In this document: positions 1 through 64,000 of the stretch, in pieces
How positions within the stretch are numbered: the first letter of the stretch is position 1
How the letters are laid out: the number at the start of each line of letters is the position of its first letter
DNA from: Pseudonocardia parietis
Lineage (GTDB): Bacteria > Actinomycetota > Actinomycetes > Mycobacteriales > Pseudonocardiaceae
Assembly: GCF_017876315.1 (NCBI RefSeq)
Contig: NZ_JAGINU010000001.1
Coordinates: forward strand, 124,001-188,000
Reading direction: 5' to 3'
DNA length: 64,000 nt
Translations under genes and position numbers: made by a program
Notes under the pieces: model-generated
Seen by the model: the letters and a program-made list of their open reading frames with translations, nothing else
The model's database searches: none
What the model was told of the DNA's origin: nothing

Positions 1-1
1 C

Positions 2-472
2 GAGGCCGGCGTGACGACCGGCGCCCTCCAGCACCATTTCCGCACGAAGGACGAGATGTTGCTGTTCGCGCTCGAGCACCACGGCCGGCGCTGGGCCGAC
101 CGGCTACACGCCCGGGCGGACCGACCGGGCCCACCGGCCCCGCCCCGGCGGGTGCTGGAGGCCGTCGTCGAGGAGCTGCTCCCACTCGACGACGAGCGCA
201 CCGCAGAGGCGGCCGTGGCGATCGCGTTCACCCTTCGCGCCGCGACCCGACCGGCTCTCGCGGAGCACTACCGCCGACAGCGGGCCTTCCTGCACGAACT
301 CGTCGCCGCCCAGTTCGCCCGGGCGGCCGTGACGAGCCCCGCCGCGGCAGCCGACCTGCTCCTCCACGCCCTCGACGGGATGCGGACGGACTGCCTCGTC
401 CTGGGCCCGGGCTCCGTCTCCGTCGAGGCACTGCTCGACCGGCTGCTCCCCCCGGCCGCCGCCGAGCAGTGA
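2..472 (+). CDS. TetR-family transcriptional regulator, 5' truncated by window edge
   Basis: The reading frame is open from base 2, so the start lies left of the window. The first visible residues (EAGVTTGALQHHFRTKDEM) are the end of a TetR helix-turn-helix, including the recognition helix and the usual F-x-x-K-x-x-L/M tail. About 130 residues of alpha-helical ligand-binding domain follow to a TGA stop. Such proteins are dimeric repressors that let go of DNA on binding a small molecule. It stops 111 bp before the CPBP protease gene on the same strand. Ligand and targets cannot be told from what is visible. Confidence 0.85.
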   Translation, partial: EAGVTTGALQHHFRTKDEMLLFALEHHGRRWADRLHARADRPGPPAPPRRVLEAVVEELLPLDDERTAEAAVAIAFTLRAATRPALAEHYRRQRAFLHELVAAQFARAAVTSPAAAADLLLHALDGMRTDCLVLGPGSVSVEALLDRLLPPAAAEQ

Positions 473-583
473 GGATCCCGTCCACCGTGCCGGAACACGC
501 CTCCTGCGTCTTTCGATGGCACCCGGGACCTTCGATCCTTCGCATCTCGTGCCGGCACCCCGCCGGATCCGAGACTTCCTCCC

Positions 584-1504
584 ATGACGATCTCGAATCG
601 AGCCCCTCAGCGGACCGGACCCACTACGCCCGTGCGGGACGGGGGCGGGGGCGTGCTCGGAGTGGTCCGGCGCTATCCGCTGATCAGCTTCTTCGTGCTC
701 GCCAACGTCATGAGCTGGCTCGCCTGGATCCCCTACATCCTGTCGCAGAACGGCCTCGGGATCTGGGCCTACCGGTTCCCCGACATCCTGGGCACGAGCC
801 AGCTGCTCGGGGTGCTGCCCGGGGCCTACCTCGGCCCGATCGCGTCGGCGCTGTTCATCACCGCCGTCGCGGACGGGCGCGCCGGGCTGCGGCGCTGGGT
901 CGGACGGATGTGGCGCTGGCGGGTCCGCTGGCACTGGTACGCGATCGCCCTGCTCGGCGTCCCCGCGGCCATGCTGGCCACCGGCTACGCGTTCTCCGGC
1001 GGGCAGGTGAGCGCCCCGTCGATGATGGCGGTCGCCGCCTACGTCCCGGGGCTGATCCTGCAGATGGTCACGACCGGCCTCGCCGAGGAGCCCGGCTGGC
1101 GTGACTTCGCGCTGCCCCGCCTGCAGAACCGGTTCGGTCCGCTGGCCGCCTCGATGGTGCTGGGACCGATCTGGGCCCTCTGGCACATGCCGCTGTTCCT
1201 CACCGAGTGGGGCGGCTTCCCGGACGCGGACTGGACCCGCCCGGTGTCCTTCGCCGTGTTCTGCATCGCGTTCAACTTCGTCATGAGCTGGGTGTTCAAC
1301 CGCACCGGGGAGAGCCTGCCGCTGTCGATGCTCGCGCACGTCAGCGTGAACAACTTCGCCTCGATCATCTGGTCGGAGATGTTCCCGACGATCGACGAGA
1401 ACCTCGCGTCACACGCCATGGCGACCGGCGCGGTCGTCGCCGCCGTGCTGGTCCTGGTCGGAACCCGCGGACGGCTCGGATATCCGGGGCCCCGTGCCGC
1501 ATGA
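584..1504 (+). CDS. CPBP-family intramembrane metalloprotease
   Basis: A 306-residue membrane protein with about seven or eight hydrophobic segments. It carries the CPBP (Abi/CAAX protease) motifs in order: E-E-P-G-W-R-D near residue 168 (EExxxR), L-W-H-M-P-L near 200, and H-V-S-V-N-N near 252 (HxxxN). In the family the glutamates and histidines form the active site inside the membrane. Bacterial members are linked to peptide maturation, bacteriocin immunity or signalling, but the substrate here is unknown. The ATG start is chosen because the protein then begins with a short polar stretch before the first membrane segment. It converges with the response-regulator gene, sharing a hairpin with it. 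Confidence 0.85.
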   Translation: MTISNRAPQRTGPTTPVRDGGGGVLGVVRRYPLISFFVLANVMSWLAWIPYILSQNGLGIWAYRFPDILGTSQLLGVLPGAYLGPIASALFITAVADGRAGLRRWVGRMWRWRVRWHWYAIALLGVPAAMLATGYAFSGGQVSAPSMMAVAAYVPGLILQMVTTGLAEEPGWRDFALPRLQNRFGPLAASMVLGPIWALWHMPLFLTEWGGFPDADWTRPVSFAVFCIAFNFVMSWVFNRTGESLPLSMLAHVSVNNFASIIWSEMFPTIDENLASHAMATGAVVAAVLVLVGTRGRLGYPGPRAA

Positions 1505-1509
1505 CCACC

Positions 1510-1547
1510 GTCCCCGGGTCCGGGCCTCAGGCGCCCGGACCGGGGAC
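1510..1547. terminator. Bidirectional hairpin terminator
   Basis: A long GC-rich inverted repeat (left arm GTCCCCGGGTCCGGGC, right arm GCCCGGACCGGGGAC, one bulged base, loop of about 7 nt) sits between the convergent CPBP and response-regulator genes. It overlaps the last codons of the regulator. No U-tract is seen, as is usual for high-GC actinobacteria. Confidence 0.6.
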
Positions 1548-2201
1548 GGTGACGATGTGGTTCTGGTAGGCCCAGACGACCGCCTGCAGCCGGGACTGCA
1601 CGCCGAGCTTGGGCAGCATCCGCGCCAGGTGGGACTTCACCGTCGACACCTCGACGACCAGGGTGCGGGCGATCTCGTCGTTGGACATGCCCTGGGAGAG
1701 CAGCATCAGGATCTCGTGCTCGCGCGGCGTGAGCAGGTCCTCGGCGCGCCGGGCCACCACCGGCTGCAGGCCGCGACGGTGCACGAACTCCTGCATGATC
1801 CGGCGGGTGAGCGTCTGGTCGATGGTGCCCTGACCGGCCGCGACCTGGCGGACGGCGTGCACGATGGCCTCCGGCGCCGCGTCCTTGAGCAGGAACCCCG
1901 ACGCCCCGGCCTCCAGTGCCCCGAAGACGTAGTCGTCGAGGTCGAAGGTCGTCAGCACGAGGACCGGCACCTGCGGGACGGCATCCGGTGCGCAGAGCTC
2001 GCGCGCCACCTCGATGCCGCTGCGGCCGGGCATCCGGATGTCGAGGCAGGCGACATCGGGCACCAGGTCCCGGGCCATCGTCAGCGCCTCGTCCCCGTCA
2101 CGGGCCACGCCGACGACCTCGATGTCGGCCTCGGAGCCCAGCAACGCCGACAGGCCGGCGCGGACCAGGTGCTGGTCGTCGGCGATGAGCACGCGGATCA
2201 T
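1527..2201 (-). CDS. NarL/LuxR-family response regulator
   Basis: A 224-residue two-domain regulator. The receiver domain (residues 1-120) has the acidic pair D8-D9, the phosphoacceptor D54 in C-L-D-I-R-M-P-G, a T-T at 84-85 and K106 in F-L-L-K-D-A. The C-terminal LuxR/NarL helix-turn-helix (about 155-215) shows L-T-P-R-E-H-E-I-L and T-V-K-S-H-L. It is expected to be phosphorylated by the histidine kinase encoded immediately upstream; its ATG overlaps the kinase stop by 4 bp (ATGA), which implies translational coupling. Target promoters are not identifiable here; one candidate is the small membrane gene divergent from the kinase. Confidence 0.95.
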   Translation of the reverse strand: MIRVLIADDQHLVRAGLSALLGSEADIEVVGVARDGDEALTMARDLVPDVACLDIRMPGRSGIEVARELCAPDAVPQVPVLVLTTFDLDDYVFGALEAGASGFLLKDAAPEAIVHAVRQVAAGQGTIDQTLTRRIMQEFVHRRGLQPVVARRAEDLLTPREHEILMLLSQGMSNDEIARTLVVEVSTVKSHLARMLPKLGVQSRLQAVVWAYQNHIVTVPGPGA

Positions 2202-3469
2202 GCGGTGTCCTCCGTGAGCGGCGCGGGCGCGCGCGTCCTACTGATCGTGTCGTCGACCGGGAGGGTCAGGCGGACCTCCCAGCCCCCGTCGGGGGTGGCG
2301 CCGTAGGTGAGGTCGGCGCCGACCAGCTGCGCGCGCTCGGCCATGCCGATCAGCCCGAACCCGCCGCCGGGACCCGGGTCGGGTCCGGTGGATGCCCCGT
2401 TGCGCACGGTGATCGTGAGCCGGCGATCGTGCAGGTCGTCGATCTCGACCGCGCACCGCGCACCCGGGGCGTGCGCCGCGGCGTTGGCCAGGGACTCCTG
2501 GACCATCCGGTAGGCGACGAGGTGGGCGAGCGGGCCCACGCCCGCACCCGGTCCGGTGTCACCCTCCGGCACGACGAGGTCGATCTCGGCTCCCGCGGCC
2601 CGGCGGGTGTCGACGAGCGCGGCGACGGCGTCGAGGGTCTCCACCGGCCGGGCGGCGTCGGCCTCCTCGCGCAGCAGGCCGACCAGCCGCCGCAGGTCGT
2701 CGAGGACGGCGCTGCTCTGCTCACGGATCTGGCGCGCCGAGCCCTTCGCCGTGACGGGATCGGAGTCGATCTGCCGGTCCATCGCCGCGGCCATCAGCGC
2801 GATGCCGGACATGTGGTGGGCGGCGATGTCGTGCAGCTCCCGCGACATCGCCACGCGCTGGCGCGACACCGCGGCCTGCAGCAGGGCGTCCTGCTCCCGG
2901 CGCAGCGCCCGTACCTCCTGGTACCGGGCGTCGTGGGCGTCGCGCTGCGCGGCGATCACCAGCCCGAGCAACAGCGGAAGCCCGACGACGACGACCGTCT
3001 GCAGCAACGCACCGGTCACCGCGATGACGGTGTCCGTTCCGCCGCTCCGGGCCTCGTTGAGGAACTGCCCGGTCGCCAGCAACAGCGCCGTGGCCCCCAG
3101 GGCGCCCCACAGCCGGCGCCGGGGCGGCCGGGCGACGACGGCGAGGAACACCCCGGTCAGCTGGGCGACGACGGTCAGGCTGAACGCCACACCCGGCGCG
3201 GCCCACACCAGTACGAACGGGAGAGCTGCCAGCCCCGGCAGCGCCGTCGCGGGGAACCTGCCCACCCAGGCGACCACCAGCGCCTGCAGCACCAGCACCG
3301 CGGCGACCGTCCACCATCCGGCGTCGGCCGGGCTCGGCACGGGGCCGAGTGTCGGGTCCGCGGCCGCGGCGGACGGCAGGAGGAACAGCAGGCCGATCGC
3401 GACCAGCCCGCACACGGTCGCGGGTACCGGGTGGAGCGGGGCGGACCGGTGTGGTGGCTGCGTGGGCAC
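2198..3469 (-). CDS. Sensor histidine kinase, HisKA_3 (NarL-partner) type
   Basis: A 423-residue membrane kinase. Residues 1-185 hold about six hydrophobic segments with no obvious extracellular sensor domain, so it may sense within the membrane. A coiled linker leads to the HisKA_3 dimerisation box S-R-E-L-H-D-I-A-A-H-H, with H213 the phosphorylated histidine. The HATPase domain is recognisable by N-A-A-A-H-A (N box) and G-G-G-F-G-L-I-G-M (G box) near residue 375. The GTG start is supported by GGAGG just upstream. It is cotranscribed with the downstream NarL-type regulator. This architecture is common in actinobacterial cell-envelope stress systems; the signal here is unknown. Confidence 0.95.
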   Translation of the reverse strand: MPTQPPHRSAPLHPVPATVCGLVAIGLLFLLPSAAAADPTLGPVPSPADAGWWTVAAVLVLQALVVAWVGRFPATALPGLAALPFVLVWAAPGVAFSLTVVAQLTGVFLAVVARPPRRRLWGALGATALLLATGQFLNEARSGGTDTVIAVTGALLQTVVVVGLPLLLGLVIAAQRDAHDARYQEVRALRREQDALLQAAVSRQRVAMSRELHDIAAHHMSGIALMAAAMDRQIDSDPVTAKGSARQIREQSSAVLDDLRRLVGLLREEADAARPVETLDAVAALVDTRRAAGAEIDLVVPEGDTGPGAGVGPLAHLVAYRMVQESLANAAAHAPGARCAVEIDDLHDRRLTITVRNGASTGPDPGPGGGFGLIGMAERAQLVGADLTYGATPDGGWEVRLTLPVDDTISRTRAPAPLTEDTA

Positions 3470-3689
3470 GGTCCTCCGCGATGCTGTTCGTCGGTCGTCG
3501 CCGAGCGACTCGTCCCGACATCATCCGGTACGGCGCCGCACCGCCGGCCACCGCCCGCTCCGCCTCCATCGAAAGATGTCGGCCGGGAGGTGCCTACCTC
3601 CGAACGATGTGTCCCGGCAGCACCTCGACCAGACTGGACCACATCGGACGACCACGGGGCACCGTCCCCCACGACGAGAGGCACCTTCG

Positions 3690-3944
3690 ATGAGCAGCAC
3701 TCCCACCACCACCGGTACGCACCACGACACCCCGGCGCGCGGGGTCCCGCGCCGCCTCCTGTGGGTACTCCTGGCCGCCGCCGTCGTCGCCAACGGCATC
3801 TGCTCGCTGGCGGGGCTGCCGTTCGTCGGGTCGGCGTTCGGCGTCCTCGCGCTCGTGGCCGGTGGGTTGCTGGTGCGCGACCACTACCGGCGTCGTGCCC
3901 GGACGGAGGTCGGTCACGCGCCGTCGGGGCGCCCGGCCGCCTGA
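3690..3944 (+). CDS. Small two-helix membrane protein, function unknown
   Basis: An 84-residue protein preceded by a good ribosome-binding site (GAGAGG, 7 nt before ATG). A polar N-terminus rich in Thr and His is followed by two hydrophobic helices (about 26-40 and 45-65) with a short loop, then a basic tail H-Y-R-R-R-A-R. I recognise no family. It is divergent from the histidine-kinase operon across about 220 bp, so that two-component system is a plausible regulator. The 3' end of the gene (3920-3967) is repeated imperfectly at 5285-5333 in the scar region. Confidence 0.6.
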   Translation: MSSTPTTTGTHHDTPARGVPRRLLWVLLAAAVVANGICSLAGLPFVGSAFGVLALVAGGLLVRDHYRRRARTEVGHAPSGRPAA

Positions 3945-4011
3945 TCCCGGGTGTCGTCGTGCCTGCGGCGAGCTGCGGCCGGTCGATCTCCGGGCGGCTA
4001 CGGTCGGCGCG

Positions 4012-4663
4012 GTGCTTCCCGTCCCGCCCCGGCTCACACCGAAGCAGCGCACCTTCCTCGACGCCTGGCTACCCGGCGCCGAGTTCGTGCGCGACCGCTC
4101 CTGGGGCCTGATCGGCACGACCGTGCTCCAGCTGCGGTGCGCCGGGCAGGACCTCATCGTCAAGGCCGGCGACGACGCCGACACCCACATCGCCCGCGAG
4201 CTACGCGCCCACCGCGAGTGGCTCGGTCCGCTGCACGGGCGCGTACCCGAGCTCGTGCACGCCGACGACGAGGCGAAGGTGCTGGTCACGCGCTACCTGC
4301 CGGGTGTCCTCGTCGAACGCGATCCGGCCGAGAACCACCCGGACACCTACTGGCAAGCGGGGCGGCTGCTCGCCCGGCTGCACGGCCAGTACGCAGCCGT
4401 CGACGACCGCTACGAGGCCCGCATGCGCGACCGCGCGTGGAAGCACCTGGCCGGACCGCACAGCATCGACCCGGACACCGAGGCGCGGCTGCGTGCCGAG
4501 ATCGTGTCCTGGCCGGACGGACCCGCGTGACCGGCACACCTGGCGCCGGGAACGTCTCCGCGAGGCGATCGGCACCGCGGTCTGGGCGTACCAGGTCGGG
4601 GACGAACGGTTTGAGCGCCACGGCCACCGGATGGTCGCCGAGGCGCTCGACCCCCCGGACTGA
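4012..4663 (+). pseudogene. Aminoglycoside-phosphotransferase-like kinase, internally deleted and frameshifted
   Basis: A GTG at 4012 opens a frame of 172 residues that reads as the N-lobe of an APH/choline-kinase-fold enzyme (T-T-V-L-Q-L-R, L-I-V-K-A-G, R-E-L-R-A-H, R-L-H-G-Q) and stops at 4530. The family C-terminus continues in the +1 frame (R-R-E-R-L-R-E-A-I-G-T-A-V-W-A-Y-Q) to a stop at 4663. The catalytic block with the H-x-D-x-x-x-x-N loop and the D-F-G-like motif is absent between them, so roughly 80-100 residues are deleted near 4510-4535. The product cannot be an active kinase. A second, shorter fragment of a related gene lies at 5170. Confidence 0.7.
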
Positions 4664-4846
4664 CCCTCAGCCCGGCGCCGGACCCTCCGTCGCCGTTCGC
4701 CGCGCACGTCTTCGGCTACGGCGACGAGGAGCGGGCCCGCACCCGGGCGGCGTTGCTGAGCCGGTGAGCGGGCCGCCCGGTAGCGGCGCACCCGTCCCGA
4801 CGGGTCCGACCGCATCAGACGCTGAACACGCGCGCCCCGGCAGGGG

Positions 4847-5113
4847 TCACGCCTCGCCCGGGACGCGCCCGTCCAGCCGCAGCGGCGCACCGCCGTTGTG
4901 GCGCTCCGCGACAGCGTCCGGCCCCTTGGAGATCAGCTGCGCGAGGTTCGCCGCGTGCCCGTGCCCCAGGCCGTACTCCGCCTTGAGCCAGGCGACGATC
5001 TCGCCGACCTTCGCCGTGGTGAGGCAGCGCTCCTGCGCCAGGTCGAGGAACGCCCGCGGGGTGATGCCGGTCCGCGCCTCTGCGTTGTCGAGGTAGGTCT
5101 GAAATCCGCTCAT
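4847..5113 (-). CDS. DUF4287 domain protein
   Basis: An 88-residue protein beginning M-S-G-F-Q-T-Y-L-D-N. The sequence T-G-I-T-P-R-A-F-L, then E-I-V-A-W-L-K, then Y-G-L-G-H-G-H-A is the characteristic DUF4287 pattern: a small all-helical domain sometimes found alone and sometimes fused to DUF5655. Its function is not established. I chose the internal ATG at 5113 because family members start just before this motif; an in-frame start 22 codons upstream exists. The gene sits alone among degraded fragments. Confidence 0.75.
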   Translation of the reverse strand: MSGFQTYLDNAEARTGITPRAFLDLAQERCLTTAKVGEIVAWLKAEYGLGHGHAANLAQLISKGPDAVAERHNGGAPLRLDGRVPGEA

Positions 5114-5169
5114 ACCGATATGGACCGGACCCGGGTCCGGATCTGACCGGTCCATTCGGAAAGATCGCT

Positions 5170-5271
5170 GTGATGCCACTCACCTCGACCCGGTCCGCCC
5201 TGCTGGAGAGCGGGCTACCCGGCGCCGACCTCGTGCACGACCACAGCTGGGACCTACTCGGCACTACAGCC
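5170..5271 (+). pseudogene. N-terminal fragment of a second phosphotransferase-like gene
   Basis: About 34 residues (L-L-E-S-G-L-P-G-A-D-L-V-H-D-H-S-W-D-L-L-G-T-T) match, position by position, the start of the broken kinase at 4012 (F-L-D-A-W-L-P-G-A-E-F-V-R-D-R-S-W-G-L-I-G-T-T). The similarity then stops and the frame runs into a copy of the 3' end of the small membrane gene. It is a relic, not a gene. Confidence 0.55.
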
Positions 5272-5338
5272 CATACCAGTACATGCCGTCAGGGCAGTCG
5301 GCCGCCTGATCCCGGGGAGGTCGTCGTGCCTGCCCCGA

Positions 5339-5521
5339 TCAGGAAGCGACCTCCTCGACCTTCGCTCCGTCGGCGGCCTTCTGCACCGACTCGCACCCCT
5401 TGTGCGCGGCCGACCTGCTCTCGTAGGCCTCACCGGATGCGACGACCTGTCCGTTGCTCGCCTTCAGGCGGAACCGGAACTTTCCGGCCCGATCTTCGTA
5501 GACCTCGAACTTGCCTGCCAC
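5339..5521 (-). CDS. YegP-like DUF1508 protein
   Basis: A 60-residue protein with the single-repeat DUF1508 pattern: G-K-F-E-V-Y-E-D near the start, F-R-F-R-L-K-A-S-N-G-Q-V-V-A-S-G-E-A-Y, then K-G-C-E-S-V-Q. Proteins of this family form a small beta-sheet and helix fold and are of unsettled function, often stress-associated. A GTG at 5521 is chosen because GTGGAGG lies 5-10 nt upstream and family members start M/V-A-G-K-F; an in-frame GTG four codons earlier would overlap that ribosome-binding site. Confidence 0.8.
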   Translation of the reverse strand: MAGKFEVYEDRAGKFRFRLKASNGQVVASGEAYESRSAAHKGCESVQKAADGAKVEEVAS

Positions 5522-5617
5522 GGGAACCTCCACAGTGCTCGTTGAGCGTGATCATCGGCTGATGATCTGGAGGCGGGTACCCAGCGCGCGACGCGGCGAA
5601 TCATGGCGCAACGGTCC

Positions 5618-7642
5618 TCAGCCCGGGGCCGGGCCCTCCGTCGCCTGCAGGTCCCCGGCGGGAAGCCGGTCGGCGCCCCAGCTCCGCTCGATGTAGCCGA
5701 TGATCCGGGCGATGTCCTCGGCCTGCACCTTCTCCTTCTCCCCGTGCTCGAGCGGGTCGACGTGGAAGATGTAGAGCCGCGACGCGAACTGGTCGAACGG
5801 CAGCGACGCCTCGCCGAACCGCTCGCCGTTGCCCGCCGTGGACACCACGACGCCGTCGCCCCAGTCCTGCCCGCTGTCGTTGTTCGGGTTGTAGAAGTAC
5901 ACCCGCATCACGTCCTGCGGGTCCGGTGCGACGCGCAGGATCGTGATCGCGTGCCAGCCGACGTAGCGCGCGGCGCTGTCGGTCACCGCGATACCCGCAG
6001 GCTGCGGGTGGATCAGCGGCTGCCCGCCGTTGTACGACGGGTGGTAGCTCGCATGGAACTGCCGCAGGAAGTCGTCGAGGTCGATCAGGTTCCCGGTCGC
6101 GACGTCGACGTTGATGTGGAACCCGCGGGCGGCCCACCAGCCGTGGAACTCGGGGTTCACCCAGCGGTGCGGGTCCCCGGGCCGGTCGGCGCACCGGCGG
6201 CCCATCTCGGCGTAGATCCGGTCCAGGTGCGGCACGACCAGCAGCGACACCGGGTCGAGATCGACCGGCAGCGTCTGCGCGACCCCGGCCGCGCTCTCCT
6301 GCGAGGAGATCCGCTGCCCCTCGAAGTGCATGATGATCTCGTCGTCGCGGGCCGCCCAGACGACCATCTGCAGCAGGTAGTCCGGGTCGTTGTACGCCCA
6401 CATCGACAGTGCCCGCGCCGACTGGCAGGTGGGGTTGTCGCCCTGCCCGACGCCCAGCGGCAGCCCGAGCATCGACAGCACACCGGCCAGCAGCCGAGCG
6501 TTCGGTGACGGCTCGTCGCCGAACGCCGCGACCAGCCGTTCCCGGGCCGCGGGCGAGAGCTCGAGCGCGATCTGCCGCCACAGCGACGGGACGATCGGCG
6601 GCTCGTGCAGAATGCCGCGGTCGAGGAGCAGGGCGAGCCCGTAGATGCACTGGGCGGTCTGCGGGGTCACCGCCTCCTCGATCAGCCGGTGCACCAGGTC
6701 CCGGTAACGGAGCAGGCAGTTCTTGCCGGTGTCGGACAGTCCGAGAGCCTCGGCGATCAGGTAGTCGCTCTCGTGCCGCAGGAACTGCAGGAGATCCGCG
6801 TGATACGGCGACACCAGCCCGGTGTCGTGCATCGCGCGGGCGAAACCGGACGCCTCGTACTGCAGGCCACCGGTGTCCATCGCCTCCAGCCGGGACCGGA
6901 AGACCTCGATCCCCGGGTCCTCCCGGCACGCCTCGGTGGTCCCGAACAGCGCCGTGATCAAGCGGTCCAGGCCCTGCCCGGCCGACAGGTCGACATCCGG
7001 GTCGCCGCGCCACACCGACAGCCGGGTGATCAGCGACTCGACCTGGTCCACCTGGATCGGGCGCTGACGCAGGATCCGCCAGATCTCCTCCACCAGCTTG
7101 TCGAGGACGACGTCGTAGCCGACCCCCTCGGCCACGTGCCGGAACAGGTCCCGGATCAGCTGCGCGGTCCGCCCCTGCCGCGTCCGCTCCGCCTCGCTGG
7201 GCGGGGTGAACAGCAGCTCCAGGTTCATCGCCAGCACCTGGGACAGGAACTCGCGCGCGTCCTCCGGGGCGAGGGTGGGGTGCACGTAGTCGCCGCAGGC
7301 GACCGCGAGCGTGCGCAGCTCGCTGGTCGCCTCCATGACCACGGTGTCCGCGTCCCCGCTGTGCAGGCCCGGCCCGACCAGGGACGGGACCAGGATCTCC
7401 GGAGTCGCCCAGTCCGTCCCGAGGAACAGGCCGGCCTCCTCCAGCTCCTGGGCCCGGGCCTGGACGCCTGCGGCGCCGCCCGGCTGCAGCAGCACCCGGC
7501 GCAGCTGTTCGAGGACCCGCCGCAACTTCGTCGTCTTGCCGAAGTCGGCGGTCCGGGCCAGGGCCCGGGTGGCGTCGTCGAGCGAGGCCAGGCGCTTGTC
7601 CAGCACCGAGTCCTCACCCGCGACGTCGGCGGTCGGTTTCAC
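5618..7642 (-). CDS. 674-residue protein of unknown function, possible papain-like C-terminal half
   Basis: I do not recognise this family. Residues 1-390 are mainly helical and Leu/Arg/Glu-rich, without membrane segments or signal peptide. The C-terminal half has three spaced motifs that resemble a cysteine-protease/transglutaminase-like triad in the order Cys, His, Asn/Asp: G-D-N-P-T-C-Q-S-A-R-A-L-S, then Y-V-G-W-H-A-I-T-I-L-R-V, then V-Y-F-Y-N-P-N-N-D-S-G. This is a reading of motifs, not a match to a known enzyme. It follows the ATP-grasp ligase gene by 57 bp on the same strand, so the two are probably one operon. The start is GTG with GAGGGA upstream. Confidence 0.6.
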   Translation of the reverse strand: MKPTADVAGEDSVLDKRLASLDDATRALARTADFGKTTKLRRVLEQLRRVLLQPGGAAGVQARAQELEEAGLFLGTDWATPEILVPSLVGPGLHSGDADTVVMEATSELRTLAVACGDYVHPTLAPEDAREFLSQVLAMNLELLFTPPSEAERTRQGRTAQLIRDLFRHVAEGVGYDVVLDKLVEEIWRILRQRPIQVDQVESLITRLSVWRGDPDVDLSAGQGLDRLITALFGTTEACREDPGIEVFRSRLEAMDTGGLQYEASGFARAMHDTGLVSPYHADLLQFLRHESDYLIAEALGLSDTGKNCLLRYRDLVHRLIEEAVTPQTAQCIYGLALLLDRGILHEPPIVPSLWRQIALELSPAARERLVAAFGDEPSPNARLLAGVLSMLGLPLGVGQGDNPTCQSARALSMWAYNDPDYLLQMVVWAARDDEIIMHFEGQRISSQESAAGVAQTLPVDLDPVSLLVVPHLDRIYAEMGRRCADRPGDPHRWVNPEFHGWWAARGFHINVDVATGNLIDLDDFLRQFHASYHPSYNGGQPLIHPQPAGIAVTDSAARYVGWHAITILRVAPDPQDVMRVYFYNPNNDSGQDWGDGVVVSTAGNGERFGEASLPFDQFASRLYIFHVDPLEHGEKEKVQAEDIARIIGYIERSWGADRLPAGDLQATEGPAPG

Positions 7643-7699
7643 ACAGCTTCCCTCGTTCAGGTCTTCCCCGTCCTCCGGTGTCCCCGCTGACGGGGGCCC

Positions 7700-8941
7700 T
7701 CAGACGTAGAAGTCGAGTTCTTCCTGCTTCTTCAACAGATCGCGCATCCGGTACGGATCATCGCCGAAGAAGTAGAGCAGACCCCAGTGGGTGCCGAACG
7801 CGGTCCTCTTGGTGACCGTCTCCTCCATCGGGGCCGAGAGGTCGTGCGACTCGTAGTAGTCGTCGTCCTCGGTCTCCTCCGGGATCTGCAGCTCGCTGAC
7901 GACCCGGCGACGCGGGTAGACGCCGAAGCAACCCGCCACGCCCTCGGCGTCCTCGACCTCGGTCGGGAAGAAGGCGTCGATCTCCTCCTCGGTGGTCTTC
8001 GGGTCGAACGCCAGCACGAGCGCCTGGTAGGCGTTGAAGCCGTACGCCCGCTCCAGCAGCTCGAAGACCCGGAAGCCCGGCGGCCGGTACGCCACCTCGC
8101 CGAAGTACATCTCGCCGTCGGAGGTGACGAAGTACTCCGGGTGCACGAACCCGAACTCGATGTCGAAGGTCTTGATCAGCTTTTCGATCTGCGCGGTGAT
8201 CTGCGGCCGGTACCGCTCGAGCTCCGGCGTCGCGGGGACGAACACCGAATACCCCAGCGTGACGTATTCGGATATGTTCAGGAACTTGATCTTCCCGTTG
8301 TGGATCCAGGCCTCGACGGCGAACTCCCACCCGTCCAGGTGGGATTCCATCAGGACCGGGAACTCCTCGTCCGGAATCGTGTCGACCTCGTCCGGCGTGC
8401 GGATGACGCGATGCCCCAGGCAACCCGCCTTGTCGAACGCCTTGAGGTGGATCGGGTCGTTCGGGTCACCGGCCAGCTTGAGCAACGTCTGGTTGACCCG
8501 CTTGAGGAAGCGGATGACGTCGTCCCGGTCGTGGGCCTCCTCGAAGATTCCCACCCGGATCCCGCCCAGCTGGGCCCGGCGCTTCATCAGCGCCTTGTCC
8601 CGCAGCAGCATCGCCTGGCCGAACAGCCTCGGGTTGTCCATCAGCACCGAGTTGATCGCGCCTGCCCACTCGACCGTCTCCTCGAACAGCGGGATCGCGA
8701 CGTCGACGCCCATCTCCTGCAGCGTCTCGGCGATCTCCCCCGACCGGTCGTTGATCCGCTCGAAGTTCCACGGGACATACGGGATCTCGTGTTCGGAGCA
8801 GTACTCCTCCGCCCAGTCCGGGGCGACGACGACATATCGCCGATCGAAACGATCGAGTGCCTCGACCGCACTGAGACTCCACCCGAGGAGCGCGACATAG
8901 CCCTTTTCAGGGTTCCTGCTGACCGATTCGGGCCGGGGCAT
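7700..8941 (-). CDS. ATP-grasp domain ligase, substrate unknown
   Basis: A 413-residue ATP-grasp enzyme of the carboxylate-amine/thiol ligase kind. After a pre-grasp alpha/beta domain (L-L-G-W-S-L-S-A-V-E-A-L-D), it shows K-x-x-x-K-R-R (start of the grasp), H-L-K-A-F-D-K-A-G-C-L-G (nucleotide lysine), L-M-E-S-H-L-D-G-W-E-F-A-V-E-A, and the metal-binding F-G-E-V-A-Y-R-P-P-G. Family members activate a carboxylate as acyl phosphate and join it to an amine. GGAGGA 9 nt before the ATG supports the start. Codon choice is visibly more A/T-tolerant than in neighbours (for example around 8255-8285), hinting at transfer. It heads a two-gene cassette with the 674-residue protein. Confidence 0.85.
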   Translation of the reverse strand: MPRPESVSRNPEKGYVALLGWSLSAVEALDRFDRRYVVVAPDWAEEYCSEHEIPYVPWNFERINDRSGEIAETLQEMGVDVAIPLFEETVEWAGAINSVLMDNPRLFGQAMLLRDKALMKRRAQLGGIRVGIFEEAHDRDDVIRFLKRVNQTLLKLAGDPNDPIHLKAFDKAGCLGHRVIRTPDEVDTIPDEEFPVLMESHLDGWEFAVEAWIHNGKIKFLNISEYVTLGYSVFVPATPELERYRPQITAQIEKLIKTFDIEFGFVHPEYFVTSDGEMYFGEVAYRPPGFRVFELLERAYGFNAYQALVLAFDPKTTEEEIDAFFPTEVEDAEGVAGCFGVYPRRRVVSELQIPEETEDDDYYESHDLSAPMEETVTKRTAFGTHWGLLYFFGDDPYRMRDLLKKQEELDFYV

Positions 8942-9035
8942 GCAACAATTCCTCCCGTTTCAGCGCATCCCATTCAATGGGGCTTCCCGCCGGACCCTAC
9001 CCCGACCGCCTTTACCGGGCCGATCCTGGCGGACG

Positions 9036-9974
9036 TCAGCTCGGACCGGCGTGCTCCTCAGCGAGGACGACGAGCCGCCGCAGCCGGCCCGCGACGGCGT
9101 CCTTCGACATCGGCGGGTCGGCGAGCAGCCCCAGCCGGGACAGTGACAGCGTCGCGTGCTCGACCCGCAGCAGACCGGCGGCACGCAGGTGTGACGGCGC
9201 CCCGGCCCCCAGCACGTCGAGGGCCCAGCGGACCCGCGCGGTGGTCCGGTCGGCGGCCTCGGCGGCGCGGCGGGCGTTCACGGTCTCCAGCGACGCGCTC
9301 GGTGTCGACGGCACCGGCGAGGCGACGTCCGCGCAGCGGCGCAGCACGTCCGCCACGCCCTCGGCACCGGTCGCCCGCAGCAGGGTGTCCACGCTCTCCG
9401 GGTCCCGGACGACGACCCGGTGCTCGGTCGCCGTCTCGTGCCCGGCAGCCAGCACACCGAGCGCTCGGGCCGCACCGACCAACGCGAGGACGACGGCGGG
9501 CCCCGGGCAGGTCACGTGGATCCGGGCCCGTCCGGACGGCCGCACGATCCGCCCCCTGGCCAGGAGCGCCCCGCGCCACACGCCCGCCGCGACGGCCGCC
9601 CCGCCGCCGACGACGGCAGGAGGCAGACCGAGGACCGGCCGGCCCAGCCGGTCCACCAGTCCGGTCGCCCGCGCCAGGTCGGACCCGCTACCGGTCACTT
9701 TGACGAAATAGCGCAGCGGTCGCCCGCCCGCGGTGACGACGTCCGTGCGGACCGCCGCACGACCGTAGAGCTCGGTCAGCTCGCGGCACAGCCGGACGGC
9801 GAGCTCCGGAGCGGGGAACTCGGCCCGGACGACGGTGTGGCCACCGGTCGCCGTCAGGTCGCCGGCGAGCCGTAGCTGGGTGACGACGCCGGCCTGCCGG
9901 ACCGCAGGGCGCTCCTCACGGACGGCGCCGAGCTCGCGGTGCAGCTCCGCGGTGATGCGCTCGGGGTCGAACAC
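9036..9974 (-). CDS. WhiA-like DNA-binding protein (paralogue)
   Basis: A 312-residue protein with WhiA layout: a degenerate LAGLIDADG-like N-terminal region (G-V-V-T-Q-L-R-L-A-G-D-L, E-L-Y-G), the block V-L-G-L-P-P-A-V-V-G-G-G, C-P-G-P-A-V-V-L-A-L-V-G-A-A-R, and the C-terminal helix-turn-helix with H-L-R-A-A-G-L-L-R-V-E-H and D-P-P-M-S-K-D-A-V-A-G-R-L-R-R. WhiA controls sporulation septation with WhiB in actinobacteria. The genuine whiA normally sits after rapZ-yvcK; none is here, so this is likely a divergent paralogue. The GTG at 9974 follows AGGAGAGG. Confidence 0.8.
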   Translation of the reverse strand: MFDPERITAELHRELGAVREERPAVRQAGVVTQLRLAGDLTATGGHTVVRAEFPAPELAVRLCRELTELYGRAAVRTDVVTAGGRPLRYFVKVTGSGSDLARATGLVDRLGRPVLGLPPAVVGGGAAVAAGVWRGALLARGRIVRPSGRARIHVTCPGPAVVLALVGAARALGVLAAGHETATEHRVVVRDPESVDTLLRATGAEGVADVLRRCADVASPVPSTPSASLETVNARRAAEAADRTTARVRWALDVLGAGAPSHLRAAGLLRVEHATLSLSRLGLLADPPMSKDAVAGRLRRLVVLAEEHAGPS

Positions 9975-10054
9975 GAACCTCTCCTGCCGTGCACACGGGG
10001 CGGGGGCCACGTCTCCCGCGAGGCGGCCACGTCCCGCCGGACGGACGGGACCGG

Positions 10055-10258
10055 TCAGGCCACCCCGCCCGGATCGGCGTGCATGGGACACCGCGGATCG
10101 ATGCAGGGGTCCTCGACGGACCCGGAGCGGTACGCGGCGTTGGCCAGTACCGAGCACAGGCAGCCACGGGCCTTCGCCCGGGCCCCGCCGGGAACCAGGT
10201 CGTCGGGCACCCCGGGTTCCGGGCGTTGCGCCGCCCGCTCGCTCGTACCGTCCGCCAT
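10055..10258 (-). CDS. Small Cys/His protein, possible zinc-binding
   Basis: A 67-residue protein with a strong ribosome-binding site (GGAGGGGG) before its ATG. The C-terminal half holds G-C-L-C-S-V-L-A-N-A-A-Y, then D-P-C-I-D-P-R-C-P-M-H-A: four cysteines and a final C-P-x-H that could bind a metal. I recall similar short proteins in actinobacteria and their phages but no assigned function. It lies 80 bp upstream of the WhiA-like gene on the same strand and may be cotranscribed with it. Confidence 0.55.
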   Translation of the reverse strand: MADGTSERAAQRPEPGVPDDLVPGGARAKARGCLCSVLANAAYRSGSVEDPCIDPRCPMHADPGGVA

Positions 10259-10370
10259 GGGTCCCCCTCCGCACGCGGCACGCCCGGAGCCCTACGAGAG
10301 GCCCGTGCGCATGTACACTCAGTCACCGATTGATTGCACACCGTAGCGCATCTGCCGGTCGGCCCGGGAG

Positions 10371-10392
10371 GTTACCGTATACGCGGCGTAAC
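10371..10392. promoter_or_regulatory. Candidate TetR operator: GTTAC-N12-GTAAC
   Basis: An inverted repeat with arms GTTAC (10371-10375) and GTAAC (10388-10392); the left half extends to TTACCGTATAC, a sequence style seen in TetR operators. It lies just after the stop of the TetR gene and upstream of the small Cys/His protein gene, which it could control. Confidence 0.35.
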
Positions 10393-10394
10393 GA

Positions 10395-11102
10395 CTATTT
10401 CGGCTCGGCACTCACCGGGAGGGGTGCCTCGGGGTCGAGGACGAGCCCGTTCTGTCGCGCCAGGCCGTCGATCTGGGCCCAGACCAGGAGCGCGAGGTGC
10501 TCCGCGACGACCTCCCGGTCGAGGGAGCGGTGCACCAGCCACCACTCCGCGGTCGCCTGGACCGACCCGACCAGCGACTGGGCCCAGACCTGGACCAGCT
10601 CCGGCGCGTCGAACCCGAGCAGCTCGACGTAGCGGCCGAGCAGCCCGGCCAGCGCGTCGGAGATGAACGCCCGGCCGGCGTCGACGACCTCGCCGCCCTG
10701 TCCCGGCAGCCGGCGCCGGAACAGCAGGTGCACGTTCGGGGAGTCGTCGAGGAAGCCCAGGAAGGCGCTCACCGAGGCGTGGATGCGGTGCCGGACCACG
10801 CCCTCGTCGTAGATCGCGGGCATGAGCCGCTCCATCAGGCGGTTCGTCGCCCGCTCCGCCATCGCGTCGAGCAACGCCGCGCGGTCCCCGAAGTGGCGGT
10901 AGATCACCGGCTTGGTCACCCCGGCCTGGTGCGCGACCTGGTCGAGCCCGAACTCCTGACCCTCCCGGCCGAGGACCGTCAGCGCGGCGTCGACCAGCTG
11001 CTCACGGCGGCGCGCACGGTGGGCGTCCCAGCGCGCACTGCGGCCGTCGGCCGGGCGTCCCGCACGAGCGGGACGGCTGTCGGGACGGTCGGCGTCGGAC
11101 AC
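10395..11102 (-). CDS. TetR/AcrR-family regulator
   Basis: A 235-residue repressor. The N-terminal helix-turn-helix reads F-G-L-D-Q-V-A-H-Q-A-G-V-T-K-P-V-I-Y-R-H-F-G-D-R with the canonical Y-R-H-F. The helical C-terminal domain includes F-L-G-F-L-D-D-S-P and a W-A-Q-S-L-V-G-S-V-Q-A stretch, as in the TetR_C domains of the AcrR group. I place the start at GTG 11102, which has GGAGG 12 nt upstream; an in-frame GTG at 11153 lacks one. It is divergent from the quinone oxidoreductase gene, a possible target. Confidence 0.85.
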   Translation of the reverse strand: MSDADRPDSRPARAGRPADGRSARWDAHRARRREQLVDAALTVLGREGQEFGLDQVAHQAGVTKPVIYRHFGDRAALLDAMAERATNRLMERLMPAIYDEGVVRHRIHASVSAFLGFLDDSPNVHLLFRRRLPGQGGEVVDAGRAFISDALAGLLGRYVELLGFDAPELVQVWAQSLVGSVQATAEWWLVHRSLDREVVAEHLALLVWAQIDGLARQNGLVLDPEAPLPVSAEPK

Positions 11103-11289
11103 GGTCGCGATGATCCTCCATCGGCTGTCTGCGCGCGTCACGGCGAGGAACACGAACCCGGCCGGGCGCGGTCGCCAGTTGATCAGGTGCTCGTCCCCGG
11201 GACGGCGCCCGGGCGCGGAGACCGTCGCACGGATCCGGCCGGGCCGGGCGTGACAGGCTGCACCGGGACGAGGACACGAGGAGGCGCTG

Positions 11290-12225
11290 GTGCGACGGGT
11301 GCTCTGCCGGGAGTTCGCCGATCCGGAACGGCTGGAGATCGTCGAGGAGACGACACCACGGCCGGGTCCGGGTGAGGTGCTGGTCGAGGTGGAGGCGGCG
11401 GCGGTCAGTTTCGTCGACGGCCTGATCGCCCGCGGCGGCTACCAGGTGAGACCGCCACTGCCGTTCACCCCGGGCGGCGCGATCGCCGGGACGCTCGACG
11501 GTGCCCGGGTCGCCGCCCTGCTGCCGTCGTTCGGCGGCTTCGCCTCGCACGTGGTGCTGCCCGCCGAGGCCGTCGTGCCCGTTCCCGACGGCGTCGGCGC
11601 CGGGATCGCGGCCTCGTCGATGGAGAACTACGGGACGATGGCGTTCGCGTTCGAGCACCGGGTCGCGGTGCGGCCCGGCGAGCAGGTGGTCGTGCTCGGC
11701 GCGGGCGGCGGGATCGGGCTGGCGGCCGTCGACTGCGCCCGCGCCGCCGGTGCCCGGGTCCTCGCCGTGGCCTCCACCCCGGACAAGCGGGACGCCGCGG
11801 TGGTCGCCGGGGCGGAGCAGGCGATCGGCTACGACGACCTCAAGGACACCATCCGGGAACGGACCGGTGGCGGCGCCGACGTCGTCGTCGATCCGGTGGG
11901 CGGGCCGGTGGCCGAGTCGGCGCTGCGCGCGCTGGGGGCCGGCGGCCGGTTCTGCGTCCTGGGCTTCACCTCCGGCACGATCCCGAAGCTCCCGGCGAAC
12001 ATCGTGCTGCTGCGCAACCGGACGGTCGTCGGCGTCGACTGGGGCGACTGGTCCCGCACCGACCCGGCGGCCTCGCGCGCGCTCGCGGCCACGGTCCTCC
12101 AGCGGATCGCGGCCGGGGAGCTGCACCCGCCCGAGCCCATCCCGCTGCCGCTCGACGCGGCTCAGGAGGCGACCCGCCGCCACGCCGAGCGCACCGCCGT
12201 CGGGAAGCTTGTGCTCGAGCCGTAG
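11290..12225 (+). CDS. NADPH:quinone oxidoreductase / zinc-free MDR dehydrogenase
   Basis: A 311-residue medium-chain dehydrogenase/reductase of the quinone-oxidoreductase class. The GroES-like N-terminal domain (R-P-G-P-G-E-V-L-V-E-V, F-V-D-G-L-I-A-R-G-G-Y) lacks zinc cysteines. The Rossmann domain has V-V-L-G-A-G-G-G-I-G-L-A-A-V and later D-V-V-V-D-P-V-G-G. The enzyme would reduce quinones or enones with NADPH in the cytoplasm. The GTG start is preceded by GAGGAGG. It is divergent from the TetR gene at 10395-11102, suggesting control by that repressor. Confidence 0.9.
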   Translation: MRRVLCREFADPERLEIVEETTPRPGPGEVLVEVEAAAVSFVDGLIARGGYQVRPPLPFTPGGAIAGTLDGARVAALLPSFGGFASHVVLPAEAVVPVPDGVGAGIAASSMENYGTMAFAFEHRVAVRPGEQVVVLGAGGGIGLAAVDCARAAGARVLAVASTPDKRDAAVVAGAEQAIGYDDLKDTIRERTGGGADVVVDPVGGPVAESALRALGAGGRFCVLGFTSGTIPKLPANIVLLRNRTVVGVDWGDWSRTDPAASRALAATVLQRIAAGELHPPEPIPLPLDAAQEATRRHAERTAVGKLVLEP

Positions 12226-12279
12226 CCCACGAGGGTAGTTCGATCTCTCGCCGAGAACGCTCCTGTGCCTCTCGTGGGC
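12225..12279. terminator. Long stem-loop after the oxidoreductase gene
   Basis: Arms GCCCACGAG (12225-12233) and CTCGTGGGC (12271-12279) are perfect complements, and the loop holds a smaller TCTC-GCC-GAGA hairpin. Its position right after the stop codon suggests a terminator or 3' stability element. Confidence 0.45.
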
Positions 12280-12382
12280 CGCCGGGACGTGCGCGACCGG
12301 GCCGGCCGCCACGAGCTGCGCCGGCCCGAGCCGTACGCCGCGCGCTCCTGGCAGAACGGGGGGCCACGCGGGCATAGTCGAT

Positions 12383-12817
12383 GTGGTGAACGAGCCGGTG
12401 CACCCCGAGGACGTCCGGATCTCCGACGCCGACCGGCAGACGGTCGCCGACCGGCTGCGCGCCGCACACGGTGCGGGCTACCTCGACCTGTCGGAGTTCG
12501 ACGCCCGGGTGGTCGAGGTGTGGCAGATGCGCACCCGTGGCGATCTGGCCAGGGTGACCCGCGATCTCCCGGCGATGCCCAAGCAGCGTCCCGCCGACGG
12601 TCTGATCTTCTCCGCGTCGTCCGGCGGTGTCGCGATGAAGGTCCTGTCGATCATCTGGCTGTGCGTGACCGCGGCGGCCGCCGCGGGCTGGACCGTGATC
12701 GCCCTGCTGACCGAGCTGTCCCCGCTGTGGTTCCTGGCGCTCGCCGCCCCGACGGGCGCGGTGCTGTTGTCACTGTGGCTGACCGGGGTGGGCCGGCCAC
12801 GGCGCGGCGGCAGGTAG
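12383..12817 (+). CDS. DUF1707 membrane protein
   Basis: A 144-residue protein. Residues 8-60 carry the DUF1707 pattern: V-R-I-S-D-A-D-R-Q-T-V-A-D-R-L-R-A-A-H, G-Y-L-D-L-S-E-F-D-A-R-V, then A-R-V-T-R-D-L-P. Two hydrophobic helices (about 78-95 and 103-122) follow, ending in a basic tail. DUF1707 is a short SHOCT-like cytoplasmic domain, common in actinobacteria and usually attached to membrane anchors. Its role is unknown. It stands alone, with the convergent flavin monooxygenase gene 27 bp downstream. Confidence 0.85.
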   Translation: MVNEPVHPEDVRISDADRQTVADRLRAAHGAGYLDLSEFDARVVEVWQMRTRGDLARVTRDLPAMPKQRPADGLIFSASSGGVAMKVLSIIWLCVTAAAAAGWTVIALLTELSPLWFLALAAPTGAVLLSLWLTGVGRPRRGGR

Positions 12818-12844
12818 ACCACCGCGCCGCGGCCGGCGGGCAGG

Positions 12845-14011
12845 TCAGCCCCCGGCCTTCTCCTGCTCGTAGCGCCTGGTCATGGTGTCCACGGCGTCGA
12901 GCTGGGTCCTGGCGTGCTGCTCCCGGGTCGAGGACGCCCGGTCCTTCGCCGCCAGCGTCCCCGCGGCCTGACCCTGGAACTCCGGCATCACGTGCCGGGC
13001 GATGAGCTCCCAGGACCGCTTCGTCGCCTCCGGGTTCGCCCACTCGTGACCGAGCAGCAGGAACGCGCCGAAGCCGCCCGACTGGTCGACGAGCTTCTGA
13101 ACCTGCGCCCTGGCGTCGTCGACCGTGCCGATCGCCCCGATCCCGGCGTCGTTGATAAAGTCGATCATCTCTTTGATGTCGCCGCCCTCGACCGCCATCT
13201 GCGGGAACGCCGCCACCTTCTGGAAGTACCGGAACCAGTGCTCGATCCCGTACTCGACCTCCCGGTAGGCCTGCTCCCGGGTCTCGGCGATGTGCATCAG
13301 CCCGACCAGCCGCCACGAGCTGCGATCCGGCGCCGGCTGCCCGTGATGCGCCGCCCGCTCCTCGACCACGCTCCAGTGATGGGCCAGCGCATCGAACCCG
13401 TCCTGGGTCAGAGTCGCCCCGATCGACAACAACCCCACCCCGTGCTGGCCCGCCATCCGCGGCCCGGTCGGCGACGCCACCGCCGCCACCGCCACGTCGA
13501 AACACGGGTCGCTGTAGGGCGCCAGCTGCAACTGCGCATCGATCAGCGTGTGCGTGCGGGTCTCGGCGTTGACCACCTCACCACGCAACAACCGCATGAT
13601 GATGTCGAGATTCACCGCGAGCAGCTCACGGGTGTCGGTCGGGTTCAACCCGATCATCGCCGAGTCCGTCGGCAACGACCCCGGCCCGCAGCCGAGCATC
13701 GCCCGGCCCCGGGTCAGGTGATCGAGCATCACCATCCGGTCGGCCACCCACAACGGATTGTGGTAGGAAATCGAGGTCACGCCGGTGCCGAGCTTGATCC
13801 GCCGGGTCCGCTCGGCCGCCGCGGCGATGAAGATCTCCGGCGAGGCGATGATCTCCGAACCGGCCGAGTGGTGCTCCCCGATCCAGGCCTCGTCGTAACC
13901 GAGCCGGTCCAGGTGCTCGACGAGCTCCAGGTCCCGCTGCAGCGCCAGGGTCGGATTCTGCCCCGGCTGGTGGAACGGGGCCAGGAACGTGCCGAACCGC
14001 AATCTGGTCAC
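12845..14011 (-). CDS. Luciferase-like (LLM) FMN-dependent monooxygenase, limonene-monooxygenase-like
   Basis: A 388-residue bacterial-luciferase-fold enzyme. Family features are F-G-T-F-L-A-P-F-H near the start, E-A-W-I-G-E-H-H, R-I-K-L-G-T-G-V-T-S-I-S-Y-H-N-P, and R-G-R-A-M-L-G-C-G-P-G. The overall pattern resembles actinobacterial limonene 1,2-monooxygenase and related terpene or alkane oxygenases that use FMNH2 and O2. No flavin reductase is encoded nearby, so reduced flavin must come from elsewhere. It is divergent from a TetR gene (start 14177), the likely repressor. The substrate is inferred only loosely. Confidence 0.85.
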   Translation of the reverse strand: MTRLRFGTFLAPFHQPGQNPTLALQRDLELVEHLDRLGYDEAWIGEHHSAGSEIIASPEIFIAAAAERTRRIKLGTGVTSISYHNPLWVADRMVMLDHLTRGRAMLGCGPGSLPTDSAMIGLNPTDTRELLAVNLDIIMRLLRGEVVNAETRTHTLIDAQLQLAPYSDPCFDVAVAAVASPTGPRMAGQHGVGLLSIGATLTQDGFDALAHHWSVVEERAAHHGQPAPDRSSWRLVGLMHIAETREQAYREVEYGIEHWFRYFQKVAAFPQMAVEGGDIKEMIDFINDAGIGAIGTVDDARAQVQKLVDQSGGFGAFLLLGHEWANPEATKRSWELIARHVMPEFQGQAAGTLAAKDRASSTREQHARTQLDAVDTMTRRYEQEKAGG

Positions 14012-14176
14012 GGGCGTCTCCTCGTCGAGAACGGACGGCCCGCTCGATCGGGCCGCCTCCCTCCGTCGTGCCTACCTGCTGTGACCACCATCACGCAACG
14101 GCCGGACCCGATCGGGCCGCGGACCGATGAACGGCCGGTGTACAGGTGTCCGGGACGACCGGATAGGTTCGCGATC

Positions 14177-14770
14177 ATGGGACACCGCGAGGAGCTGCTG
14201 GACGGAGCGGCGCAGTGCCTCTACGAGAAGGGGTTCGGCCGCACCACCGCGCGCGACGTCGTCGCCGCCTCGGGCACGAACCTCGCGTCGATCGGTTACC
14301 ACTTCGGATCCAAGGACGCCCTGCTCACCGAGGCCCTGCTGCGTGCGACGTCCGCGTGGGGCGAAGAGCTGGACCGGGCGCTGGCCGAACCCGGCAGCAC
14401 CACGGCGTCCGACCCCGAGCGGCGGGTCGAGGACACCTGGGGCCGGGTCATCGGCCTGTTCTCCACCCAGCGACGCCTGTGGGCGACCCACGTCGAGGCC
14501 CTCGCGCAGGCCGAGCGGCTGCCGGAGCTGCGGGCCAAGCTCGCCGACGCCCAGCGGGAGGTCCGCGAGGGCCTCGCCCTGACCTTCCACACGCTGCCCG
14601 ACGATCCCGATGCCGCCGACCGGCGGGTGCACGTGCTCGGTGCCGTCTACCAGGCGCTGCTCACCGGCGTCATGGTGCAGTGGATGCTCGACCCGGACAC
14701 CGCGCCGACCGGGATCGACGTCGCGGAGGGCCTGCGCGCGATCGCCGAGCGGGCCGACGCGTTCGTCTGA
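14177..14770 (+). CDS. TetR-family regulator, divergent from the flavin monooxygenase
   Basis: A 197-residue repressor with helix-turn-helix R-T-T-A-R-D-V-V-A-A-S-G-T-N-L-A-S-I-G-Y-H-F split over residues 22-44 and ending in Y-H-F-G-S-K. The C-terminal domain (F-S-T-Q-R-R-L-W-A-T-H-V-E-A) is helical. It starts at the ATG at 14177; no strong ribosome-binding site is seen. The 165-bp gap to the monooxygenase start holds the shared promoters; I found no convincing symmetric operator in it, apart from a GGCCCG/CGGGCC repeat that may be chance. Confidence 0.85.
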   Translation: MGHREELLDGAAQCLYEKGFGRTTARDVVAASGTNLASIGYHFGSKDALLTEALLRATSAWGEELDRALAEPGSTTASDPERRVEDTWGRVIGLFSTQRRLWATHVEALAQAERLPELRAKLADAQREVREGLALTFHTLPDDPDAADRRVHVLGAVYQALLTGVMVQWMLDPDTAPTGIDVAEGLRAIAERADAFV

Positions 14771-14796
14771 ACCCGGCGTTCGTCCGAACCCACCGG

Positions 14797-15207
14797 TCAG
14801 TGCCGGGGCTCGACGAACCCGATGATCGTCCCGCCCCGGTCGGTCCCCGGCTCGGCGACCCGTACCGACAGCACACCCAGTGCGAGGAACCGGATGGTCA
14901 CGGTTCCGCCCGCCGTCACGTCCACCGCGCGCCCCTGTTCGGGGACGAGCACGCGGCGGGCCACATCGCTGCCGACGGTGAGCACCACCGTCGTCCCGCG
15001 CGGGACGACCACGGTCGGCACGGCCTCCACCGGCGCGGTCGAGCGGAAGTCGAACCGGACCGGGGTGAGGCCGTTCGCGTCGGCCGTCGCGGCCACGGTC
15101 GGGCCGGCGGGCCCGGCTCCGGCAACCGCACCGCAACCCGTGATCGCCGGGGTAGCCACCAGCAACCCGGCGAGCAGCAGTCCGGCCGACCTTCGCATGT
15201 CCCCCAT
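14797..15207 (-). CDS. Lipoprotein with cupredoxin-like beta domain
   Basis: A 136-residue secreted lipoprotein. A short basic start and hydrophobic stretch lead to the lipobox A-I-T-G-C near residue 24. After a Gly/Ala linker, the remainder (G-T-T-V-V-L-T-V-G-S-D and G-T-V-T-I-R-F-L-A-L-G-V-L-S-V-R-V) reads as alternating beta strands like the cupredoxin or EfeO-type domain, but no copper ligands (His/Cys/Met set) are present. Two in-frame ATGs (15207, 15198) are possible; I chose the outer. It is divergent from the S9 peptidase gene. Confidence 0.65.
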   Translation of the reverse strand: MGDMRRSAGLLLAGLLVATPAITGCGAVAGAGPAGPTVAATADANGLTPVRFDFRSTAPVEAVPTVVVPRGTTVVLTVGSDVARRVLVPEQGRAVDVTAGGTVTIRFLALGVLSVRVAEPGTDRGGTIIGFVEPRH

Positions 15208-15277
15208 GCTGCCGGAACCCGTGGTGTGACCCCCGCCCGGTACACCCGTTCGTGGTGTTCGGGCACGATCTCCGAAC

Positions 15278-17119
15278 GTGACCTCCCATCCCTGCGCCCC
15301 CGTGCCCGAACGGCTCTTCGACGACGAGCGTGAGCAGCGCTGGCGGTCCCGGTTCACCGCGGTCCAGATGTCGCGGCCCTCGTGGGCGCGCGACGCACCG
15401 CAGCACACGGTGTACGTCTCCAACGCGACCGGCACCTTCGAGGTGCACGTGTGGGACCGCGCCTCCGGCGAGTACCGCCAGGTCACCGATCGGCGCAACG
15501 GCACCACGTCGGCCGAGCTGCCGCCCGGTGGCGAGCAGGTGTGGTGGTTCGCCGACACCGACGGCGACGAGTTCGGGCACTGGGTCGCCCAGCCGTGGTC
15601 CGCCGGCCCGGGCGCGCCGACGGTCCCCGCCGTGCCCGGGGCCGGCGACGGCTACCCGGCCGGGCTGGAGATCGGGCGGCGGCGCACCGCGGTCGGGGTC
15701 TCCACCGACGACGGCACGACCCTGCTGGTGCACGAGCGCGGGTCCTCGGAGCAGGCGCGCGTCGTGTACCGGCACACCGAGGACGCCGGGGTCGGCGCGC
15801 TGTCCGAGGACGAGACGCTCCTGGCGATCTCGCACTCCGAGCACGGCGACTCGCGCCATCCCTCGCTGCGGGTACTCGACCTCGAGAGCGGGACCACCGT
15901 CGCCGACCTGCACGACGGCCCCGGCAAGGGGCTCGAACCGCTGGAGTTCTCGCCGGTCGCCGGTGACCAGCGACTGCTGGTCGGACACGAGCGCCGCGGC
16001 CGGGACGAGCTGCTGATCTGGGATCCGACCACCGGCGCCGTCACCGAGCTCGAGCTCGACCTGCCGGGCGATCTCGTCGCCGGCTTCTACCCGGACGCCT
16101 CGGCGCTGCTGGTCGCGCACACGCACGCCGCCCGCACCCGGCTGTACCGCTACGAGCCGGCGGGCGGGACGCTCACCGAGCTTCCGACCGCGCCCGGGTG
16201 CGTCGGCTCCGCCGAGGTCCGCGACGACGGCACCGTCGAGTACTCGAGCTCGTCGGCGGCCACCCCGTCGCAGATCCGCGCGCTGAGCCCGGACGACTCC
16301 GACGCCGTCCTGGTCGTCCCGCCCGGGGAGCGCCCGCCCGGCTCGCTGCCGGTCCGCGACGTGTGGGCCGCGGGCCCCGGCGGGGACGTGCACGCGCTGG
16401 TCACCGAGGCCCCCAGAGCCGGCGACCGGCCCGCGCCGGCGGTCTTCGTCCTGCACGGCGGCCCGCACGCCGCCGACGAGGACCGGTTCGACGCCGGGCG
16501 CGCCACCTGGTCCGACGCCGGCTTCACCGTCGTGGAGGTCAACTACCGCGGCTCGACCGGCTACGGCTCCGGCTGGCGCGACGCCATCGAGGGCCGCCCG
16601 GGCCTGACCGAGCTGGCCGACGTCGCCGCCGTCCAGGACGCACTGGTCGCCGACGGCACCGTCGACCCGGCCCGCTGCGCGGTGGACGGCTGGTCGTGGG
16701 GCGGCTACCTGGCGCTGCTGGCCGCAGGCACCCAGCCGCAGCGCTGGGCCGCCGCCGTCGCCGGGGTGCCGGTGGCCGACTACGTGGCCGCCTACGCCGA
16801 CGAGATGGAGCAGCTGCGGGCCTTCGACCGGGCGCTGTTCGGCGGTTCGCCCGAGGAGCTGCCGCAGCTGTACCGGGAGGCGTCCCCGCTGACCTACGTG
16901 GACGCCGTCCGGGTGCCGGTGCTGGTCCTGGCCGGGGAGAACGACCCGCGCTGCCCCATCCGGCAGATCGACAACTACCTGGACGCGCTCGCCGCGCGCA
17001 AGGACGCCACCTACGAGGTCAGCCGGTTCGACGCCGGGCACGGCTCGCTCGTCGTCTCCGACCAGCTGGACCTGATCGCGACCGAGGTCGACTTCGTGCG
17101 ACGGGCGCTGGCCGGCTGA
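15278..17119 (+). CDS. S9-family prolyl-oligopeptidase-like serine hydrolase
   Basis: A 613-residue protein. Residues 30-350 form a beta-propeller-like domain with repeated W-x-x-x-S/T-G blocks; residues 370-613 are an alpha/beta hydrolase. The nucleophile S473 lies in G-W-S-W-G-G-Y, the acid is in A-G-E-N-D-P-R-C-P and the histidine in D-A-G-H-G-S. This matches cytoplasmic S9 peptidases (acylaminoacyl peptidase/DPP groups). No signal peptide is visible, so it probably trims peptides inside the cell. The following TetR gene converges on it with an 8-bp gap. Confidence 0.9.
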   Translation: MTSHPCAPVPERLFDDEREQRWRSRFTAVQMSRPSWARDAPQHTVYVSNATGTFEVHVWDRASGEYRQVTDRRNGTTSAELPPGGEQVWWFADTDGDEFGHWVAQPWSAGPGAPTVPAVPGAGDGYPAGLEIGRRRTAVGVSTDDGTTLLVHERGSSEQARVVYRHTEDAGVGALSEDETLLAISHSEHGDSRHPSLRVLDLESGTTVADLHDGPGKGLEPLEFSPVAGDQRLLVGHERRGRDELLIWDPTTGAVTELELDLPGDLVAGFYPDASALLVAHTHAARTRLYRYEPAGGTLTELPTAPGCVGSAEVRDDGTVEYSSSSAATPSQIRALSPDDSDAVLVVPPGERPPGSLPVRDVWAAGPGGDVHALVTEAPRAGDRPAPAVFVLHGGPHAADEDRFDAGRATWSDAGFTVVEVNYRGSTGYGSGWRDAIEGRPGLTELADVAAVQDALVADGTVDPARCAVDGWSWGGYLALLAAGTQPQRWAAAVAGVPVADYVAAYADEMEQLRAFDRALFGGSPEELPQLYREASPLTYVDAVRVPVLVLAGENDPRCPIRQIDNYLDALAARKDATYEVSRFDAGHGSLVVSDQLDLIATEVDFVRRALAG

Positions 17120-17127
17120 CGGGAGCG

Positions 17128-18063
17128 TCAGAAGCCGTCGGCCAGCTCGGGCAGGTCGGTACCGGCGTCGAGCGCGGAGCGCAGCCGGGCGGTGCGCTCC
17201 GCGTCCCACGGGCGGTCCGGGTCCGGCTCCAGGCCGGCGAGCAGTAGCCGGGCCATGCCGAACGTGACGAGCGACCAGTCCTCCGGTTCCCCGCCGGGCG
17301 AGGCCGCGACCCGGCGCCCGGCCAGCTCCGGCTGGACGAGCACCTTGATCACGAGGCCGCGCATGAGGGCGTTGCCCAGGTGGGCGAGGTCCTCGAGCGC
17401 CGGACCGGGCCGCAACCGCAGGCCGAGCAGCCGGGCGATGGCCTCCTGGTTGCGGACGATCCCGTCGGTCAACCGGCTCTCGGACGCCGCCAGCGCCGTG
17501 CCGACCTCGTCGCGCAGCCCGCTCTCCTCCATCCCGGCCAACGTCGCGGTCAGCGCCAGGTAGGTCCGCCACCCGGGGGCCTCGAGAACCCGCCGGAAGT
17601 CCGCGTCGACCGCCTCCCGGAGCACCTCGGCCGCGATGCGCATCCGGCCGTCCGCGGTGGCCAGGTCGTCGATCCGCTCGCCGAGGATCCGGCGGAGCGT
17701 CCCGCTCGCCTCCTCGATCCCGGTCGCGGCCATCGGCGCCTGCCCGCGGGCGAGCTCCAGCAGGAGATCACCGAGGAACTCCCCCTTCGACGGCCACCGC
17801 CGGTAGACCGCGCTGCGGGCGACACCGGCCTCCCGGATCACGTCCTCGAGCCGGAGGTGGTCGAGGCTCACGGTCAGCCCGAGCTCGGCGACCGCGGCCG
17901 CCGCGGTCTCGAGCATCAGCCGTTCGGTCTCGGCGTCGGACAGCCGTCGTCGCCGGGGACGCCCCGGTCCCGCACCGAGCACCGACCCCCGGCTCCCCGG
18001 CTCCCGCATCCGGGAAGCACCCGGAGACATCTCCGGGTCGCCCGGCTCCGAATCCACTGGCAT
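17128..18063 (-). CDS. TetR-family regulator with long N-terminal extension
   Basis: A 311-residue regulator, longer than the usual 190-220 because of a 40-residue Pro/Gly/Arg-rich N-terminus. The helix-turn-helix is at about 60-85: L-R-L-E-D-V-I-R-E-A-G-V-A-R-S-A-V-Y-R-R-W, with W replacing the common F. A helical ligand domain follows. It is divergent from a small membrane protein gene, and two near-perfect 19-bp palindromes lie between them (18076-18115), so it very likely represses itself and that gene. Confidence 0.9.
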   Translation of the reverse strand: MPVDSEPGDPEMSPGASRMREPGSRGSVLGAGPGRPRRRRLSDAETERLMLETAAAAVAELGLTVSLDHLRLEDVIREAGVARSAVYRRWPSKGEFLGDLLLELARGQAPMAATGIEEASGTLRRILGERIDDLATADGRMRIAAEVLREAVDADFRRVLEAPGWRTYLALTATLAGMEESGLRDEVGTALAASESRLTDGIVRNQEAIARLLGLRLRPGPALEDLAHLGNALMRGLVIKVLVQPELAGRRVAASPGGEPEDWSLVTFGMARLLLAGLEPDPDRPWDAERTARLRSALDAGTDLPELADGF

Positions 18064-18075
18064 CGGTCACCTCCG

Positions 18076-18115
18076 TTGAGACACGATGTCCCAAGTTTCA
18101 GACACTATGTCCGAA
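18076..18115. promoter_or_regulatory. Tandem palindromic TetR operator pair
   Basis: Two 19-bp sites, TTGAGACACGATGTCCCAA (18076-18094) and TTCAGACACTATGTCCGAA (18097-18115), share GACA-N3-TGTC cores and symmetric flanks (TTG/CAA and TTC/GAA). They repeat every 21 bp, two helical turns, so two dimers would bind the same DNA face. They lie between the divergent TetR and membrane-protein genes. Confidence 0.75.
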
Positions 18116-18148
18116 GCTGGAAGCCATGCTACGACCAGGGGGAACACC

Positions 18149-18595
18149 ATGACCGCTCGCACCACCGGACGACCCGCCGCACCGCCGCTGCTGCAGGCCG
18201 GTCTCGCGGCGACCGCGCTGACGGCGGTCGCCGTCGTCGTCGACCAGGCCGTGATCGGTTCGATCCGGGACCGGGTCACCGCCGTGTACGCCGGCCATCC
18301 CGGACTCGACGCCGGCGACGCCGAGTCGTTCGTGGTCACCATCCTGCTGACGACCGTTGTCCTCGGCACCCTCGGCTGGCTCGTCGCCCTGCTCGGTTCC
18401 CGCCGCCGGACCCGCTGGGCGGCTCCGGTCGGCACCGCTCTGTGGGTGCTCGGCCTGGGCGTCGCGGTGACCCTGATGACCGTCACCGAGTACGGCGGCA
18501 CGCTCGTACCGGCCTGGCTGGGCCTGCTCGGCCTGCTCCCGTCGCTGGTGGGGCTGGCCGCGACCGTGTCGCTGTGGCGGGACCGGCGGGCCTGA
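18149..18595 (+). CDS. Four-helix membrane protein, DUF6069-like
   Basis: A 148-residue protein with four hydrophobic helices (about 16-35, 60-80, 92-112, 118-138) and a basic C-terminus. AGGGGGAA 6-7 nt before the ATG at 18149 decides the start. The helix spacing and length recall the DUF6069 group of actinobacterial membrane proteins; I am not certain. Its promoter region contains the paired TetR operators, so it is probably expressed only when the divergent repressor is released. Confidence 0.7.
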   Translation: MTARTTGRPAAPPLLQAGLAATALTAVAVVVDQAVIGSIRDRVTAVYAGHPGLDAGDAESFVVTILLTTVVLGTLGWLVALLGSRRRTRWAAPVGTALWVLGLGVAVTLMTVTEYGGTLVPAWLGLLGLLPSLVGLAATVSLWRDRRA

Positions 18596-18601
18596 ACCCG
18601 C

Positions 18602-18946
18602 TCAGCGCCCGAGCAGCGGCAACACGTTCTCCGGTGGCCTGCCCAGCACGGCCCGGTCCCCGGAGCGCACGAGCGGGCGCTCGATCAGCGTCGGGTCGGC
18701 GGCCAGGGCGTCGAGCAGGGTGTCCCGGTCGGCGCCCTTCAGGCCTTGCTCCCGGAAGGCGGACTCGCCGGTGCGGGTCAGCGTGAGCGGGTCCTCGGTG
18801 CCGAGCTCGGTGAGCACGACCTCGAGCTCGGCCCGGGACGGCGGGTCGTCCAGGTACCGGCGCACCGTCGGCTCGACGCCGTGCTCCTGCAACAGGGCGA
18901 GGGTGGCGCGGCTCTTGGAGCAGCGCGGGTTGTGCCAGATCTCCAC
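18602..18946 (-). CDS. arsC: ArsC-family arsenate reductase, glutaredoxin type
   Basis: A 114-residue thioredoxin-fold protein. The active cysteine is in H-N-P-R-C-S-K-S-R, and the anion-binding arginines lie in the later I-E-R-P-L-V-R region, as in E. coli-type ArsC. It would reduce arsenate to arsenite with glutathione/mycothiol-dependent help. No arsenite pump or ArsR regulator is adjacent, so detoxification may not be its only role; the ArsC fold is also used by Spx/YffB-like proteins. It converges with the DUF6069-like gene (6-bp gap). Confidence 0.85.
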   Translation of the reverse strand: MEIWHNPRCSKSRATLALLQEHGVEPTVRRYLDDPPSRAELEVVLTELGTEDPLTLTRTGESAFREQGLKGADRDTLLDALAADPTLIERPLVRSGDRAVLGRPPENVLPLLGR

Positions 18947-19011
18947 GCGGGGAGCCTACGGCTCGCGGGTGGTCATCGCGGCCGGGACCGCGATGACCAC
19001 CCGCGCCGAGG

Positions 19012-20508
19012 TCAGTCGAACCGGCCTCCGCCCTTGACGGACTCGTTCTTCGCCAGCTCGGCCTTGATCGCGGCCTCGATCCGGTCGCCGATGGCCTTGT
19101 CGATGTTCTTCCAGTACTGGTAGACGCGCTCGCGGATGTCGTCGGACTGCACGCCCGAGGCCGCACCCGCCACGTTGCCGACGAGCCGCTCGCGCTCCTC
19201 GTCGTTCATCACCTGGTTGATGAGGGTGTTGGCCTGGCCGTAGTCGTCGTCCTCGGCGCGCAGCGTGTAGGCCTGCTGCACCATGTCGCCGTCGACGGCG
19301 AAGTAGTTCGAGTAGACGGCACGGCTCGGGTCGGCCTTCGGGCCGCCCTGCGAGTTCGGCGCGTACACCGGGTCGCTGACGTTCTCGACCCGCATACCAC
19401 CGTCCTTCGAGTAGCTGTGGACGGGCACCTTCGGCCGGTTGACCGGGATCATCTGGTAGTTCACGCCGAGCCGGGCACGGTGCGCGTCGGCGTAGGAGAA
19501 CCCGCGGCCCAGCAGCATCTTGTCCGGCGAGAGGCCGGTGCCGGGCACCAGGTTGTTCGGCTGGAACGCCGCCTGCTCCATCTCCGTGTGGAAGTCGGTG
19601 ACGTTGCGGTTCAGCTCCATCTTCCCGACCTCGATGAGCGGGTAGTCGGCGTGCGGCCACACCTTGGTGAGGTCGAACGGGTTGTACCGGTAGGTCTTCG
19701 CGTCCTCGAACGGCATGACCTGCACCTTCAGCGTCCAGGTCGGGAACTCACGGCGCTCGATCGCGTCGTACAGGTCGCGCTGGTGGGCGTCGCCGTCCTC
19801 GCCCGCGAGGTGGTCGGCCTCGGCCTGGGTGAGGCACTCGACGCCCTGGTCGGTCTTGAAGTGGTACTTCACCCAGAACTGCTCGCCGGAGGCGTTCACC
19901 CAGGAGTAGGTGTGGCTGGAGTAGCCGTTCATGTGCCGCCAGGTCTTCGGGATCCCGCGGTCGCCCATCAGCCAGGACACCTGGTGTGCCGACTCCGGCG
20001 AGAGGGTCCAGAAGTCCCACTGCATGTCGGCGTCGCGCAGGTTGTTGCGCGCCAGCCGCTTCTGGGAGCGGATGAAGTGCTGGAACTTCATGGGGTCGCG
20101 GATGAAGAACACCGGGGTGTTGTTGCCGACGAGGTCGAAGTTGCCCTCGGAGGTGTAGAACTTCAGCGCGAAGCCGCGGGGGTCGCGCCAGGTGTCGGGG
20201 CTGCCCCGCTCGCCCGCGACGGTGGAGAACCGCGCCATCATCTCGGTCTCGGCGCCGGGCTGGAACATCGCGGCCCGGGTGTAGGCGCTGACGTCGCCGG
20301 TGACCCGGAACGTCCCGAACGCGCCGCCGCCCTTCGCGTGCGGCTGGCGCTCCGGGATGCGCTCCCGGTTGAACTGCGCCATCTGCTCGATCAGGTAGTT
20401 GTCGTTGAGCAGGATGGGGCCGTCCGGGCCGATGGTCAGCGAGTGCTCGTCGCTGACGACCGGGCTGCCGGAATCAGTGGTGGTCGGCTGGGGCTGCGAG
20501 CTCGTCAC
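19012..20508 (-). CDS. katA: Monofunctional haem catalase
   Basis: A 498-residue catalase. The distal histidine lies in [11 protein letters not shown], the conserved asparagine in [11 protein letters not shown], and the proximal haem tyrosine in [14 protein letters not shown]. The small-subunit clade lacks the C-terminal flavodoxin-like domain, as here. It converts H2O2 to water and O2 in the cytoplasm. The GTG start follows GAGGAGG and overlaps the fur stop by 4 bp (GTGA), so the two genes are translationally coupled. Confidence 0.97.
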
Positions 20509-20969
20509 TGCCGTGCCTCCTCGTGGTGGGTTGTTGCGGTCACTCCGCCGTTGCGGCAGCCGGGACACTGCCCCCAGAAGACGACCTCGGCCTCGTCGAC
20601 GACGAAGCCGGCGACGTCGTCCGGGGTCAGGCACGGACCGGCGCCGGCGACACAGTCGACGTCGACGGTCCGGCCGCACGCCCGGCAGACCAGGTGGTGA
20701 TGGTTGTCCCCGGCCCGGGTCTCGAACCGGGCCGGCGAGTCCGCCGGCACGATCCGCCGGACCAGCCCGGCGTCGGTGCAGGCCGTCAGGACGTTGTAGA
20801 CGGTCTGGGTCGACACCGAGTCGAGACGGGCACGGACCAGCGTGGCCACCGTGTCGGCGGTGGCGTGGGGATGGCCCGCCAGCACCTCGAGCACGGCGAC
20901 CCGCGGGGCGGTGACCCGCAGGCCGACCTCCCGCAACCGATCCGCCGTGGTGCTGCTCCGATGCTCCAT
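20505..20969 (-). CDS. Fur-family peroxide/metal regulator
   Basis: A 154-residue Fur protein. The winged helix ([21 protein letters not shown]) is followed by the metal-binding domain with [11 protein letters not shown] and a second C-P-G-C pair for structural zinc. Fur proteins directly upstream of catalase usually act as peroxide sensors (PerR/FurA/CatR class) that repress the pair. Upstream, at 20995-21013, the repeat GGAA-N11-TTCC sits in an A-rich patch and could be the operator. Confidence 0.92.
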
Positions 20970-20994
20970 CCCCGACGGGGTTCCCCGGTTTTCT

Positions 20995-21013
20995 GGAACC
21001 AAACAAAGATTCC
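20995..21013. promoter_or_regulatory. Candidate Fur operator GGAA-N11-TTCC
   Basis: An A-rich inverted repeat, GGAACCAAACAAAGATTCC, unusual in this GC-rich DNA, lies 26 bp upstream of the fur start and between the divergent fur and MFS genes. Autoregulation of fur-catalase pairs is typical of the family; the assignment to this site is inference. Confidence 0.35.
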
Positions 21014-21060
21014 GGCGGCCCGGCCGGAAACCGGTCGACAGCGCAGCGCACGATGGGAGC

Positions 21061-22293
21061 GTGGTCGACACCCTCCCCGCCGACGAACCGCCGCGCGCAG
21101 GGATCGGCGCCTTCACCGACGTCCTGCGCCGGCCCGGTGTCGGGGCGGTCACCGGGGTCGGGATGGCGGCCCGGATCCCGGCGACGGCCGTCGGGGTCAC
21201 CCTGACCCTGCACACCGTCATGACGCTGGGCTACGGCTTCGGCGCCGCCGGGGTGGTCGCCGCGGCCGTCCCCACCGGGATGGCGATCGGCGCACCGCTG
21301 CTCGGCTCGGTCATCGACCGGCACGGCCTGCGCCCGGTCCTGGCGCTGACGATGACGGCGGGGGTGCTGTTCTGGTCGGTCGCCCCGTTGCTGGGATACG
21401 CCGGTCTGCTCGGCGCCGCGTTCGTCGCCGGGGTGCTGACGTTGCCGGTGTTCTCGCTGGTCAGGCAGGTGCTCGCGGCGATCGTTCCGGCGGGGCACCG
21501 GCGACCGGCCTTCGCGCTCGACTCCATGTCGGTCGAGGTCTCGTACATGACCGGCCCCGCGATCGGGTCGCTGCTCACGGTGTGGCTGGGCTCCGCCGTC
21601 TCGCTGCGCGTGATCGGGGCCGGGTTCGTCCTGGCCGGCCTGGCGCTGTGGTTGCTGAACCCGCCGGTCCGGGCCGACGGCGCGGGTCCCGATCGCACCG
21701 CGCGACCACCGATACGCAGCTGGCTGTCCCGCCCGCTGGTCGGTGCGCTGCTCTCCGTGACGGCCGCGGTCGTCGCGATCATGGGCACCGAGTTCGCGTT
21801 CATCGCGGCACTCACCGATGCGGGTCAGGCCTGGGCGATCGCGCTGGTCAACGCCGTGTGGTGCCTGGGTTCGCTGGTCGGCGGGTTCGTCTACGGCGCG
21901 ACCCGGCGGGCCGTCCCGCTTCCGTTGCTGCTCGCCGTGCTGGGGCTGGCGACGCTCCCGGCCGCGCTCGCCTGGTCCTGGTGGAGCCTGCTGTTCCTGC
22001 TCCTGCCCGCCGGGCTCGTCACCGCGCCGACGCTGGCGGCCGGCAGCGACGCCGTCGGCGAGCTCGCTCCCGACCGGGTCCGGGGGCTGGTCACCGGGCT
22101 GCAGGGATCGGCGACGACGATCGGGATCGCGATCGCCACCCCGCTGTCCGGTTTCCTGGTCGATGCCGTGTCCCCGGCACTGGCGATCGTCGTCTGCGCG
22201 TCGGTCGCGACGGCCGCCGCCGTCGTCGCGGCCTGGTTGATGCGCTCCCCCGGCTGCGACGAACGGTCGGTGGCCGATCACGCAAGCCGGTGA
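21061..22293 (+). CDS. MFS transporter
   Basis: A 410-residue protein with twelve hydrophobic segments in two halves. The loop motif [12 protein letters not shown] is the MFS signature between helices 2 and 3. The start is GTG at 21061; ATG-free upstream sequence belongs to the divergent fur promoter. The pattern resembles DHA1-like drug or metabolite exporters. The substrate is unknown. It is followed 81 bp later by the EEP-family gene on the same strand. Confidence 0.85.
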
Positions 22294-22373
22294 CTGAGAG
22301 CGTCCACAGGCGATCGGCGCACCGCGCCCGCATCGTTGCCGCCGGGGCCAGGCACTCGGGCAGACTGGATCGA

Positions 22374-23396
22374 GTGAGCGCGCCGCCCCACCCGGACTCC
22401 CAGACCCAGCCGATCCGACGCGGGCGTACCCGCCGCCGGTTCGGTCCGCTGCGGTGGGCGTGCGCACTGTTCCTCGGCACCGGCGCGGCGCTCGCCACCC
22501 TGCCGGATCTGGCCGGGCTGGACGCCTACTCGCCGTTCGCGCAGATCATCGCGTTCCGGCCGCTCCTGGTCGCCGGACTGGCCGTCCTCGTCGGGCTCGG
22601 CCTGCTGATCACCGTGTTCGCCCGCCGGTTCTGGCCGGTGCCGGTCGTGCTCGCCCTGGTCGCGCTCCTCGGAGCGTCCCTGGTGCTGCCGCGCACGACC
22701 GCCTCGGCCGCCCCACCGGCCGGCGGCGCCACGCTGAAGGTGCTCGCCCTCAACGTCTACGAGGGCGAGGCGGACACAGACTCGCTCGCCGCGCTGATCG
22801 ACAACGAGGACCCGGACATCGTCTCGATCCCCGAGGCGGGCGGCCGCTACCAGCGGGAGCTCGAACCGCTGCTGGAACCGCTCGGCTACCGGGTCGAGTC
22901 GTCGGTCTCACCGCGCCGCGCCGACGTGACGGGCAACTCGATCGCGATCGCCGAGCACATGGGCGACGTCCGCACCCGGATCGGCGACGACGTCCAGTTC
23001 CCGTACCTGGAGGCGACCGGCGGCGGGCTCGGCGACCTGCGGTTCGTCGCGTTCCACTCGGTCGCGCCGGTGCCGCGCTCGGTCGGGCAGTGGCGCTCGG
23101 ATCTGAACACGCTCACCGGCTGGTGCTCGGGAGACGCCCCCGCGGTGATCGCCGGGGACTTCAACGCGACGCTCGACCACTCGGTGCTCCGGGACGCGAT
23201 CACCGGTTGCTCCGACGCCGCCGCGGACACCGGGAACGGGCTGTCGGGTACCTGGCCGACCTGGGCGCCGGCCTGGCTGGGGCCGCAGATCGACCACGTG
23301 CTCTCCACCGAGGGCATCGTCGCCGAGACGTTCGAGACGCACCTGGTGCCCGGGACCGACCACCGGGCCGTGGTGACCACGCTGCGCCTGCCCTGA
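22374..23396 (+). CDS. Membrane-anchored endonuclease/exonuclease/phosphatase-family protein
   Basis: A 340-residue protein starting at GTG. A basic N-terminus precedes three hydrophobic helices (about 25-45, 55-80, 85-105), then an EEP domain: [15 protein letters not shown] (catalytic Glu), V-I-A-G-D-F-N-A-T (Asp/Asn) and P-G-T-D-H-R-A-V (catalytic His). The catalytic half should face outside and may cleave phosphodiesters such as nucleic acids or phospholipids; related actinobacterial proteins are uncharacterised. A strong hairpin follows. Confidence 0.88.
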
Positions 23397-23420
23397 ACCG
23401 CCTGTCCTGATACAACGCTG

Positions 23421-23455
23421 ACGGCCGCCGCCCGGGAGTCCCGGACGGCGGCCGT
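23421..23455. terminator. Bidirectional terminator hairpin
   Basis: Perfect 10-bp arms ACGGCCGCCG and CGGCGGCCGT enclose a further CCCGGGAGTCCCGG hairpin. It lies between the convergent EEP-family and asd genes. Confidence 0.75.
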
Positions 23456-23475
23456 CGTGCCGTGCGTACGCCTGG

Positions 23476-24555
23476 TCAGCCGGCTGCGGCGACCGTCTCG
23501 GCGATCTCGTAGGTGTTCAGCGCGGCACCCTTGCGCAGGTTGTCACCGCACACGAACAGCTCCAGGGTGTTCGGGAAGTCCAGCGACTGCCGGATCCGCC
23601 CCACCACGGTCGGGTCGCCGCCGACGGCGTCGGCCGGGGTCGGCCACTCGCCCGCCGCCGGGTCGTCCTTCACGACGATCGTCGGCTGCGCGCCGAGCAC
23701 CTTGCGGGCTGCCTCGACGGAGACCTCGGACGAGAACGTCGCGTGGATCGCCAGCGCGTGCGTGGTGACGACCGGGACGCGGACACACGTCGCGGACACC
23801 TTGAGCTCCGGGATCCCGAGGATCTTGCGGGACTCGTTGCGGACCTTCAGCTCCTCGGACGACCAGCCGTCGTCCTTCACCGAACCGGCCCACGGCACGA
23901 CGTTCAGGGCCAGCGGGGCCGGGAACGGCGAGCCCGCCTCGGAGCCGACCGGCACGCCCGCGTCGGTGAGGACCTTGGCGACGTCGCCGGAGACGTTGCC
24001 CGCGCCCTTCCCGGCGAGGGCCTCGATCTCGGCGTAGAGCTGGTCGATGCCGGGCTGCCCGGCACCGGACGCGGCCTGGTAGGAGGAGACGACCAGCGCC
24101 TCCAGGCCGAACTCGCGGTGCAGCGCACCCATCGCCGCCATCATCGACAGCGTCGTGCAGTTCGGGTTGGCGATGACGCCCTTGGGACGCTCGGTGACCT
24201 TGTCCGGGTTGACCTCGGGGACCACCAGCGGGACCTCGGGGTCCATCCGGAACGCGCCGGAGTTGTCCACCGCGACGGCGCCGCGGGCGGCCGCGATCGG
24301 CGCCCACTCGGCGCTGACCTCGTCCGGGACGTCGAACATCGCGATGTCGACGCCGTCGAACACGTCGGGCGCGAGCTCCAGGACCGTGATGTCCTCGCCG
24401 CGCACCCGCAGCACCTTGCCCGCGCTGCGCGCGGAGGCGACGAGGCGGATCTCGCCCCACGGCACCGACTCGCGGGAGTCCATGATCTCGATCATCGTCG
24501 TGCCGACGGCGCCGGTGGCGCCGACGAGTGCCAGAACGGGCTTGTCCATGGCCAT
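23476..24555 (-). CDS. asd: Aspartate-semialdehyde dehydrogenase
   Basis: A 359-residue enzyme. It has the nucleotide-binding start [12 protein letters not shown], the catalytic cysteine in I-A-N-P-N-C-T-T, and the substrate/His region R-V-P-V-V-T-T-H-A. It reduces aspartyl phosphate to the semialdehyde with NADPH, feeding lysine/diaminopimelate, threonine and methionine synthesis. It lies 6 bp after lysC and is surely cotranscribed. Two in-frame ATGs two codons apart are possible starts. Confidence 0.97.
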
Positions 24556-24561
24556 CTCAGA

Positions 24562-25827
<1,266 letters not shown>

Positions 25828-26009
25828 GCCGACCTCCTGTCCTGGCTCCGCGAACCGGAGCCGTCGGGTGCTCTCTCTTCGGCCGCGGCAAACATGGGTG
25901 GCGTATCCGCGGCGCTGGTCGGAACGGCACACTACCGGCGGTCGGCACCCGATTTCAGGCTCTGACCCTGCCTCGATGACGAGTGACACACGGGCGTGGC
26001 CGCGACGGG

Positions 26010-26192
26010 CCCGTATCGGGTATCCCGCGCCGCGCGCAGGCCCGCGAGGTGATCAGGCCTGCCGTTACGGGAGACGTCGGCGAACACCCGCTCACACCCG
26101 TCCGCGGCGCACCGGCCGAGCCGGTCCATGCCCCGCGTCGCGAGGTGTGTGGCGGTGCCGGTCGCGATCAGCGCGTGCAGCCGGTACCTGGC
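26010..26192 (-). pseudogene. Relic of a CGNR zinc-finger protein
   Basis: The minus strand reads G-R-C-A-A-D-G-C-E-R-V-F-A-D-V-S-R-N-G-R, the first half of a CGNR zinc finger (normally C-x4-C-x-x-x-F-x-D-x-S-R-N). The second half (usually Y-C-S-x-x-C-A) appears only in another frame as I-T-S-R-A-C-A-R-R. The N-terminal regulatory domain is missing. The piece is frameshifted and isolated, so it is a decayed fragment. Confidence 0.5.
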
Positions 26193-26218
26193 GCATCCTC
26201 CTGGAGACGTCCCCGGAT

Positions 26219-26524
26219 CTAGACCCGCCGCAGGAGCCGGACGACCACCGTCGTCAGCACCAGCCACAGGACCGCGGCGACGCCGTAGTTCAGCGTCACG
26301 GCCATCTTCGGCTGCTCGGGGGTGAACAGGTCACCGAGCCCGAGGTTGAACTGCCCCGCCCAGTCGGCGACGAACTCGGTCAGGAAGTTCTGCGGGTTCG
26401 CGTCGAGCAGGGTGAGCACGATGTGCCCGACGAGGATCGCGACGATCACCAGACCGACGATCCGCACGATCGTCGCGATGATCCCGAGCCCCTGCCGCAC
26501 GGTGGTTCCCACGGTTGCCGCCAT
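26219..26524 (-). CDS. Small two-helix membrane protein, function unknown
   Basis: A 101-residue protein whose ATG at 26524 has GAGAGGG about 8 nt upstream. One hydrophobic helix spans about 15-38 and a second about 78-95; the loop between carries N-P-Q-N-F-L-T-E-F-V-A-D-W-A and F-T-P-E-Q-P-K. Similar short proteins occur widely in actinobacteria without a known role. It is divergent from the leuA leader region. Confidence 0.65.
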   Translation of the reverse strand: MAATVGTTVRQGLGIIATIVRIVGLVIVAILVGHIVLTLLDANPQNFLTEFVADWAGQFNLGLGDLFTPEQPKMAVTLNYGVAAVLWLVLTTVVVRLLRRV

Positions 26525-26615
26525 CGCACACCCTCTCGTCGTGACGGGCGCCATGATCGCATCGCGGCGCCCTCGCCACCCGTTCAACGAGGAGTGGCGC
26601 CACGAGTTGTGATGA

Positions 26616-28604
<1,989 letters not shown>

Positions 28605-28616
28605 TTGCCGGCCGCT

Positions 28617-28658
28617 CGTGGGTGGTTGGCACGGCCCTGACCGTGACAACCACCCACG
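28617..28658. terminator. Bidirectional terminator hairpin
   Basis: Perfect 12-bp arms CGTGGGTGGTTG and CAACCACCCACG, with an inner CACGG/CCGTG stem, lie between leuA and the convergent XRE regulator gene. Confidence 0.8.
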
Positions 28659-28662
28659 GGCC

Positions 28663-29556
28663 TCACGCCGTGTCGTCGACCGCCGCGCGGTGCCGGTCGC
28701 GGTAGCTCGCGATCAACCGCCGGGACGCCTCGGGTTCGAGCGCGTCGGCCCGGACGTCGGCGAGCACCCTCCGGTAGGTCTCCAGGTCCTTCGGCGAGTC
28801 GAGGAAGCTCTCCCCCGCGTGCCCCTCGGTGTGCACCACGTCCGAACCGAGCTCGTCGGGGATCTGCAGCACGGCGAACCGTCCGGTGTGCGCCCGCTGC
28901 ACCCCGGCCGAGAACGGCAGCACCAGCAGGATCACGTTCGGCAGCCGGGAGAGCTCGATCAGCCGGTCGAGCTGCTCCGCCATCACGTCCGGCCCGCCGG
29001 TGACACGGGCCAGCACGGCCTCGTCGATCACCGACCGGAACCGGAGCGGCGGGGTCGCGGTGAGCCACTCCTGGCGTCGGCGCCGCAGGTGCACGAGCTG
29101 GTCGATCTCCCAGGCCTCGTGACCGGGCAACCGGGCCCGCAGGACGGCGCGGGTGTACCCGGCGGTCTGCAGCAGGCCGTGCAGGACGGACAGGTCGAAC
29201 GCGTCGGTCCCGACGGCGTCGCTCTCCACCGCCGCGTAGCGGCCGGGCGCGGGCAGGGCGTAGCGGTCGGTCCGCAGACCCTCGGTGAACGGCTCCCACC
29301 AGCCGCGGGTACGGCTCTGGGTCACGAGGCGGCGCAGCATGTCCGCCTCGACATCGGCGACGCCGCCGTAGAGGTGGAGCAGCGCGTCGACGTCGGCGAC
29401 GCGCGGTACGCCCTTGCCGTTCTCCAGCCGGCTGACCTTGGAGGTCGAGCAGGCGAGCGCGCGGGCGACGTCCTCCAGCTTCATGCCGGCATTGCCGCGC
29501 AGCCTGCGCAGCTCCGTACCGAGACGTCGACGGGCGCCGACCGGCTCCTGCTCCAC
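28663..29556 (-). CDS. XRE-family regulator with DUF5753 domain
   Basis: A 297-residue protein. The N-terminal helix-turn-helix (about 10-65) reads L-G-T-E-L-R-R-L-R, M-K-L-E-D-V-A-R-A-L-A-C-S-T-S-K-V-S-R-L-E-N-G-K-G. The rest is the DUF5753 domain (Y-E/A-A-V-E-S-D-A, L-H-G-L-L-Q-T-A-G-Y, H-L-R-R-R-R-Q-E, L-P-F-S-A-G). Such proteins (WhiJ-like) usually pair with a DUF397 protein and regulate development or antibiotics. No DUF397 gene is here; instead two tiny ORFs face it across an array of TGCAAT boxes. Confidence 0.92.
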   Translation of the reverse strand: MEQEPVGARRRLGTELRRLRGNAGMKLEDVARALACSTSKVSRLENGKGVPRVADVDALLHLYGGVADVEADMLRRLVTQSRTRGWWEPFTEGLRTDRYALPAPGRYAAVESDAVGTDAFDLSVLHGLLQTAGYTRAVLRARLPGHEAWEIDQLVHLRRRRQEWLTATPPLRFRSVIDEAVLARVTGGPDVMAEQLDRLIELSRLPNVILLVLPFSAGVQRAHTGRFAVLQIPDELGSDVVHTEGHAGESFLDSPKDLETYRRVLADVRADALEPEASRRLIASYRDRHRAAVDDTA

Positions 29557-29604
29557 CCCACCCTCCCGATCTCCGCGTCCCGGGGCGTCCGCGGGACGCC
29601 GTCA

Positions 29605-29666
29605 TGCAATCACATCACGGGTGCAATCTCACTCGTTATGCAACTTTCATCAGAATTGCAATTGCA
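29605..29666. promoter_or_regulatory. Array of TGCAAT boxes with 17-bp period
   Basis: TGCAAT or TGCAAC occurs at 29605, 29622 and 29639 in direct orientation, each exactly 17 bp apart, followed by two inverted copies ATTGCA at 29655 and 29661. The patch is far more A/T-rich than its surroundings and lies between the XRE gene and the two small ORFs. It looks like a multi-site operator for the XRE protein. Confidence 0.6.
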
Positions 29667-29784
29667 CGAGCCGTGGAGAGCCGGGCATCCTGAAAGCACC
29701 GGACGTGACGAGCGGCACACCGATCGACGCGCCCGGCAGCAGTGCCGAGTCCGGGGGAACGAGCAGAACCGAAGGGAGAACGAG

Positions 29785-29856
29785 ATGATCCGCAAGGCAC
29801 AGGTGCCGCACGCCGGCAAGCACGAGCGCGCCCGCGTCGGGCGGTGGACACCGTGA
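29785..29856 (+). CDS. 23-residue basic micro-ORF
   Basis: An ATG 6 nt after GAAGGGAG opens 23 codons (M-I-R-K-A-Q-V-P-H-A-G-K-H-E-R-A-R and so on), rich in Arg, Lys and His. Its TGA overlaps the GTG of the next ORF (GTGA), so it may serve as a translational lead-in for the membrane peptide. The strong ribosome-binding site supports translation; no family is recognised. Confidence 0.45.
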   Translation: MIRKAQVPHAGKHERARVGRWTP

Positions 29857-30056
29857 TCGTCCTGGTCGCGCTGGCCCTGTCCGGGCTGGCGGTCATCGTC
29901 CTGACCGCGATCGTGATCGGCGTGACCGAATCCAGGCAGCGCGGAGCCTGGCGCCAGATCGCCGCAGAGCGGCGGCGGGCGTGGGAACGGCGGCAGCGAC
30001 AGTTGCACGGCGGCCCGCACCACGTCGAAGCATGGGCCGACGAGGACACCGACTGA
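29853..30056 (+). CDS. 67-residue single-helix membrane peptide
   Basis: Starting at the overlapping GTG, the protein opens with a hydrophobic helix (V-I-V-L-V-A-L-A-L-S-G-L-A-V-I) followed by a strongly charged tail rich in Arg, Gln and Trp (W-R-Q-I-A-A-E-R-R-R-A-W-E-R-R) that is likely a cytoplasmic helix. I recognise no family. It is coupled to the 23-residue ORF and its stop codon lies in the first 32-bp repeat. The divergent XRE regulator is its likely controller. Confidence 0.5.
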   Translation: MIVLVALALSGLAVIVLTAIVIGVTESRQRGAWRQIAAERRRAWERRQRQLHGGPHHVEAWADEDTD

Positions 30057-30149
30057 GGCTTGCCGAAGGAGTATCGGCGTGAGCCTGAGGCTTGCCGAAG
30101 GAGTATCGGCGTGAGCCTGAGGCTTGCCGAAGGAGTATCGGCATGAGCC
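30054..30149. repeat. Three tandem 32-bp repeats, each a hairpin
   Basis: Units start at 30054, 30086 and 30118 and are identical except one G-to-A change in the third. Each can fold as GGCT-t-GCCGA / TCGGC-gtg-AGCC with an AGGAGTA loop. The first contains the stop codon of the membrane peptide; the array ends 24 bp before the recR stop on the opposite strand. Confidence 0.9.
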
Positions 30150-30173
30150 TGACGATCGGCGGCCCGGTTCGGG

Positions 30174-30791
30174 CTACAGCGCCCGGCGGCCGGCGAGTGC
30201 CCGGCCCAGGGTCATCTCGTCGGCGAACTCCAGGTCGCCGCCCATCGGCAGCCCGGAGGCGAGCCGGGTGACGGTCAGGCCCGGGAAGTCACGCAGCAGC
30301 CGGACCAGGTAGGTCGCGGTCGCCTCGCCCTCGGTGTTGGGGTCGGTGGCGATGATGACCTCGGCGATCGCGGTCTCGTCCTGGGCCGGGCCGGTGCCAC
30401 CGAGCCGCGCGAGGAGCTCACGGATCCGCAGCGTGTCGGGTCCGACCCCGGCGAGCGGGTCGAGCGCGCCACCGAGCACGTGGTAGCGCCCCTTGAACTC
30501 CCGGGTCCGTTCGACGGCCAGGACGTCCTTCGGCTCCTCGACCACGCACACGAGCGTCGGGTCACGGCGGGCGTCGGCGCAGTACCGGCACCGGGTGTCC
30601 GCCGAGACGTTGTTGCACACCTCGCAGAACGCAACGCCCTGCTTCACGGCCTGCAGGACCTCCTGCAGCCGGGCGATGTCGGCCGGATCGGCGGCCAGCA
30701 GGTGGAACGCGATGCGCTGGGCGCTCTTCGGGCCGACGCCGGGCAGGCGGCCGAGCTCGTCGATCAGGTCCTGGACCGGTCCCTCGAACAC
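30174..30791 (-). CDS. recR: Recombination mediator RecR
   Basis: A 205-residue RecR. It has the helix-hairpin-helix ([11 protein letters not shown]), the four-cysteine zinc finger ([16 protein letters not shown]) and a Toprim domain ([10 protein letters not shown]). RecR helps RecO load RecA on gaps in DNA repair. GTG 30791 is one base after the ybaB stop, so ybaB-recR form an operon, the standard arrangement beside dnaX. Confidence 0.97.
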
Positions 30792-30792
30792 C

Positions 30793-31128
30793 TCAGGCGC
30801 CCGGGAGTCCCAGGCCGCCCATGTCGAGTCCGCCGGCGAGCGGCCCCATCTTCTGCTGCTGGAGCTCCTGCGCACGGCGGACGGCGTCGGCGAGCGCACC
30901 GGCGACGAGGTCCTGCAGGGTCTCGACGTCCTCGGGGTCGACGACCTTCGGGTCGATCCTGACCGAGCGCGGCTCGAGACCGGCGGTGACGGTGACCTCG
31001 ACGAGACCGTTGCCGGCCTGGCCGGTCACCTCGGCGGCGGCGAGTTCGGCCTGCGCCTCCTGCAGCTGCTGCTGCATCTTCTGGGCCTGCTGCAGGATCA
31101 TCTGCATGTCGGGCTGACCGGGTTGCAC
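30793..31128 (-). CDS. ybaB: YbaB/EbfC nucleoid-associated protein
   Basis: A 111-residue protein: long N-terminal helix rich in Gln ([13 protein letters not shown]), then strands [12 protein letters not shown] and [17 protein letters not shown], and a Gly/Leu-rich tail. The dimeric tweezer protein binds DNA loosely. GTG 31128 follows GAGGGGG; an ATG seven codons inside is an alternative. Confidence 0.95.
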
Positions 31129-31217
31129 GCGTCCCCCTCGCTGTCGGTGCCGGCTCACGCGTCCGGGGCCTACCCCGACACGACCGGCGCGGACGTCTCC
31201 TGGAGTCCAGGGTAGCC

Positions 31218-32042
31218 GTGTCAGGCTGTTCCACCGTGCACGCCCCGATCCGTTCCGTCGCCGTCGCCGTACTCGCCGCTGCCGCACTGTGCAGCGGATG
31301 CACGGCGCCCCCCGACACGCCTGCCGCCCCGCCCCCGGTGGCGGAGCCGGCCGTGTCCGCCGAGGCCACCACCCAGGGCGCCGTGTCATCGGCACCGGCT
31401 GCCCCGATCGTGCTGCTCGACCCGGGACACAACGGCGGCAACGGGGCGAACCCCGCCGCGCTCCGGCGCCAGGTGCCGGACGGTCGCGGCGGCACAAAGT
31501 CGTGCAACACCACCGGCTCCGCCACGAACGCCGGCTATCCCGAGCACGCCTTCACCTGGGACCTCACGCAGCGGGTACGTACCCGGCTCGAGGCCGCCGG
31601 CGTGCGGGTGGTCCTCACCCGCCAGGACGACGACGGCGTCGGCCCCTGCGTCGACGAGCGCGGCGCGGCGGGCGGCCGGGCCGGCGCCGTGGCCGCGGTG
31701 TCCCTGCACGCCGACGGATCCGGTCCGTCGGCCCGCGGCTTCCACGTCGCCCACGCGGACCCGCCGGTACACGGCACCGGGCCGGAGTCGCTGCGGCTGG
31801 CGACGGCGCTGCGCGACGGGCTGCGCTCCGGCCGGTTCGCGACCGCCGACTACATAGGGCAGGACGGTCTGGACGCGCGCGACGACCTGGCCGGGCTGAA
31901 CCTGGCGACCGTCCCGACGGCGCTCGTCGAGGCCGGGAACATGCGCAACGCCGACGACGCCGCGGTACTGACGAGCGCCGAGGGCCGCGACCGGTACGCG
32001 GAAGCCATCAGCGCCGGCGTGCTCGCCTACCTCGGGCGCTGA
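31218..32042 (+). CDS. N-acetylmuramoyl-L-alanine amidase lipoprotein
   Basis: A 274-residue exported hydrolase. The signal ([14 protein letters not shown]) ends in a lipobox, then a Pro/Ala linker to about residue 62. The Amidase_3 domain has [11 protein letters not shown] (zinc His), Y-P-E-H-A-F-T-W (zinc Glu), V-S-L-H-A-D-G (zinc His) and the catalytic Glu in [10 protein letters not shown]. It cuts peptide stems from peptidoglycan, outside the membrane. It is divergent from ybaB-recR and converges with dnaX (9-bp gap). Confidence 0.93.
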
Positions 32043-32051
32043 CCGGGCCGG

Positions 32052-34901
32052 TCACTTCGGGTCGAACGTACGGGCGCCGAGGTGCTCCTGGAGGATCCCC
32101 AGCGCCGCGGCCTCGGGATCCCGTCGTGCCCCGGGCGCTTCCGCCTCGGCGGCGGCCTCGGCCATCATCGACTCCTCCACGTCCGCCTGGCTGACCGGTT
32201 CGGTCCGCTGTGGCGCCGCGGCTGAGGCTCGGCCGCCCCGGGACCCCGGGCCGGAGTCGTCGAGGTCCGGCGGAGCATCCTCCGGGGGCGGCTCCGGGGG
32301 CAGCGGGATGTCCCCGTCCGCACCGGCCGGGCGCCGGGCCGGACGGCCGGGCGCCCCGCCGTCCTGCTGGTCCGCCGGTGAGCCCTGCCGCTGCGACGGC
32401 CGTTGCGGGACCGGACGCTGCTGGCGCTCCGGGGCGGCCCGGCGTTGCGGAGCGGCGGCCTCGCCCTGATCGCAGCGGACCTGCCACTGCACGCCGAGCA
32501 CCGACCGCAGCGCGTCGCTGATCACGTCGGTGTTGCGCGGCTCGGACAGTCGCCGGGCCAGCGGCGGCGCCCCGATCGCGAGGACGAGGGTGTCCCCGTC
32601 GACGGCCCGCACCGTCGCGTTGACCAGTAGTGCCTCGGTACTGCGGCTGCGCTGCCGGACGGCGGCAAGGATCTCCGGCCACACCCGCCGGACGGCGGTG
32701 GCATCCAGCGACGCGGTCGCCGGGGCGGGCTGCGCGGACTCGGGCGGCGACGCGTCGGCGGGGGCACCGTCGCGGGGCGGCGCGGGGCGCTCCGCGACCG
32801 TCGCCGCCGGCTCGGTCGGCTCGGCGGGCTCGGTCGGCTCGGCCGGAGGCCCGGACGGTTCCCCATCCGGAGCAGCCGGTCCGCCGCCGCCCGGAGCGGC
32901 CGGTCGGTCACCGCCCGCCTCGCGACCGGTCGGCGCTGCACCGTGGCCGGAGGGCCCGCCGGTGTCGCCCACCGGGGCCGTCTCGGCAGGCTCGCCGGTG
33001 CCGGAGCCCGCTGCGGGTGCTCCCGCGGCTCCGAGAGCGCTCCCCGTGCCGGCGTCGGGGGTGCTCCCCGTGTCGGCGCCGGAGGAGCTTCCGGTGTCGG
33101 CACCGGTCGGGACGTCGGCGCCCGTCCCGGTGGCGGCACCAGCGGTGACGGAGGCTTCAGCGGCAGCACCGGCGGAGGCGCCGGTGGGTGCGGTGGAGGC
33201 GGCCCCCGTGGCATCGCCAGCCGCGGCTCCCGTGGGGGCGCCAGCGGCCGGCCCGGTGGGGGCGGTGGAGGCAGCGCCCGTGGCGGCATCAGCCGCGGCG
33301 CCAGTGGGGGTACCAGCGGCGGGTCCGGTGGGGCCGGCCGTGGTGGGGGCAGTGGAGGCGTCAGCGCCCATACCGACGGGAGCATCCGCTCCGGTATCGG
33401 CACCGGGGTCGGCGCTCGCGCCCACGCCCGAACCCGAAGGAGCATCCGCTCCGGCAGCGGCGCCCGAGCTCGCTGCGACCGGGGCGCCGTCCCGGCTCGC
33501 CGCCGGGCGGCGTTCCCCGCCGGACTCCCTCGTCGCGCCGGAGGAGCCCGCACCGGCCTCGTCGTTCGCAGCCGATCCCCGGGAGCTCGCCGACGTCGTC
33601 GCGGCGCCACCAGGGCTGCCGGTGGCCGCGGCACCGCCTTCGGCCGGCGCTGCCGCGCTGCCGGTCGGGGCCGCGGTCCGCTCGCTGGGCCGCACGAACC
33701 GCTTGGCGGCCCCGCCGCCCTCGTCGGTGGGGTCGGAGGCGATCGCGTTCCGCCGTTCGATCCGCTCCAGCCGCTCGAGCAGCCCGCCGTCCGAGGTGGT
33801 CGCCGCGGGCAGCAGCATCCGGGCGCACAGCAGTTCCAGCAGCAGCCGCGGCGCCGTCGCACCACGCATCTCGATCAGACCCTGGTGCAGGATCTCGCCG
33901 TACCGGGTCAGCGTCGCCGGGCCCAGCCGTGCGGCCTGGTCCGCCATCCGGGACAGCTCGTCGTCCGCGCCGTCGACCAGGCCCTGCTCCGCGGCGTCCG
34001 GCACGGCCTGGATCAGCATGAGGTCGCGGAAGCGCTGCAGCAGGTCGGAGGCGAAACGCCGCGGATCGTGCCCGGCCTCGACCAGCCGGTCCACCGCGCC
34101 GTAGACGGCGGCGCCGTCGGCAGCGGAGAGGGCGTCCACCGCGTCGTCGATCAGCGCGGAGTCGGTGACACCCAGCAGCGCGACCGCGCGCTCGTAGGTG
34201 ACCCCCGGCGATCCGGCACCCGCGAGGAGCTGGTCCAGCACGGACAGGGTGTCCCGGGCCGACCCGCCACCGGCCCGGATGACCAGCGGGAACACCGGCG
34301 GCGCGACGGTGACCTCCTCCTCGCCGCAGATCTTCTCCAGCAGCGAGCGCATGGTGCCCGGCGGGATCAGCCGGAAGGGGTAGTGGTGGGTCCGCGAGCG
34401 GATCGTCGGCAGGACCTTCTCCGGCTCCGTGGTCGCGAACACGAAGACGAGGTGCTCCGGCGGCTCCTCGACGATCTTGAGCAGCGCGTTGAAGCCCTGG
34501 TTGGTGACCATGTGCGCCTCGTCGACGACGAAGACGCGGTAGCGCGACTCCGCAGGCGCGTAGAACGCCCGGTCACGCAGCTCTCGGGCATCCTCGACGC
34601 CACCGTGGGAGGCCGCGTCGAGCTCGATGACGTCGATGCTCCCCGGTCCCTCGGGCGCGAGCGCCACGCAGGACGAGCACTCCCCGCACGGATCCGGCGT
34701 CGGCCCCTGCACGCAGTTCAGCGAGCGGGCCAGGATCCGCGCCGACGAGGTCTTGCCGCACCCGCGCGGACCCGAGAACAGGTACGCGTGATTGATCCGG
34801 CCCGCGGACAGGGCGGTGGCCAGGGGCTCGGTGACGTGCTCCTGCCCCACGACGTCGGCCAGCTTGGCCGGGCGGTACTTGCGGTACAGAGCCAGAGCCA
34901 C
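32052..34901 (-). CDS. dnaX: DNA polymerase III subunits gamma/tau
   Basis: A 949-residue clamp-loader ATPase. The Walker A motif is G-P-R-G-C-G-K-T-S-S, the zinc cysteines are C-V-Q-G-P-T-P-D-P-C-G-E-C-S-S-C, and the DExx box is V-D-E-A-H-M. Domains I-III end near residue 370; then comes an unusually long Ala/Gly/Pro/Thr-rich linker (about 400-710) with tandem repeats; the last 220 residues hold the tau-type domain with L-V-L-A-I-G-A-P-P-L-A-R-R-L. The protein drives beta-clamp loading at the fork. Followed upstream by the SRP RNA gene. Confidence 0.97.
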   Translation of the reverse strand: MALALYRKYRPAKLADVVGQEHVTEPLATALSAGRINHAYLFSGPRGCGKTSSARILARSLNCVQGPTPDPCGECSSCVALAPEGPGSIDVIELDAASHGGVEDARELRDRAFYAPAESRYRVFVVDEAHMVTNQGFNALLKIVEEPPEHLVFVFATTEPEKVLPTIRSRTHHYPFRLIPPGTMRSLLEKICGEEEVTVAPPVFPLVIRAGGGSARDTLSVLDQLLAGAGSPGVTYERAVALLGVTDSALIDDAVDALSAADGAAVYGAVDRLVEAGHDPRRFASDLLQRFRDLMLIQAVPDAAEQGLVDGADDELSRMADQAARLGPATLTRYGEILHQGLIEMRGATAPRLLLELLCARMLLPAATTSDGGLLERLERIERRNAIASDPTDEGGGAAKRFVRPSERTAAPTGSAAAPAEGGAAATGSPGGAATTSASSRGSAANDEAGAGSSGATRESGGERRPAASRDGAPVAASSGAAAGADAPSGSGVGASADPGADTGADAPVGMGADASTAPTTAGPTGPAAGTPTGAAADAATGAASTAPTGPAAGAPTGAAAGDATGAASTAPTGASAGAAAEASVTAGAATGTGADVPTGADTGSSSGADTGSTPDAGTGSALGAAGAPAAGSGTGEPAETAPVGDTGGPSGHGAAPTGREAGGDRPAAPGGGGPAAPDGEPSGPPAEPTEPAEPTEPAATVAERPAPPRDGAPADASPPESAQPAPATASLDATAVRRVWPEILAAVRQRSRSTEALLVNATVRAVDGDTLVLAIGAPPLARRLSEPRNTDVISDALRSVLGVQWQVRCDQGEAAAPQRRAAPERQQRPVPQRPSQRQGSPADQQDGGAPGRPARRPAGADGDIPLPPEPPPEDAPPDLDDSGPGSRGGRASAAAPQRTEPVSQADVEESMMAEAAAEAEAPGARRDPEAAALGILQEHLGARTFDPK
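33183..33326. repeat. 72-bp tandem repeat in the dnaX linker
   Basis: Two imperfect 72-bp copies (33183-33254 and 33255-33326) encode 24-residue units of the form P-T-G-x-A-A-G-x-P-T-G-A-A-A. They lie in the low-complexity linker and preserve the reading frame. Confidence 0.7.
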
Positions 34902-34975
34902 GCATCGAGGCTACCGAGCGACCCCGACAGTCACGGAAGGCCGGGGCGAGGACCGGGACGGAGCCCAAAAAGAAA

Positions 34976-35066
34976 GGGGACCCCGCGCACCCGCCAGAGC
35001 CTGCTGACCCTTGCTGCCTTCCGGCCCTGGGGGAGTTCGCAGGATGGACGCCGCACGGGGTCCGCG
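34976..35066 (-). ncRNA. ffs: Signal recognition particle RNA, small type
   Basis: On the minus strand the sequence contains the SRP core with GGCCGGAAGGCAGCAAGGG and the following GTCAGCAGGCT, the Ffh-binding helix 8. The ends GGACCCC and GGGGTCC pair to close the hairpin, and a T-rich run (TTTCTTTTT) follows as terminator. Boundaries are approximate. It lies upstream of dnaX, a common actinobacterial position. Confidence 0.93.
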
Positions 35067-35146
35067 GACAGTGTGCCACGAACCGGCCGTTCGGGGCGTG
35101 AGGGGGCGGTGCCGCTGCACGGGAGGCGGCAGGTAACCTCGTTCGC

Positions 35147-35234
35147 GGAGGATTCGCCTAGTGGCCTAGGGCGCACGCTTGGAAAGCGTGTTGGGAGCAA
35201 TCCCTCAGGGGTTCAAATCCCCTATCCTCCGCCA
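35147..35234 (+). tRNA. tRNA-Ser(GGA)
   Basis: An 88-nt cloverleaf including encoded CCA: acceptor GGAGGAT/ATCCTCC, anticodon stem CACGC/GCGTG with loop TTGGAAA (anticodon GGA), long variable arm as in class II tRNAs, T arm GGGGTTCAAATCCCC. Confidence 0.97.
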
Positions 35235-35244
35235 GCCGGAGCAG

Positions 35245-35288
35245 GCAGAACGCCGGGCGGTTCCTCAACGGAGCCCCCGGCGTTCTGC
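35245..35288. terminator. Terminator hairpin after tRNA-Ser(GGA)
   Basis: Perfect 13-bp arms GCAGAACGCCGGG and CCCGGCGTTCTGC lie 10 bp after the tRNA and end just before the convergent MaoC gene stop, so they may serve both. Confidence 0.8.
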
Positions 35289-35289
35289 G

Positions 35290-35754
35290 TCAGCGGGCTT
35301 CATGATCTCCGCTTCCTTCCCAGCCGGGCATGTGCATCGTCCAGCAGACCGCGGTTCCCGCCAGGGCGACAGTGCCGTCGTCGCGGGTGACACTGCAGTT
35401 CAGTCTGGTGATCGGTTTGTCGCCACGGGCTTCGGTGACCTCCACGTGACCGGTGATGATGTCTCCCGGGCGAACCGGTGCGGTGAAGCTCCAGGAGACC
35501 GACATGAACACCGTCCCCGGACCGGGGAGCTTCTCTGCCACGACCGCGTTGAGGACGGCGCTCGTGACTCCACCTTGGACAACTACCTGACCGAATCGTG
35601 ACGACTCGGCCGCCCGGTGGTCGTGGTGCAGCGGGTTGCGGTCCCCGCTGATCCTCGTGAACAGGTCGATGTCGTCCGCACCCACCGTCCGGGACAGCGC
35701 AGCGGTGGCACCCACCGCGGGTTGCCCGAGCGGCCATGCTGATGTCGTGGTCAT
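35290..35754 (-). CDS. MaoC-family (R)-hydratase-like protein
   Basis: A 154-residue hot-dog-fold protein. The hydratase motif is present: D-I-D-L-F-T-R-I-S-G-D-R-N-P-L-H-H-D, with the catalytic Asp and His, then V-V-V-Q-G-G-V-T-S-A and R-P-G-D-I-I-T-G-H-V-E-V. Such enzymes hydrate trans-2-enoyl-CoA to (R)-3-hydroxyacyl-CoA. The ATG shares one base with the MFS stop, so it is cotranscribed with the transporter: import and catabolism of an acyl or aromatic compound is plausible but not shown. Confidence 0.88.
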   Translation of the reverse strand: MTTTSAWPLGQPAVGATAALSRTVGADDIDLFTRISGDRNPLHHDHRAAESSRFGQVVVQGGVTSAVLNAVVAEKLPGPGTVFMSVSWSFTAPVRPGDIITGHVEVTEARGDKPITRLNCSVTRDDGTVALAGTAVCWTMHMPGWEGSGDHEAR

Positions 35755-36998
35755 CAGGCCTCCTTGCCGGATGTCGAGGCGTGGTCGGTGGTGCGGGCGC
35801 CGAAAGCCCGCATGGCGCGGGCGCCGAGGACGGGACCGGGGACGAGGATCAGGAAGGCGTACTGCCAGCCGACGGCATCGGCGAGCAACGGCACGAGCTG
35901 GATACTGAGGACCGTCAGGGCGAACCCGATCGCGGTCTGCGCGGTCAGGGCGGTCCCGATGAACCGGGGATCGGCGGTCTCGCTCAGCGAGGTGGAGAAG
36001 ACCCCGGAGTCGGCGATCACCGACGCACCCCAGACCGCGCAGAACACGATGAGCACAGCCGGCCCCGCGTGGAAGGCCACGGGCGAGAGCAGGCAACAGG
36101 CTCCGCTGACGATCAGTGCGGCGGCCGCGGCCTGCGGGCGGCCGAACCGGTCTGCGCCCAGGCCTCCCAGCAGGCAACCGACCACCCCGACGATGCCCAT
36201 CGTGGCGAAAACGACCAGCCCGACCGACCCCGGTAACTGGTCTGCGGCAGGGCTGACCAGCAAGAATGTGGGCAGCCAGGTCCAGAGTGCGTAGAGCTCC
36301 CACATGTGGCCGAAGTAGCCGAGGTTCACCAGCAGGGGGTCGCGCTGGGTGAACATCGTGAGGGCGTAGCGGGGGTGTGGAGCGCACCTGCCGGCCAGGT
36401 GCGGGCCCGGTCGCACGACGAGAAGGGCCACCAGGGCACCGAGCAGTCCGAGCGCGGAGGCGACGAGCAGGACAGTGGGCCACGGCAGGTCACCCAGACC
36501 GCTGATCAGCTGGGGCATGGTGGAGCCCAGCGTCAGGGCTCCGATCAGCATCCCCAGCGCGAGGCCACGACCGGCACTGGGTGCCCACGAGGCCATCAGC
36601 TTCATCCCGACCGGGTACACCCCGGCCAGGCAGACCCCGGTCAGGAACCGCAGCGGGATCGCACCGCCCATCCCGTCGACGAACAGCGCGAGGACCACCG
36701 TGCAGAGCGCCGCCGACGCCGCACTCACGGCCAGCACCACGTTGGCGGCGATCCGGTCGGCCAGGTTCAACACCGCCGAGGCGATCGCGCCCACGACGAA
36801 GCCGACCTGGGTCGACCCGGTCAGCCACACGGCGCCGGCCGTGCTGACCCCCCAGTCCTGGCGAAGGCTCGGCACGACGGCCGAGACCGAGAACCACACT
36901 GCGAGACCGAGCACCTGGACCACCGCGATCGCGGCCCGCTGACGGCGAGCAGCCAGCAGGTCGGCACGGCGGTGCCCGACATCCACGTCGTATCCCAC
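35754..36998 (-). CDS. MFS transporter, CynX/aromatic-acid type
   Basis: A 414-residue protein with twelve hydrophobic segments. Helices 1-6 include W-L-T-G-S-T-Q-V-G-F-V-V-G-A; helix 7 onward follows a basic loop; G-G-L-G-A-D-R-F-G-R-P is the second MFS loop motif. The GTG at 36998 is chosen because GGAGG stands 8 nt upstream. It is divergent from a TetR gene with two palindromes between, and overlaps the MaoC start by one base. The substrate is likely a carboxylate linked to the MaoC enzyme (inference). Confidence 0.85.
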   Translation of the reverse strand: MGYDVDVGHRRADLLAARRQRAAIAVVQVLGLAVWFSVSAVVPSLRQDWGVSTAGAVWLTGSTQVGFVVGAIASAVLNLADRIAANVVLAVSAASAALCTVVLALFVDGMGGAIPLRFLTGVCLAGVYPVGMKLMASWAPSAGRGLALGMLIGALTLGSTMPQLISGLGDLPWPTVLLVASALGLLGALVALLVVRPGPHLAGRCAPHPRYALTMFTQRDPLLVNLGYFGHMWELYALWTWLPTFLLVSPAADQLPGSVGLVVFATMGIVGVVGCLLGGLGADRFGRPQAAAAALIVSGACCLLSPVAFHAGPAVLIVFCAVWGASVIADSGVFSTSLSETADPRFIGTALTAQTAIGFALTVLSIQLVPLLADAVGWQYAFLILVPGPVLGARAMRAFGARTTDHASTSGKEA

Positions 36999-37035
36999 GC
37001 ACGCCACCTCCGGTCGCTGATGTGACAGCGACCAT

Positions 37036-37068
37036 AGACATACCTGTCTGCCCATACAAGGACGTATG
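37036..37068. promoter_or_regulatory. Two adjacent palindromes in the MFS/TetR divergent promoter
   Basis: AGACA-TACC-TGTCT (37036-37049) and CATAC-AAGGAC-GTATG (37053-37068) are both perfect inverted repeats, placed 3 bp apart just upstream of the MFS start. They are likely binding sites of the divergent TetR protein. Confidence 0.6.
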
Positions 37069-37147
37069 CCTCGGCCCGGCGTGTGGGATCCTGGAGTGGA
37101 GCGAGCGCGACCGGGTGGCGTCCCGGTCATGGAGCGGAGGTGGGCGC

Positions 37148-37723
37148 ATGAACCGTCGACCACGACCCAACAAGCGGGATCTGATCGTCGAAGAGGCGTC
37201 GAAGCTCTTCTATCAGCGTGGCACCGGGCTCGGAGTGGACACCCTGATCGACGAGATCGGCGTCGCGAAGATGACGCTCTACAAGCATTTCCCCACCAAG
37301 GACGACCTCATCGTCGAGTGCCTGAGGTTCGTCGATGCCCGCTACCGCGACCGTCTGCGCGGCGGCCTCGCAGCGGAGGCCTCGGCGACCGAGAGAGTGC
37401 TGGGGATCTTCGACTCGCTCCGGGACTGGTTCGCCACGCCGAACTTCCGCGGTTGCGCGTTCGTCAACGCCACCGTGGAGCTCGCCGATCCGCAGCATCC
37501 CGCGCACCGGGCCGTCCTGGAGCACAAGACCAGCACTCGCGAATGGGTCGCCGAACTACTGATCGCGTGCGGCGTCGACGACCCCCAGTTCGTCGCACGT
37601 CAGCTGGTCCAGCTCATGGAAGGCGCGATCACCACCGCGATGCTCGAACAGGACCCCACCGCAGCCGACGTCGCGCGGGCGTCCGCAGCCCAGATCCTCG
37701 CTGCGAGCAGCTCCGAGGACTGA
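37148..37723 (+). CDS. TetR-family regulator of the MFS/MaoC operon
   Basis: A 191-residue repressor. The ATG at 37148 follows GGAGCGGAGG. The helix-turn-helix reads L-G-V-D-T-L-I-D-E-I-G-V-A-K-M-T-L-Y-K-H-F, with the canonical Y-K-H-F. The C-terminal part includes F-R-G-C-A-F-V-N-A-T-V-E-L, a motif typical of the TetR_C group near YcdC/AcrR oxidative and acyl regulators. Its position and the palindromes indicate it represses the divergent MFS-MaoC operon and itself. Confidence 0.9.
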   Translation: MNRRPRPNKRDLIVEEASKLFYQRGTGLGVDTLIDEIGVAKMTLYKHFPTKDDLIVECLRFVDARYRDRLRGGLAAEASATERVLGIFDSLRDWFATPNFRGCAFVNATVELADPQHPAHRAVLEHKTSTREWVAELLIACGVDDPQFVARQLVQLMEGAITTAMLEQDPTAADVARASAAQILAASSSED

Positions 37724-37758
37724 CCGGTTCCGCCCGAACCCTGCATCCCCTGTCGGTC

Positions 37759-38327
37759 TCAGGGGCCACCGCAGCAGCTCGCCGTGCAGGACTCCTCGTC
37801 CGGCCCGCGACCCAGGGCCGACGGGGCGCAACACCCCTCGCCCCGCCAGGCGTTCAGACCCTCACGGACGGCGAGGCCGGCGAGTACCAGCGCAGCGGCC
37901 GGGTCGGCCCACCACCAGCCGAGCGTGGCGTTGAGGACGAGCCCGACGAGCACGGCCGCGGACAGGTAGGTGCACAGCAGGGTCTGCTTGGAGTCGGCGA
38001 CCGCGCTGGCCGAGCCGAGCTCGTGCCCGGCGCGGCGCTGGGCCCAGGACAGGAACGGCATGATCACGACGCTGGTGGCGACCAGGGCGATCCCGACCGT
38101 CGAGCGGTCCGCCTCGCCACCGCCGACCAGGCCACGGCGGCGGCGGCCGAGCGGACCTCGATCACCGAGTCCAGGCCGAAGCCGATGAGGGCGATCGAGG
38201 AGGCGGCGTGCCCCGCGGCGATCGCGATCACGGCTTCGATCACGTTGTAGATGATGGTGATCGCGACCAGCAGGCGGATCCGGCGGACCAGGACGCTGCG
38301 GCGATCCGAGGTCAGGGCGGCGGTCAT
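37759..38327 (-). pseudogene. Cation-efflux (CDF-like) transporter, frameshifted with internal deletion
   Basis: The N-terminal part (T-I-I-Y-N-V-I-E-A-V-I-A-I, F-G-L-D-S-V-I-E-V) reads in one frame from ATG 38327; the C-terminal part (S-T-V-G-I-A-L-V-A-T-S, F-L-S-W-A-Q-R-R-A-G, D-S-K-Q-T-L-L-C-T-Y, and a Cys-rich tail) reads in another. They meet near 38125, and the membrane segment normally between them seems to be missing. The intact protein would export metal cations. Upstream at 38339-38430 a short C-terminal relic (A-L-C-P-N-Y-G-R-P) may be what is left of its metalloregulator. Confidence 0.7.
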
Positions 38328-38427
38328 GACGCGTACACCTAGACGCCCTCGGGCCGGCCGTAGTTCGGGCACAGCGCCACGGCTTCACCCGTCTCGGCCA
38401 GAACGGTCTCGGCGCCGCCCGCCGGCG

Positions 38428-39465
38428 TCAGGCCGGCAGCCCGCCCAGCACCCGGTCGAGCTCGTCGAGGCAGGTCAGCCCGGCGGAGACCGAGTAGCCG
38501 TCCCACCAGGCGACCGGATCGAGCGCGGCGACCCGGCCCGCCTGCACGGCCGGCAGCTTCTCCCACAGCCCGCCGGTCGCGTAGCGCTCGAAGGTGTCCT
38601 GCGCCTTGTCCACGAAACCACCGCCACCGACGACGTAGAGCAGCACGTCGGCGTCCGCGAGCAGCCCGACGGACTCCTCGCTCACCGAGACGTAGGTCTG
38701 CTGCACCGAGGGTGCGTCGGTGGACGGCGGGCGGCGCAGCCCGGCGTCGGCGAGGACGGCGGACCCGAAGATCTGGCCGCGGATGATGCGCAGCTCGTCG
38801 GAGGTGAAACGCAGCAGAGCGACGGAGTACCGGCCGATCGTGCCGGCGTGCGTGGCCGCCAGCCCGGCGACCCGCTCCTGGTAGGAGGCGAGCCGGCGTT
38901 CCATCTCTGGGCCGGCGCCGAGCACGTCACCGAGGAACCCGACCGCGTCCTGCCAGACGGCGCCGCGGCCCGCGTTCTCGTAGGAGACGGTCGGCGCGAT
39001 CGCCGCGAGCTGCTCGTAGTGCTCCTGGAGGCGCTGGGTGTTGCCGACGATCAGGTCCGGGTTCAGGGCGACCAGCTGCTCCAGGTTGAGCTGGTTGAAC
39101 CCGAGCTCGGTGAAGCCCGGTGCCGGGCCCGGCACGTACGGCGGCACCGCGACCTGCCCCTGGAGCGTCTCCGAGGCGATCAGCGGCACCCCCAGCTCGA
39201 GCGCGACCTGCAGGCCACCGTTGCTGTCCAGCGAGACGATCCGCTGCGGCGCCACCGGGATCGTGGCGGTGCCCAGCGGATGCTCGATCGTCCGCCCCGC
39301 CGGCGCCGGGTCGCCGGAGGCTCGGGTACCGGAACCGCATCCGGCGACCGTCAGCAGACCGGTGAGCGCACCGGCCGTGAGGAAGCCGCGCCGGGTCAGC
39401 GCCGAGCGTGGATGGCCCGCGTCGTCGCCGAGACGGACACCGGGCAGGGGAGGTCGGAGCAGCAC
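38428..39465 (-). CDS. Iron-siderophore ABC transporter substrate-binding lipoprotein
   Basis: A 345-residue class III (FepB/FhuD-like) binding protein. It carries a twin-arginine-type lipoprotein signal (T-R-R-G-F-L-T-A-G-A-L, then V-A-G-C at the lipobox). The mature part has R-I-V-S-L-D-S-N-G-G, L-V-A-L-N-P-D-L-I-V-G and a long inter-lobe helix. It would deliver ferric siderophore to a permease not encoded here. GTG 39465 lies 14 bp downstream of an iron box, so it should be induced by iron limitation. Confidence 0.92.
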   Translation of the reverse strand: MLLRPPLPGVRLGDDAGHPRSALTRRGFLTAGALTGLLTVAGCGSGTRASGDPAPAGRTIEHPLGTATIPVAPQRIVSLDSNGGLQVALELGVPLIASETLQGQVAVPPYVPGPAPGFTELGFNQLNLEQLVALNPDLIVGNTQRLQEHYEQLAAIAPTVSYENAGRGAVWQDAVGFLGDVLGAGPEMERRLASYQERVAGLAATHAGTIGRYSVALLRFTSDELRIIRGQIFGSAVLADAGLRRPPSTDAPSVQQTYVSVSEESVGLLADADVLLYVVGGGGFVDKAQDTFERYATGGLWEKLPAVQAGRVAALDPVAWWDGYSVSAGLTCLDELDRVLGGLPA

Positions 39466-39479
39466 GAAACGGACACTAG

Positions 39480-39494
39480 AGGTAAGCCTTACCT
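39480..39494. promoter_or_regulatory. IdeR/DmdR-type iron box
   Basis: AGGTAAGCCTTACCT is a perfect palindrome and fits the core of the DtxR/IdeR consensus (AGGTWAGSCTWACCT) at every base. It overlaps the last two codons (AGG TAA) of the fhuF-like gene and lies directly before the siderophore-binding lipoprotein gene. Confidence 0.9.
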
Positions 39495-40286
39495 GGGTCC
39501 AGCAAGATCTGCCGACTCCCACTTGCGGGCCCGGTCGTCGGGCGCGAGCAGCGGGCAGGTCAGGCACATCCCGTGGGCGCCGTCGGTGAAGTCCAGGCAG
39601 CACGCCCCGCGCACACCCCAGACCTGCTCGTCCTCCGGGCCGAACCGGACCATCGCGGGCTCCGAGCGGCGCGGGAGCCCCGCCACGAACAGCTGCTCGG
39701 CGAGCTCCCCCGCCCGGTCCCACGCCGCGACGCGGTCGCGGCCCAGCTGGCGGGCGAGGTTGAGCATGCCGAAGTGGACCATGTCGACGACGTAGCTCCA
39801 CAGCGTGCGGGGACCGACCCGCGTCCGTGCCGCCACGAGCTCCACCAGCGGGCGGACCGTCGCCACGAAGCCGGGGGCCAGCCACGCATCCAGCTCGCGC
39901 TGCGAGGAGACGGTCACCGCGGTGCCCCTCCCCGGCCCGACGGACGCCTCCCGGGCCACGACGAGCAGCCGGCCGGTGACGTCCGCGCCGTCCGTCCGGA
40001 AGGCGTACCCGCGCGGCCCGAGCTCCGGCGCGGCGTCGAGCAGGTACACCGCACCCGCCGTACAGAAGATCAGCTCACGGAGCAGCGTCCGCAGGGTGTG
40101 CACCGCCCGGGGGCCGGGTGGCTCGTCGGCCCGGGCGTCGAGCAACTTCCCGAGGAACGGGTGCCCGGCGGTCGCGATCCCGGCCGCCGTGACCCACTGC
40201 GGCCCGGCAGGCGGCTCGGCCGCGAACTCGGGCAGCGGTGCGAAACCCAGCGGCGCGCACCGGTCACGGAGCTCCTCGGTCACCAT
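39489..40286 (-). CDS. fhuF: FhuF-like ferric-siderophore reductase (2Fe-2S)
   Basis: A 265-residue protein. The C-terminal C-C-x10-C-x2-C motif (R-G-A-C-C-L-D-F-T-D-G-A-H-G-M-C-L-T-C-P) is the unusual 2Fe-2S site of FhuF. The family reduces ferric siderophores in the cytoplasm to release iron. ATG 40286 is chosen; an in-frame GTG six codons upstream is possible and neither has a good ribosome-binding site. It lies between the cupin gene and the binding-protein gene on one strand. Confidence 0.85.
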   Translation of the reverse strand: MVTEELRDRCAPLGFAPLPEFAAEPPAGPQWVTAAGIATAGHPFLGKLLDARADEPPGPRAVHTLRTLLRELIFCTAGAVYLLDAAPELGPRGYAFRTDGADVTGRLLVVAREASVGPGRGTAVTVSSQRELDAWLAPGFVATVRPLVELVAARTRVGPRTLWSYVVDMVHFGMLNLARQLGRDRVAAWDRAGELAEQLFVAGLPRRSEPAMVRFGPEDEQVWGVRGACCLDFTDGAHGMCLTCPLLAPDDRARKWESADLAGPR

Positions 40287-40329
40287 CACCGCACAGCCTC
40301 GCACAGCGCCGGCGCGGCATCGGTGGAGG

Positions 40330-40752
40330 TCAGCCCGCCCGCACCACCGGACGGTTCACGAACCACTCGGCGATACCCGGCATGTGCTGCTCGAAGTCGC
40401 CGGGCGCGGAGACGTTGAGCGCCCCGCACCGCTCGTCGGTCCGGTTCTCGAAGTCGTGCACGCTGCCGCCGGGCACGAGGACGAACGAGCCCTTCGGCGC
40501 GTCGACCCACTCGCCGTCGACGAGCACGCTCATCGTCCCCTCGATGACGTAGAAGACGTCGTCCTCCGGGTGCGAGTGCGGTCCCGGGCCGGGCGTGTGC
40601 GGGTCGAGCCACCACTCGGAGATCGAGTAGCGGCCCGCGGTCTCGGTCCCGTCGGCCTTGAAGACCGCCGACCCCCGCCCGAGTGGGTACTCGCGACCGG
40701 CACCCGGAGCCAGGACCACGGGACGCCGGGAGACAGGCTGCTGATCGGTCAT
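40330..40752 (-). CDS. Cupin-domain protein
   Basis: A 140-residue single cupin barrel. Motif 1 is H-S-H-P-E-D-D-V-F-Y-V-I-E-G-T-M and motif 2 is P-G-G-S-V-H-D-F-E-N, giving a probable His/Glu metal site. Cupins include dioxygenases, isomerases and sugar-binding proteins; this one cannot be assigned. It lies 43 bp upstream of fhuF on the same strand and 37 bp after the Mn-permease gene end. Confidence 0.85.
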   Translation of the reverse strand: MTDQQPVSRRPVVLAPGAGREYPLGRGSAVFKADGTETAGRYSISEWWLDPHTPGPGPHSHPEDDVFYVIEGTMSVLVDGEWVDAPKGSFVLVPGGSVHDFENRTDERCGALNVSAPGDFEQHMPGIAEWFVNRPVVRAG

Positions 40753-40789
40753 CGGACACTCCCGTCATCGGGCCGGCCGACCGGCAACG

Positions 40790-41653
40790 CTAGCGCGAAC
40801 CCCGGCCGGCACCAACCCCCGTGCGCGCCCGCCACCGGCCCAGCCGGCCGTGCCGCCCGAGCAGGTAGGCGAGCGTGAACGCCCCTGCCAGGCAGACGAC
40901 GACCGACCCACCGGTGGAGATGTCGAGGTAGAAGCTCAGATATGTCCCCGCCACCGCCGAGACCACGGCGACCAGGACCGCGATCAGCAGCATCCGCTCC
41001 ATCCGGTCGGTCAGCAGGTACGCCGTCGCCCCCGGGATGATCAGGACCGCGACGACCAGCACGATCCCGACCGCCTGCAGCGCAACGACGACCGCCAGCG
41101 CGAGCAGGCCGAGCAGCAGCGCCTCGGTCCGGCGCGGGTCGATCCCGACGGCGTGCGCGTGCGTCCGGTCGAACGCGACCAGCGTGAAGTCGCGGTGCTT
41201 GAGCGCCACCACGAGCACCGTCAGCGCGCCCAGCACCAGGATCTGCACGACGTCCGCACCGGACAACCCGAGCAGGTTCCCGAACAGGATGTGCGAGAGG
41301 TCGGTGTCCGACGGTGTCGTCGAGATCAGCACCAGCCCGAGCGCGAACAGGCCGGTGAAGACCACCCCGATGGCGGCGTCCTCCTTCACCCGGGACGTCC
41401 GCCGGACCACCCCGATGAGCGCCACCGCCCCGGCCCCGAACACGAACGCACCGATCCCGAACGGGATCCCGATGATGTAGGACAGCACCACCCCGGGCAG
41501 CACGGCGTGCGACACCGCGTCACCCATCAGCGACCAGCCGACCAGGGTCAGCCAGCAGGACAGCAACGCGCCGACCGTGCCGGCGACCACCGCGACTAGC
41601 AGCGCGCGCTGCATGAAGCCGAACTGCAGGGGCTCGACCAGCCAGGCGATCAC
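40790..41653 (-). CDS. Metal (probably Mn2+) ABC transporter permease
   Basis: A 287-residue permease of the ABC-3 (ZnuB/MntB) family with about eight membrane helices. Conserved stretches are G-D-A-V-S-H-A-V-L-P-G-V (entry helix), G-I-D-P-R-R-T-E-A-L-L and L-L-V/I-I-P-G-A-T-A. Its GTG overlaps the ATPase gene stop by 4 bp. It forms the membrane channel for the binding lipoprotein at 42369-43301. Confidence 0.93.
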   Translation of the reverse strand: MIAWLVEPLQFGFMQRALLVAVVAGTVGALLSCWLTLVGWSLMGDAVSHAVLPGVVLSYIIGIPFGIGAFVFGAGAVALIGVVRRTSRVKEDAAIGVVFTGLFALGLVLISTTPSDTDLSHILFGNLLGLSGADVVQILVLGALTVLVVALKHRDFTLVAFDRTHAHAVGIDPRRTEALLLGLLALAVVVALQAVGIVLVVAVLIIPGATAYLLTDRMERMLLIAVLVAVVSAVAGTYLSFYLDISTGGSVVVCLAGAFTLAYLLGRHGRLGRWRARTGVGAGRGSR

Positions 41654-42372
41654 GAGGCGCTCCGCAGCCCGAACACCCGGCCGAGGACCTCGGGGGTGAG
41701 CACCTCGTCCGGCGTCCCGTCGGCGAGGAGCCGACCGGCCAGCAGCGCCACCCGGTCGCACAACCGCGACACCCCGGCGATGTCGTGCGTCGACACCAGC
41801 ACCGTGCAGCCGGCCTCGCTCAGCTCCCGCAGGACGCGGGTCATCTCCTCCTGGGTGCCGTGGTCGACCCCGGCGAACGGTTCGTCGAGCAGCAGCAGCG
41901 GCGCGTCCTGCGCGATCGCCCTGGCGAGGAACACGCGCTTGCGCTGGCCGCCGGAGAGCCGCCCGATCTGCCGGTCGGCCAGGCCGGTGAGCCCGACCCG
42001 GTCCAGCGCGACGTCGACGGCGGCGCGGTCGGCCGGGCGCGGGCGGCGGGTGAACCCCATGCCTGCGTAGCGCCCGGTGAGCACGACCTGGTGGGCGACG
42101 ATCGGGAAGTCCGGGTCGATCGCCTCGGCCTGCGGCATGTAGGCGACCGCGGCGCGGCGGCGGGCGGCGGCCGACGTCGTCCCCAGCACGCCGACCGTGC
42201 CGCGTTCGGGCCGGACCAGGCCCATCACCGCGCCGAACAGCGTCGACTTGCCGGAGCCGTTGGGTCCCATCAGCCCGCAGACCGTGCCCTCCTCGAGCCG
42301 CAGCGAGACGTCGTCGAGTGCGAGCACATCGCCGTGCCGGACGGTGAGGCCGTCCACCTCCAGTGCGGTCAC
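41650..42372 (-). CDS. Metal (probably Mn2+) ABC transporter ATPase
   Basis: A 240-residue ABC ATPase: Walker A G-P-N-G-S-G-K-S-T, Q-loop M-P-Q, signature L-S-G-G-Q-R-K-R, Walker B L-L-L-L-D-E-P-F-A-G-V-D and H-loop T-H-D. The GTG overlaps the binding-protein gene stop by 4 bp, so the three importer genes form one translationally coupled operon. Confidence 0.95.
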   Translation of the reverse strand: MTALEVDGLTVRHGDVLALDDVSLRLEEGTVCGLMGPNGSGKSTLFGAVMGLVRPERGTVGVLGTTSAAARRRAAVAYMPQAEAIDPDFPIVAHQVVLTGRYAGMGFTRRPRPADRAAVDVALDRVGLTGLADRQIGRLSGGQRKRVFLARAIAQDAPLLLLDEPFAGVDHGTQEEMTRVLRELSEAGCTVLVSTHDIAGVSRLCDRVALLAGRLLADGTPDEVLTPEVLGRVFGLRSAS

Positions 42373-43301
42373 GGCCGGGCTCCCGTGAGTCCCCCGGCGA
42401 TCGTCGCGGCGTCGTGACGGAGCATCGCCAGGTACGACGCCGCCGGGCCGTCCTCGCCGGTCAGCGAGTCGACGTGCAGCGACCCGGCCAGCCGGGCGCC
42501 GGTCTCCTCGGCCACCTGGCGCTGGGCGGAGTCGTTCACGGTGGACTCGCAGAAGACCGCGGGCACGCCGCCGGACCGCACGAACCCGACGACGTCGGCG
42601 ATCTGACGGGGGGTGCCCTCCCCCTCGCTGTTGACCGGCCAGAGGTACGCCTCCCGCAGCCCCGTGTCGCGGGCGAGGTAGGAGAAGGCGCCCTCGCAGG
42701 TGACCAGGACCCGCTGCGCCGGTGGGATCGCCGCCAGGGCCGCGGTCAGCTCGGTGGCGACGGACCGGAGCTCACCGGCGTAGCGGTCCGCGTTCGCCGC
42801 GTAGGTGGCCGCACCGGCCGGATCCAGCCGGGTCAGCGCGTCGCGGATGTTCTCCACGTACCGCACGCCCGCGACCGGGGACATCCAGGCGTGCGGGTTC
42901 GGCCGGTCGCGGTACTCCCCCGCCGCGATCGGCAGCGGCTCGACCCCGTCGCTCGCCACCACCGACATCACCTCGGCCCGGTCGACGAACCGCTCGAACC
43001 AGCGCTCGAGGCCGAGCCCGTTCTCGATCAGCAGGTCGGCGCCCGCGCCGCGGACGAGGTCATCCGGCGACGGCTCGTAGTCGTGGATCTCGGCGCCCGG
43101 CCGGGTGATCGACTCGACCCGCACCCGGTCGCCCGCGACATGGCGGGTCATGTCGGCCAGCACGGTGAACGTCGTCAGCACCAGCGGGCGGGGGTCGTCG
43201 TCGCGCGGGTCGGCTGCCGGGCCGGAACAGCCGGCGACCAGCAGACCCGCGACCACCACGGCCGCGAAAGTTCGCCACACCGAAACCCGGCAGATAGGCA
43301 T
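42369..43301 (-). CDS. Manganese/zinc-type ABC substrate-binding lipoprotein, Mn2+ predicted
   Basis: A 310-residue cluster A-I (cluster 9) binding lipoprotein with lipobox L-V-A-G-C. Metal ligands line up as H in I-H-D-Y-E-P-S, H in N-P-H-A-W-M-S-P, E in V-T-C-E-G-A-F-S-Y-L and a C-terminal D in D-S-L-T. Mn-binding PsaA/MntC proteins have Glu at the third position where zinc-binding ZnuA has His, and there is no His-rich loop; I therefore predict Mn2+. A TAGGCATGGCTA palindrome overlaps the start codon. Confidence 0.9.
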   Translation of the reverse strand: MPICRVSVWRTFAAVVVAGLLVAGCSGPAADPRDDDPRPLVLTTFTVLADMTRHVAGDRVRVESITRPGAEIHDYEPSPDDLVRGAGADLLIENGLGLERWFERFVDRAEVMSVVASDGVEPLPIAAGEYRDRPNPHAWMSPVAGVRYVENIRDALTRLDPAGAATYAANADRYAGELRSVATELTAALAAIPPAQRVLVTCEGAFSYLARDTGLREAYLWPVNSEGEGTPRQIADVVGFVRSGGVPAVFCESTVNDSAQRQVAEETGARLAGSLHVDSLTGEDGPAASYLAMLRHDAATIAGGLTGARP

Positions 43302-43306
43302 GGCTA
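43295..43306. promoter_or_regulatory. Candidate metalloregulator site TAGGCATGGCTA
   Basis: A near-perfect palindrome (TAG-G-CATG-G-CTA) covering the ATG of the metal-binding lipoprotein gene. DtxR-family manganese regulators use similar TAG...CTA sites; the match is suggestive only. Confidence 0.35.
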
Positions 43307-43432
43307 AACGATGCCGGACCGGTGCGCCGGAACGCAAGCCTCACCGGTTCCGACGTGGTCAGGCCGGTCACCAACGCTTGCCCGGCAGCGCGGAACGGGC
43401 ATCATGGATGTGGACCGCCCCCAGGCGGCACC

Positions 43433-43474
43433 CCGGACGAGACGCGCCGTACCCGGATCGACAAGACGACGCAC
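43433..43474 (+). promoter_or_regulatory. Guanidine-III riboswitch
   Basis: CCGGACGAG, then GCGCCGTACCCGG, then ACAAGACGACGC reproduce in order the conserved blocks of the guanidine-III (mini-ykkC-derived pseudoknot) class, closely like the Thermobifida example as I remember it. P1 is CCGG/CCGG and P2 is GCGCCGT with ACGACGC (one C-A mismatch). It lies about 20 bp before an SMR transporter gene, the classic partner. Confidence 0.85.
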
Positions 43475-43494
43475 TCGCCGGAAGGGGTGTCCTC

Positions 43495-43809
43495 GTGGCC
43501 TGGATCTATCTGGTCGTCTCGGGTCTACTGGAGACGGTGTGGGCGGCGGCCCTGTCGCAGAGCCGGGGCTTCAGCCGGCTCACCCCGTCGATCGTGTTCG
43601 GGGTCGCGCTGCTGCTGAGCATGGGCGGGCTGTCCCTGGCGCTGCGTGAGCTGCCGGTCGGCACCGCGTACGCGATCTGGGTCGGCATCGGCGCGGTCGG
43701 CACCGCCGCCTACGGGATGGTGGCGCTCGGCGAGCCGGCGACGACCGCGCGGCTGCTGTGCCTGCTGGCGATCGTCGCCGGCGTCGTCGGGCTGAAGATC
43801 GTGCACTGA
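43495..43809 (+). CDS. gdx: SMR-family guanidinium exporter
   Basis: A 104-residue four-helix small multidrug resistance protein. Helix 1 carries the proton/substrate glutamate and Trp in G-L-L-E-T-V-W-A; helix 2 has the serine-rich G-G-L-S-L-A-L; helix 3 has G-T-A-Y-A-I-W-V-G-I-G-A-V-G, with the Tyr and Trp of the SugE/Gdx subgroup. The riboswitch in front indicates that it exports guanidinium in exchange for protons. Start GTG; an AAGGGG lies about 8 nt upstream. Confidence 0.93.
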   Translation: MAWIYLVVSGLLETVWAAALSQSRGFSRLTPSIVFGVALLLSMGGLSLALRELPVGTAYAIWVGIGAVGTAAYGMVALGEPATTARLLCLLAIVAGVVGLKIVH

Positions 43810-43843
43810 GCTCGTGCCCTGAAGATCGTGCACCGAGCTCGTG
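43792..43843. repeat. 25-bp direct repeat at the gdx 3' end
   Basis: The segment from 43792 containing the last codons and stop (L-K-I-V-H-stop) recurs at 43819 with one substitution; the period is 27 bp, in frame with the gene. It is a small tandem duplication of the 3' end. Confidence 0.85.
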
Positions 43844-43855
43844 TACTGACCGACG

Positions 43856-43888
43856 GTGGGCCGGCACCCCTCACAGGTGCCGGCCCAC
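43856..43888. terminator. Bidirectional terminator hairpin
   Basis: Perfect 13-bp arms GTGGGCCGGCACC and GGTGCCGGCCCAC around a 7-nt loop lie between gdx and the convergent small secreted-protein gene. Confidence 0.85.
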
Positions 43889-43900
43889 GCCGGGGAGCCC

Positions 43901-44218
43901 CTACTCGAAGGGGCCGTTCTTGACCAGTCCGCCGGCCGGGCCCTCGACGTAGCCGGGGGTCAGCGCCGGGAACTCGGTCTCGGTCCCGTTGACGCCGTCC
44001 GGCCGGTTGCTCGGCAGGTAGGTGTCCGCCGCGTCGACGAAGCCGTATCCGGCGGTGCCGGTCAGGGCGCCGACGGCGTCCACGGCCTGGGTCGGGCTCT
44101 GCGTACTCGGGTAGCCGTGGCCGTCGCCCTCGTCGGCCGCGGCGAAGCCGGCCAGCGGGAACGCCACGGCGCCCAGGGCGCCGACGGCGATCAGCGAGCG
44201 TCGCATCCGGTTCTTCAT
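43901..44218 (-). CDS. Small secreted protein beside the molybdenum hydroxylase
   Basis: A 105-residue protein with a Sec signal peptide (M-K-N-R-M-R-R, hydrophobic run, A-G-F-A-A-A-D cleavage). The mature part of about 77 residues is Gly/Pro/Thr-rich with no cysteine and no recognisable domain (Y-G-F-V-D-A-A-D-T-Y-L-P-S-N-R-P). It lies 74 bp after the 2Fe-2S subunit gene on the same strand and could be part of that periplasmic enzyme system. Confidence 0.65.
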   Translation of the reverse strand: MKNRMRRSLIAVGALGAVAFPLAGFAAADEGDGHGYPSTQSPTQAVDAVGALTGTAGYGFVDAADTYLPSNRPDGVNGTETEFPALTPGYVEGPAGGLVKNGPFE

Positions 44219-44292
44219 CGAATCCGTCCTTCGGTCTGGGGAGCATTCCCCGCACGGCGGAGGTGCCGCCGTACGTCCTCGGTCGGCGGGCG

Positions 44293-44763
44293 TCACATGT
44301 TGTCGGCGCCGGCCTTGATCGCCTCACGGATGCGGTTGTAGGTGCCGCACCGGCAGATGTTGCGGATCTCGTCGAGGGCCTCGTCGTCGATGTCGAAGCC
44401 CTCCTCCTCAGCGCGTCGCACCAGCGCCACGGCCGCCATGATCTGGCCCGGCTGGCAGTAGCCGCACTGCGCGACGTCCTTGTCGATCCAGGCCTCCTGC
44501 ATCGGGTGCAGGGTGTCACCGTCGGCCAGGCCCTCGATGGTCGTGACCTCGTCGGACTCCGACAGCGCCCCGACCGGGACCGAGCACGGGTTGAACGCCT
44601 TGCCGTTGACGTGGCTCGTGCACGCCTTGCAGACGTTGATCCCGCAGCCGTACTTCGGGCCCGTCACCCCGAGGACATCGCGCAGGACCCACAACAGCCG
44701 GACGTCGTCCTCGACCTCGACCGTGACGCGCTCGCCGTTGAGCATAAAAGTGTGCTGGGACAT
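44293..44763 (-). CDS. 2Fe-2S subunit of molybdenum hydroxylase, copy 1
   Basis: A 156-residue iron-sulphur subunit of the xanthine-dehydrogenase/isoquinoline-oxidoreductase (IorA) type. The plant-type cluster is in Y-G-C-G-I-N-V-C-K-A-C and a later P-C; the second cluster is in Q-C-G-Y-C-Q-P-G-Q and C-R-C-G-T-Y. It has no signal peptide, so export would occur as a complex with the Tat-bearing large subunit. It differs from copy 2 (47517-47987) at only ten residues. It follows the large-subunit gene by 10 bp. Confidence 0.93.
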   Translation of the reverse strand: MSQHTFMLNGERVTVEVEDDVRLLWVLRDVLGVTGPKYGCGINVCKACTSHVNGKAFNPCSVPVGALSESDEVTTIEGLADGDTLHPMQEAWIDKDVAQCGYCQPGQIMAAVALVRRAEEEGFDIDDEALDEIRNICRCGTYNRIREAIKAGADNM

Positions 44764-44773
44764 CTCGGGCTCC

Positions 44774-47122
44774 TTAGCGGGCCAACTCGAGGCCGTCGGT
44801 GGGCGACGGCGGAACGGGCGGGATCGTCGGGTACGGCTCGAACGGGAGCGGTTCCTTGTGCATGATCGGGAAGTACTCGGGGACCTTCCCGGTCGCGCGG
44901 GCGTAGGCGCAGGCGATCGCGCCGCAGGTCGCGGCCACGCCGAACTCGCCGGCGCCGCCCGGCTCGGGGGCCTCCGAGTCGTCGATGAGCACGATGTTCA
45001 TCTCCGGCGGGGTGTTCCACTGCCGGGTGTAGAAGTAGTTGTCCCAGCTCGCCTCGATGAAGGCGCCGTCCTCGAGGTGCAGGCCGGACGTCAGCGTCAT
45101 CGCGATGCCGTCGTTGATCCCGCCCATCATCTGCGCCTCGAGACCGCGCGGGTTGATGATCAGCCCGACGTCGACGACGTAGGTCACCTTGGTGACCCGC
45201 GGGCCGGTGCGGGCCGAGCGGATCTCGCGGTTCACCGTCTCCGGCCGGCAGTCCAGCTCGACGACGGCGCAGGCGATGCCCTTGTACTCCTGGTGGATCG
45301 CGATGCCCTGCGCGGTGCCTTCAGGCATCGACTTGCCCCAGTCCGCCTCCTCGGCGGCCCGGTCGACGACCTTCTTGAAGCGGTCGAGCTTGACGAACCC
45401 GGACCGGAACTCGTACGGGTCCTTGCCGAGCTTGGCGGCGACCTGGTCGATCATCAGCTCGCGCGCGGTCGCCGTGTCCGGCGAGTAGATGTTGCGCATC
45501 GAGCAGGTGTTGAACCGCATGTCGACCTCGTTGAGCAGCGAGGTCGCGACACCGACGTTGTACGGGTTGGTCTGTGTCGTGAGGTAGATGGCCTGGGAGA
45601 CCGTGAGGTTGCCGCCCGGCAGCTTGTTCGCGGCCGCGGTGATCGCCTCGGAGAAGCCCGGGTTGACCTCGGTCGCGACGCTGGTGTGCCGGAGCTCGAA
45701 GCTGGACACGGAGTCCCCGGTGATCTGCGCGCGGACCCGGGTGGTGGCCAGCGGGTGCACCCGGCCCTGACGGGAGTCGTCGGAACGGGTCCACATCAGC
45801 TTGACCGGCTTGCCCATCTTCTGGGAGACCTCGGCGGCCTCCTCCAGGGCGTCGTAGAACAGCCGGCGGCCGAACGACCCGCCGCCCTCGGTGACGTGCA
45901 CGGTCACCGCGTTCTGCGCCATGCCGAGCAGGTTCGCGATCTCGGCCTGCGCGGCGATCGGGGACTTCGACGGGCCCCAGATCTCCGCCGAGCCGTCACG
46001 GACGTCGGCGATGGCGCAGTTCGTCTCCAGCGCGGAGTTGCTGCGGAAGTAGAAGACGAAGTCGCCCTCGACGGTCTCGCCGGTCGCCTGCGGCACCGCG
46101 AGCGGGAGCTCGCCGGCGCGCACGCCGGCCAGGATCGACTCGTCGTTCTCGCCCTCGACGGTGCCGCCGTCCCAGTTCACGTCGAGCGCGTTGACGGCGT
46201 CGACGGCCTGGCCGAAGGTCCGCGCCCGGACCGCGACGCCGACGCTGACCTGCTCGACGTCGGTGACGCCCGGCATGCTCCGGACCTCGTCGATGTTGTT
46301 CACGCCCTGTGGCGCCGAGTTCAGGTTCGGCCCGCGGCAGATCACCGTCGGCAGCGCGTCCGGGACCTGCAGGTCGGTGAGGAACTTCTTCTTGCCGGTG
46401 ACCATCGCCCGGGCGTCGGACTTCGTCCGCGGCTTCCCGATGACGGTGAACTCCTCGCGCGGCTTGAGCACCACGTCGATGGCCTCGTTCACCGGGCTCG
46501 CGGCGGCCTCGGTCAGCTCACCGAGGGGCAGCTCCTCGCCGTTCTGGCCCAGGATCAGGCCGGTGCGGCTGGTCAGCACGCTCTTCTCCTGGCCCAGCTG
46601 GGCCGCGGCCGCGTCGAGCAGCCGGCCTGCCGCCAGCGCGGCGGCCACCCGGATCGGGGTGAAGGTGGAGAACGTCGTCGTCGAGCCGCCGGTGAGCTGG
46701 TTGAACACCAGCTCCGGGCGCGCGTCGGCCAGGGTGACGATCACCTGGTCCGGGTCGAGGCCCATCTCCTCGGCGATGATCATCTGGGACGAGGTGATGA
46801 TGCCCTGGCCGTTGTCCGAGCGCGGCAGTGCGAACGAGACGGTGCTGTCCCGGTTGACCTCGATCCGGATCAGGTTCGCGGTCGGGCGGGCGGCGTCGCG
46901 GATCGCGTCGAGCAGGTCGTAGACCTCCGCGGGCAGCGGCGGCGACGGGATCGCGGCCGCGCTCGCCTGCGGGGCGCTGTCGAACACGGCTTGGCGGCCC
47001 ATCTCGGCCGCGACGACCAGGGTGGGCGCGGCGACCAGGTACCCGAGGAACCGGCGCCGGCTGACGTGGCTCCGGCCGGCCTCCTCCGGGCGCTCGGGGG
47101 CGGGCGCGCGATGAGCGGGCAT
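44774..47122 (-). CDS. Molybdopterin-binding large subunit (IorB-like), Tat-exported, copy 1
   Basis: A 782-residue xanthine-dehydrogenase-family large subunit with a twin-arginine signal (V-S-R-R-R-F-L-G-Y-L-V-A-A-P-T-L). Cofactor motifs include G-G-G-S-F-G-R-R-L and the C-terminal E-P-G-G-A-G-E-F-G-V-A, whose Glu is the catalytic base. IorB-type enzymes hydroxylate N-heterocycles or oxidise aldehydes using molybdopterin-cytosine dinucleotide, passing electrons through the small subunit; there is no FAD subunit, as in IorAB. It is a tandem paralogue of 47998-50322 and shares its upstream repeat. Confidence 0.93.
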   Translation of the reverse strand: MPAHRAPAPERPEEAGRSHVSRRRFLGYLVAAPTLVVAAEMGRQAVFDSAPQASAAAIPSPPLPAEVYDLLDAIRDAARPTANLIRIEVNRDSTVSFALPRSDNGQGIITSSQMIIAEEMGLDPDQVIVTLADARPELVFNQLTGGSTTTFSTFTPIRVAAALAAGRLLDAAAAQLGQEKSVLTSRTGLILGQNGEELPLGELTEAAASPVNEAIDVVLKPREEFTVIGKPRTKSDARAMVTGKKKFLTDLQVPDALPTVICRGPNLNSAPQGVNNIDEVRSMPGVTDVEQVSVGVAVRARTFGQAVDAVNALDVNWDGGTVEGENDESILAGVRAGELPLAVPQATGETVEGDFVFYFRSNSALETNCAIADVRDGSAEIWGPSKSPIAAQAEIANLLGMAQNAVTVHVTEGGGSFGRRLFYDALEEAAEVSQKMGKPVKLMWTRSDDSRQGRVHPLATTRVRAQITGDSVSSFELRHTSVATEVNPGFSEAITAAANKLPGGNLTVSQAIYLTTQTNPYNVGVATSLLNEVDMRFNTCSMRNIYSPDTATARELMIDQVAAKLGKDPYEFRSGFVKLDRFKKVVDRAAEEADWGKSMPEGTAQGIAIHQEYKGIACAVVELDCRPETVNREIRSARTGPRVTKVTYVVDVGLIINPRGLEAQMMGGINDGIAMTLTSGLHLEDGAFIEASWDNYFYTRQWNTPPEMNIVLIDDSEAPEPGGAGEFGVAATCGAIACAYARATGKVPEYFPIMHKEPLPFEPYPTIPPVPPSPTDGLELAR

Positions 47123-47336
47123 CGTTGTCCTCTCCGATGTGCTGTGGTGCACAGCCCACCGGCGCACGGGATGCGGGGTGCGGTGACGGCCGGGGGCTCT
47201 CGGGGCAGGCAACGAGCCACGTCCTTCAACGGATACGCGTCGACGAACCAGGGGCATGTGGACCGATCTCCGCTGGGCCGATGATGTCCGACTCGATGAT
47301 TCGCAGGTCAACGATTCGCCGGTGAGGGGAGCCTGA

Positions 47337-47350
47337 TCCGCAGATGCGGA
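47337..47350. promoter_or_regulatory. Shared inverted repeat upstream of hydroxylase copy 1
   Basis: TCCGCAGATGCGGA is a palindrome (TCCGCA-GA-TGCGGA) about 215 bp before the copy 1 start. The identical 14-mer lies about 195 bp before copy 2 at 50518. A second conserved block, ACCCCTCTGGGTGA at 47404, corresponds to ACCCCTTCGGGTGA at 50586. The rest of the 394-bp gap holds two further GATTCG-x-GGT direct repeats at about 47299-47322 and the terminator of copy 2. Confidence 0.65.
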
Positions 47351-47464
47351 CGACATGCCTGGAGCTGCTCCGCACCTTGACCGGACCGGGCCGATCACGA
47401 ACCACCCCTCTGGGTGAACCGCGCCGATCGGAATCGAACCGGTGACAGGGTGTCGCGCGAAGGG

Positions 47465-47507
47465 GCACCGTGACCGCCGCCGGGAGCCCTGGCGGCGGGC
47501 ACGGTGC
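47465..47507. terminator. Terminator after hydroxylase copy 2
   Basis: Arms GCACCGTG and CACGGTGC enclose a second stem CGCCGCC/GGCGGCG with a 9-nt loop, 10 bp after the stop of the copy 2 small subunit. Confidence 0.8.
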
Positions 47508-47516
47508 GGCCCCGTC

Positions 47517-47987
47517 TCACATGGCGCCGGCGCCTTCCTTGATCGCCTCACGGATGCGGTTGTAGGTACCGCACCGGCAGATGTTGCGGATCTCGTCGAG
47601 GGCCTCGTCGTCGATGTCGCGACCCTCCTCCTCACACCGCTTCACCAGCGCCACCGCAGCCATGATCTGGCCCGGCTGGCAGTAGCCGCACTGCGCGACG
47701 TCCTTGTCGATCCACGCCTGCTGCATCGGGTGCAGCTCCTCGCCGTCGGCCAGGCCCTCGATCGTCGTGACCTCGTCGGACTCCGACAACGCGCCCACCG
47801 GGACCGAGCACGGGTTGAACGCCTTGCCGTTGACGTGACTGGTGCACGCCTTGCAGACGTTGATCCCGCAGCCGTACTTCGGGCCCGTCACCCCGAGGAC
47901 GTCACGCAGGACCCAGAGCAGGCGGACGTCGTCCTCGACCTCGACGGTCACGCGCTCACCGTTGAGCACAAACGTGTGCTGAGACAT
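47517..47987 (-). CDS. 2Fe-2S subunit of molybdenum hydroxylase, copy 2
   Basis: A 156-residue protein with the same two cluster motifs as copy 1 (Y-G-C-G-I-N-V-C-K-A-C and Q-C-G-Y-C-Q-P-G-Q with C-R-C-G-T-Y). Ten substitutions separate the copies, clustered at about 104-110 and at the extreme C-terminus. It follows its large subunit by 10 bp, and a long hairpin terminator follows it. The extra Cys (K-R-C-E-E-E-G) at the Ala of copy 1 lies outside the cluster motifs. Confidence 0.93.
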   Translation of the reverse strand: MSQHTFVLNGERVTVEVEDDVRLLWVLRDVLGVTGPKYGCGINVCKACTSHVNGKAFNPCSVPVGALSESDEVTTIEGLADGEELHPMQQAWIDKDVAQCGYCQPGQIMAAVALVKRCEEEGRDIDDEALDEIRNICRCGTYNRIREAIKEGAGAM

Positions 47988-47997
47988 CTCGGACTCC

Positions 47998-50322
47998 TTA
48001 GCGGGCCAGCTCGAGGCCGTCGGTCGGCGACGGCGGAACGGGGGGAACGGTCGGGTACGGCTCGAACGGGAGCGGTTCCTTGTGCATGATCGGGAAGTAC
48101 TCAGGGACCTTCCCGGTCGCGCGGGCGTAGGCGTTGGCGACCGCGCCGCAGGTCGGTGCGACGGCGAGCTCACCGACCCCGCCGGGCTCCGGCCGCCCGT
48201 TGTCGACGATGAAGATCTCCATCTCGAGCGGGGTGTTCCACTGCCGGGTGTAGAAGTAGTTGTCCCAGCTCGCTTCGACGAAGTGCCCGTCGTCCAGGTG
48301 CAGGCCCGACGTCAGCGTCATCGCGAGGCCGTCGTTGATCCCGCCCATGACCTGGGCCTTGTAGCCGAGCGGGTTGAGGATCAGCCCGCTGTCGCTGGCG
48401 AACACGACCTTGGTGACCCGCGGGCCGGTGCGGGCCGAGCGGACCTTGCGGTTCACCGTCTCCGGCCGGCAGTCGATCTCGACCAGGCAGGCGGCGAAGC
48501 TCTTGTACTCGACGTGGAACCCCAGGCCCTGGGCGGTGCCCTCGGGCATGGAGCGGCCCCAGTTCCCCTCCTCGACGACCTTGTCCAGCACCGCGCGCAT
48601 GTCGTCGTTGCGCAGGAACTCCCGGCGGAACTCGTAGGAGTCCTTGCCCATCTTCTCGGCGATCCGGTCGACGATCAGGTCGCGGGCGGTGCACACGTCG
48701 GGCGAGTACACGTTGCGCATCGAGCTGGTGTTGAAGCGCAGGTCGACCTCGCTGAGCGTCCGGGTCTGGGCGCCGAAGTCGTACGGGGTGTTCTGGGTGA
48801 GCTCCCAGATCGCCTCGGACAGACCGACCGCGCCGAGCGGCGCCTTGCCCGCGGCCGCGGTGACGGCGTCACCGAAGCCGTGCCCGAAGTCGGTCGTGAC
48901 GCTGGTGTGCCGCTGCTCGTAGCTGACCACCGAGTCACCGCTCACGACGGCGCGCACCCGGGAGGTCGCGAGCGGGTGCACCCGGCCCTGCCGGGAGTCG
49001 TCGGACCGGGTCCAGATCAGGCTGACCGGCTTGCCGAGCTTCTGCGAGACCTCGGCGGCCTCCTTGGCCGCGTCGCCGAACAGCCGGCGCCCGAAGGAGC
49101 CGCCACCCTCCGCGACGTGCAGGGTCACCGCGTTGACCGGCATGCCGAGCTGCTCGGCGATGTCGTGCTGGACGGTGATCGGGATCTTGAGCGCCGACCA
49201 GATCTCGGCCGAGCCGTCACGGACGTCGGCGATCGCCAGGTTGGTCTCGAGCGCGGAGTTGCTGCGGAAGTAGAACGTGAAGTCGCCCTCGACGGTCTCG
49301 CCGGGCACCGACGGGACGGCCAGCGGCAGCTCGGCGGCGCGGACCTGCTCGAGCACGGACTCGTCGTTCTCGCCCTCGACGGTGCCACCGTCCCACTGCA
49401 CTCGCAGCGCGTTGACGCCGTCGATGGCCTGCCCGGTGGTCCTGGCCCGGACCGCCACGCCGCTGTTCACCATCACCACGTCGGTGATGCCCGGCATGTT
49501 CCGCACCTCGTCGGCGTTCTCGACGCCCTGCGGGGCGGAGTTCAGGTTCGGGCCACGGCAGATGACGGTCGGCAGCGCGTCCGGGACCTTCATGTCGGCC
49601 AGGAACTTCTTCTTCCCGGTCACGATCGCGCGGGCGTCCGACTTGCCGCGGTCGGTCCCGAGGATCCGGAACTCCTCACGCGGCTTGAGCGCGACCTGGA
49701 CCTCCTTGGTCACGTCGCTGGCCGCGGCCTCGGTGAGCTCGGAGAACGGGATCGCGCTGCCGCCGGCGCCGGTGATCAGGCCGGAGCGGCTGGTGAGGGT
49801 GTCGACGTCCTGCCCGAGGATGTGGCCCGCCGCGTCGAGCAGCGCGCCCTTGGCGATGGCGGCGGCCACCCGGACCGGGGTGAAGGTCGAGAAGGTCGTG
49901 CTGGACCCACCGGTGAGCTGGTTGAACACCAGCTCGGGCCGGGAGTCGGCCAGCGTGACGATCACCTGGTCCGGGTCCAGGTCCATCTCCTCGGCGATGA
50001 TCATCGCGGTCGAGGTGATGATGCCCTGGCCGTTGTCCGAGCGCGGCAGCGCGAAGGAGACCGTCCCGTCCCGGTTGACCTCGACCTTGACCAGGTTCGC
50101 GGTCGGCCGGGCGGAGTCGCGGATCGCGTCGCACAGGTCGTAGACATCGGCGACCTGCGGCGGGGAGGGGATCGCCGCGGCCGAGGCCCCGGGCGGGGCG
50201 AACAGTTGCTGGCGGCCGAACTCGGCGGCGACGACCAGCGTCGGCGCGGCGACCAGGTAACCGAGGAAGCGGCGACGGCTGACGTCGCGGCGTTCCTCAC
50301 GTGCAGGTGTCGGGGCAGACAT
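47998..50322 (-). CDS. Molybdopterin-binding large subunit (IorB-like), Tat-exported, copy 2
   Basis: A 774-residue paralogue of 44774-47122 with the same Tat signal (S-R-R-R-F-L-G-Y-L-V-A-A-P-T-L), G-G-G-S-F-G-R-R-L and catalytic-Glu motif E-P-G-G-V-G-E-L-A-V. Substitutions are spread across the protein, including the substrate-channel region around the middle (for example A-S-D-V-T-K-E-V-Q versus A-S-P-V-N-E-A-I-D), so the two enzymes may differ in substrate. Maturation would need MCD synthesis and an XdhC-like chaperone, none of which are encoded in this window. Confidence 0.93.
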   Translation of the reverse strand: MSAPTPAREERRDVSRRRFLGYLVAAPTLVVAAEFGRQQLFAPPGASAAAIPSPPQVADVYDLCDAIRDSARPTANLVKVEVNRDGTVSFALPRSDNGQGIITSTAMIIAEEMDLDPDQVIVTLADSRPELVFNQLTGGSSTTFSTFTPVRVAAAIAKGALLDAAGHILGQDVDTLTSRSGLITGAGGSAIPFSELTEAAASDVTKEVQVALKPREEFRILGTDRGKSDARAIVTGKKKFLADMKVPDALPTVICRGPNLNSAPQGVENADEVRNMPGITDVVMVNSGVAVRARTTGQAIDGVNALRVQWDGGTVEGENDESVLEQVRAAELPLAVPSVPGETVEGDFTFYFRSNSALETNLAIADVRDGSAEIWSALKIPITVQHDIAEQLGMPVNAVTLHVAEGGGSFGRRLFGDAAKEAAEVSQKLGKPVSLIWTRSDDSRQGRVHPLATSRVRAVVSGDSVVSYEQRHTSVTTDFGHGFGDAVTAAAGKAPLGAVGLSEAIWELTQNTPYDFGAQTRTLSEVDLRFNTSSMRNVYSPDVCTARDLIVDRIAEKMGKDSYEFRREFLRNDDMRAVLDKVVEEGNWGRSMPEGTAQGLGFHVEYKSFAACLVEIDCRPETVNRKVRSARTGPRVTKVVFASDSGLILNPLGYKAQVMGGINDGLAMTLTSGLHLDDGHFVEASWDNYFYTRQWNTPLEMEIFIVDNGRPEPGGVGELAVAPTCGAVANAYARATGKVPEYFPIMHKEPLPFEPYPTVPPVPPSPTDGLELAR

Positions 50323-50515
50323 CGTCGTCCTCTCCATCACCTCCGGGGGCTGTGATGCGGGGGAGCCGCCCACCGGAGTCCGTCGGGAGGGGAACGAGCC
50401 CTGCTTCGCAGAGATGCGGGCGCCGGTTCGACCCCGATCGGGCGGACGAATCCGCAACGCAGCCCGTGGTCGGCGATGCATCAGCAGGTCACTGCTGGCG
50501 AGGAGAGGCTCGCCT

Positions 50516-50560
50516 CATCCGCAGATGCGGATGAACCAGCTCACGTTAATCCGCATTAAC
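50516..50560. promoter_or_regulatory. Paired palindromes upstream of hydroxylase copy 2
   Basis: CATCCGCAGATGCGGATG (50516-50533, perfect) contains the 14-mer shared with copy 1. GTTAAT-CCGC-ATTAAC (50545-50560, perfect) lies 11 bp farther upstream and is not present at copy 1. The A/T-rich second site stands out in this DNA. In the rest of the 323-bp gap I see only small hairpins: ACCC-CTTC-GGGT near 50586 and ACCCACC/GGTGGGT at 50608-50623. Confidence 0.65.
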
Positions 50561-50645
50561 ACGTTGCATCGCCGCCTTGGCGATGACCCCTTCGGGTGAG
50601 GATGGGCACCCACCTCGGTGGGTAGGGCACTCCCGCACCCACACC

Positions 50646-51017
50646 TCACCGGCGACCGGCCCGCAGCAGGCGGACGAACGCCCACGGCAGCAGCACGACG
50701 ACGGCCAGCACACCCAGCACACCCGCGGCGACGATCACCCAGGCCGGCGCACCGTTCCCCGCGCCACCCAGGAGGACACCGGCGACCAGCAGACCGCCCG
50801 GCACGGCGACGACCACCGGCCACACCAGGGTTCCCAGCCACTTCTCACCGACGGTCCACGACCGTCCGGTCCACAGCATCACGACGCCGGCCAGCCAGCC
50901 GACGACCGGCAGCACGAACCCGCCGAGCATCAGCATCAGAACGGTCAGGACGGGATAGGCGTCCGGATCGCCGGTACGCGGGGCCGGGCGCTGCGGGTCG
51001 GTGGTCATGGTGGTCAT
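50646..51017 (-). CDS. Three-helix membrane protein, function unknown
   Basis: A 123-residue protein. AGGAG 6 nt before ATG 51017 decides the start; the leader is Thr/Pro-rich (M-T-T-M-T-T-D-P-Q-R-P). Three hydrophobic helices follow (about 23-47, 62-82, 90-112), with W-T-G-R-S-W-T-V-G-E-K-W-L-G between the first two and a basic end. Similar small membrane proteins occur in actinobacteria without a function. It lies downstream of tRNA-Ser(CGA) on the same strand. Confidence 0.65.
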   Translation of the reverse strand: MTTMTTDPQRPAPRTGDPDAYPVLTVLMLMLGGFVLPVVGWLAGVVMLWTGRSWTVGEKWLGTLVWPVVVAVPGGLLVAGVLLGGAGNGAPAWVIVAAGVLGVLAVVVLLPWAFVRLLRAGRR

Positions 51018-51192
51018 CTCCTGCTCCTTCGATGTCTCCGTGCGGTGACACCAGGATCGCGCCGGGCCGGGGCGCGCACATCGGAGCAGGGGCTGATCCA
51101 CGGCGTCGGACCGTGGTCGGAGAACACGGCTCGACGTCCACGACCCCGGAAAGGCCGGAAGCCGGGCCCCGATCGGGGCCCGGCTTCCCGGG

Positions 51193-51280
51193 TGGCGGTA
51201 GCGGTGGGATTTGAACCCACGGAGGCTTGCACCTCACGCGCTTTCGAGGCGCGCTCCTTCGGCCGCTCGGACACGCTACC
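51193..51280 (-). tRNA. tRNA-Ser(CGA)
   Basis: An 88-nt class II tRNA with encoded CCA: acceptor GGTAGCG/CGCTACC, anticodon loop CTCGAAA (anticodon CGA), long variable arm, T arm GTGGGTTCAAATCCCAC. Confidence 0.97.
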
Positions 51281-51324
51281 GCCGAGAAGGCTACTAGACG
51301 CCCGCCGCGGAAACGGCCAGGGGG

Positions 51325-51786
51325 TCACGCCCGGTGGTCGGCGAAGAAGGACTCCAGGAGCGCGGCCGCCTCACCGGCGCGGACGCCGCCGACGACCTCC
51401 GGGCGGTGCGCCAGCCGGCGGTCGCGCAGCACGTCCCACAGCGATCCTGCCGCACCCGTCTTCGGCTCCCAGGCCCCGAAGACGACCCGTTCGACCCGGG
51501 CGAGCCCGATCGCGCCGGCACACATCGTGCAGGGTTCGACGGTCACGGCGAGGGTGGCGCCGGTCAGCCGCCACTCGCCCACGACCTGGGCTGCGGCGCG
51601 CAGCGCCAGCACCTCGGCGTGCGCGGTGGGGTCACCGAGCGCCTCGCGGGCGTTGCAGGCGGCGGCCAGCTCGGTGCCGTCGGCGGCGAGCACGACCGCG
51701 CCGATCGGGACGTCACCGGTGACGAGCGCCGCGCGCGCCACCTCCAGCGCCCGCCCCAGCGCGAGCTCGTCGGCCGGGCGGAACAC
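51325..51786 (-). CDS. tadA: tRNA-specific adenosine deaminase
   Basis: A 153-residue deaminase. The zinc site is T-A-H-A-E-V with catalytic Glu, and P-C-T-M-C-A-G-A. It converts A34 of tRNA-Arg(ACG) to inosine. Its GTG directly follows the stop of the upstream associated gene, so the two are cotranscribed. Location next to a tRNA gene is common for tadA in actinobacteria. Confidence 0.95.
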   Translation of the reverse strand: MFRPADELALGRALEVARAALVTGDVPIGAVVLAADGTELAAACNAREALGDPTAHAEVLALRAAAQVVGEWRLTGATLAVTVEPCTMCAGAIGLARVERVVFGAWEPKTGAAGSLWDVLRDRRLAHRPEVVGGVRAGEAAALLESFFADHRA

Positions 51787-52302
51787 TCAGGAGTTGACCA
51801 GCTCGTCCAGCTCGGCGGCGAAGCCGCAGCGCCGGGCGATCGTGTCGAGCTGCTCGTCCGGGTACAGCTCGAGGTCCTCGACCAGGATCTCCAGCTCGTC
51901 GGCCGGCAGGCCGAAGTCGCTCACGATCCCGAGGTCGCCCTCCGGCCAGGGGTCGTCGAGCGCGTCGTCGTCCGGCGGGAGCTCGACCCGCAGGAGGTCG
52001 AGGACGTCGGCCGCGACGTCGTAGTCCAGCGCGGCCACCGCGTCGGAGATCAGCATCCGCACCCCACCGGGCGACGGGCGCAGCAGGACGAAGAACTCGT
52101 CGTCGACGTCGAGCAGGCCGAGCACGGCCCCGGTCGACCGCTGAGCGCGCAACGCGGTGATCGCCGCGTCGAGATCGACGAGGGCTACCGGGTCGAGCCG
52201 GACACAGCGCCACCGCCCCTCCTCGCGGATCGCGGCGACCGCAAATCCGGGAAGGGCGGCGTCCCGGGTGTCCGGGGCGGCCTCGACGCTCTGGGTGGGC
52301 AC
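51787..52302 (-). CDS. TadA-associated protein
   Basis: A 171-residue acidic protein known in actinobacteria only by its place beside tadA. It reads as alternating strands and helices (F-A-V-A-A-I-R-E-E-G-R-W, A-V-L-G-L-L-D-V-D-D-E-F-F-V) and a long acidic stretch (P-P-D-D-D-A-L-D-D-P-W-P-E-G-D). No catalytic motif is visible. GTG 52302 is preferred; an in-frame GTG at 52344 would add 14 residues. It is usually divergent from tyrA; here the M20, amidase and winged-helix genes have come between. Confidence 0.8.
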   Translation of the reverse strand: MPTQSVEAAPDTRDAALPGFAVAAIREEGRWRCVRLDPVALVDLDAAITALRAQRSTGAVLGLLDVDDEFFVLLRPSPGGVRMLISDAVAALDYDVAADVLDLLRVELPPDDDALDDPWPEGDLGIVSDFGLPADELEILVEDLELYPDEQLDTIARRCGFAAELDELVNS

Positions 52303-52413
52303 GACGGATACGGTACGTCCCGAGAGCGTTGTGAGCCACGCCACGACCAGGTATGCGTGGTCACATCGGTGCGGCCGGTCGCTCGACGGGCGCTCGTGGG
52401 CGACGATCGGTTG

Positions 52414-53637
52414 ATGCCGAGCCCCGTGCCGATCACCCCCGCGTCGGTCGCCGGGCTGCCCGGTGACCTGCTGGAGGCGGCCCGCGGACTCCAGCCGCGC
52501 ACCGTCGCGCTGCGCCGGGAGCTGCACCGGGCACCGGAGCTCGGGCTCGCGCTGCCGCGGACCCGCGACGCCGTCCTGCGGGCCCTGGCGGACCTGCCGT
52601 TCTCGGTCCGGACGGGCGCGTCGTGCAGCTCGGTCGTCGCCGTGCTGGAGGGCGAGCGGGACGGGCCGACGGTGCTGCTGCGCGGCGACATGGACGCGCT
52701 GCCGCTGCCGGAGGACACCGGGCTGCCGTTCGCGTCGGAGATCGACGGCGCGATGCACGCGTGCGGTCACGACACGCACACCGCGATGCTCGCCTCCGCC
52801 GCGCGCCTGCTGTCCTGGCACCGCGAGCGGATCGCCGGCCGGGTCGTGCTGATGTTCCAGCCCGGCGAGGAGGGCTTCCACGGCGCCCGGCACATGATCG
52901 AGGAGGGCGTCCTGGACCTCGATCCGGAGCTGGCCTACGCCCTGCACATCTCCTCGACCGTCCCGAGCGGGGAGGTGCACCACCGGGCCGGCCCGATCAT
53001 GGCCGCGGCCGACGTGCTGCGGGTGCGGGTGACCGGCCGGGGCGGGCACGCGTCGGCCCCGCAGGACGCCTGCGACCCGATCCCGGCTGCCGCCGCGATG
53101 GTCGGCGGCCTGCAGACCGTGCTCACCCGGCGGATCGGCCCGCACCAGGCCGCGGTGCTGACCATCGCCCGCTTCCGGGCAGGCACCACCGACAACGTCA
53201 TCCCGGAGACCGCGGAGCTGACCGGGACGCTGCGCACCCTGTCCGAGCCGGTCCGGGCACTGCTGCACCGGGAGATCACCGAGTACTGCCGGAACCAGGC
53301 CGTCGCCTACGGCTGCGCCGCCGAGGTGGAGTTCGTGCCGGGCTATCCGGTGACGGTGAACGACGGGCCGGCCACCTCGGGGCTGGTCGAGGTCGCGGGG
53401 AAGGTGCTCGGCCGCCGCGCGTGCGTGGCGATGGCGGATCCGCTGATGGGCGCCGAGGACTTCTCCTACGTGCTGGCCCGGGTGCCCGGCTCGCTGGCGT
53501 TCCTCGGGGCGCGGCCGCCGGGCGTCGCACCTGCGGACGCGGCGCCGAACCACTCGAACCGGGTGGTGTTCGACGAGGCGGCCTTCCCGGCCGGGGTCGC
53601 GCTCTACGCCGGGCTGGCACTCGCCGCACTCTCCTGA
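52414..53637 (+). CDS. M20-family amidohydrolase (hippurate-hydrolase/IAA-amino-acid type)
   Basis: A 407-residue peptidase-family hydrolase. Metal ligands appear in H-A-C-G-H-D-T-H, G-E-E-G (catalytic Glu) and H at the C-terminal N-H-S-N. The dimerisation domain is inserted at about 190-305 (V-T-G-R-G-G-H-A-S-A-P). Such enzymes remove N-acyl groups from amino acids. It begins at ATG 52414 and its stop codon lies in the first of five 19-bp repeats. The amidase 112 bp downstream may be cotranscribed. Confidence 0.92.
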   Translation: MPSPVPITPASVAGLPGDLLEAARGLQPRTVALRRELHRAPELGLALPRTRDAVLRALADLPFSVRTGASCSSVVAVLEGERDGPTVLLRGDMDALPLPEDTGLPFASEIDGAMHACGHDTHTAMLASAARLLSWHRERIAGRVVLMFQPGEEGFHGARHMIEEGVLDLDPELAYALHISSTVPSGEVHHRAGPIMAAADVLRVRVTGRGGHASAPQDACDPIPAAAAMVGGLQTVLTRRIGPHQAAVLTIARFRAGTTDNVIPETAELTGTLRTLSEPVRALLHREITEYCRNQAVAYGCAAEVEFVPGYPVTVNDGPATSGLVEVAGKVLGRRACVAMADPLMGAEDFSYVLARVPGSLAFLGARPPGVAPADAAPNHSNRVVFDEAAFPAGVALYAGLALAALS

Positions 53638-53722
53638 CTCGTCCGCGCTCTCCTCACTTGTCCGGGCTCTCCTGACTTGTCCGGGCTCTCCTGACTTGTC
53701 CGGGCTCTCCTGACTTGTCCGG
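53631..53722. repeat. Tandem 19-bp repeat, nearly five copies
   Basis: CTCCTGACTTGTCCGGGCT recurs with exact 19-bp spacing at 53631, 53650, 53669, 53688 and 53707 (last partial). The first two copies carry substitutions; the later ones are identical. The first includes the TGA of the M20 gene. Confidence 0.95.
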
Positions 53723-53749
53723 CCCGGGTGGCGACGGCAGGCTGAGCCG

Positions 53750-55063
53750 GTGCCGGCGCTCCCTGATCTCCTGCGGGCTCTCGAGTCCGGTGACCTCTCC
53801 CCCACCGAGCACGTCGACGACGTGCTGGCCCGGCTCGACGCCGACACCACCAACTGCGTGGTCACCCTGGACGCCGACCGGGCCCGGTCCCGCGCGGCGG
53901 AGCTGACCGCCCGCTCCGCCCGTGGCGAGCGGGTCGGCCCGCTGCACGGGGTCGCCGTCGGGATCAAGGACCTGATCGACGTCGCGGGCCTGCCGACCCG
54001 GTGCGGCTCGAGGCTGCTGGCGGACGCACCACCGGCCGCCGCGGACGCCCCGGTCGTGGCGATGCTGCGGGCGGCAGGCGCGGTCGTCGTCGGGAAGCTG
54101 CACACCCACGAGTTCGCCTACGGCCCGGTCGGTGACGTCGCCGCGACCGGCCCGGCCCGCAACCCGCACGACCTCACCCGGGTCACGGGCGGGTCGTCGT
54201 CCGGATCGGCCGCGGCCGTCGCGGCCGGGCACCTGCCACTGGCCCTGGGCACCGACACGGGAGCGAGCATCCGCACGCCCGCTGCGCTGTGCGGGGTGGC
54301 CGGGCTCAAGCCGCGGCGCGGAGCGCTCCCGGGCGGCGGGGTGTTCCCGCTCGCCTAGTCGTTCGACACGATCGGTCTGCTCGCGACCGACGCGGCGTCG
54401 CTGGCCGTGGCCCGGGCGGCGCTCGGGGGCACCGCCCGCCGGGCCGGTGCCGCGGTCGATTTCGGCGCCGCGTCGGTACCGCGGGTCGGGGTGGCGACCG
54501 GGGACTGGTGGCGGCCGCACGACCCGGTGATCGGCGACGCCGTGCGGTCCGCCGCCCGGGCGCTGGCCGGGCTCGGCGTGCCGGTGACCGAACAGGACAC
54601 CCCGGGGATCGCGGAGCTGGCCGCGACCTACCCGGTGATCACCGGCGCCGAGGCGTACGCGACGCACCGGGAGTGGTTCGCCACGCGGCGCGACGAGTAC
54701 CAGCCGGCGACCGCGGAACGGCTGGCCGCGCACACCGACACGCCCGCGCACGTCTACGTCGACGCGCAGCGCACCCGGTCCCGGCTCACCTCCGCCCTGC
54801 TCGGGCACCTCGGCTGCGACGTGCTCCTGTGCCCGACGACGCGGCTGCGGGCCACCCCGATCGGGACGTCCGAGGTGGACGGGATCGGGGTCCGGCCGTC
54901 GTTGCTGGAACCGACCTCGCCGTTCAACCTCACCGACCTGCCGGTGGTGGCGCTGCCGGTGCCGGTGCCCGGTCTGCCCGCGGGGATCCAGCTGGTCGGC
55001 GTCACCGTGGGCGAGGATGTGCTGCTGGGCCTGGCCCGTGCACTCGAAGGAGCGCTGCGGTGA
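53750..55063 (+). pseudogene. Amidase-signature hydrolase with an in-frame amber stop
   Basis: One continuous frame of 437 codons reads as an amidase-signature enzyme (GatA/AtzF class). The triad is complete: Lys in G-I-K-D-L-I-D-V-A-G, Ser in T-G-G-S-S-S-G-S and the nucleophile in G-T-D-T-G-A-S-I-R. TAG at 54356-54358 (codon 203) falls after the triad, where relatives usually have an aromatic or polar residue before S-F-D-T-I-G-L-L. The rest of the frame is intact to TGA 55063, so the break is recent, is read through, or is a sequencing error. GTG start. Confidence 0.75.
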
Positions 55064-55638
55064 TCCTCCCGGTCGCGGTGGCCCGCGGGGTGTTCTCCGG
55101 CGACGTCGACCGGGTCTACCGGCGGTGGGCACGCTCCCGGGTGCGCGCAGGGTCGACGCTGCGCACCGCCGCCGGGGTGGTCGAGATCGTCGCGGTCGAG
55201 GAGATCCGCCCGGACGCGATCTCCGACGACGATGCCCGGGCGGCCGGTTCGACCTCGGCCGTCGAGGTGCGCCGGTCGTTGCGGGGGGTCGCAATCGACC
55301 CGGTGTTCCGCATCCGGCTCCGGGCGGTGGGCGCCGACCCGCGGGAGCGGCTGCGGGAGTCCGTCGACGACCTGGCAGGGATCGCCGCACGGCTGGACCG
55401 GCTCGATCGCGCGTCGCGCCACGGGGCGTGGACCCGCGAGACGCTGCGGCTGGTCGCCGACCACCCCGGCGAACGCGCAGCGGACCTCGCGGACCGGGCA
55501 GGGCGGGAACGCGACCCGTTCAAACTGGACGTCCGCAAACTCAAGAACCTGGGGCTCACGGAGAGCCTGGAGACGGGCTACCGGATCTCGCCACGCGGCG
55601 CGGCATTTCTCGCCGGCGAGGACGAACCTGCCGGGTGA
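55060..55638 (+). CDS. PUA/ASCH-like plus winged-helix protein
   Basis: A 192-residue protein. The first 65 residues (V-Y-R-R-W-A-R-S-R-V-R-A-G-S-T-L-R-T-A) resemble an ASCH/PUA-type RNA-binding barrel; the last 65 (T-L-R-L-V-A-D-H-P-G-E-R-A-A-D-L-A, then V-R-K-L-K-N-L-G-L-T) form a MarR-like winged helix. GTG 55060 overlaps the amidase stop by 4 bp with GAAGGAG upstream. The combination suggests nucleic-acid binding; actual role unknown. A complex inverted repeat covers its stop. Confidence 0.75.
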   Translation: MILPVAVARGVFSGDVDRVYRRWARSRVRAGSTLRTAAGVVEIVAVEEIRPDAISDDDARAAGSTSAVEVRRSLRGVAIDPVFRIRLRAVGADPRERLRESVDDLAGIAARLDRLDRASRHGAWTRETLRLVADHPGERAADLADRAGRERDPFKLDVRKLKNLGLTESLETGYRISPRGAAFLAGEDEPAG

Positions 55639-55704
55639 TCGTCCGTTGAGTACTGATCGGTGCCGGCAGTGGCACCGATCGGCACTGATCGGATGATCAC
55701 CCGG
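55631..55704. repeat. Nested inverted repeats (multi-stem element)
   Basis: Outer arms CCGGGTGATC (55631-55640) and GATCACCCGG (55695-55704) are perfect complements; inside, GATCGGTGCC (55655-55664) pairs with GGCACCGATC (55671-55680), and further GATCGG copies flank it. It spans the stop of the winged-helix gene and may be a terminator or mobile-type palindromic element. Confidence 0.75.
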
Positions 55705-55789
55705 CGTCGGGTCTGGTCGACGGAGCCGGATCCGGACGGCACGGCGGCCGCGGGCGGGGCGCCGGCAGCCGTTCCCTACCCTTCGGGGC

Positions 55790-56728
55790 ATGCGAGCGGT
55801 GTGCGTGCTGGGGACCGGGCTGATCGGCGGATCGCTGATGCGGGCAGCCGCACGCGCGGGTCGTGAGGTGTGGGGCACCGCCGCGTCCGAGGCCACCGCG
55901 GCCGCCGCCGTCGCCGACGGGTTCGACGTCGGCACCGACACCGACGCCGCGCTGACCCGGGCCGCGGAGGCAGACGCGCTGGTGGTCGTCGCCGTACCCC
56001 TCACCGCACTGGAACCGGTGCTGCGCCGGGTCGACGCCGTCGCCCCGACGTGCCGGCTGACCGACGCGGTGAGCGTGAAGGTCGCGGTCGCCGACGCCGT
56101 CGCCGAGTTCGCCCCGCGCGCCCGCTACGTCGGCGGGCACCCGATGGCCGGCACCACCGAGTCCGGCTGGGCGGCAGGCGACGCCGATCTCTTCAACGAG
56201 GCCGCGTGGGTGGTCGCCGCCGACGACGGCCTGGACCTCGACGTCTGGCGCGACGTCGCCGAGCTGGCCTGGGCGTGCGGTGCCCGAGTCGTCCCCGCCG
56301 CGATCGACGAGCACGACATCGCCGTCGCCCGGATCTCGCACCTACCGCACCTGTTCGCCGCCGTGCTCGCCTCGGTGGGAGCGGGCGAGCAGGGCGACGA
56401 CCTCGCCCTGGCGCTGTCCGCGGGCTCGTTCGCCGACGGCACCCGGGTCGCCGGGACCCGCCCGGAGCTGGTGCTCGCGATGTGTGAGGGCAACCGGGCG
56501 TCGCTGCTGGCCGCGGTGGACGACGCGCTGGGCCGGCTCGGCGCGATGCGCGGGGCCCTGGCGTCCACCGGCGGGCTCGCCGCCACGGTGCGGGCCGGGC
56601 ACGAGGCACGGATGCGCTGGGCCTCCACCCGCGAGCCGCTGGAGCTGCCGGTCGCGCTCGACGGCGAGAACGTCCTCGCCGAGCTGCGGGAACTGGGCCG
56701 CCGCGGCGACGTCGTCGGCAAGGCCTGA
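55790..56728 (+). CDS. tyrA: Prephenate dehydrogenase
   Basis: A 312-residue enzyme: NAD(P)-binding V-L-G-T-G-L-I-G-G-S-L at the N-terminus, catalytic His in V-G-G-H-P-M-A-G-T-T-E-S-G, and a helical dimerisation domain with I-S-H-L-P-H-L-F-A-A. It oxidatively decarboxylates prephenate (or arogenate) in tyrosine synthesis. No ACT domain is present. In many actinobacteria tyrA stands close to tadA, as here. Confidence 0.95.
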   Translation: MRAVCVLGTGLIGGSLMRAAARAGREVWGTAASEATAAAAVADGFDVGTDTDAALTRAAEADALVVVAVPLTALEPVLRRVDAVAPTCRLTDAVSVKVAVADAVAEFAPRARYVGGHPMAGTTESGWAAGDADLFNEAAWVVAADDGLDLDVWRDVAELAWACGARVVPAAIDEHDIAVARISHLPHLFAAVLASVGAGEQGDDLALALSAGSFADGTRVAGTRPELVLAMCEGNRASLLAAVDDALGRLGAMRGALASTGGLAATVRAGHEARMRWASTREPLELPVALDGENVLAELRELGRRGDVVGKA

Positions 56729-56741
56729 GGCCACCGAGGCG

Positions 56742-57344
56742 TCAGTGACCTCGGTCCAGCCCGGCCCGCGAGGCGATGCCCGGATAGTCGAGCACGAACC
56801 CGTCGGGGTCGACGGTGACGTCCGCGGCGAACTCGCCCGCCGCGAACCCGACGATCGCGGGTTCGGTGTCGGTGCCGGCCGCCACCGTGCGGTAGGTCTG
56901 CTCGGTGGCCTCCACGGACAGCGTCGGGAGATCGACGAACACCATCGGCAGCACGTGCTCGGCCGGGTCGCGGTGCAGCCCGAGGCGGCGCACCGGCAAC
57001 GCGTTGAACACCGGGCTGAAGGCCAGGTCGACGTCGCACGCGCCGTGGAAGTCGCCGCGGGTGCCGCCCGAACCGTCGTCGACCAGCCAGACGCCGTCGG
57101 TGCTGCGACTGATCGTCACCTGGTGCTCACCGGCCGCGGTCGCCACGTCGACCGCCAGCCGGGACAGCGTGCCGTCCGCGGCCACCACCAGCCGGTAGGA
57201 CGCGGTGAGCACCCCGTCCGCGCTACCGCGGATCATCCGGCCGACGGCGCGGAACCCGCCACCGGACGTCGTGATCCGGGCGGACTCGAGACCGGTCGCG
57301 CCGTCGGTCTCCGGGTCGGAGCGCCAGCTCAGCATGACCGCCAT
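56742..57344 (-). CDS. Putative glycolipid-binding family protein
   Basis: A 200-residue beta-rich protein with the pattern of the glycolipid-bind family (PF06475): M-L-S-W-R-S, Y-R-L-V-V-A-A-D-G, D-F-H-G-A-C-D-V-D-L-A-F-S-P-V-F-N-A-L-P-V-R-R-L split over a strand pair, and Y-P-G-I-A at the end. Members are found in mycobacteria and relatives; binding of glycolipid has been proposed from structure, not proved. GGAGG before ATG 57344 supports the start. The DNA ligase gene lies 20 bp upstream on the same strand. Confidence 0.85.
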   Translation of the reverse strand: MAVMLSWRSDPETDGATGLESARITTSGGGFRAVGRMIRGSADGVLTASYRLVVAADGTLSRLAVDVATAAGEHQVTISRSTDGVWLVDDGSGGTRGDFHGACDVDLAFSPVFNALPVRRLGLHRDPAEHVLPMVFVDLPTLSVEATEQTYRTVAAGTDTEPAIVGFAAGEFAADVTVDPDGFVLDYPGIASRAGLDRGH

Positions 57345-57364
57345 ACGCACCTCCGTTCGTGTCA

Positions 57365-58315
57365 TCAACCTGGTTCCCGCCGTACCTCGGCGGGGTCGAC
57401 ATCGTCGCGCATCCCGCGGATCACGGGCTGGCGCAGCCGGCCGGCCGCCGTCCAGCCGAGGTGCGCCACCTCCACGACGGCCGACGGGACGCACCACTGC
57501 GCCCCGGCCGCGTCCACCCGCGGGATCGCCGTGGCGAACGGCGACGCCGGGGCCGCCAGCGGTCCGAGCCGCCCGGTGAGCACCTGCTGCATCGCCGTCC
57601 CGCCGAGCCCGGACCCGGCGCGGCCCGCGAACTCCAGCCCGTCCGGGCCGGGGACGCCGAGCAGCAGCGCCCCGATCCGCGGTCGTCCGCCCGCCGCCCC
57701 CTTCTCCGGGCGCCACCCGCCGACCAGGCAGCTCTGCGAGTGCCGGTGCGCGACCTTGACCCAGTCCGGGCTCCGCCGCCCCGGCCGGTAGCGCGAGGTC
57801 TCCCGCTTCGCGACGACCCCCTCCAGGCCGCGCTGCGCGGTGACGGCGAGCAGTGCCGCGCCGTCCGGGTACAGCGGGGACGTCTCCACGTGGGCGAGCC
57901 CGGACAGGTCGAGCCGCTCCAGGGTCGCCCGGCGCTCGGCGAGCGGCCGGTCCAGCAGCGACACCCCGTAGAGACGCAGCACGTCGAACACCATGAACGT
58001 GACCGGCCGGCTCGCGGCGGCGGCCGCGCTCACCACGCCCTGCATCCGGTGCGCGAGCGCGGCGAAGCTGGGCACGCCGGCGTCGAGCAGCACGACCTCA
58101 CCGTCGAGCAGGACGTCCGGGGCGAGCGTCATCAGATCGGCGAGCTCACCGAAGTTCGGTGTGACGTCGCGGCCCGAGCGGGTACGCAAGGTCAATGCTC
58201 GGCCGCCGTCACCGTCGGTGACCGACGCGAGCACGCGCATGCCGTCCCACTTGACCTCGTACGACCAGCCGGCGCCGGTCGGGAGCGGTCCGGGGGTGGC
58301 GAGCATGGGCAACAC
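57365..58315 (-). CDS. ATP-dependent DNA ligase (LigC/LigD ligase-domain type)
   Basis: A 316-residue ligase. The nucleotidyl lysine is in Y-E-V-K-W-D-G-M-R; later motifs are L-L-D-G-E-V-V (motif III), F-D-V-L (IIIa/IV), G-L-E-G-V-V-A-K (IV) and P-D-W-V-K-V-A (V). An OB-fold C-terminal domain completes it. There is no polymerase or phosphoesterase domain, so other activities of NHEJ must come from separate genes. It is divergent from ku by 75 bp, indicating shared control. Start GTG 58315; ATG 58306 is an alternative. Confidence 0.92.
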   Translation of the reverse strand: MLPMLATPGPLPTGAGWSYEVKWDGMRVLASVTDGDGGRALTLRTRSGRDVTPNFGELADLMTLAPDVLLDGEVVLLDAGVPSFAALAHRMQGVVSAAAAASRPVTFMVFDVLRLYGVSLLDRPLAERRATLERLDLSGLAHVETSPLYPDGAALLAVTAQRGLEGVVAKRETSRYRPGRRSPDWVKVAHRHSQSCLVGGWRPEKGAAGGRPRIGALLLGVPGPDGLEFAGRAGSGLGGTAMQQVLTGRLGPLAAPASPFATAIPRVDAAGAQWCVPSAVVEVAHLGWTAAGRLRQPVIRGMRDDVDPAEVRREPG

Positions 58316-58390
58316 ACCGTCATGCTTGTCACCGAACGTCCGGCGCGCCACCCGACGTGGCCCGGCCGGACGGCGGAGGGGGAACGCCAT

Positions 58391-59479
58391 ATGCGCGCGA
58401 TCTGGAGCGGGGCCGTGTCGTTCGGGCTGGTCAGCGTCCCGATCAAGGTCTACTCGGCGACATCCAACCACGACGTCCGGTTCCACCAGGTGCACGGCGA
58501 GGACGGCGGCCGGATCCGGTACAAGCGGACCTGCGAGGTGTGCGGCGAGGAGGTCACCTACGCCGACATCGTCAAGGGCTTCGAGACCCCGGAGGGCGAG
58601 CTGATCACCCTCGACGAGAACGATCTCGCATCGCTGCCCGTGTCGACCGGGCACGAGATCGACGTCGTCGAGTTCGTGCCGAACGACCAGATCGACCCGA
58701 TGCTGTTCGACAAGAGCTACTACCTCGAGCCGGAGACCAAGGCCGCGAAGCCCTACGCGCTGCTGCGCGAGGCGCTGAACGAGACCGACCGGACGGCCGT
58801 GGTGAAGGTGGCGCTGCGCCAGCGCGAGACCATGGCCCTGCTGCGGATCCGGGGGAAGGCGATCGTCCTGCAGACCCTGATCTGGCCGGACGAGGTGCGC
58901 GAGCCGGAGTTCGACATCCTCGACACCGACGTCGAGCTGCGGCCGCAGGAACTGCAGATGGCGTCGTCGCTGGTCGAGAGCATGGGGGCGGACTTCGACC
59001 CGGCCGAGTTCCACGACGAGTACCGCGACGCGATGGTCGACCTGATCGAGGCGAAGAAGACCCACGGCGACGCCCGGCCCGCCCCGGCCGCGGAGAAGGC
59101 CGACGACGGCGCCGACTCGATGAGCGACCTGCTCTCGGCGTTGCAGGCCAGTGTGGACGCCGCCCGGTCGTCCGGTGGGTCCGGCGGGTCCGGCGGCAAG
59201 GCCGAAGCGGACTCCGGCTCGGGCTCCTCCCGATCGTCGGGCTCGAAGGCGGGTTCGAAGGCAGGCTCACAGACGGGGTCCCAAGCGGAGCCGAAGGCGG
59301 GCTCGTCGCGGAGCAGCTCGTCGTCGGGCTCCTCCGGTACCACCCGCAAGACTGCGTCGAGCCGGTCGCGCTCGACGAAGGCCACCGAGGAGAAGGAGAC
59401 CGCGGCGACCGGCACCGAGGGCGGCGGGACGAAGTCCGCGACCGGCACCCGGCGGCGGTCGTCGAAGAAGACCGCCTGA
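58391..59479 (+). CDS. ku: Ku DNA end-binding protein
   Basis: A 362-residue bacterial Ku. It starts M-R-A-I-W-S-G-A-V-S-F-G-L-V, the family hallmark, and shows the zinc-like C-E-V-C pair, the F-x-x-x-Y-Y-L-E-P ring region and P-x-x-L-Q bridge (L-R-P-Q-E-L-Q-M). The last 110 residues form a long Ser/Gly/Lys-rich tail ending R-R-R-S-S-K-K-T-A, longer than the minimal form and probably DNA-binding. Ku holds double-strand ends for ligation during NHEJ. Confidence 0.97.
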   Translation: MRAIWSGAVSFGLVSVPIKVYSATSNHDVRFHQVHGEDGGRIRYKRTCEVCGEEVTYADIVKGFETPEGELITLDENDLASLPVSTGHEIDVVEFVPNDQIDPMLFDKSYYLEPETKAAKPYALLREALNETDRTAVVKVALRQRETMALLRIRGKAIVLQTLIWPDEVREPEFDILDTDVELRPQELQMASSLVESMGADFDPAEFHDEYRDAMVDLIEAKKTHGDARPAPAAEKADDGADSMSDLLSALQASVDAARSSGGSGGSGGKAEADSGSGSSRSSGSKAGSKAGSQTGSQAEPKAGSSRSSSSSGSSGTTRKTASSRSRSTKATEEKETAATGTEGGGTKSATGTRRRSSKKTA

Positions 59480-59494
59480 CCCGCCTGGGTCAGG
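59475..59494. terminator. Bidirectional hairpin over two stop codons
   Basis: CCTGACCC-GCCT-GGGTCAGG, a perfect 8-bp stem, covers the TGA of ku and the TGA of the convergent LCP gene. Confidence 0.75.
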
Positions 59495-60797
59495 GCCCGA
59501 AGCTCGACGCCGGCGGCGCCTGGTCCTGCTGCAGCGCGCCGAACAGTTCCTGCGCCCGGCCGCGGTCCCACCGCAGGCTCGACCCGCTCGAGCCGCCGAT
59601 CGGCACCGTCGTCTGGACTCCGTCGCCGCCGGAGACGCCCTTCATCCCCCAGGCGAGGCCGGCGATGTTCCAGAGGTGGTCGCCCTCGTCGACGGTGATC
59701 GTGTCGGTGACGGCCGACGCGAGCGGCACCATCCGGAACGGATTGATCAATGTGAGCGGGCTGGTCGCCTTGCCGAGCAGGGCGGAGAGGAACTCGCGCT
59801 GGCGCTGCACCCGGTCGAAGTCCGAGCCGGGCGTGGCGCGGGTACGGACGTAGCCGAGCGCGGTCGCACCGTCGAGCTCCTGGCAGCCGGCCTGGATGTC
59901 GAGCCCGGCCAGCGGGTCGTCGATGGCCTCCTCGACGCACATGTCTACGCCGCCGACCGCGTCGACGGCACCGACGAACCCGCCGAAGCCCACCTCGACG
60001 TAGTGGTCGATCTTCAAGCCGGTGGCGCCCTCGACCGTCTCGGTCAGCAGCTGCGGGCCACCGATCGCGAACGCCGAGTTGATCTTACTGCTGCCGTGGC
60101 CGGGAATCGGGACGAAGGAGTCGCGCGGGATCGAGACCAGCACGCTGCCCGAGCTCCCGGTGTGCAACAACATGATCGTGTCGGTGCGCTGCCCGGCCGC
60201 CTCGCCGGTGGCGAGCCGCTCACCGTCCTCCTCGGACAGACCGTCGCGGCTGTCCGAGCCGACGATCAGGTAGTTCGTGCCGGACGACGTCGCCTCGGAG
60301 TTCGCGGGCAGCGCCTCCACCCGGGTCATGTTCTGGTCGAGGTAGACGCCGAACCCGAGGATCGCGACCAGCAGCACGATCGCGACGGCCTTCCACCGGC
60401 CGCGCATCGACCCGCGCAGCCGTCGCCAGTCCGGAAGGGTCGGACCTTTGGTGATCCGGCCGTCCCGCGGGGCCTGGGACGCGGGATGCCCCGGCGGAGG
60501 GGCGCCGGCGCCGGCGGCCGGGCGCGCCCGGGTTCCGGCGCGGGTGGGCGGGGCGGCCGGCGGCGGACCGCCGGGGGCACGGGGCGGGGGCTTGCGCAGC
60601 GGGCCGCGCCCGCGCGACGGCGGGGGCTGCTGTGGAGGTGAGGGCGGCGGCATCGGACGGCCGCCCCGCCCCGGGAGCGGGCCGGGGCGCTGCGGAGGCT
60701 GGTTCGCCCAGCCCGGGCTGCCGCCACGCCTCGGCGGCCGCCCGCCCGGCGGAGGCGGACCACCGCGCGGGGGCGGGCCGCGGAAGTCTCCGGCCAT
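59490..60797 (-). CDS. LytR-CpsA-Psr (LCP) cell-wall polymer transferase
   Basis: A 435-residue membrane enzyme. Residues 1-125 are a cytoplasmic Pro/Gly/Arg-rich tail, followed by one membrane helix (A-I-V-L-L-V-A-I-L-G-F-G-V-Y) and the extracellular LCP domain with G-S-D-S-R, R-T-D-T-I-M-L-L, V-S-I-P-R-D-S, K-I-N-S-A-F and R-x-R-A arginines for the polyprenyl phosphate. LCP proteins attach arabinogalactan or teichoic-type polymers to peptidoglycan. The start ATG 60797 has GGAG upstream. Confidence 0.95.
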   Translation of the reverse strand: MAGDFRGPPPRGGPPPPGGRPPRRGGSPGWANQPPQRPGPLPGRGGRPMPPPSPPQQPPPSRGRGPLRKPPPRAPGGPPPAAPPTRAGTRARPAAGAGAPPPGHPASQAPRDGRITKGPTLPDWRRLRGSMRGRWKAVAIVLLVAILGFGVYLDQNMTRVEALPANSEATSSGTNYLIVGSDSRDGLSEEDGERLATGEAAGQRTDTIMLLHTGSSGSVLVSIPRDSFVPIPGHGSSKINSAFAIGGPQLLTETVEGATGLKIDHYVEVGFGGFVGAVDAVGGVDMCVEEAIDDPLAGLDIQAGCQELDGATALGYVRTRATPGSDFDRVQRQREFLSALLGKATSPLTLINPFRMVPLASAVTDTITVDEGDHLWNIAGLAWGMKGVSGGDGVQTTVPIGGSSGSSLRWDRGRAQELFGALQQDQAPPASSFGP

Positions 60798-60946
60798 ACC
60801 TGCTCCACCGTCCCGATCGGCCCCTCGGGGTGCGGGACCGGCTCCCGACGATACTGCCGTGCGGTACGCAAGCGGCGGGTCCCGTGCGAACGGCGCACTC
60901 CCGGGGTCGTCCCGCCACCGGTGAACGGCCCGGGCAGGATCTCCCG

Positions 60947-61717
60947 ATGGACGTCCCCTCCCTGCCGCTGCTCGAGGACGACCTGGACGCCGACGGCGTG
61001 CTCCGGGCCGCGGCGATCGTGTGCCGGCCGCCGGACATGCCGGACACGGCCGTCCTCTGCTGGTTCCCCGAGGTCGTCGACGCCGTCGGCGCCCGTGCGC
61101 TGTCCGTGCTGCGCACCGAGCTGGGCCGGACCCCGGTGTGGTGCACCCACGGTCCGGACGGGCGGCCGGTCGCCGTCGTCCACCCGGGGATCGGGGCGCC
61201 GCTCGCGGCGATGTTCCTGGAGAACCTGGTGGCGATGGGGGTCCGGACGGTCGTCGGGGTCGGCGGGGCCGGAGCCCTGCTGCCCGAGCTGACGGTCGGG
61301 CACGCGGTGATCCTCGGCAGCGCGCTGCGTGACGAGGGGACGTCGTTCCACTACCAGCCGCCGTCGCGCACGCTCGACGCCGATCCCGGCGGGATCGAGG
61401 TGCTCGAACGGGTGCTGACCGGTGCCGCGATCCCCTGGGTGGTCGGGCGCAGCTGGACCACCGACGCCGTCTACCGGGAGACCCCGCAACGGGTCGCGCG
61501 GCGCCGGGAGGAGGGCTGCGCGGTCGTCGACATGGAGGCCTCCGCGCTGGTCGCGGTCGCCCGGCGGCTCGGGATCCGGTACGGCCAGGTGTTCCTGGCC
61601 GCGGACTCCCTGGCCGGGCCGGAGTGGGAGCACCGCGGCTGGACGACGGCGCGGGAGGCTCGGGCAGGCCTGTACGGCCTGGCGCTGGCCGCCGCCGAGC
61701 AGTGGGCGCGGGGCTGA
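60947..61717 (+). CDS. Nucleoside phosphorylase family protein
   Basis: A 256-residue PNP/UDP-fold protein: V-V-G-V-G-G-A-G-A-L (phosphate-binding glycine loop), G-S-A-L-R-D-E-G-T-S-F-H-Y and the ribose/Met-Glu motif V-V-D-M-E-A-S-A-L. It most resembles uridine phosphorylase-like proteins acting on free nucleosides. ATG 60947 is chosen from length. It is divergent from the LCP gene; the gap of 149 bp shows no clear operator. Confidence 0.88.
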   Translation: MDVPSLPLLEDDLDADGVLRAAAIVCRPPDMPDTAVLCWFPEVVDAVGARALSVLRTELGRTPVWCTHGPDGRPVAVVHPGIGAPLAAMFLENLVAMGVRTVVGVGGAGALLPELTVGHAVILGSALRDEGTSFHYQPPSRTLDADPGGIEVLERVLTGAAIPWVVGRSWTTDAVYRETPQRVARRREEGCAVVDMEASALVAVARRLGIRYGQVFLAADSLAGPEWEHRGWTTAREARAGLYGLALAAAEQWARG

Positions 61718-61752
61718 GGGGCGCCCGCCGGCTGCCGGCCCCGGGAACGACA

Positions 61753-62130
61753 ATGGCCGGTGTGAACGAACCCGTCTTCGACAAGCGCGACCAGCTGGAC
61801 AAGGTCGCCGCAGGCCTGCTGGACGGCGAGCGGGTCGTCGCGGTGCTCGACGCGGTCGGCGCGGGCACCGGGTTCCTCGGCCTGACCGATCTGCGGGTGG
61901 TGCTGCAGGACAACTCGTTCGCCGGGAAGAAGACGGCGATCACCTCGATCCCGTACTCCCGGATCGGCACCGTCTCGTTCGTCGCGGACCGCAACATGCT
62001 GGGCCGGTTCGCGAGCTCGAGCAAGATCGCGGTGACGGTCGGCTCGCACACCTACGAGGTGGAGTTCCGGGGCGACGACAAGGCGAAGCTCGCCCACGAC
62101 GTCATCCTCGGGCACCTCACCCGGCCCTGA
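61753..62130 (+). CDS. Bacterial PH-domain protein
   Basis: A 125-residue protein of predicted seven beta strands and a C-terminal helix: T-G-F-L-G-L-T-D-L-R-V-V-L-Q, I-P-Y-S-R-I-G-T-V-S-F and Y-E-V-E-F-R-G-D-D-K-A-K form the DUF3246/bPH-like pattern. Such proteins probably bind ligands or proteins, functions unknown. It lies 35 bp after the phosphorylase gene on the same strand. Confidence 0.8.
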   Translation: MAGVNEPVFDKRDQLDKVAAGLLDGERVVAVLDAVGAGTGFLGLTDLRVVLQDNSFAGKKTAITSIPYSRIGTVSFVADRNMLGRFASSSKIAVTVGSHTYEVEFRGDDKAKLAHDVILGHLTRP

Positions 62131-62132
62131 GC

Positions 62133-62552
62133 TCAGACGTCCCGCAGGGCGGCAAGGAAGGCGAGCAGGTCGGCAGGTCCCTCGGAGGCGATCGTGTGTA
62201 CCCGGCGAAGGTCCAGGTCCCCGTAGGCGTGGACGATCAGGTTGCGGAATGCGGCGGCCCGGGCGAGCCGGTCCGCGAGAACGGGCTCCACGAAGCCGTG
62301 CCGGCCGAGCACCCGGAACGCGTCGCCGTAGGTCGGGGGCGAGCCGAGGCCCAGAGCGACACAGGACGACACCGCGGTGTCGACGACCACCTGGATCGCC
62401 TGCCAGAGATGCAGGACGACCGCGTCCGTGGCGTCGGTCATCGGCGCGAGCCCGGACGGGTCGGGCGGGAGCCGGTCACGGACCCGGTCCAGGTGTCGCC
62501 GGACGGTCGCCGCCCGCTCGGCGAGCAGCTCGGGACGGATCGCGCGGGTCAC
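62133..62552 (-). CDS. hepT: HepT-family ribonuclease toxin
   Basis: A 139-residue helical HEPN protein. The HEPN active-site motif R-x4-H-x-Y is R-N-L-I-V-H-A-Y. The pair with an upstream MNT nucleotidyltransferase is the HepT-MntA toxin-antitoxin system, in which the antitoxin inactivates HepT by adding AMP to the tyrosine. GTG 62552 overlaps the mntA stop by 4 bp. Confidence 0.9.
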   Translation of the reverse strand: MTRAIRPELLAERAATVRRHLDRVRDRLPPDPSGLAPMTDATDAVVLHLWQAIQVVVDTAVSSCVALGLGSPPTYGDAFRVLGRHGFVEPVLADRLARAAAFRNLIVHAYGDLDLRRVHTIASEGPADLLAFLAALRDV

Positions 62553-62965
62553 CGGCCGAGCTCCGCGAGCACCTCGTCCTGCGCCCGGCGGATGACGGGG
62601 CCGGCATCGCACCAGAACATCGTCGCGTCGAGGACGTAACGCAGGTGGACCTCGTCCGCCCCGTAGAGGAGGACACCGTCCCGGGCGGCTTCGAACCGGA
62701 GCAGGGCCCCGGCCCGGGCGAGGTCGACGAGATCGACGTCGTCGGTCCCCAGTGCACTTGCGACGGCGTCGAGGAGTTCCGCGGGATCGATGTCGCCCAG
62801 GTAGCCGAGGTCCCAGTCCGATCCCGGATGTGCCGTTCCGCGGCTCCGGGAGCCGTGCAGCAGCAGGAGTTCCAGCCCTTCGGCCCGGGCTGCGACGGCG
62901 CGCACGGCGTCGAGTCGTGCCGTGTCGAGGACGTCCGGACCGTTCACGACCCCCACCGTAGTCAT
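62549..62965 (-). CDS. mntA: MntA-family nucleotidyltransferase antitoxin
   Basis: A 138-residue minimal nucleotidyltransferase. The signature is G-S-R-S-R-G-T-A-H-P-G-S-D-W-D-L-G (GSx10DxD), with a third acidic residue in D-V-D-L-V-D. In the studied systems it transfers AMP to HepT. It is the first gene of the TA operon; upstream lies the divergent reductase gene, 77 bp away. The name refers to the TA antitoxin, not to manganese transport. Confidence 0.9.
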   Translation of the reverse strand: MTTVGVVNGPDVLDTARLDAVRAVAARAEGLELLLLHGSRSRGTAHPGSDWDLGYLGDIDPAELLDAVASALGTDDVDLVDLARAGALLRFEAARDGVLLYGADEVHLRYVLDATMFWCDAGPVIRRAQDEVLAELGR

Positions 62966-63042
62966 CCGTGGAAGCCGGGACCGGCCGTGACCGGGAGCAC
63001 GCTCGGCGGCGGCGCCCGGGGCCGGGTTGCGACACTGGCCCC

Positions 63043-64000
63043 ATGACCACCTCCGCGTCGTCGCCGAGCACCCCCGACTCGGATGCGCCCCCCGCCGGGC
63101 CGGAGAGCCCCACCCCGGCCGGGCCGGAGAGCACGGACGTCCTGGTCGTCGGGGCGGGACCGGCCGGGGCCGCGGCCGCCGCCTGGGCCGCCCGGCACGG
63201 CATGGACGTGGTGCTCGCCGACTCCGCCACGTTTCCCCGGGACAAGGCGTGCGGCGACGGGCTGACGCCGCGGGCGATCGCCGAGCTCACCCGGCTCGGC
63301 CTCGGCGCGTGGGTCGACGGACACGGCACCAACCACGGCCTGCGCGCGCACGGGTTCGGTCAGGTGCTGGAGCTGCCGTGGCCGGGCGGATCGCTGCCGG
63401 CGCACGGATCGGCGATCCCGCGCACCGAGCTGGACGCCGGGATCCGGCAGGCGGCGCTCGACTCCGGGGTGACACCGCTGGAGGGCGCGAAGGCGGTCGA
63501 CGTCGTGTTCTCCGGCGGTCGGGTCGAGTCGGTGGTGTTCGCCGACGGCCGCTCGGTGCGCTGCCGGCGCCTGGTCGTCGCGGACGGTGCCCGTTCGACG
63601 CTGGGCCGGGTGCTCGGCCGCGAGTGGCACCAGGACACCGCGTACGGCGTCGCCGCCCGCGGCTACATCAGCTCCGGCCGGCACGACGACCCGTGGATCA
63701 GCTCGCACCTGGAGCTGCGCGGCGAGTCCGACGAGGTGCTGGCCGGCTACGGCTGGCTCTTCCCGCTGAACGACGGCCGGGTGAACATCGGCGTCGGCAC
63801 CCTGGCGACCGACCGGCGTCCGGCGAACATCAAGCTGCGCGGCCTGATCGAGCACTACGCGAACGGCCGCCGCGACGACTGGCAGCTCGGCGGCAAGGTC
63901 GAGCACGTGCGCTCGGCGCTGCTGCCGATGGGCGGGGCCGTCTCCGGTGTCGCCGGGCCGAACTGGGCCCTGATCGGCGACTCGGCCGGCTGCGTGAACC
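63043..64000 (+). CDS. Geranylgeranyl-reductase-family FAD-dependent oxidoreductase, 3' truncated
   Basis: At least 319 residues, running off the window. After a disordered Ser/Pro leader (about 30 residues), D-V-L-V-V-G-A-G-P-A-G-A-A-A-A is the FAD-binding Rossmann motif; the D-K-A-C-G-D-G-L-T-P-R motif is typical of the geranylgeranyl/menaquinone-tail reductase family (MenJ-like), and the second G-D motif (L-I-G-D-S-A-G) is partly seen at the end. It would reduce isoprenoid double bonds, for example of menaquinone. ATG 63043 is taken; no strong ribosome-binding site. Confidence 0.88.
   Translation, partial: MTTSASSPSTPDSDAPPAGPESPTPAGPESTDVLVVGAGPAGAAAAAWAARHGMDVVLADSATFPRDKACGDGLTPRAIAELTRLGLGAWVDGHGTNHGLRAHGFGQVLELPWPGGSLPAHGSAIPRTELDAGIRQAALDSGVTPLEGAKAVDVVFSGGRVESVVFADGRSVRCRRLVVADGARSTLGRVLGREWHQDTAYGVAARGYISSGRHDDPWISSHLELRGESDEVLAGYGWLFPLNDGRVNIGVGTLATDRRPANIKLRGLIEHYANGRRDDWQLGGKVEHVRSALLPMGGAVSGVAGPNWALIGDSAGCVN

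Follow-up and report, generated by a model that had tools for sequence, protein, structure and literature searches.

An ATP-grasp ligase and a candidate cysteine enzyme of papain-like type form a two-gene system in Actinomycetota and Gammaproteobacteria

Two adjacent genes in a 64,000-nucleotide stretch of the Pseudonocardia parietis genome (the whole of which we refer to as the window), encoding an ATP-grasp ligase and a partner protein, are a real two-gene system. We put the probability at about 0.48 that the two proteins work as a module of two enzymes on a single amide-linked product, both making and processing it, a reading for which we infer the activities, a shared small-molecule substrate and the direction of the reaction.

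The ligase and partner genes occur as a unit

The first gene of the pair (7700..8941, minus strand) has an ATG start and encodes the 413-residue ligase, while the second (5618..7642, minus strand) has a GTG start and encodes the 674-residue partner. The 57-bp gap between them (7643..7699, minus strand) contains a purine-rich stretch ahead of the partner's GTG, and, judged by eye, purine-rich sequence precedes the ligase start as well. In both respects, a preliminary description of this DNA had been accurate: it placed two open reading frames (ORFs) on one strand, 57 bp apart (ligase, 8941 to 7700; partner, 7642 to 5618), and called their start signals good. A search of positions 4600 to 9400 for riboswitches and other RNAs returned nothing at an E value of 0.5.

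The same description was mistaken in regarding the codon choice of the ligase as foreign. Compared with 35 window genes for proteins of at least 200 residues, called with a simple GC-based finder, the ligase has a GC3 of 0.920 (window mean, 0.923) and ranks at 51% in codon distance; its codon use is native to the genome, and a foreign origin as judged by codon use was rejected. The lower G+C content of the ligase gene stems from protein composition (GC2, 0.366).

That the two genes belong to a single system, as proposed beforehand, was borne out by their homologues, which, far from never occurring with the ligase, were found side by side with it in all 80 best-matching named loci, from Actinomycetota and Gammaproteobacteria. 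The pair was likewise present in 20/20 loci of one series (L024 to L043), in addition to the window's own, with both genes interrupted in L040 and the ligase cut by the contig end in L042. Strong matches to the ligase and to the partner fell in identical sets of genomes in two samples, 18 of 200 genomes of the family (after removal of weak hits in G131 and G069) and 11 of 398; with the two weak hits kept, both counts become 19/200 and the sets differ by one genome each. Tree distances of the two proteins were correlated (Mantel r of 0.89, shared descent included; 0 of 500 shuffles as high). Around 17 Proteobacterial ligases, both genes were found in 14 loci (nine in the usual order, four head-to-head and one reversed), with the ligase lacking a partner in L156, L159 and, at a contig end, L155; conversely, a partner copy stands alone in three genomes. 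Such unpaired copies of either gene always occurred in genomes that also hold a complete pair. The pair is common: in one genome collection, at least 586 stretches with the motif pattern were confirmed as homologues of the partner, possibly two per locus. Two further candidates (L044 and L045) were discarded as chance, being weak matches of some 75 to 150 residues within or opposite other ORFs. None of the papers listed in searches of open-access literature was recognizable as describing the pair.

No third specific gene recurred beside the pair, either in the flank clusters or in a list covering the two ORFs closest to it on each side in 49 loci. Recurrent flank clusters were spurious frames or generic superfamilies, for example ABC ATPases (at most 17 other loci) and short-chain dehydrogenases (14). 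A link to an amino-acid ABC transporter, hinted at by L058, L116 and L119, was rejected: genes for a binding protein, a permease and an ATPase stood together upstream, on the cassette's strand, in one Streptomyces and four Halomonadaceae loci out of 119. An unmasked scan for small ORFs was dominated by low-complexity Arg/Pro-rich frames; once these were masked, the most widespread small frames in the 700 bp on either side of the pair (top six per side, a scan that fast-diverging or distant short peptides could escape) were confined to Halomonadaceae. Inspection by eye picked out isolated loci with an ORF nearby that is TIR-like (L028) or with ORFs that are transposase-like (L049 and L066). Ectoine synthase was found in 17 of the 18 cassette genomes versus 138 of the 182 others, which is suggestive at most of a link with osmolytes.

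At fourfold third positions, the window agreed with Gammaproteobacterial loci L097, L119, L124 and L162 at a level of 0.39 to 0.51 (chance, 0.45 to 0.48) and with the more distant Actinomycete loci L089, L105, L106 and L110 at 0.41 to 0.57; this near-chance agreement ruled out recent transfer alone as the source of the ligase similarity. The tree does contain signs of transfer, such as the placement of rows from Streptomyces and Rhodococcus within the Pseudonocardiales. The pair was absent from the viral contigs and phages searched, and no sign of a phage or virus origin was found. A single plasmid record carries both genes; another 13 plasmid matches to the ligase, at <60% identity, were read as other ATP-grasp proteins.

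The first gene encodes an L-amino-acid-ligase-like ATP-grasp protein

On the basis of conserved residues and similarity to solved members, the ligase is an L-amino-acid-ligase-like member of the ATP-grasp group, with amide ligation as its putative activity. It had been credited with full ATP-grasp motifs, which holds for the key residues and less so for the profile score: the match to PF13535 (ATP-grasp_4; 23.7 bits, E value of 4e-5) lies under the curated cut-off of 27, as does the 25.3-bit score from the genome search, and the match to NF005543 (E value of 1.9e-6) is far under the cut-off of that model. Profile matches to L-amino acid ligases were obtained with 3vot (E value of 0.0043) and 4wd3 (0.0059). 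Across 120 aligned rows, K155, K167, H267, E269, E282 and R286 show no substitution, gaps aside. From knowledge of the ATP-grasp family, we take the lysines and Gly-rich loop of residues 155 to 179 (8405..8479, minus strand) to bind ATP and H267, E269, E282 and R286, within residues 267 to 289 (HPEYF...GEVAYRPPG; 8075..8143, minus strand; covered by the 3vot/4wd3 alignment), to be metal or phosphate ligands. The structure model of the ligase is too poor to use (pLDDT, 55.6).

In all five genome pairs compared, of which two span phyla, conservation of the ligase exceeded that of EF-Tu, although silent sites there are near saturation. A protein more conserved than EF-Tu yet present in about 1 in 10 related genomes (18/200) is an unusual combination, and one that points to a single specific, strongly constrained reaction.

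The partner may have a papain-like C-terminal domain

The preliminary description presented the partner as an unrecognized protein with a helical N-terminal half and three motifs in papain order. Unrecognized it is in every family library searched: Pfam, NCBIfam and PADLOC models gave no match to the 674-residue protein at an E value of 1, and Peptidase_C2 (PF00648) was found neither there at 1 nor among 15 members of the partner family at 5. The Pfam search of the partner and 15 members likewise contained no CHAP domain; the members matched five families, one member each (best, tPilZ at 0.015), all chance-like and none named a peptidase. Five chains from a PDB profile search (E values of 0.56 to 0.91), all within the range of the helical half, were also chance-like. 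Alignment with one bacterial calpain, P0003 (hhalign, with a shallow profile on one side and one sequence on the other), gave a probability of 0.9%; the P0003 sequence itself shows a Gln six residues before the Cys, His-Ala and Asn-Pro.

Conservation, on the other hand, upheld the three motifs. In the stretch Gln400-Gly-x4-Cys406 (Q400-G-D-N-P-T-C406; 6425..6445, minus strand), Q400, G401 and C406 are present in 117/117 aligned rows, and H564 (in G-W-H-A-I-T; 5951..5953, minus strand), N585 and P586 (in N585-P-N-N-D-S-G-Q-D-W594; 5861..5890, minus strand) are present in 116, the exception being the frame-broken L040; the residues of all three motifs are kept down to approximately 50% identity. 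In papain and calpain, the Gln-to-Cys spacing is about 6 residues. Q400, C406, H564 and N585 follow the Gln/Cys/His/Asn order of the papain superfamily, with the Gln at that distance, which makes them the putative oxyanion-hole Gln, nucleophile, catalytic His and third catalytic residue, respectively. Numerous further His and Asp residues show the same, or nearly the same, degree of invariance in these rows.

In the AlphaFold2 model (mean pLDDT, 76.5), the helical half announced earlier is seen at residues ~8 to 393 and is followed by the C-terminal domain at ~400 to 631 (both within 5618..7642, minus strand). Cys406 is modeled at the N terminus of a helix, His564 in a strand and Asn585 just after the next strand; the Cys loop (399 to 405) has a pLDDT of <50. 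Residues 368 to 631 matched calpain cores weakly (Z of 6.2, 201 residues, rmsd of 4.7), and a Z below 8 may, by the tool's own statement, reflect merely a common arrangement. VIA-align listed 50 entries, and calpains and one bacterial cysteine aminopeptidase account for all of these that span the C-terminal domain. The N-terminal matches resemble generic repeats of helices. Neither phytochelatin synthase nor CHAP folds stood among the listed fold rows, an absence that excludes neither, and Foldseek gave no match to the model at an E value of 0.001. Predicted secondary structure and the weak fold match would place the motifs in a papain-like core rather than far apart. Together, these models weakly suggest that the C-terminal domain is papain-superfamily-like, nearest to calpain-type cores. 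For a protein without family assignment, the analysis offers a probable catalytic class as well as a companion that is nearly always present.

A candidate synthetase/amidase or synthetase/transferase pair

In the reading that we prefer, the ATP-grasp enzyme would turn a carboxylate, most likely that of an amino acid or a small peptide-like acid, into an acyl phosphate before joining it to an amine. Cys406 of the partner, aided by His564 and Asn585 and with Gln400 in the oxyanion hole, would form a thioester with that product or the following one, and the acyl group would be released by hydrolysis or handed on. The absence of a recurring extra specific gene suits such a self-contained reaction. 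Two features, the large helical N-terminal half of the partner and the extreme conservation of the ligase, could however be a better fit for a protein substrate than for a small molecule. The unit, consisting of two genes, can be directly deleted, moved and assayed.

The main rival, which we consider somewhat unlikely, concerns such a protein substrate: the ligase would tag a cellular protein with an amino acid or short peptide, which the cysteine enzyme would take off again. The helical half could bind protein, the strict pairing in identical genome sets would fit, and conservation above that of EF-Tu in all five pairs is expected of a ligase held by macromolecular contacts; however, no recurring neighbor could be the target, and the patchy distribution (18/200 family genomes) argues against an essential, universal one. 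A wider claim, that bacteria possess here a reversible protein modification whose writer is the near-invariant ATP-grasp enzyme and whose eraser is a new member of the papain superfamily, a stand-alone unit spread between phyla and acting on a conserved cellular protein, strikes us as less likely again.

It is improbable that the partner is no cysteine enzyme at all and serves the ligase as a scaffold or binding subunit, its conserved residues being structural or metal binding. While the missing family or profile match to any peptidase, the weak calpain-core Z and the abundance of further invariant His and Asp residues would allow this, it is opposed by the agreement between the predicted fold, the order of Cys, His and Asn and a spacing that is exactly Gln-x5-Cys. 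We give slightly less credence still to the maturation of a ribosomal peptide, with the ligase cross-linking a precursor and the cysteine enzyme removing its leader, as in graspetides, in which ATP-grasp ligases are reported to form lactam and lactone links (PMC8939145): the most widely shared of the small frames listed were confined to Halomonadaceae, no transporter recurred with the pair, and a nearly invariant ligase runs counter to what is expected of enzymes of diversifying products. Finally, an antiphage defense or toxin-immunity pair is the least probable reading, since the patchy distribution, the tree signs of transfer and the TIR- and transposase-like ORFs near single loci are outweighed by the lack of any PADLOC family for both proteins at an E value of 1, the absence from viral contigs and phages, the one plasmid record, the nonrecurrence of those neighbors in the 49 loci listed and the very slow evolution of the ligase protein.

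Relation to described systems

The preferred reading, a synthetase paired with an amidase or transferase, most resembles glutathionylspermidine synthetase-amidase (GspSA) of Escherichia coli and trypanothione synthetase-amidase, in which an ATP-dependent amide synthetase and a papain-superfamily cysteine amidase act on the same amide (PMC6272389, PMC10318531); GspSA is described there as bifunctional, with an N-terminal Cys59 amidase and a C-terminal synthetase working via an acyl phosphate (PMC6272389). GspSA differs in combining its synthetase and a CHAP-type amidase in a single fused protein. The cassette encodes two proteins, which would be of other families: Pfam gave no CHAP match, the N-terminal half of the partner is predicted to be helical, and the ligase stands closer to L-amino acid ligases. 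With the latter (PDB entries 3vot, BL00235, and 4wd3), the ligase shares the ATP-grasp central region, including the aligned H-x-E...E-V-A-x-R stretch, but only ~115 residues align (E values of 0.004 to 0.006), the score is under the Pfam cut-off, and the ligase here is strictly paired with a cysteine-type partner. Similarly, the partner resembles calpain and cluster I papain-like peptidases in the Gln six residues before the Cys, in His-Ala and Asn-Pro and, weakly, in fold (Z of 6.2) but differs from them in having no Peptidase_C2 match and a probability of only 0.9% against the single calpain P0003.

Two further systems combine enzymes of these kinds. The transglutaminase-like fold is related to that of papain. 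In the Anbu operon, the genes for an ATP-grasp enzyme, an alpha-E protein, a transglutaminase-like protein and Anbu are found together, so that an ATP-grasp enzyme is likewise paired with a transglutaminase-like protein (PMC6376114). The cassette differs in lacking a specifically recurring third gene alongside. In tubulin tyrosine ligase and vasohibin, the tubulin detyrosinase, the writer is an ATP-grasp enzyme and the eraser a transglutaminase-like cysteine enzyme. This writer/eraser division would be the likeness to the cassette; the difference is that the tubulin system is eukaryotic and has a known protein target.

Pairing and distribution of the two genes

In an 8.1-Mb genome (G000:C1:124001-188000), the gene for the ATP-grasp ligase (8941-7700, minus strand; an ORF of 413 aa) is followed, after a gap of 57 bp, by that for its partner (7642-5618, minus strand; an ORF of 674 aa). 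By the standard of the window, codon use in the ligase is ordinary, and not foreign as the preliminary description had it. Among 200 genomes of the same family, the partner query and the ligase profile gave strong matches in the identical 18 (Fisher P = 5e-26, kinship of genomes ignored), with one weak match each, in different genomes, left out of these counts. In a phylum-wide sample of 398 genomes around a Halomonas centre, too, both genes were found in the identical 11. The ligase adjoins the partner in the window's own locus, in all 20 fetched loci L024 to L043 (cut by a contig end in L042) and in all 80 named loci, the best 80 of at least 586 confirmed stretches (cut by a contig end in L078 and aligned in two pieces in L096); the two sets share at least four records. 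Ligase and partner are one system, and the earlier reading of the cassette as a ligase/cysteine-enzyme system, for which a neighborhood survey of homologues had been proposed, stands. With true matches in 4 genomes of a phylum-wide sample of 396 (the window's genome counted, two weak matches excluded), and with the pair in 6 of 11 sampled genomes of the genus, these counts and those from the family and the Proteobacteria therefore describe a cassette that is broadly spread yet patchy.

Both genes were present in 14 of 17 Proteobacterial loci, comprising ordinary and diverged copies, and were arranged in the usual order in nine, head-to-head in four and reversed in one; that the pair persists despite altered gene order adds to the evidence that the two genes are functionally linked. 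The other three loci (L155, at a contig end, L156 and L159) hold a ligase without a partner, and three genomes (G674, G742 and G778) hold one partner copy without a nearby ligase match. Since such lone copies exist, in genomes that also carry a complete pair, strict adjacency is shown to be dispensable where there is a pair elsewhere. Second copies in several Proteobacterial genomes have 73 to 77% (ligase) and, where the partner is present, 50 to 51% (partner) identity to those of the window, and two genomes (those of L157 and L171) contain only a diverged pair (ligase, 76 and 81%; partner, 56%). In L040 (G101:C1:3592000-3611000), one of the 20 fetched loci, the ligase is interrupted by an in-frame stop and the partner by a change of frame, through either joint decay or sequence errors.

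Putative active-site residues and family assignment

An alignment of 117 partner rows, of which at least five are duplicates (that of the window included), shows no variation at Gln400, Gly401 or Cys406; His564, Asn585 and Pro586 occur in 116 rows, all but that of L040, whose frame is broken. A Gln placed six positions ahead of the Cys, followed by His-Ala and later by Asn-Pro, is the arrangement found in calpain-type enzymes of the papain superfamily; papain and mammalian calpain have the same spacing, which is directly visible in the bacterial calpain sequence P0003. In an AlphaFold2 model (mean pLDDT, 76.5), Cys406 opens helix 407-418, directly after a loop (399-405) with a pLDDT under 50, while His564 lies within strand 561-573 and Asn585 just past strand 579-584. 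Foldseek returned no matches to this model at an E value of 0.001. VIA-align 2 aligned model residues 368-631 with calpain cores (Z, 6.2; rmsd, 4.7; 201 residues) and also matched a bacterial cysteine aminopeptidase (Z, 5.6), both weak by the tool's own note; the highest Z of any row (6.3) belonged to the N-terminal half, which matched a helical repeat.

The partner had no matches in Pfam, NCBIfam or PADLOC at an E value of 1 or among PDB sequences at 10. Its profile gave only chance-like PDB matches (E values of 0.56 and up), and the comparison with P0003 failed (0.9%). Fifteen diverse members, searched one by one against Pfam, matched five families, each in a single member and none a named peptidase. 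We conclude that the partner is probably papain-superfamily-like, judging by residue pattern and predicted fold, and that it lies outside every named family tested. The ligase matched Pfam ATP-grasp_4 under the curated cutoff, and its profile aligned over about 115 residues with L-amino acid ligases 3vot and 4wd3 (E values of 0.004 to 0.006); Lys155, Lys167, His267, Glu269, Glu282 and Arg286 show no substitutions in 120 rows, gaps aside.

Neighboring genes and mobile DNA

When the flanks were compared all against all, the only recurring genes belonged to close synteny groups or generic superfamilies, and no specific third gene emerged; the nearest two ORFs per side vary by genus across 49 loci, and the most widely shared small frames near the pair are confined to Halomonadaceae. 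An apparent association with a transporter failed on further comparison. Searches of viral contigs and phages did not find the pair, and among plasmids it occurred in one Halomonas megaplasmid only.

Upstream in the window, a divergent WhiA-like protein with three WhiA Pfam domains (9036-10274, minus strand), possibly paralogous to the sporulation regulator, is preceded by a TetR-type regulator gene (10395-11153, minus strand). The WhiA-like ORF ends 94 bp ahead of the ligase, so that one promoter could serve both it and the cassette; by eye, the ligase has a similar ORF in front of it in L024, L027 and L048. Downstream lie small DUF1508 (5339-5521) and DUF4287 (4847-5179) proteins, both on the minus strand, and a DUF4287-like ORF was also seen by eye in L024 and L025. 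Two plus-strand frames (5170-5290 and 3862-4530), without Pfam matches at an E value of 0.001, have in common a 36-residue stretch (44% identity), as if one were a truncated repeat of the other's start, and may be what was previously described as a scar region. In eight Halomonadaceae loci (L114, L116, L119, L120, L123, L124, L125 and L127), the 700 bp upstream of the ligase are conserved in several frames and might represent an RNA gene; in L124, this DNA appears by eye to lie near dnaX/YbaB-like genes.

Evolutionary history

Tree distances of ligase and partner correlate (Mantel r = 0.89, relatedness left in; none of 500 shuffles as high). In a quick tree of the partner, all Gammaproteobacteria cluster in a single supported group next to rows from Nocardia and Mycolicibacter, and Streptomyces and a Rhodococcus/Williamsia group fall among Pseudonocardiales, a pattern that we read as suggesting several transfers of the pair, with paralogy as a possible alternative source. 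The cyanobacterial tree label of L106, a Rhodococcus MAG record, was taken as a labelling glitch. With EF-Tu as the sole reference protein, ligase identity to the window's genome exceeded EF-Tu identity in all five genomes compared: Saccharopolyspora hirsuta (93.0% versus 83.5%), Nocardia cyriacigeorgica (86.6% versus 83.2%), Rhodococcoides fascians (87.9% versus 82.7%), Oceanimonas (89.2% versus 76.1%) and Halomonas alkalisoli (84.2% versus 73.6%). The partner changes faster (67 to 84% identity in the identical comparisons). Because the window agrees with four Gammaproteobacterial loci at near-random levels in fourfold-degenerate third positions (0.39 to 0.51; random, 0.45 to 0.48) while ligase identity is high, the ligase is under very strong purifying selection, and the transfer is old on the scale of silent change.

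Proposed function and nearest precedent

ATP-grasp ligases of this type form an acyl phosphate first and an amide next, and papain-type enzymes form a thioester that is then hydrolyzed or transferred. The ligase would accordingly yield an amide product via an acyl phosphate, and the partner would form a thioester for hydrolysis or transfer. Because the two enzymes are co-inherited without a third gene, the simplest and most likely view is that both would act on one common product; that the substrate is a peptide is a guess. The main rival, in which the ligase writes a tag on a protein and the partner erases it, is favored by the helical half of the partner and the rigidity of the ligase sequence. 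For two enzymes sharing one product, the closest precedent is glutathionylspermidine synthetase/amidase, in which a synthetase is combined with a Cys59 amidase that is reported to be ten times more active without the synthetase domain (PMC6272389).
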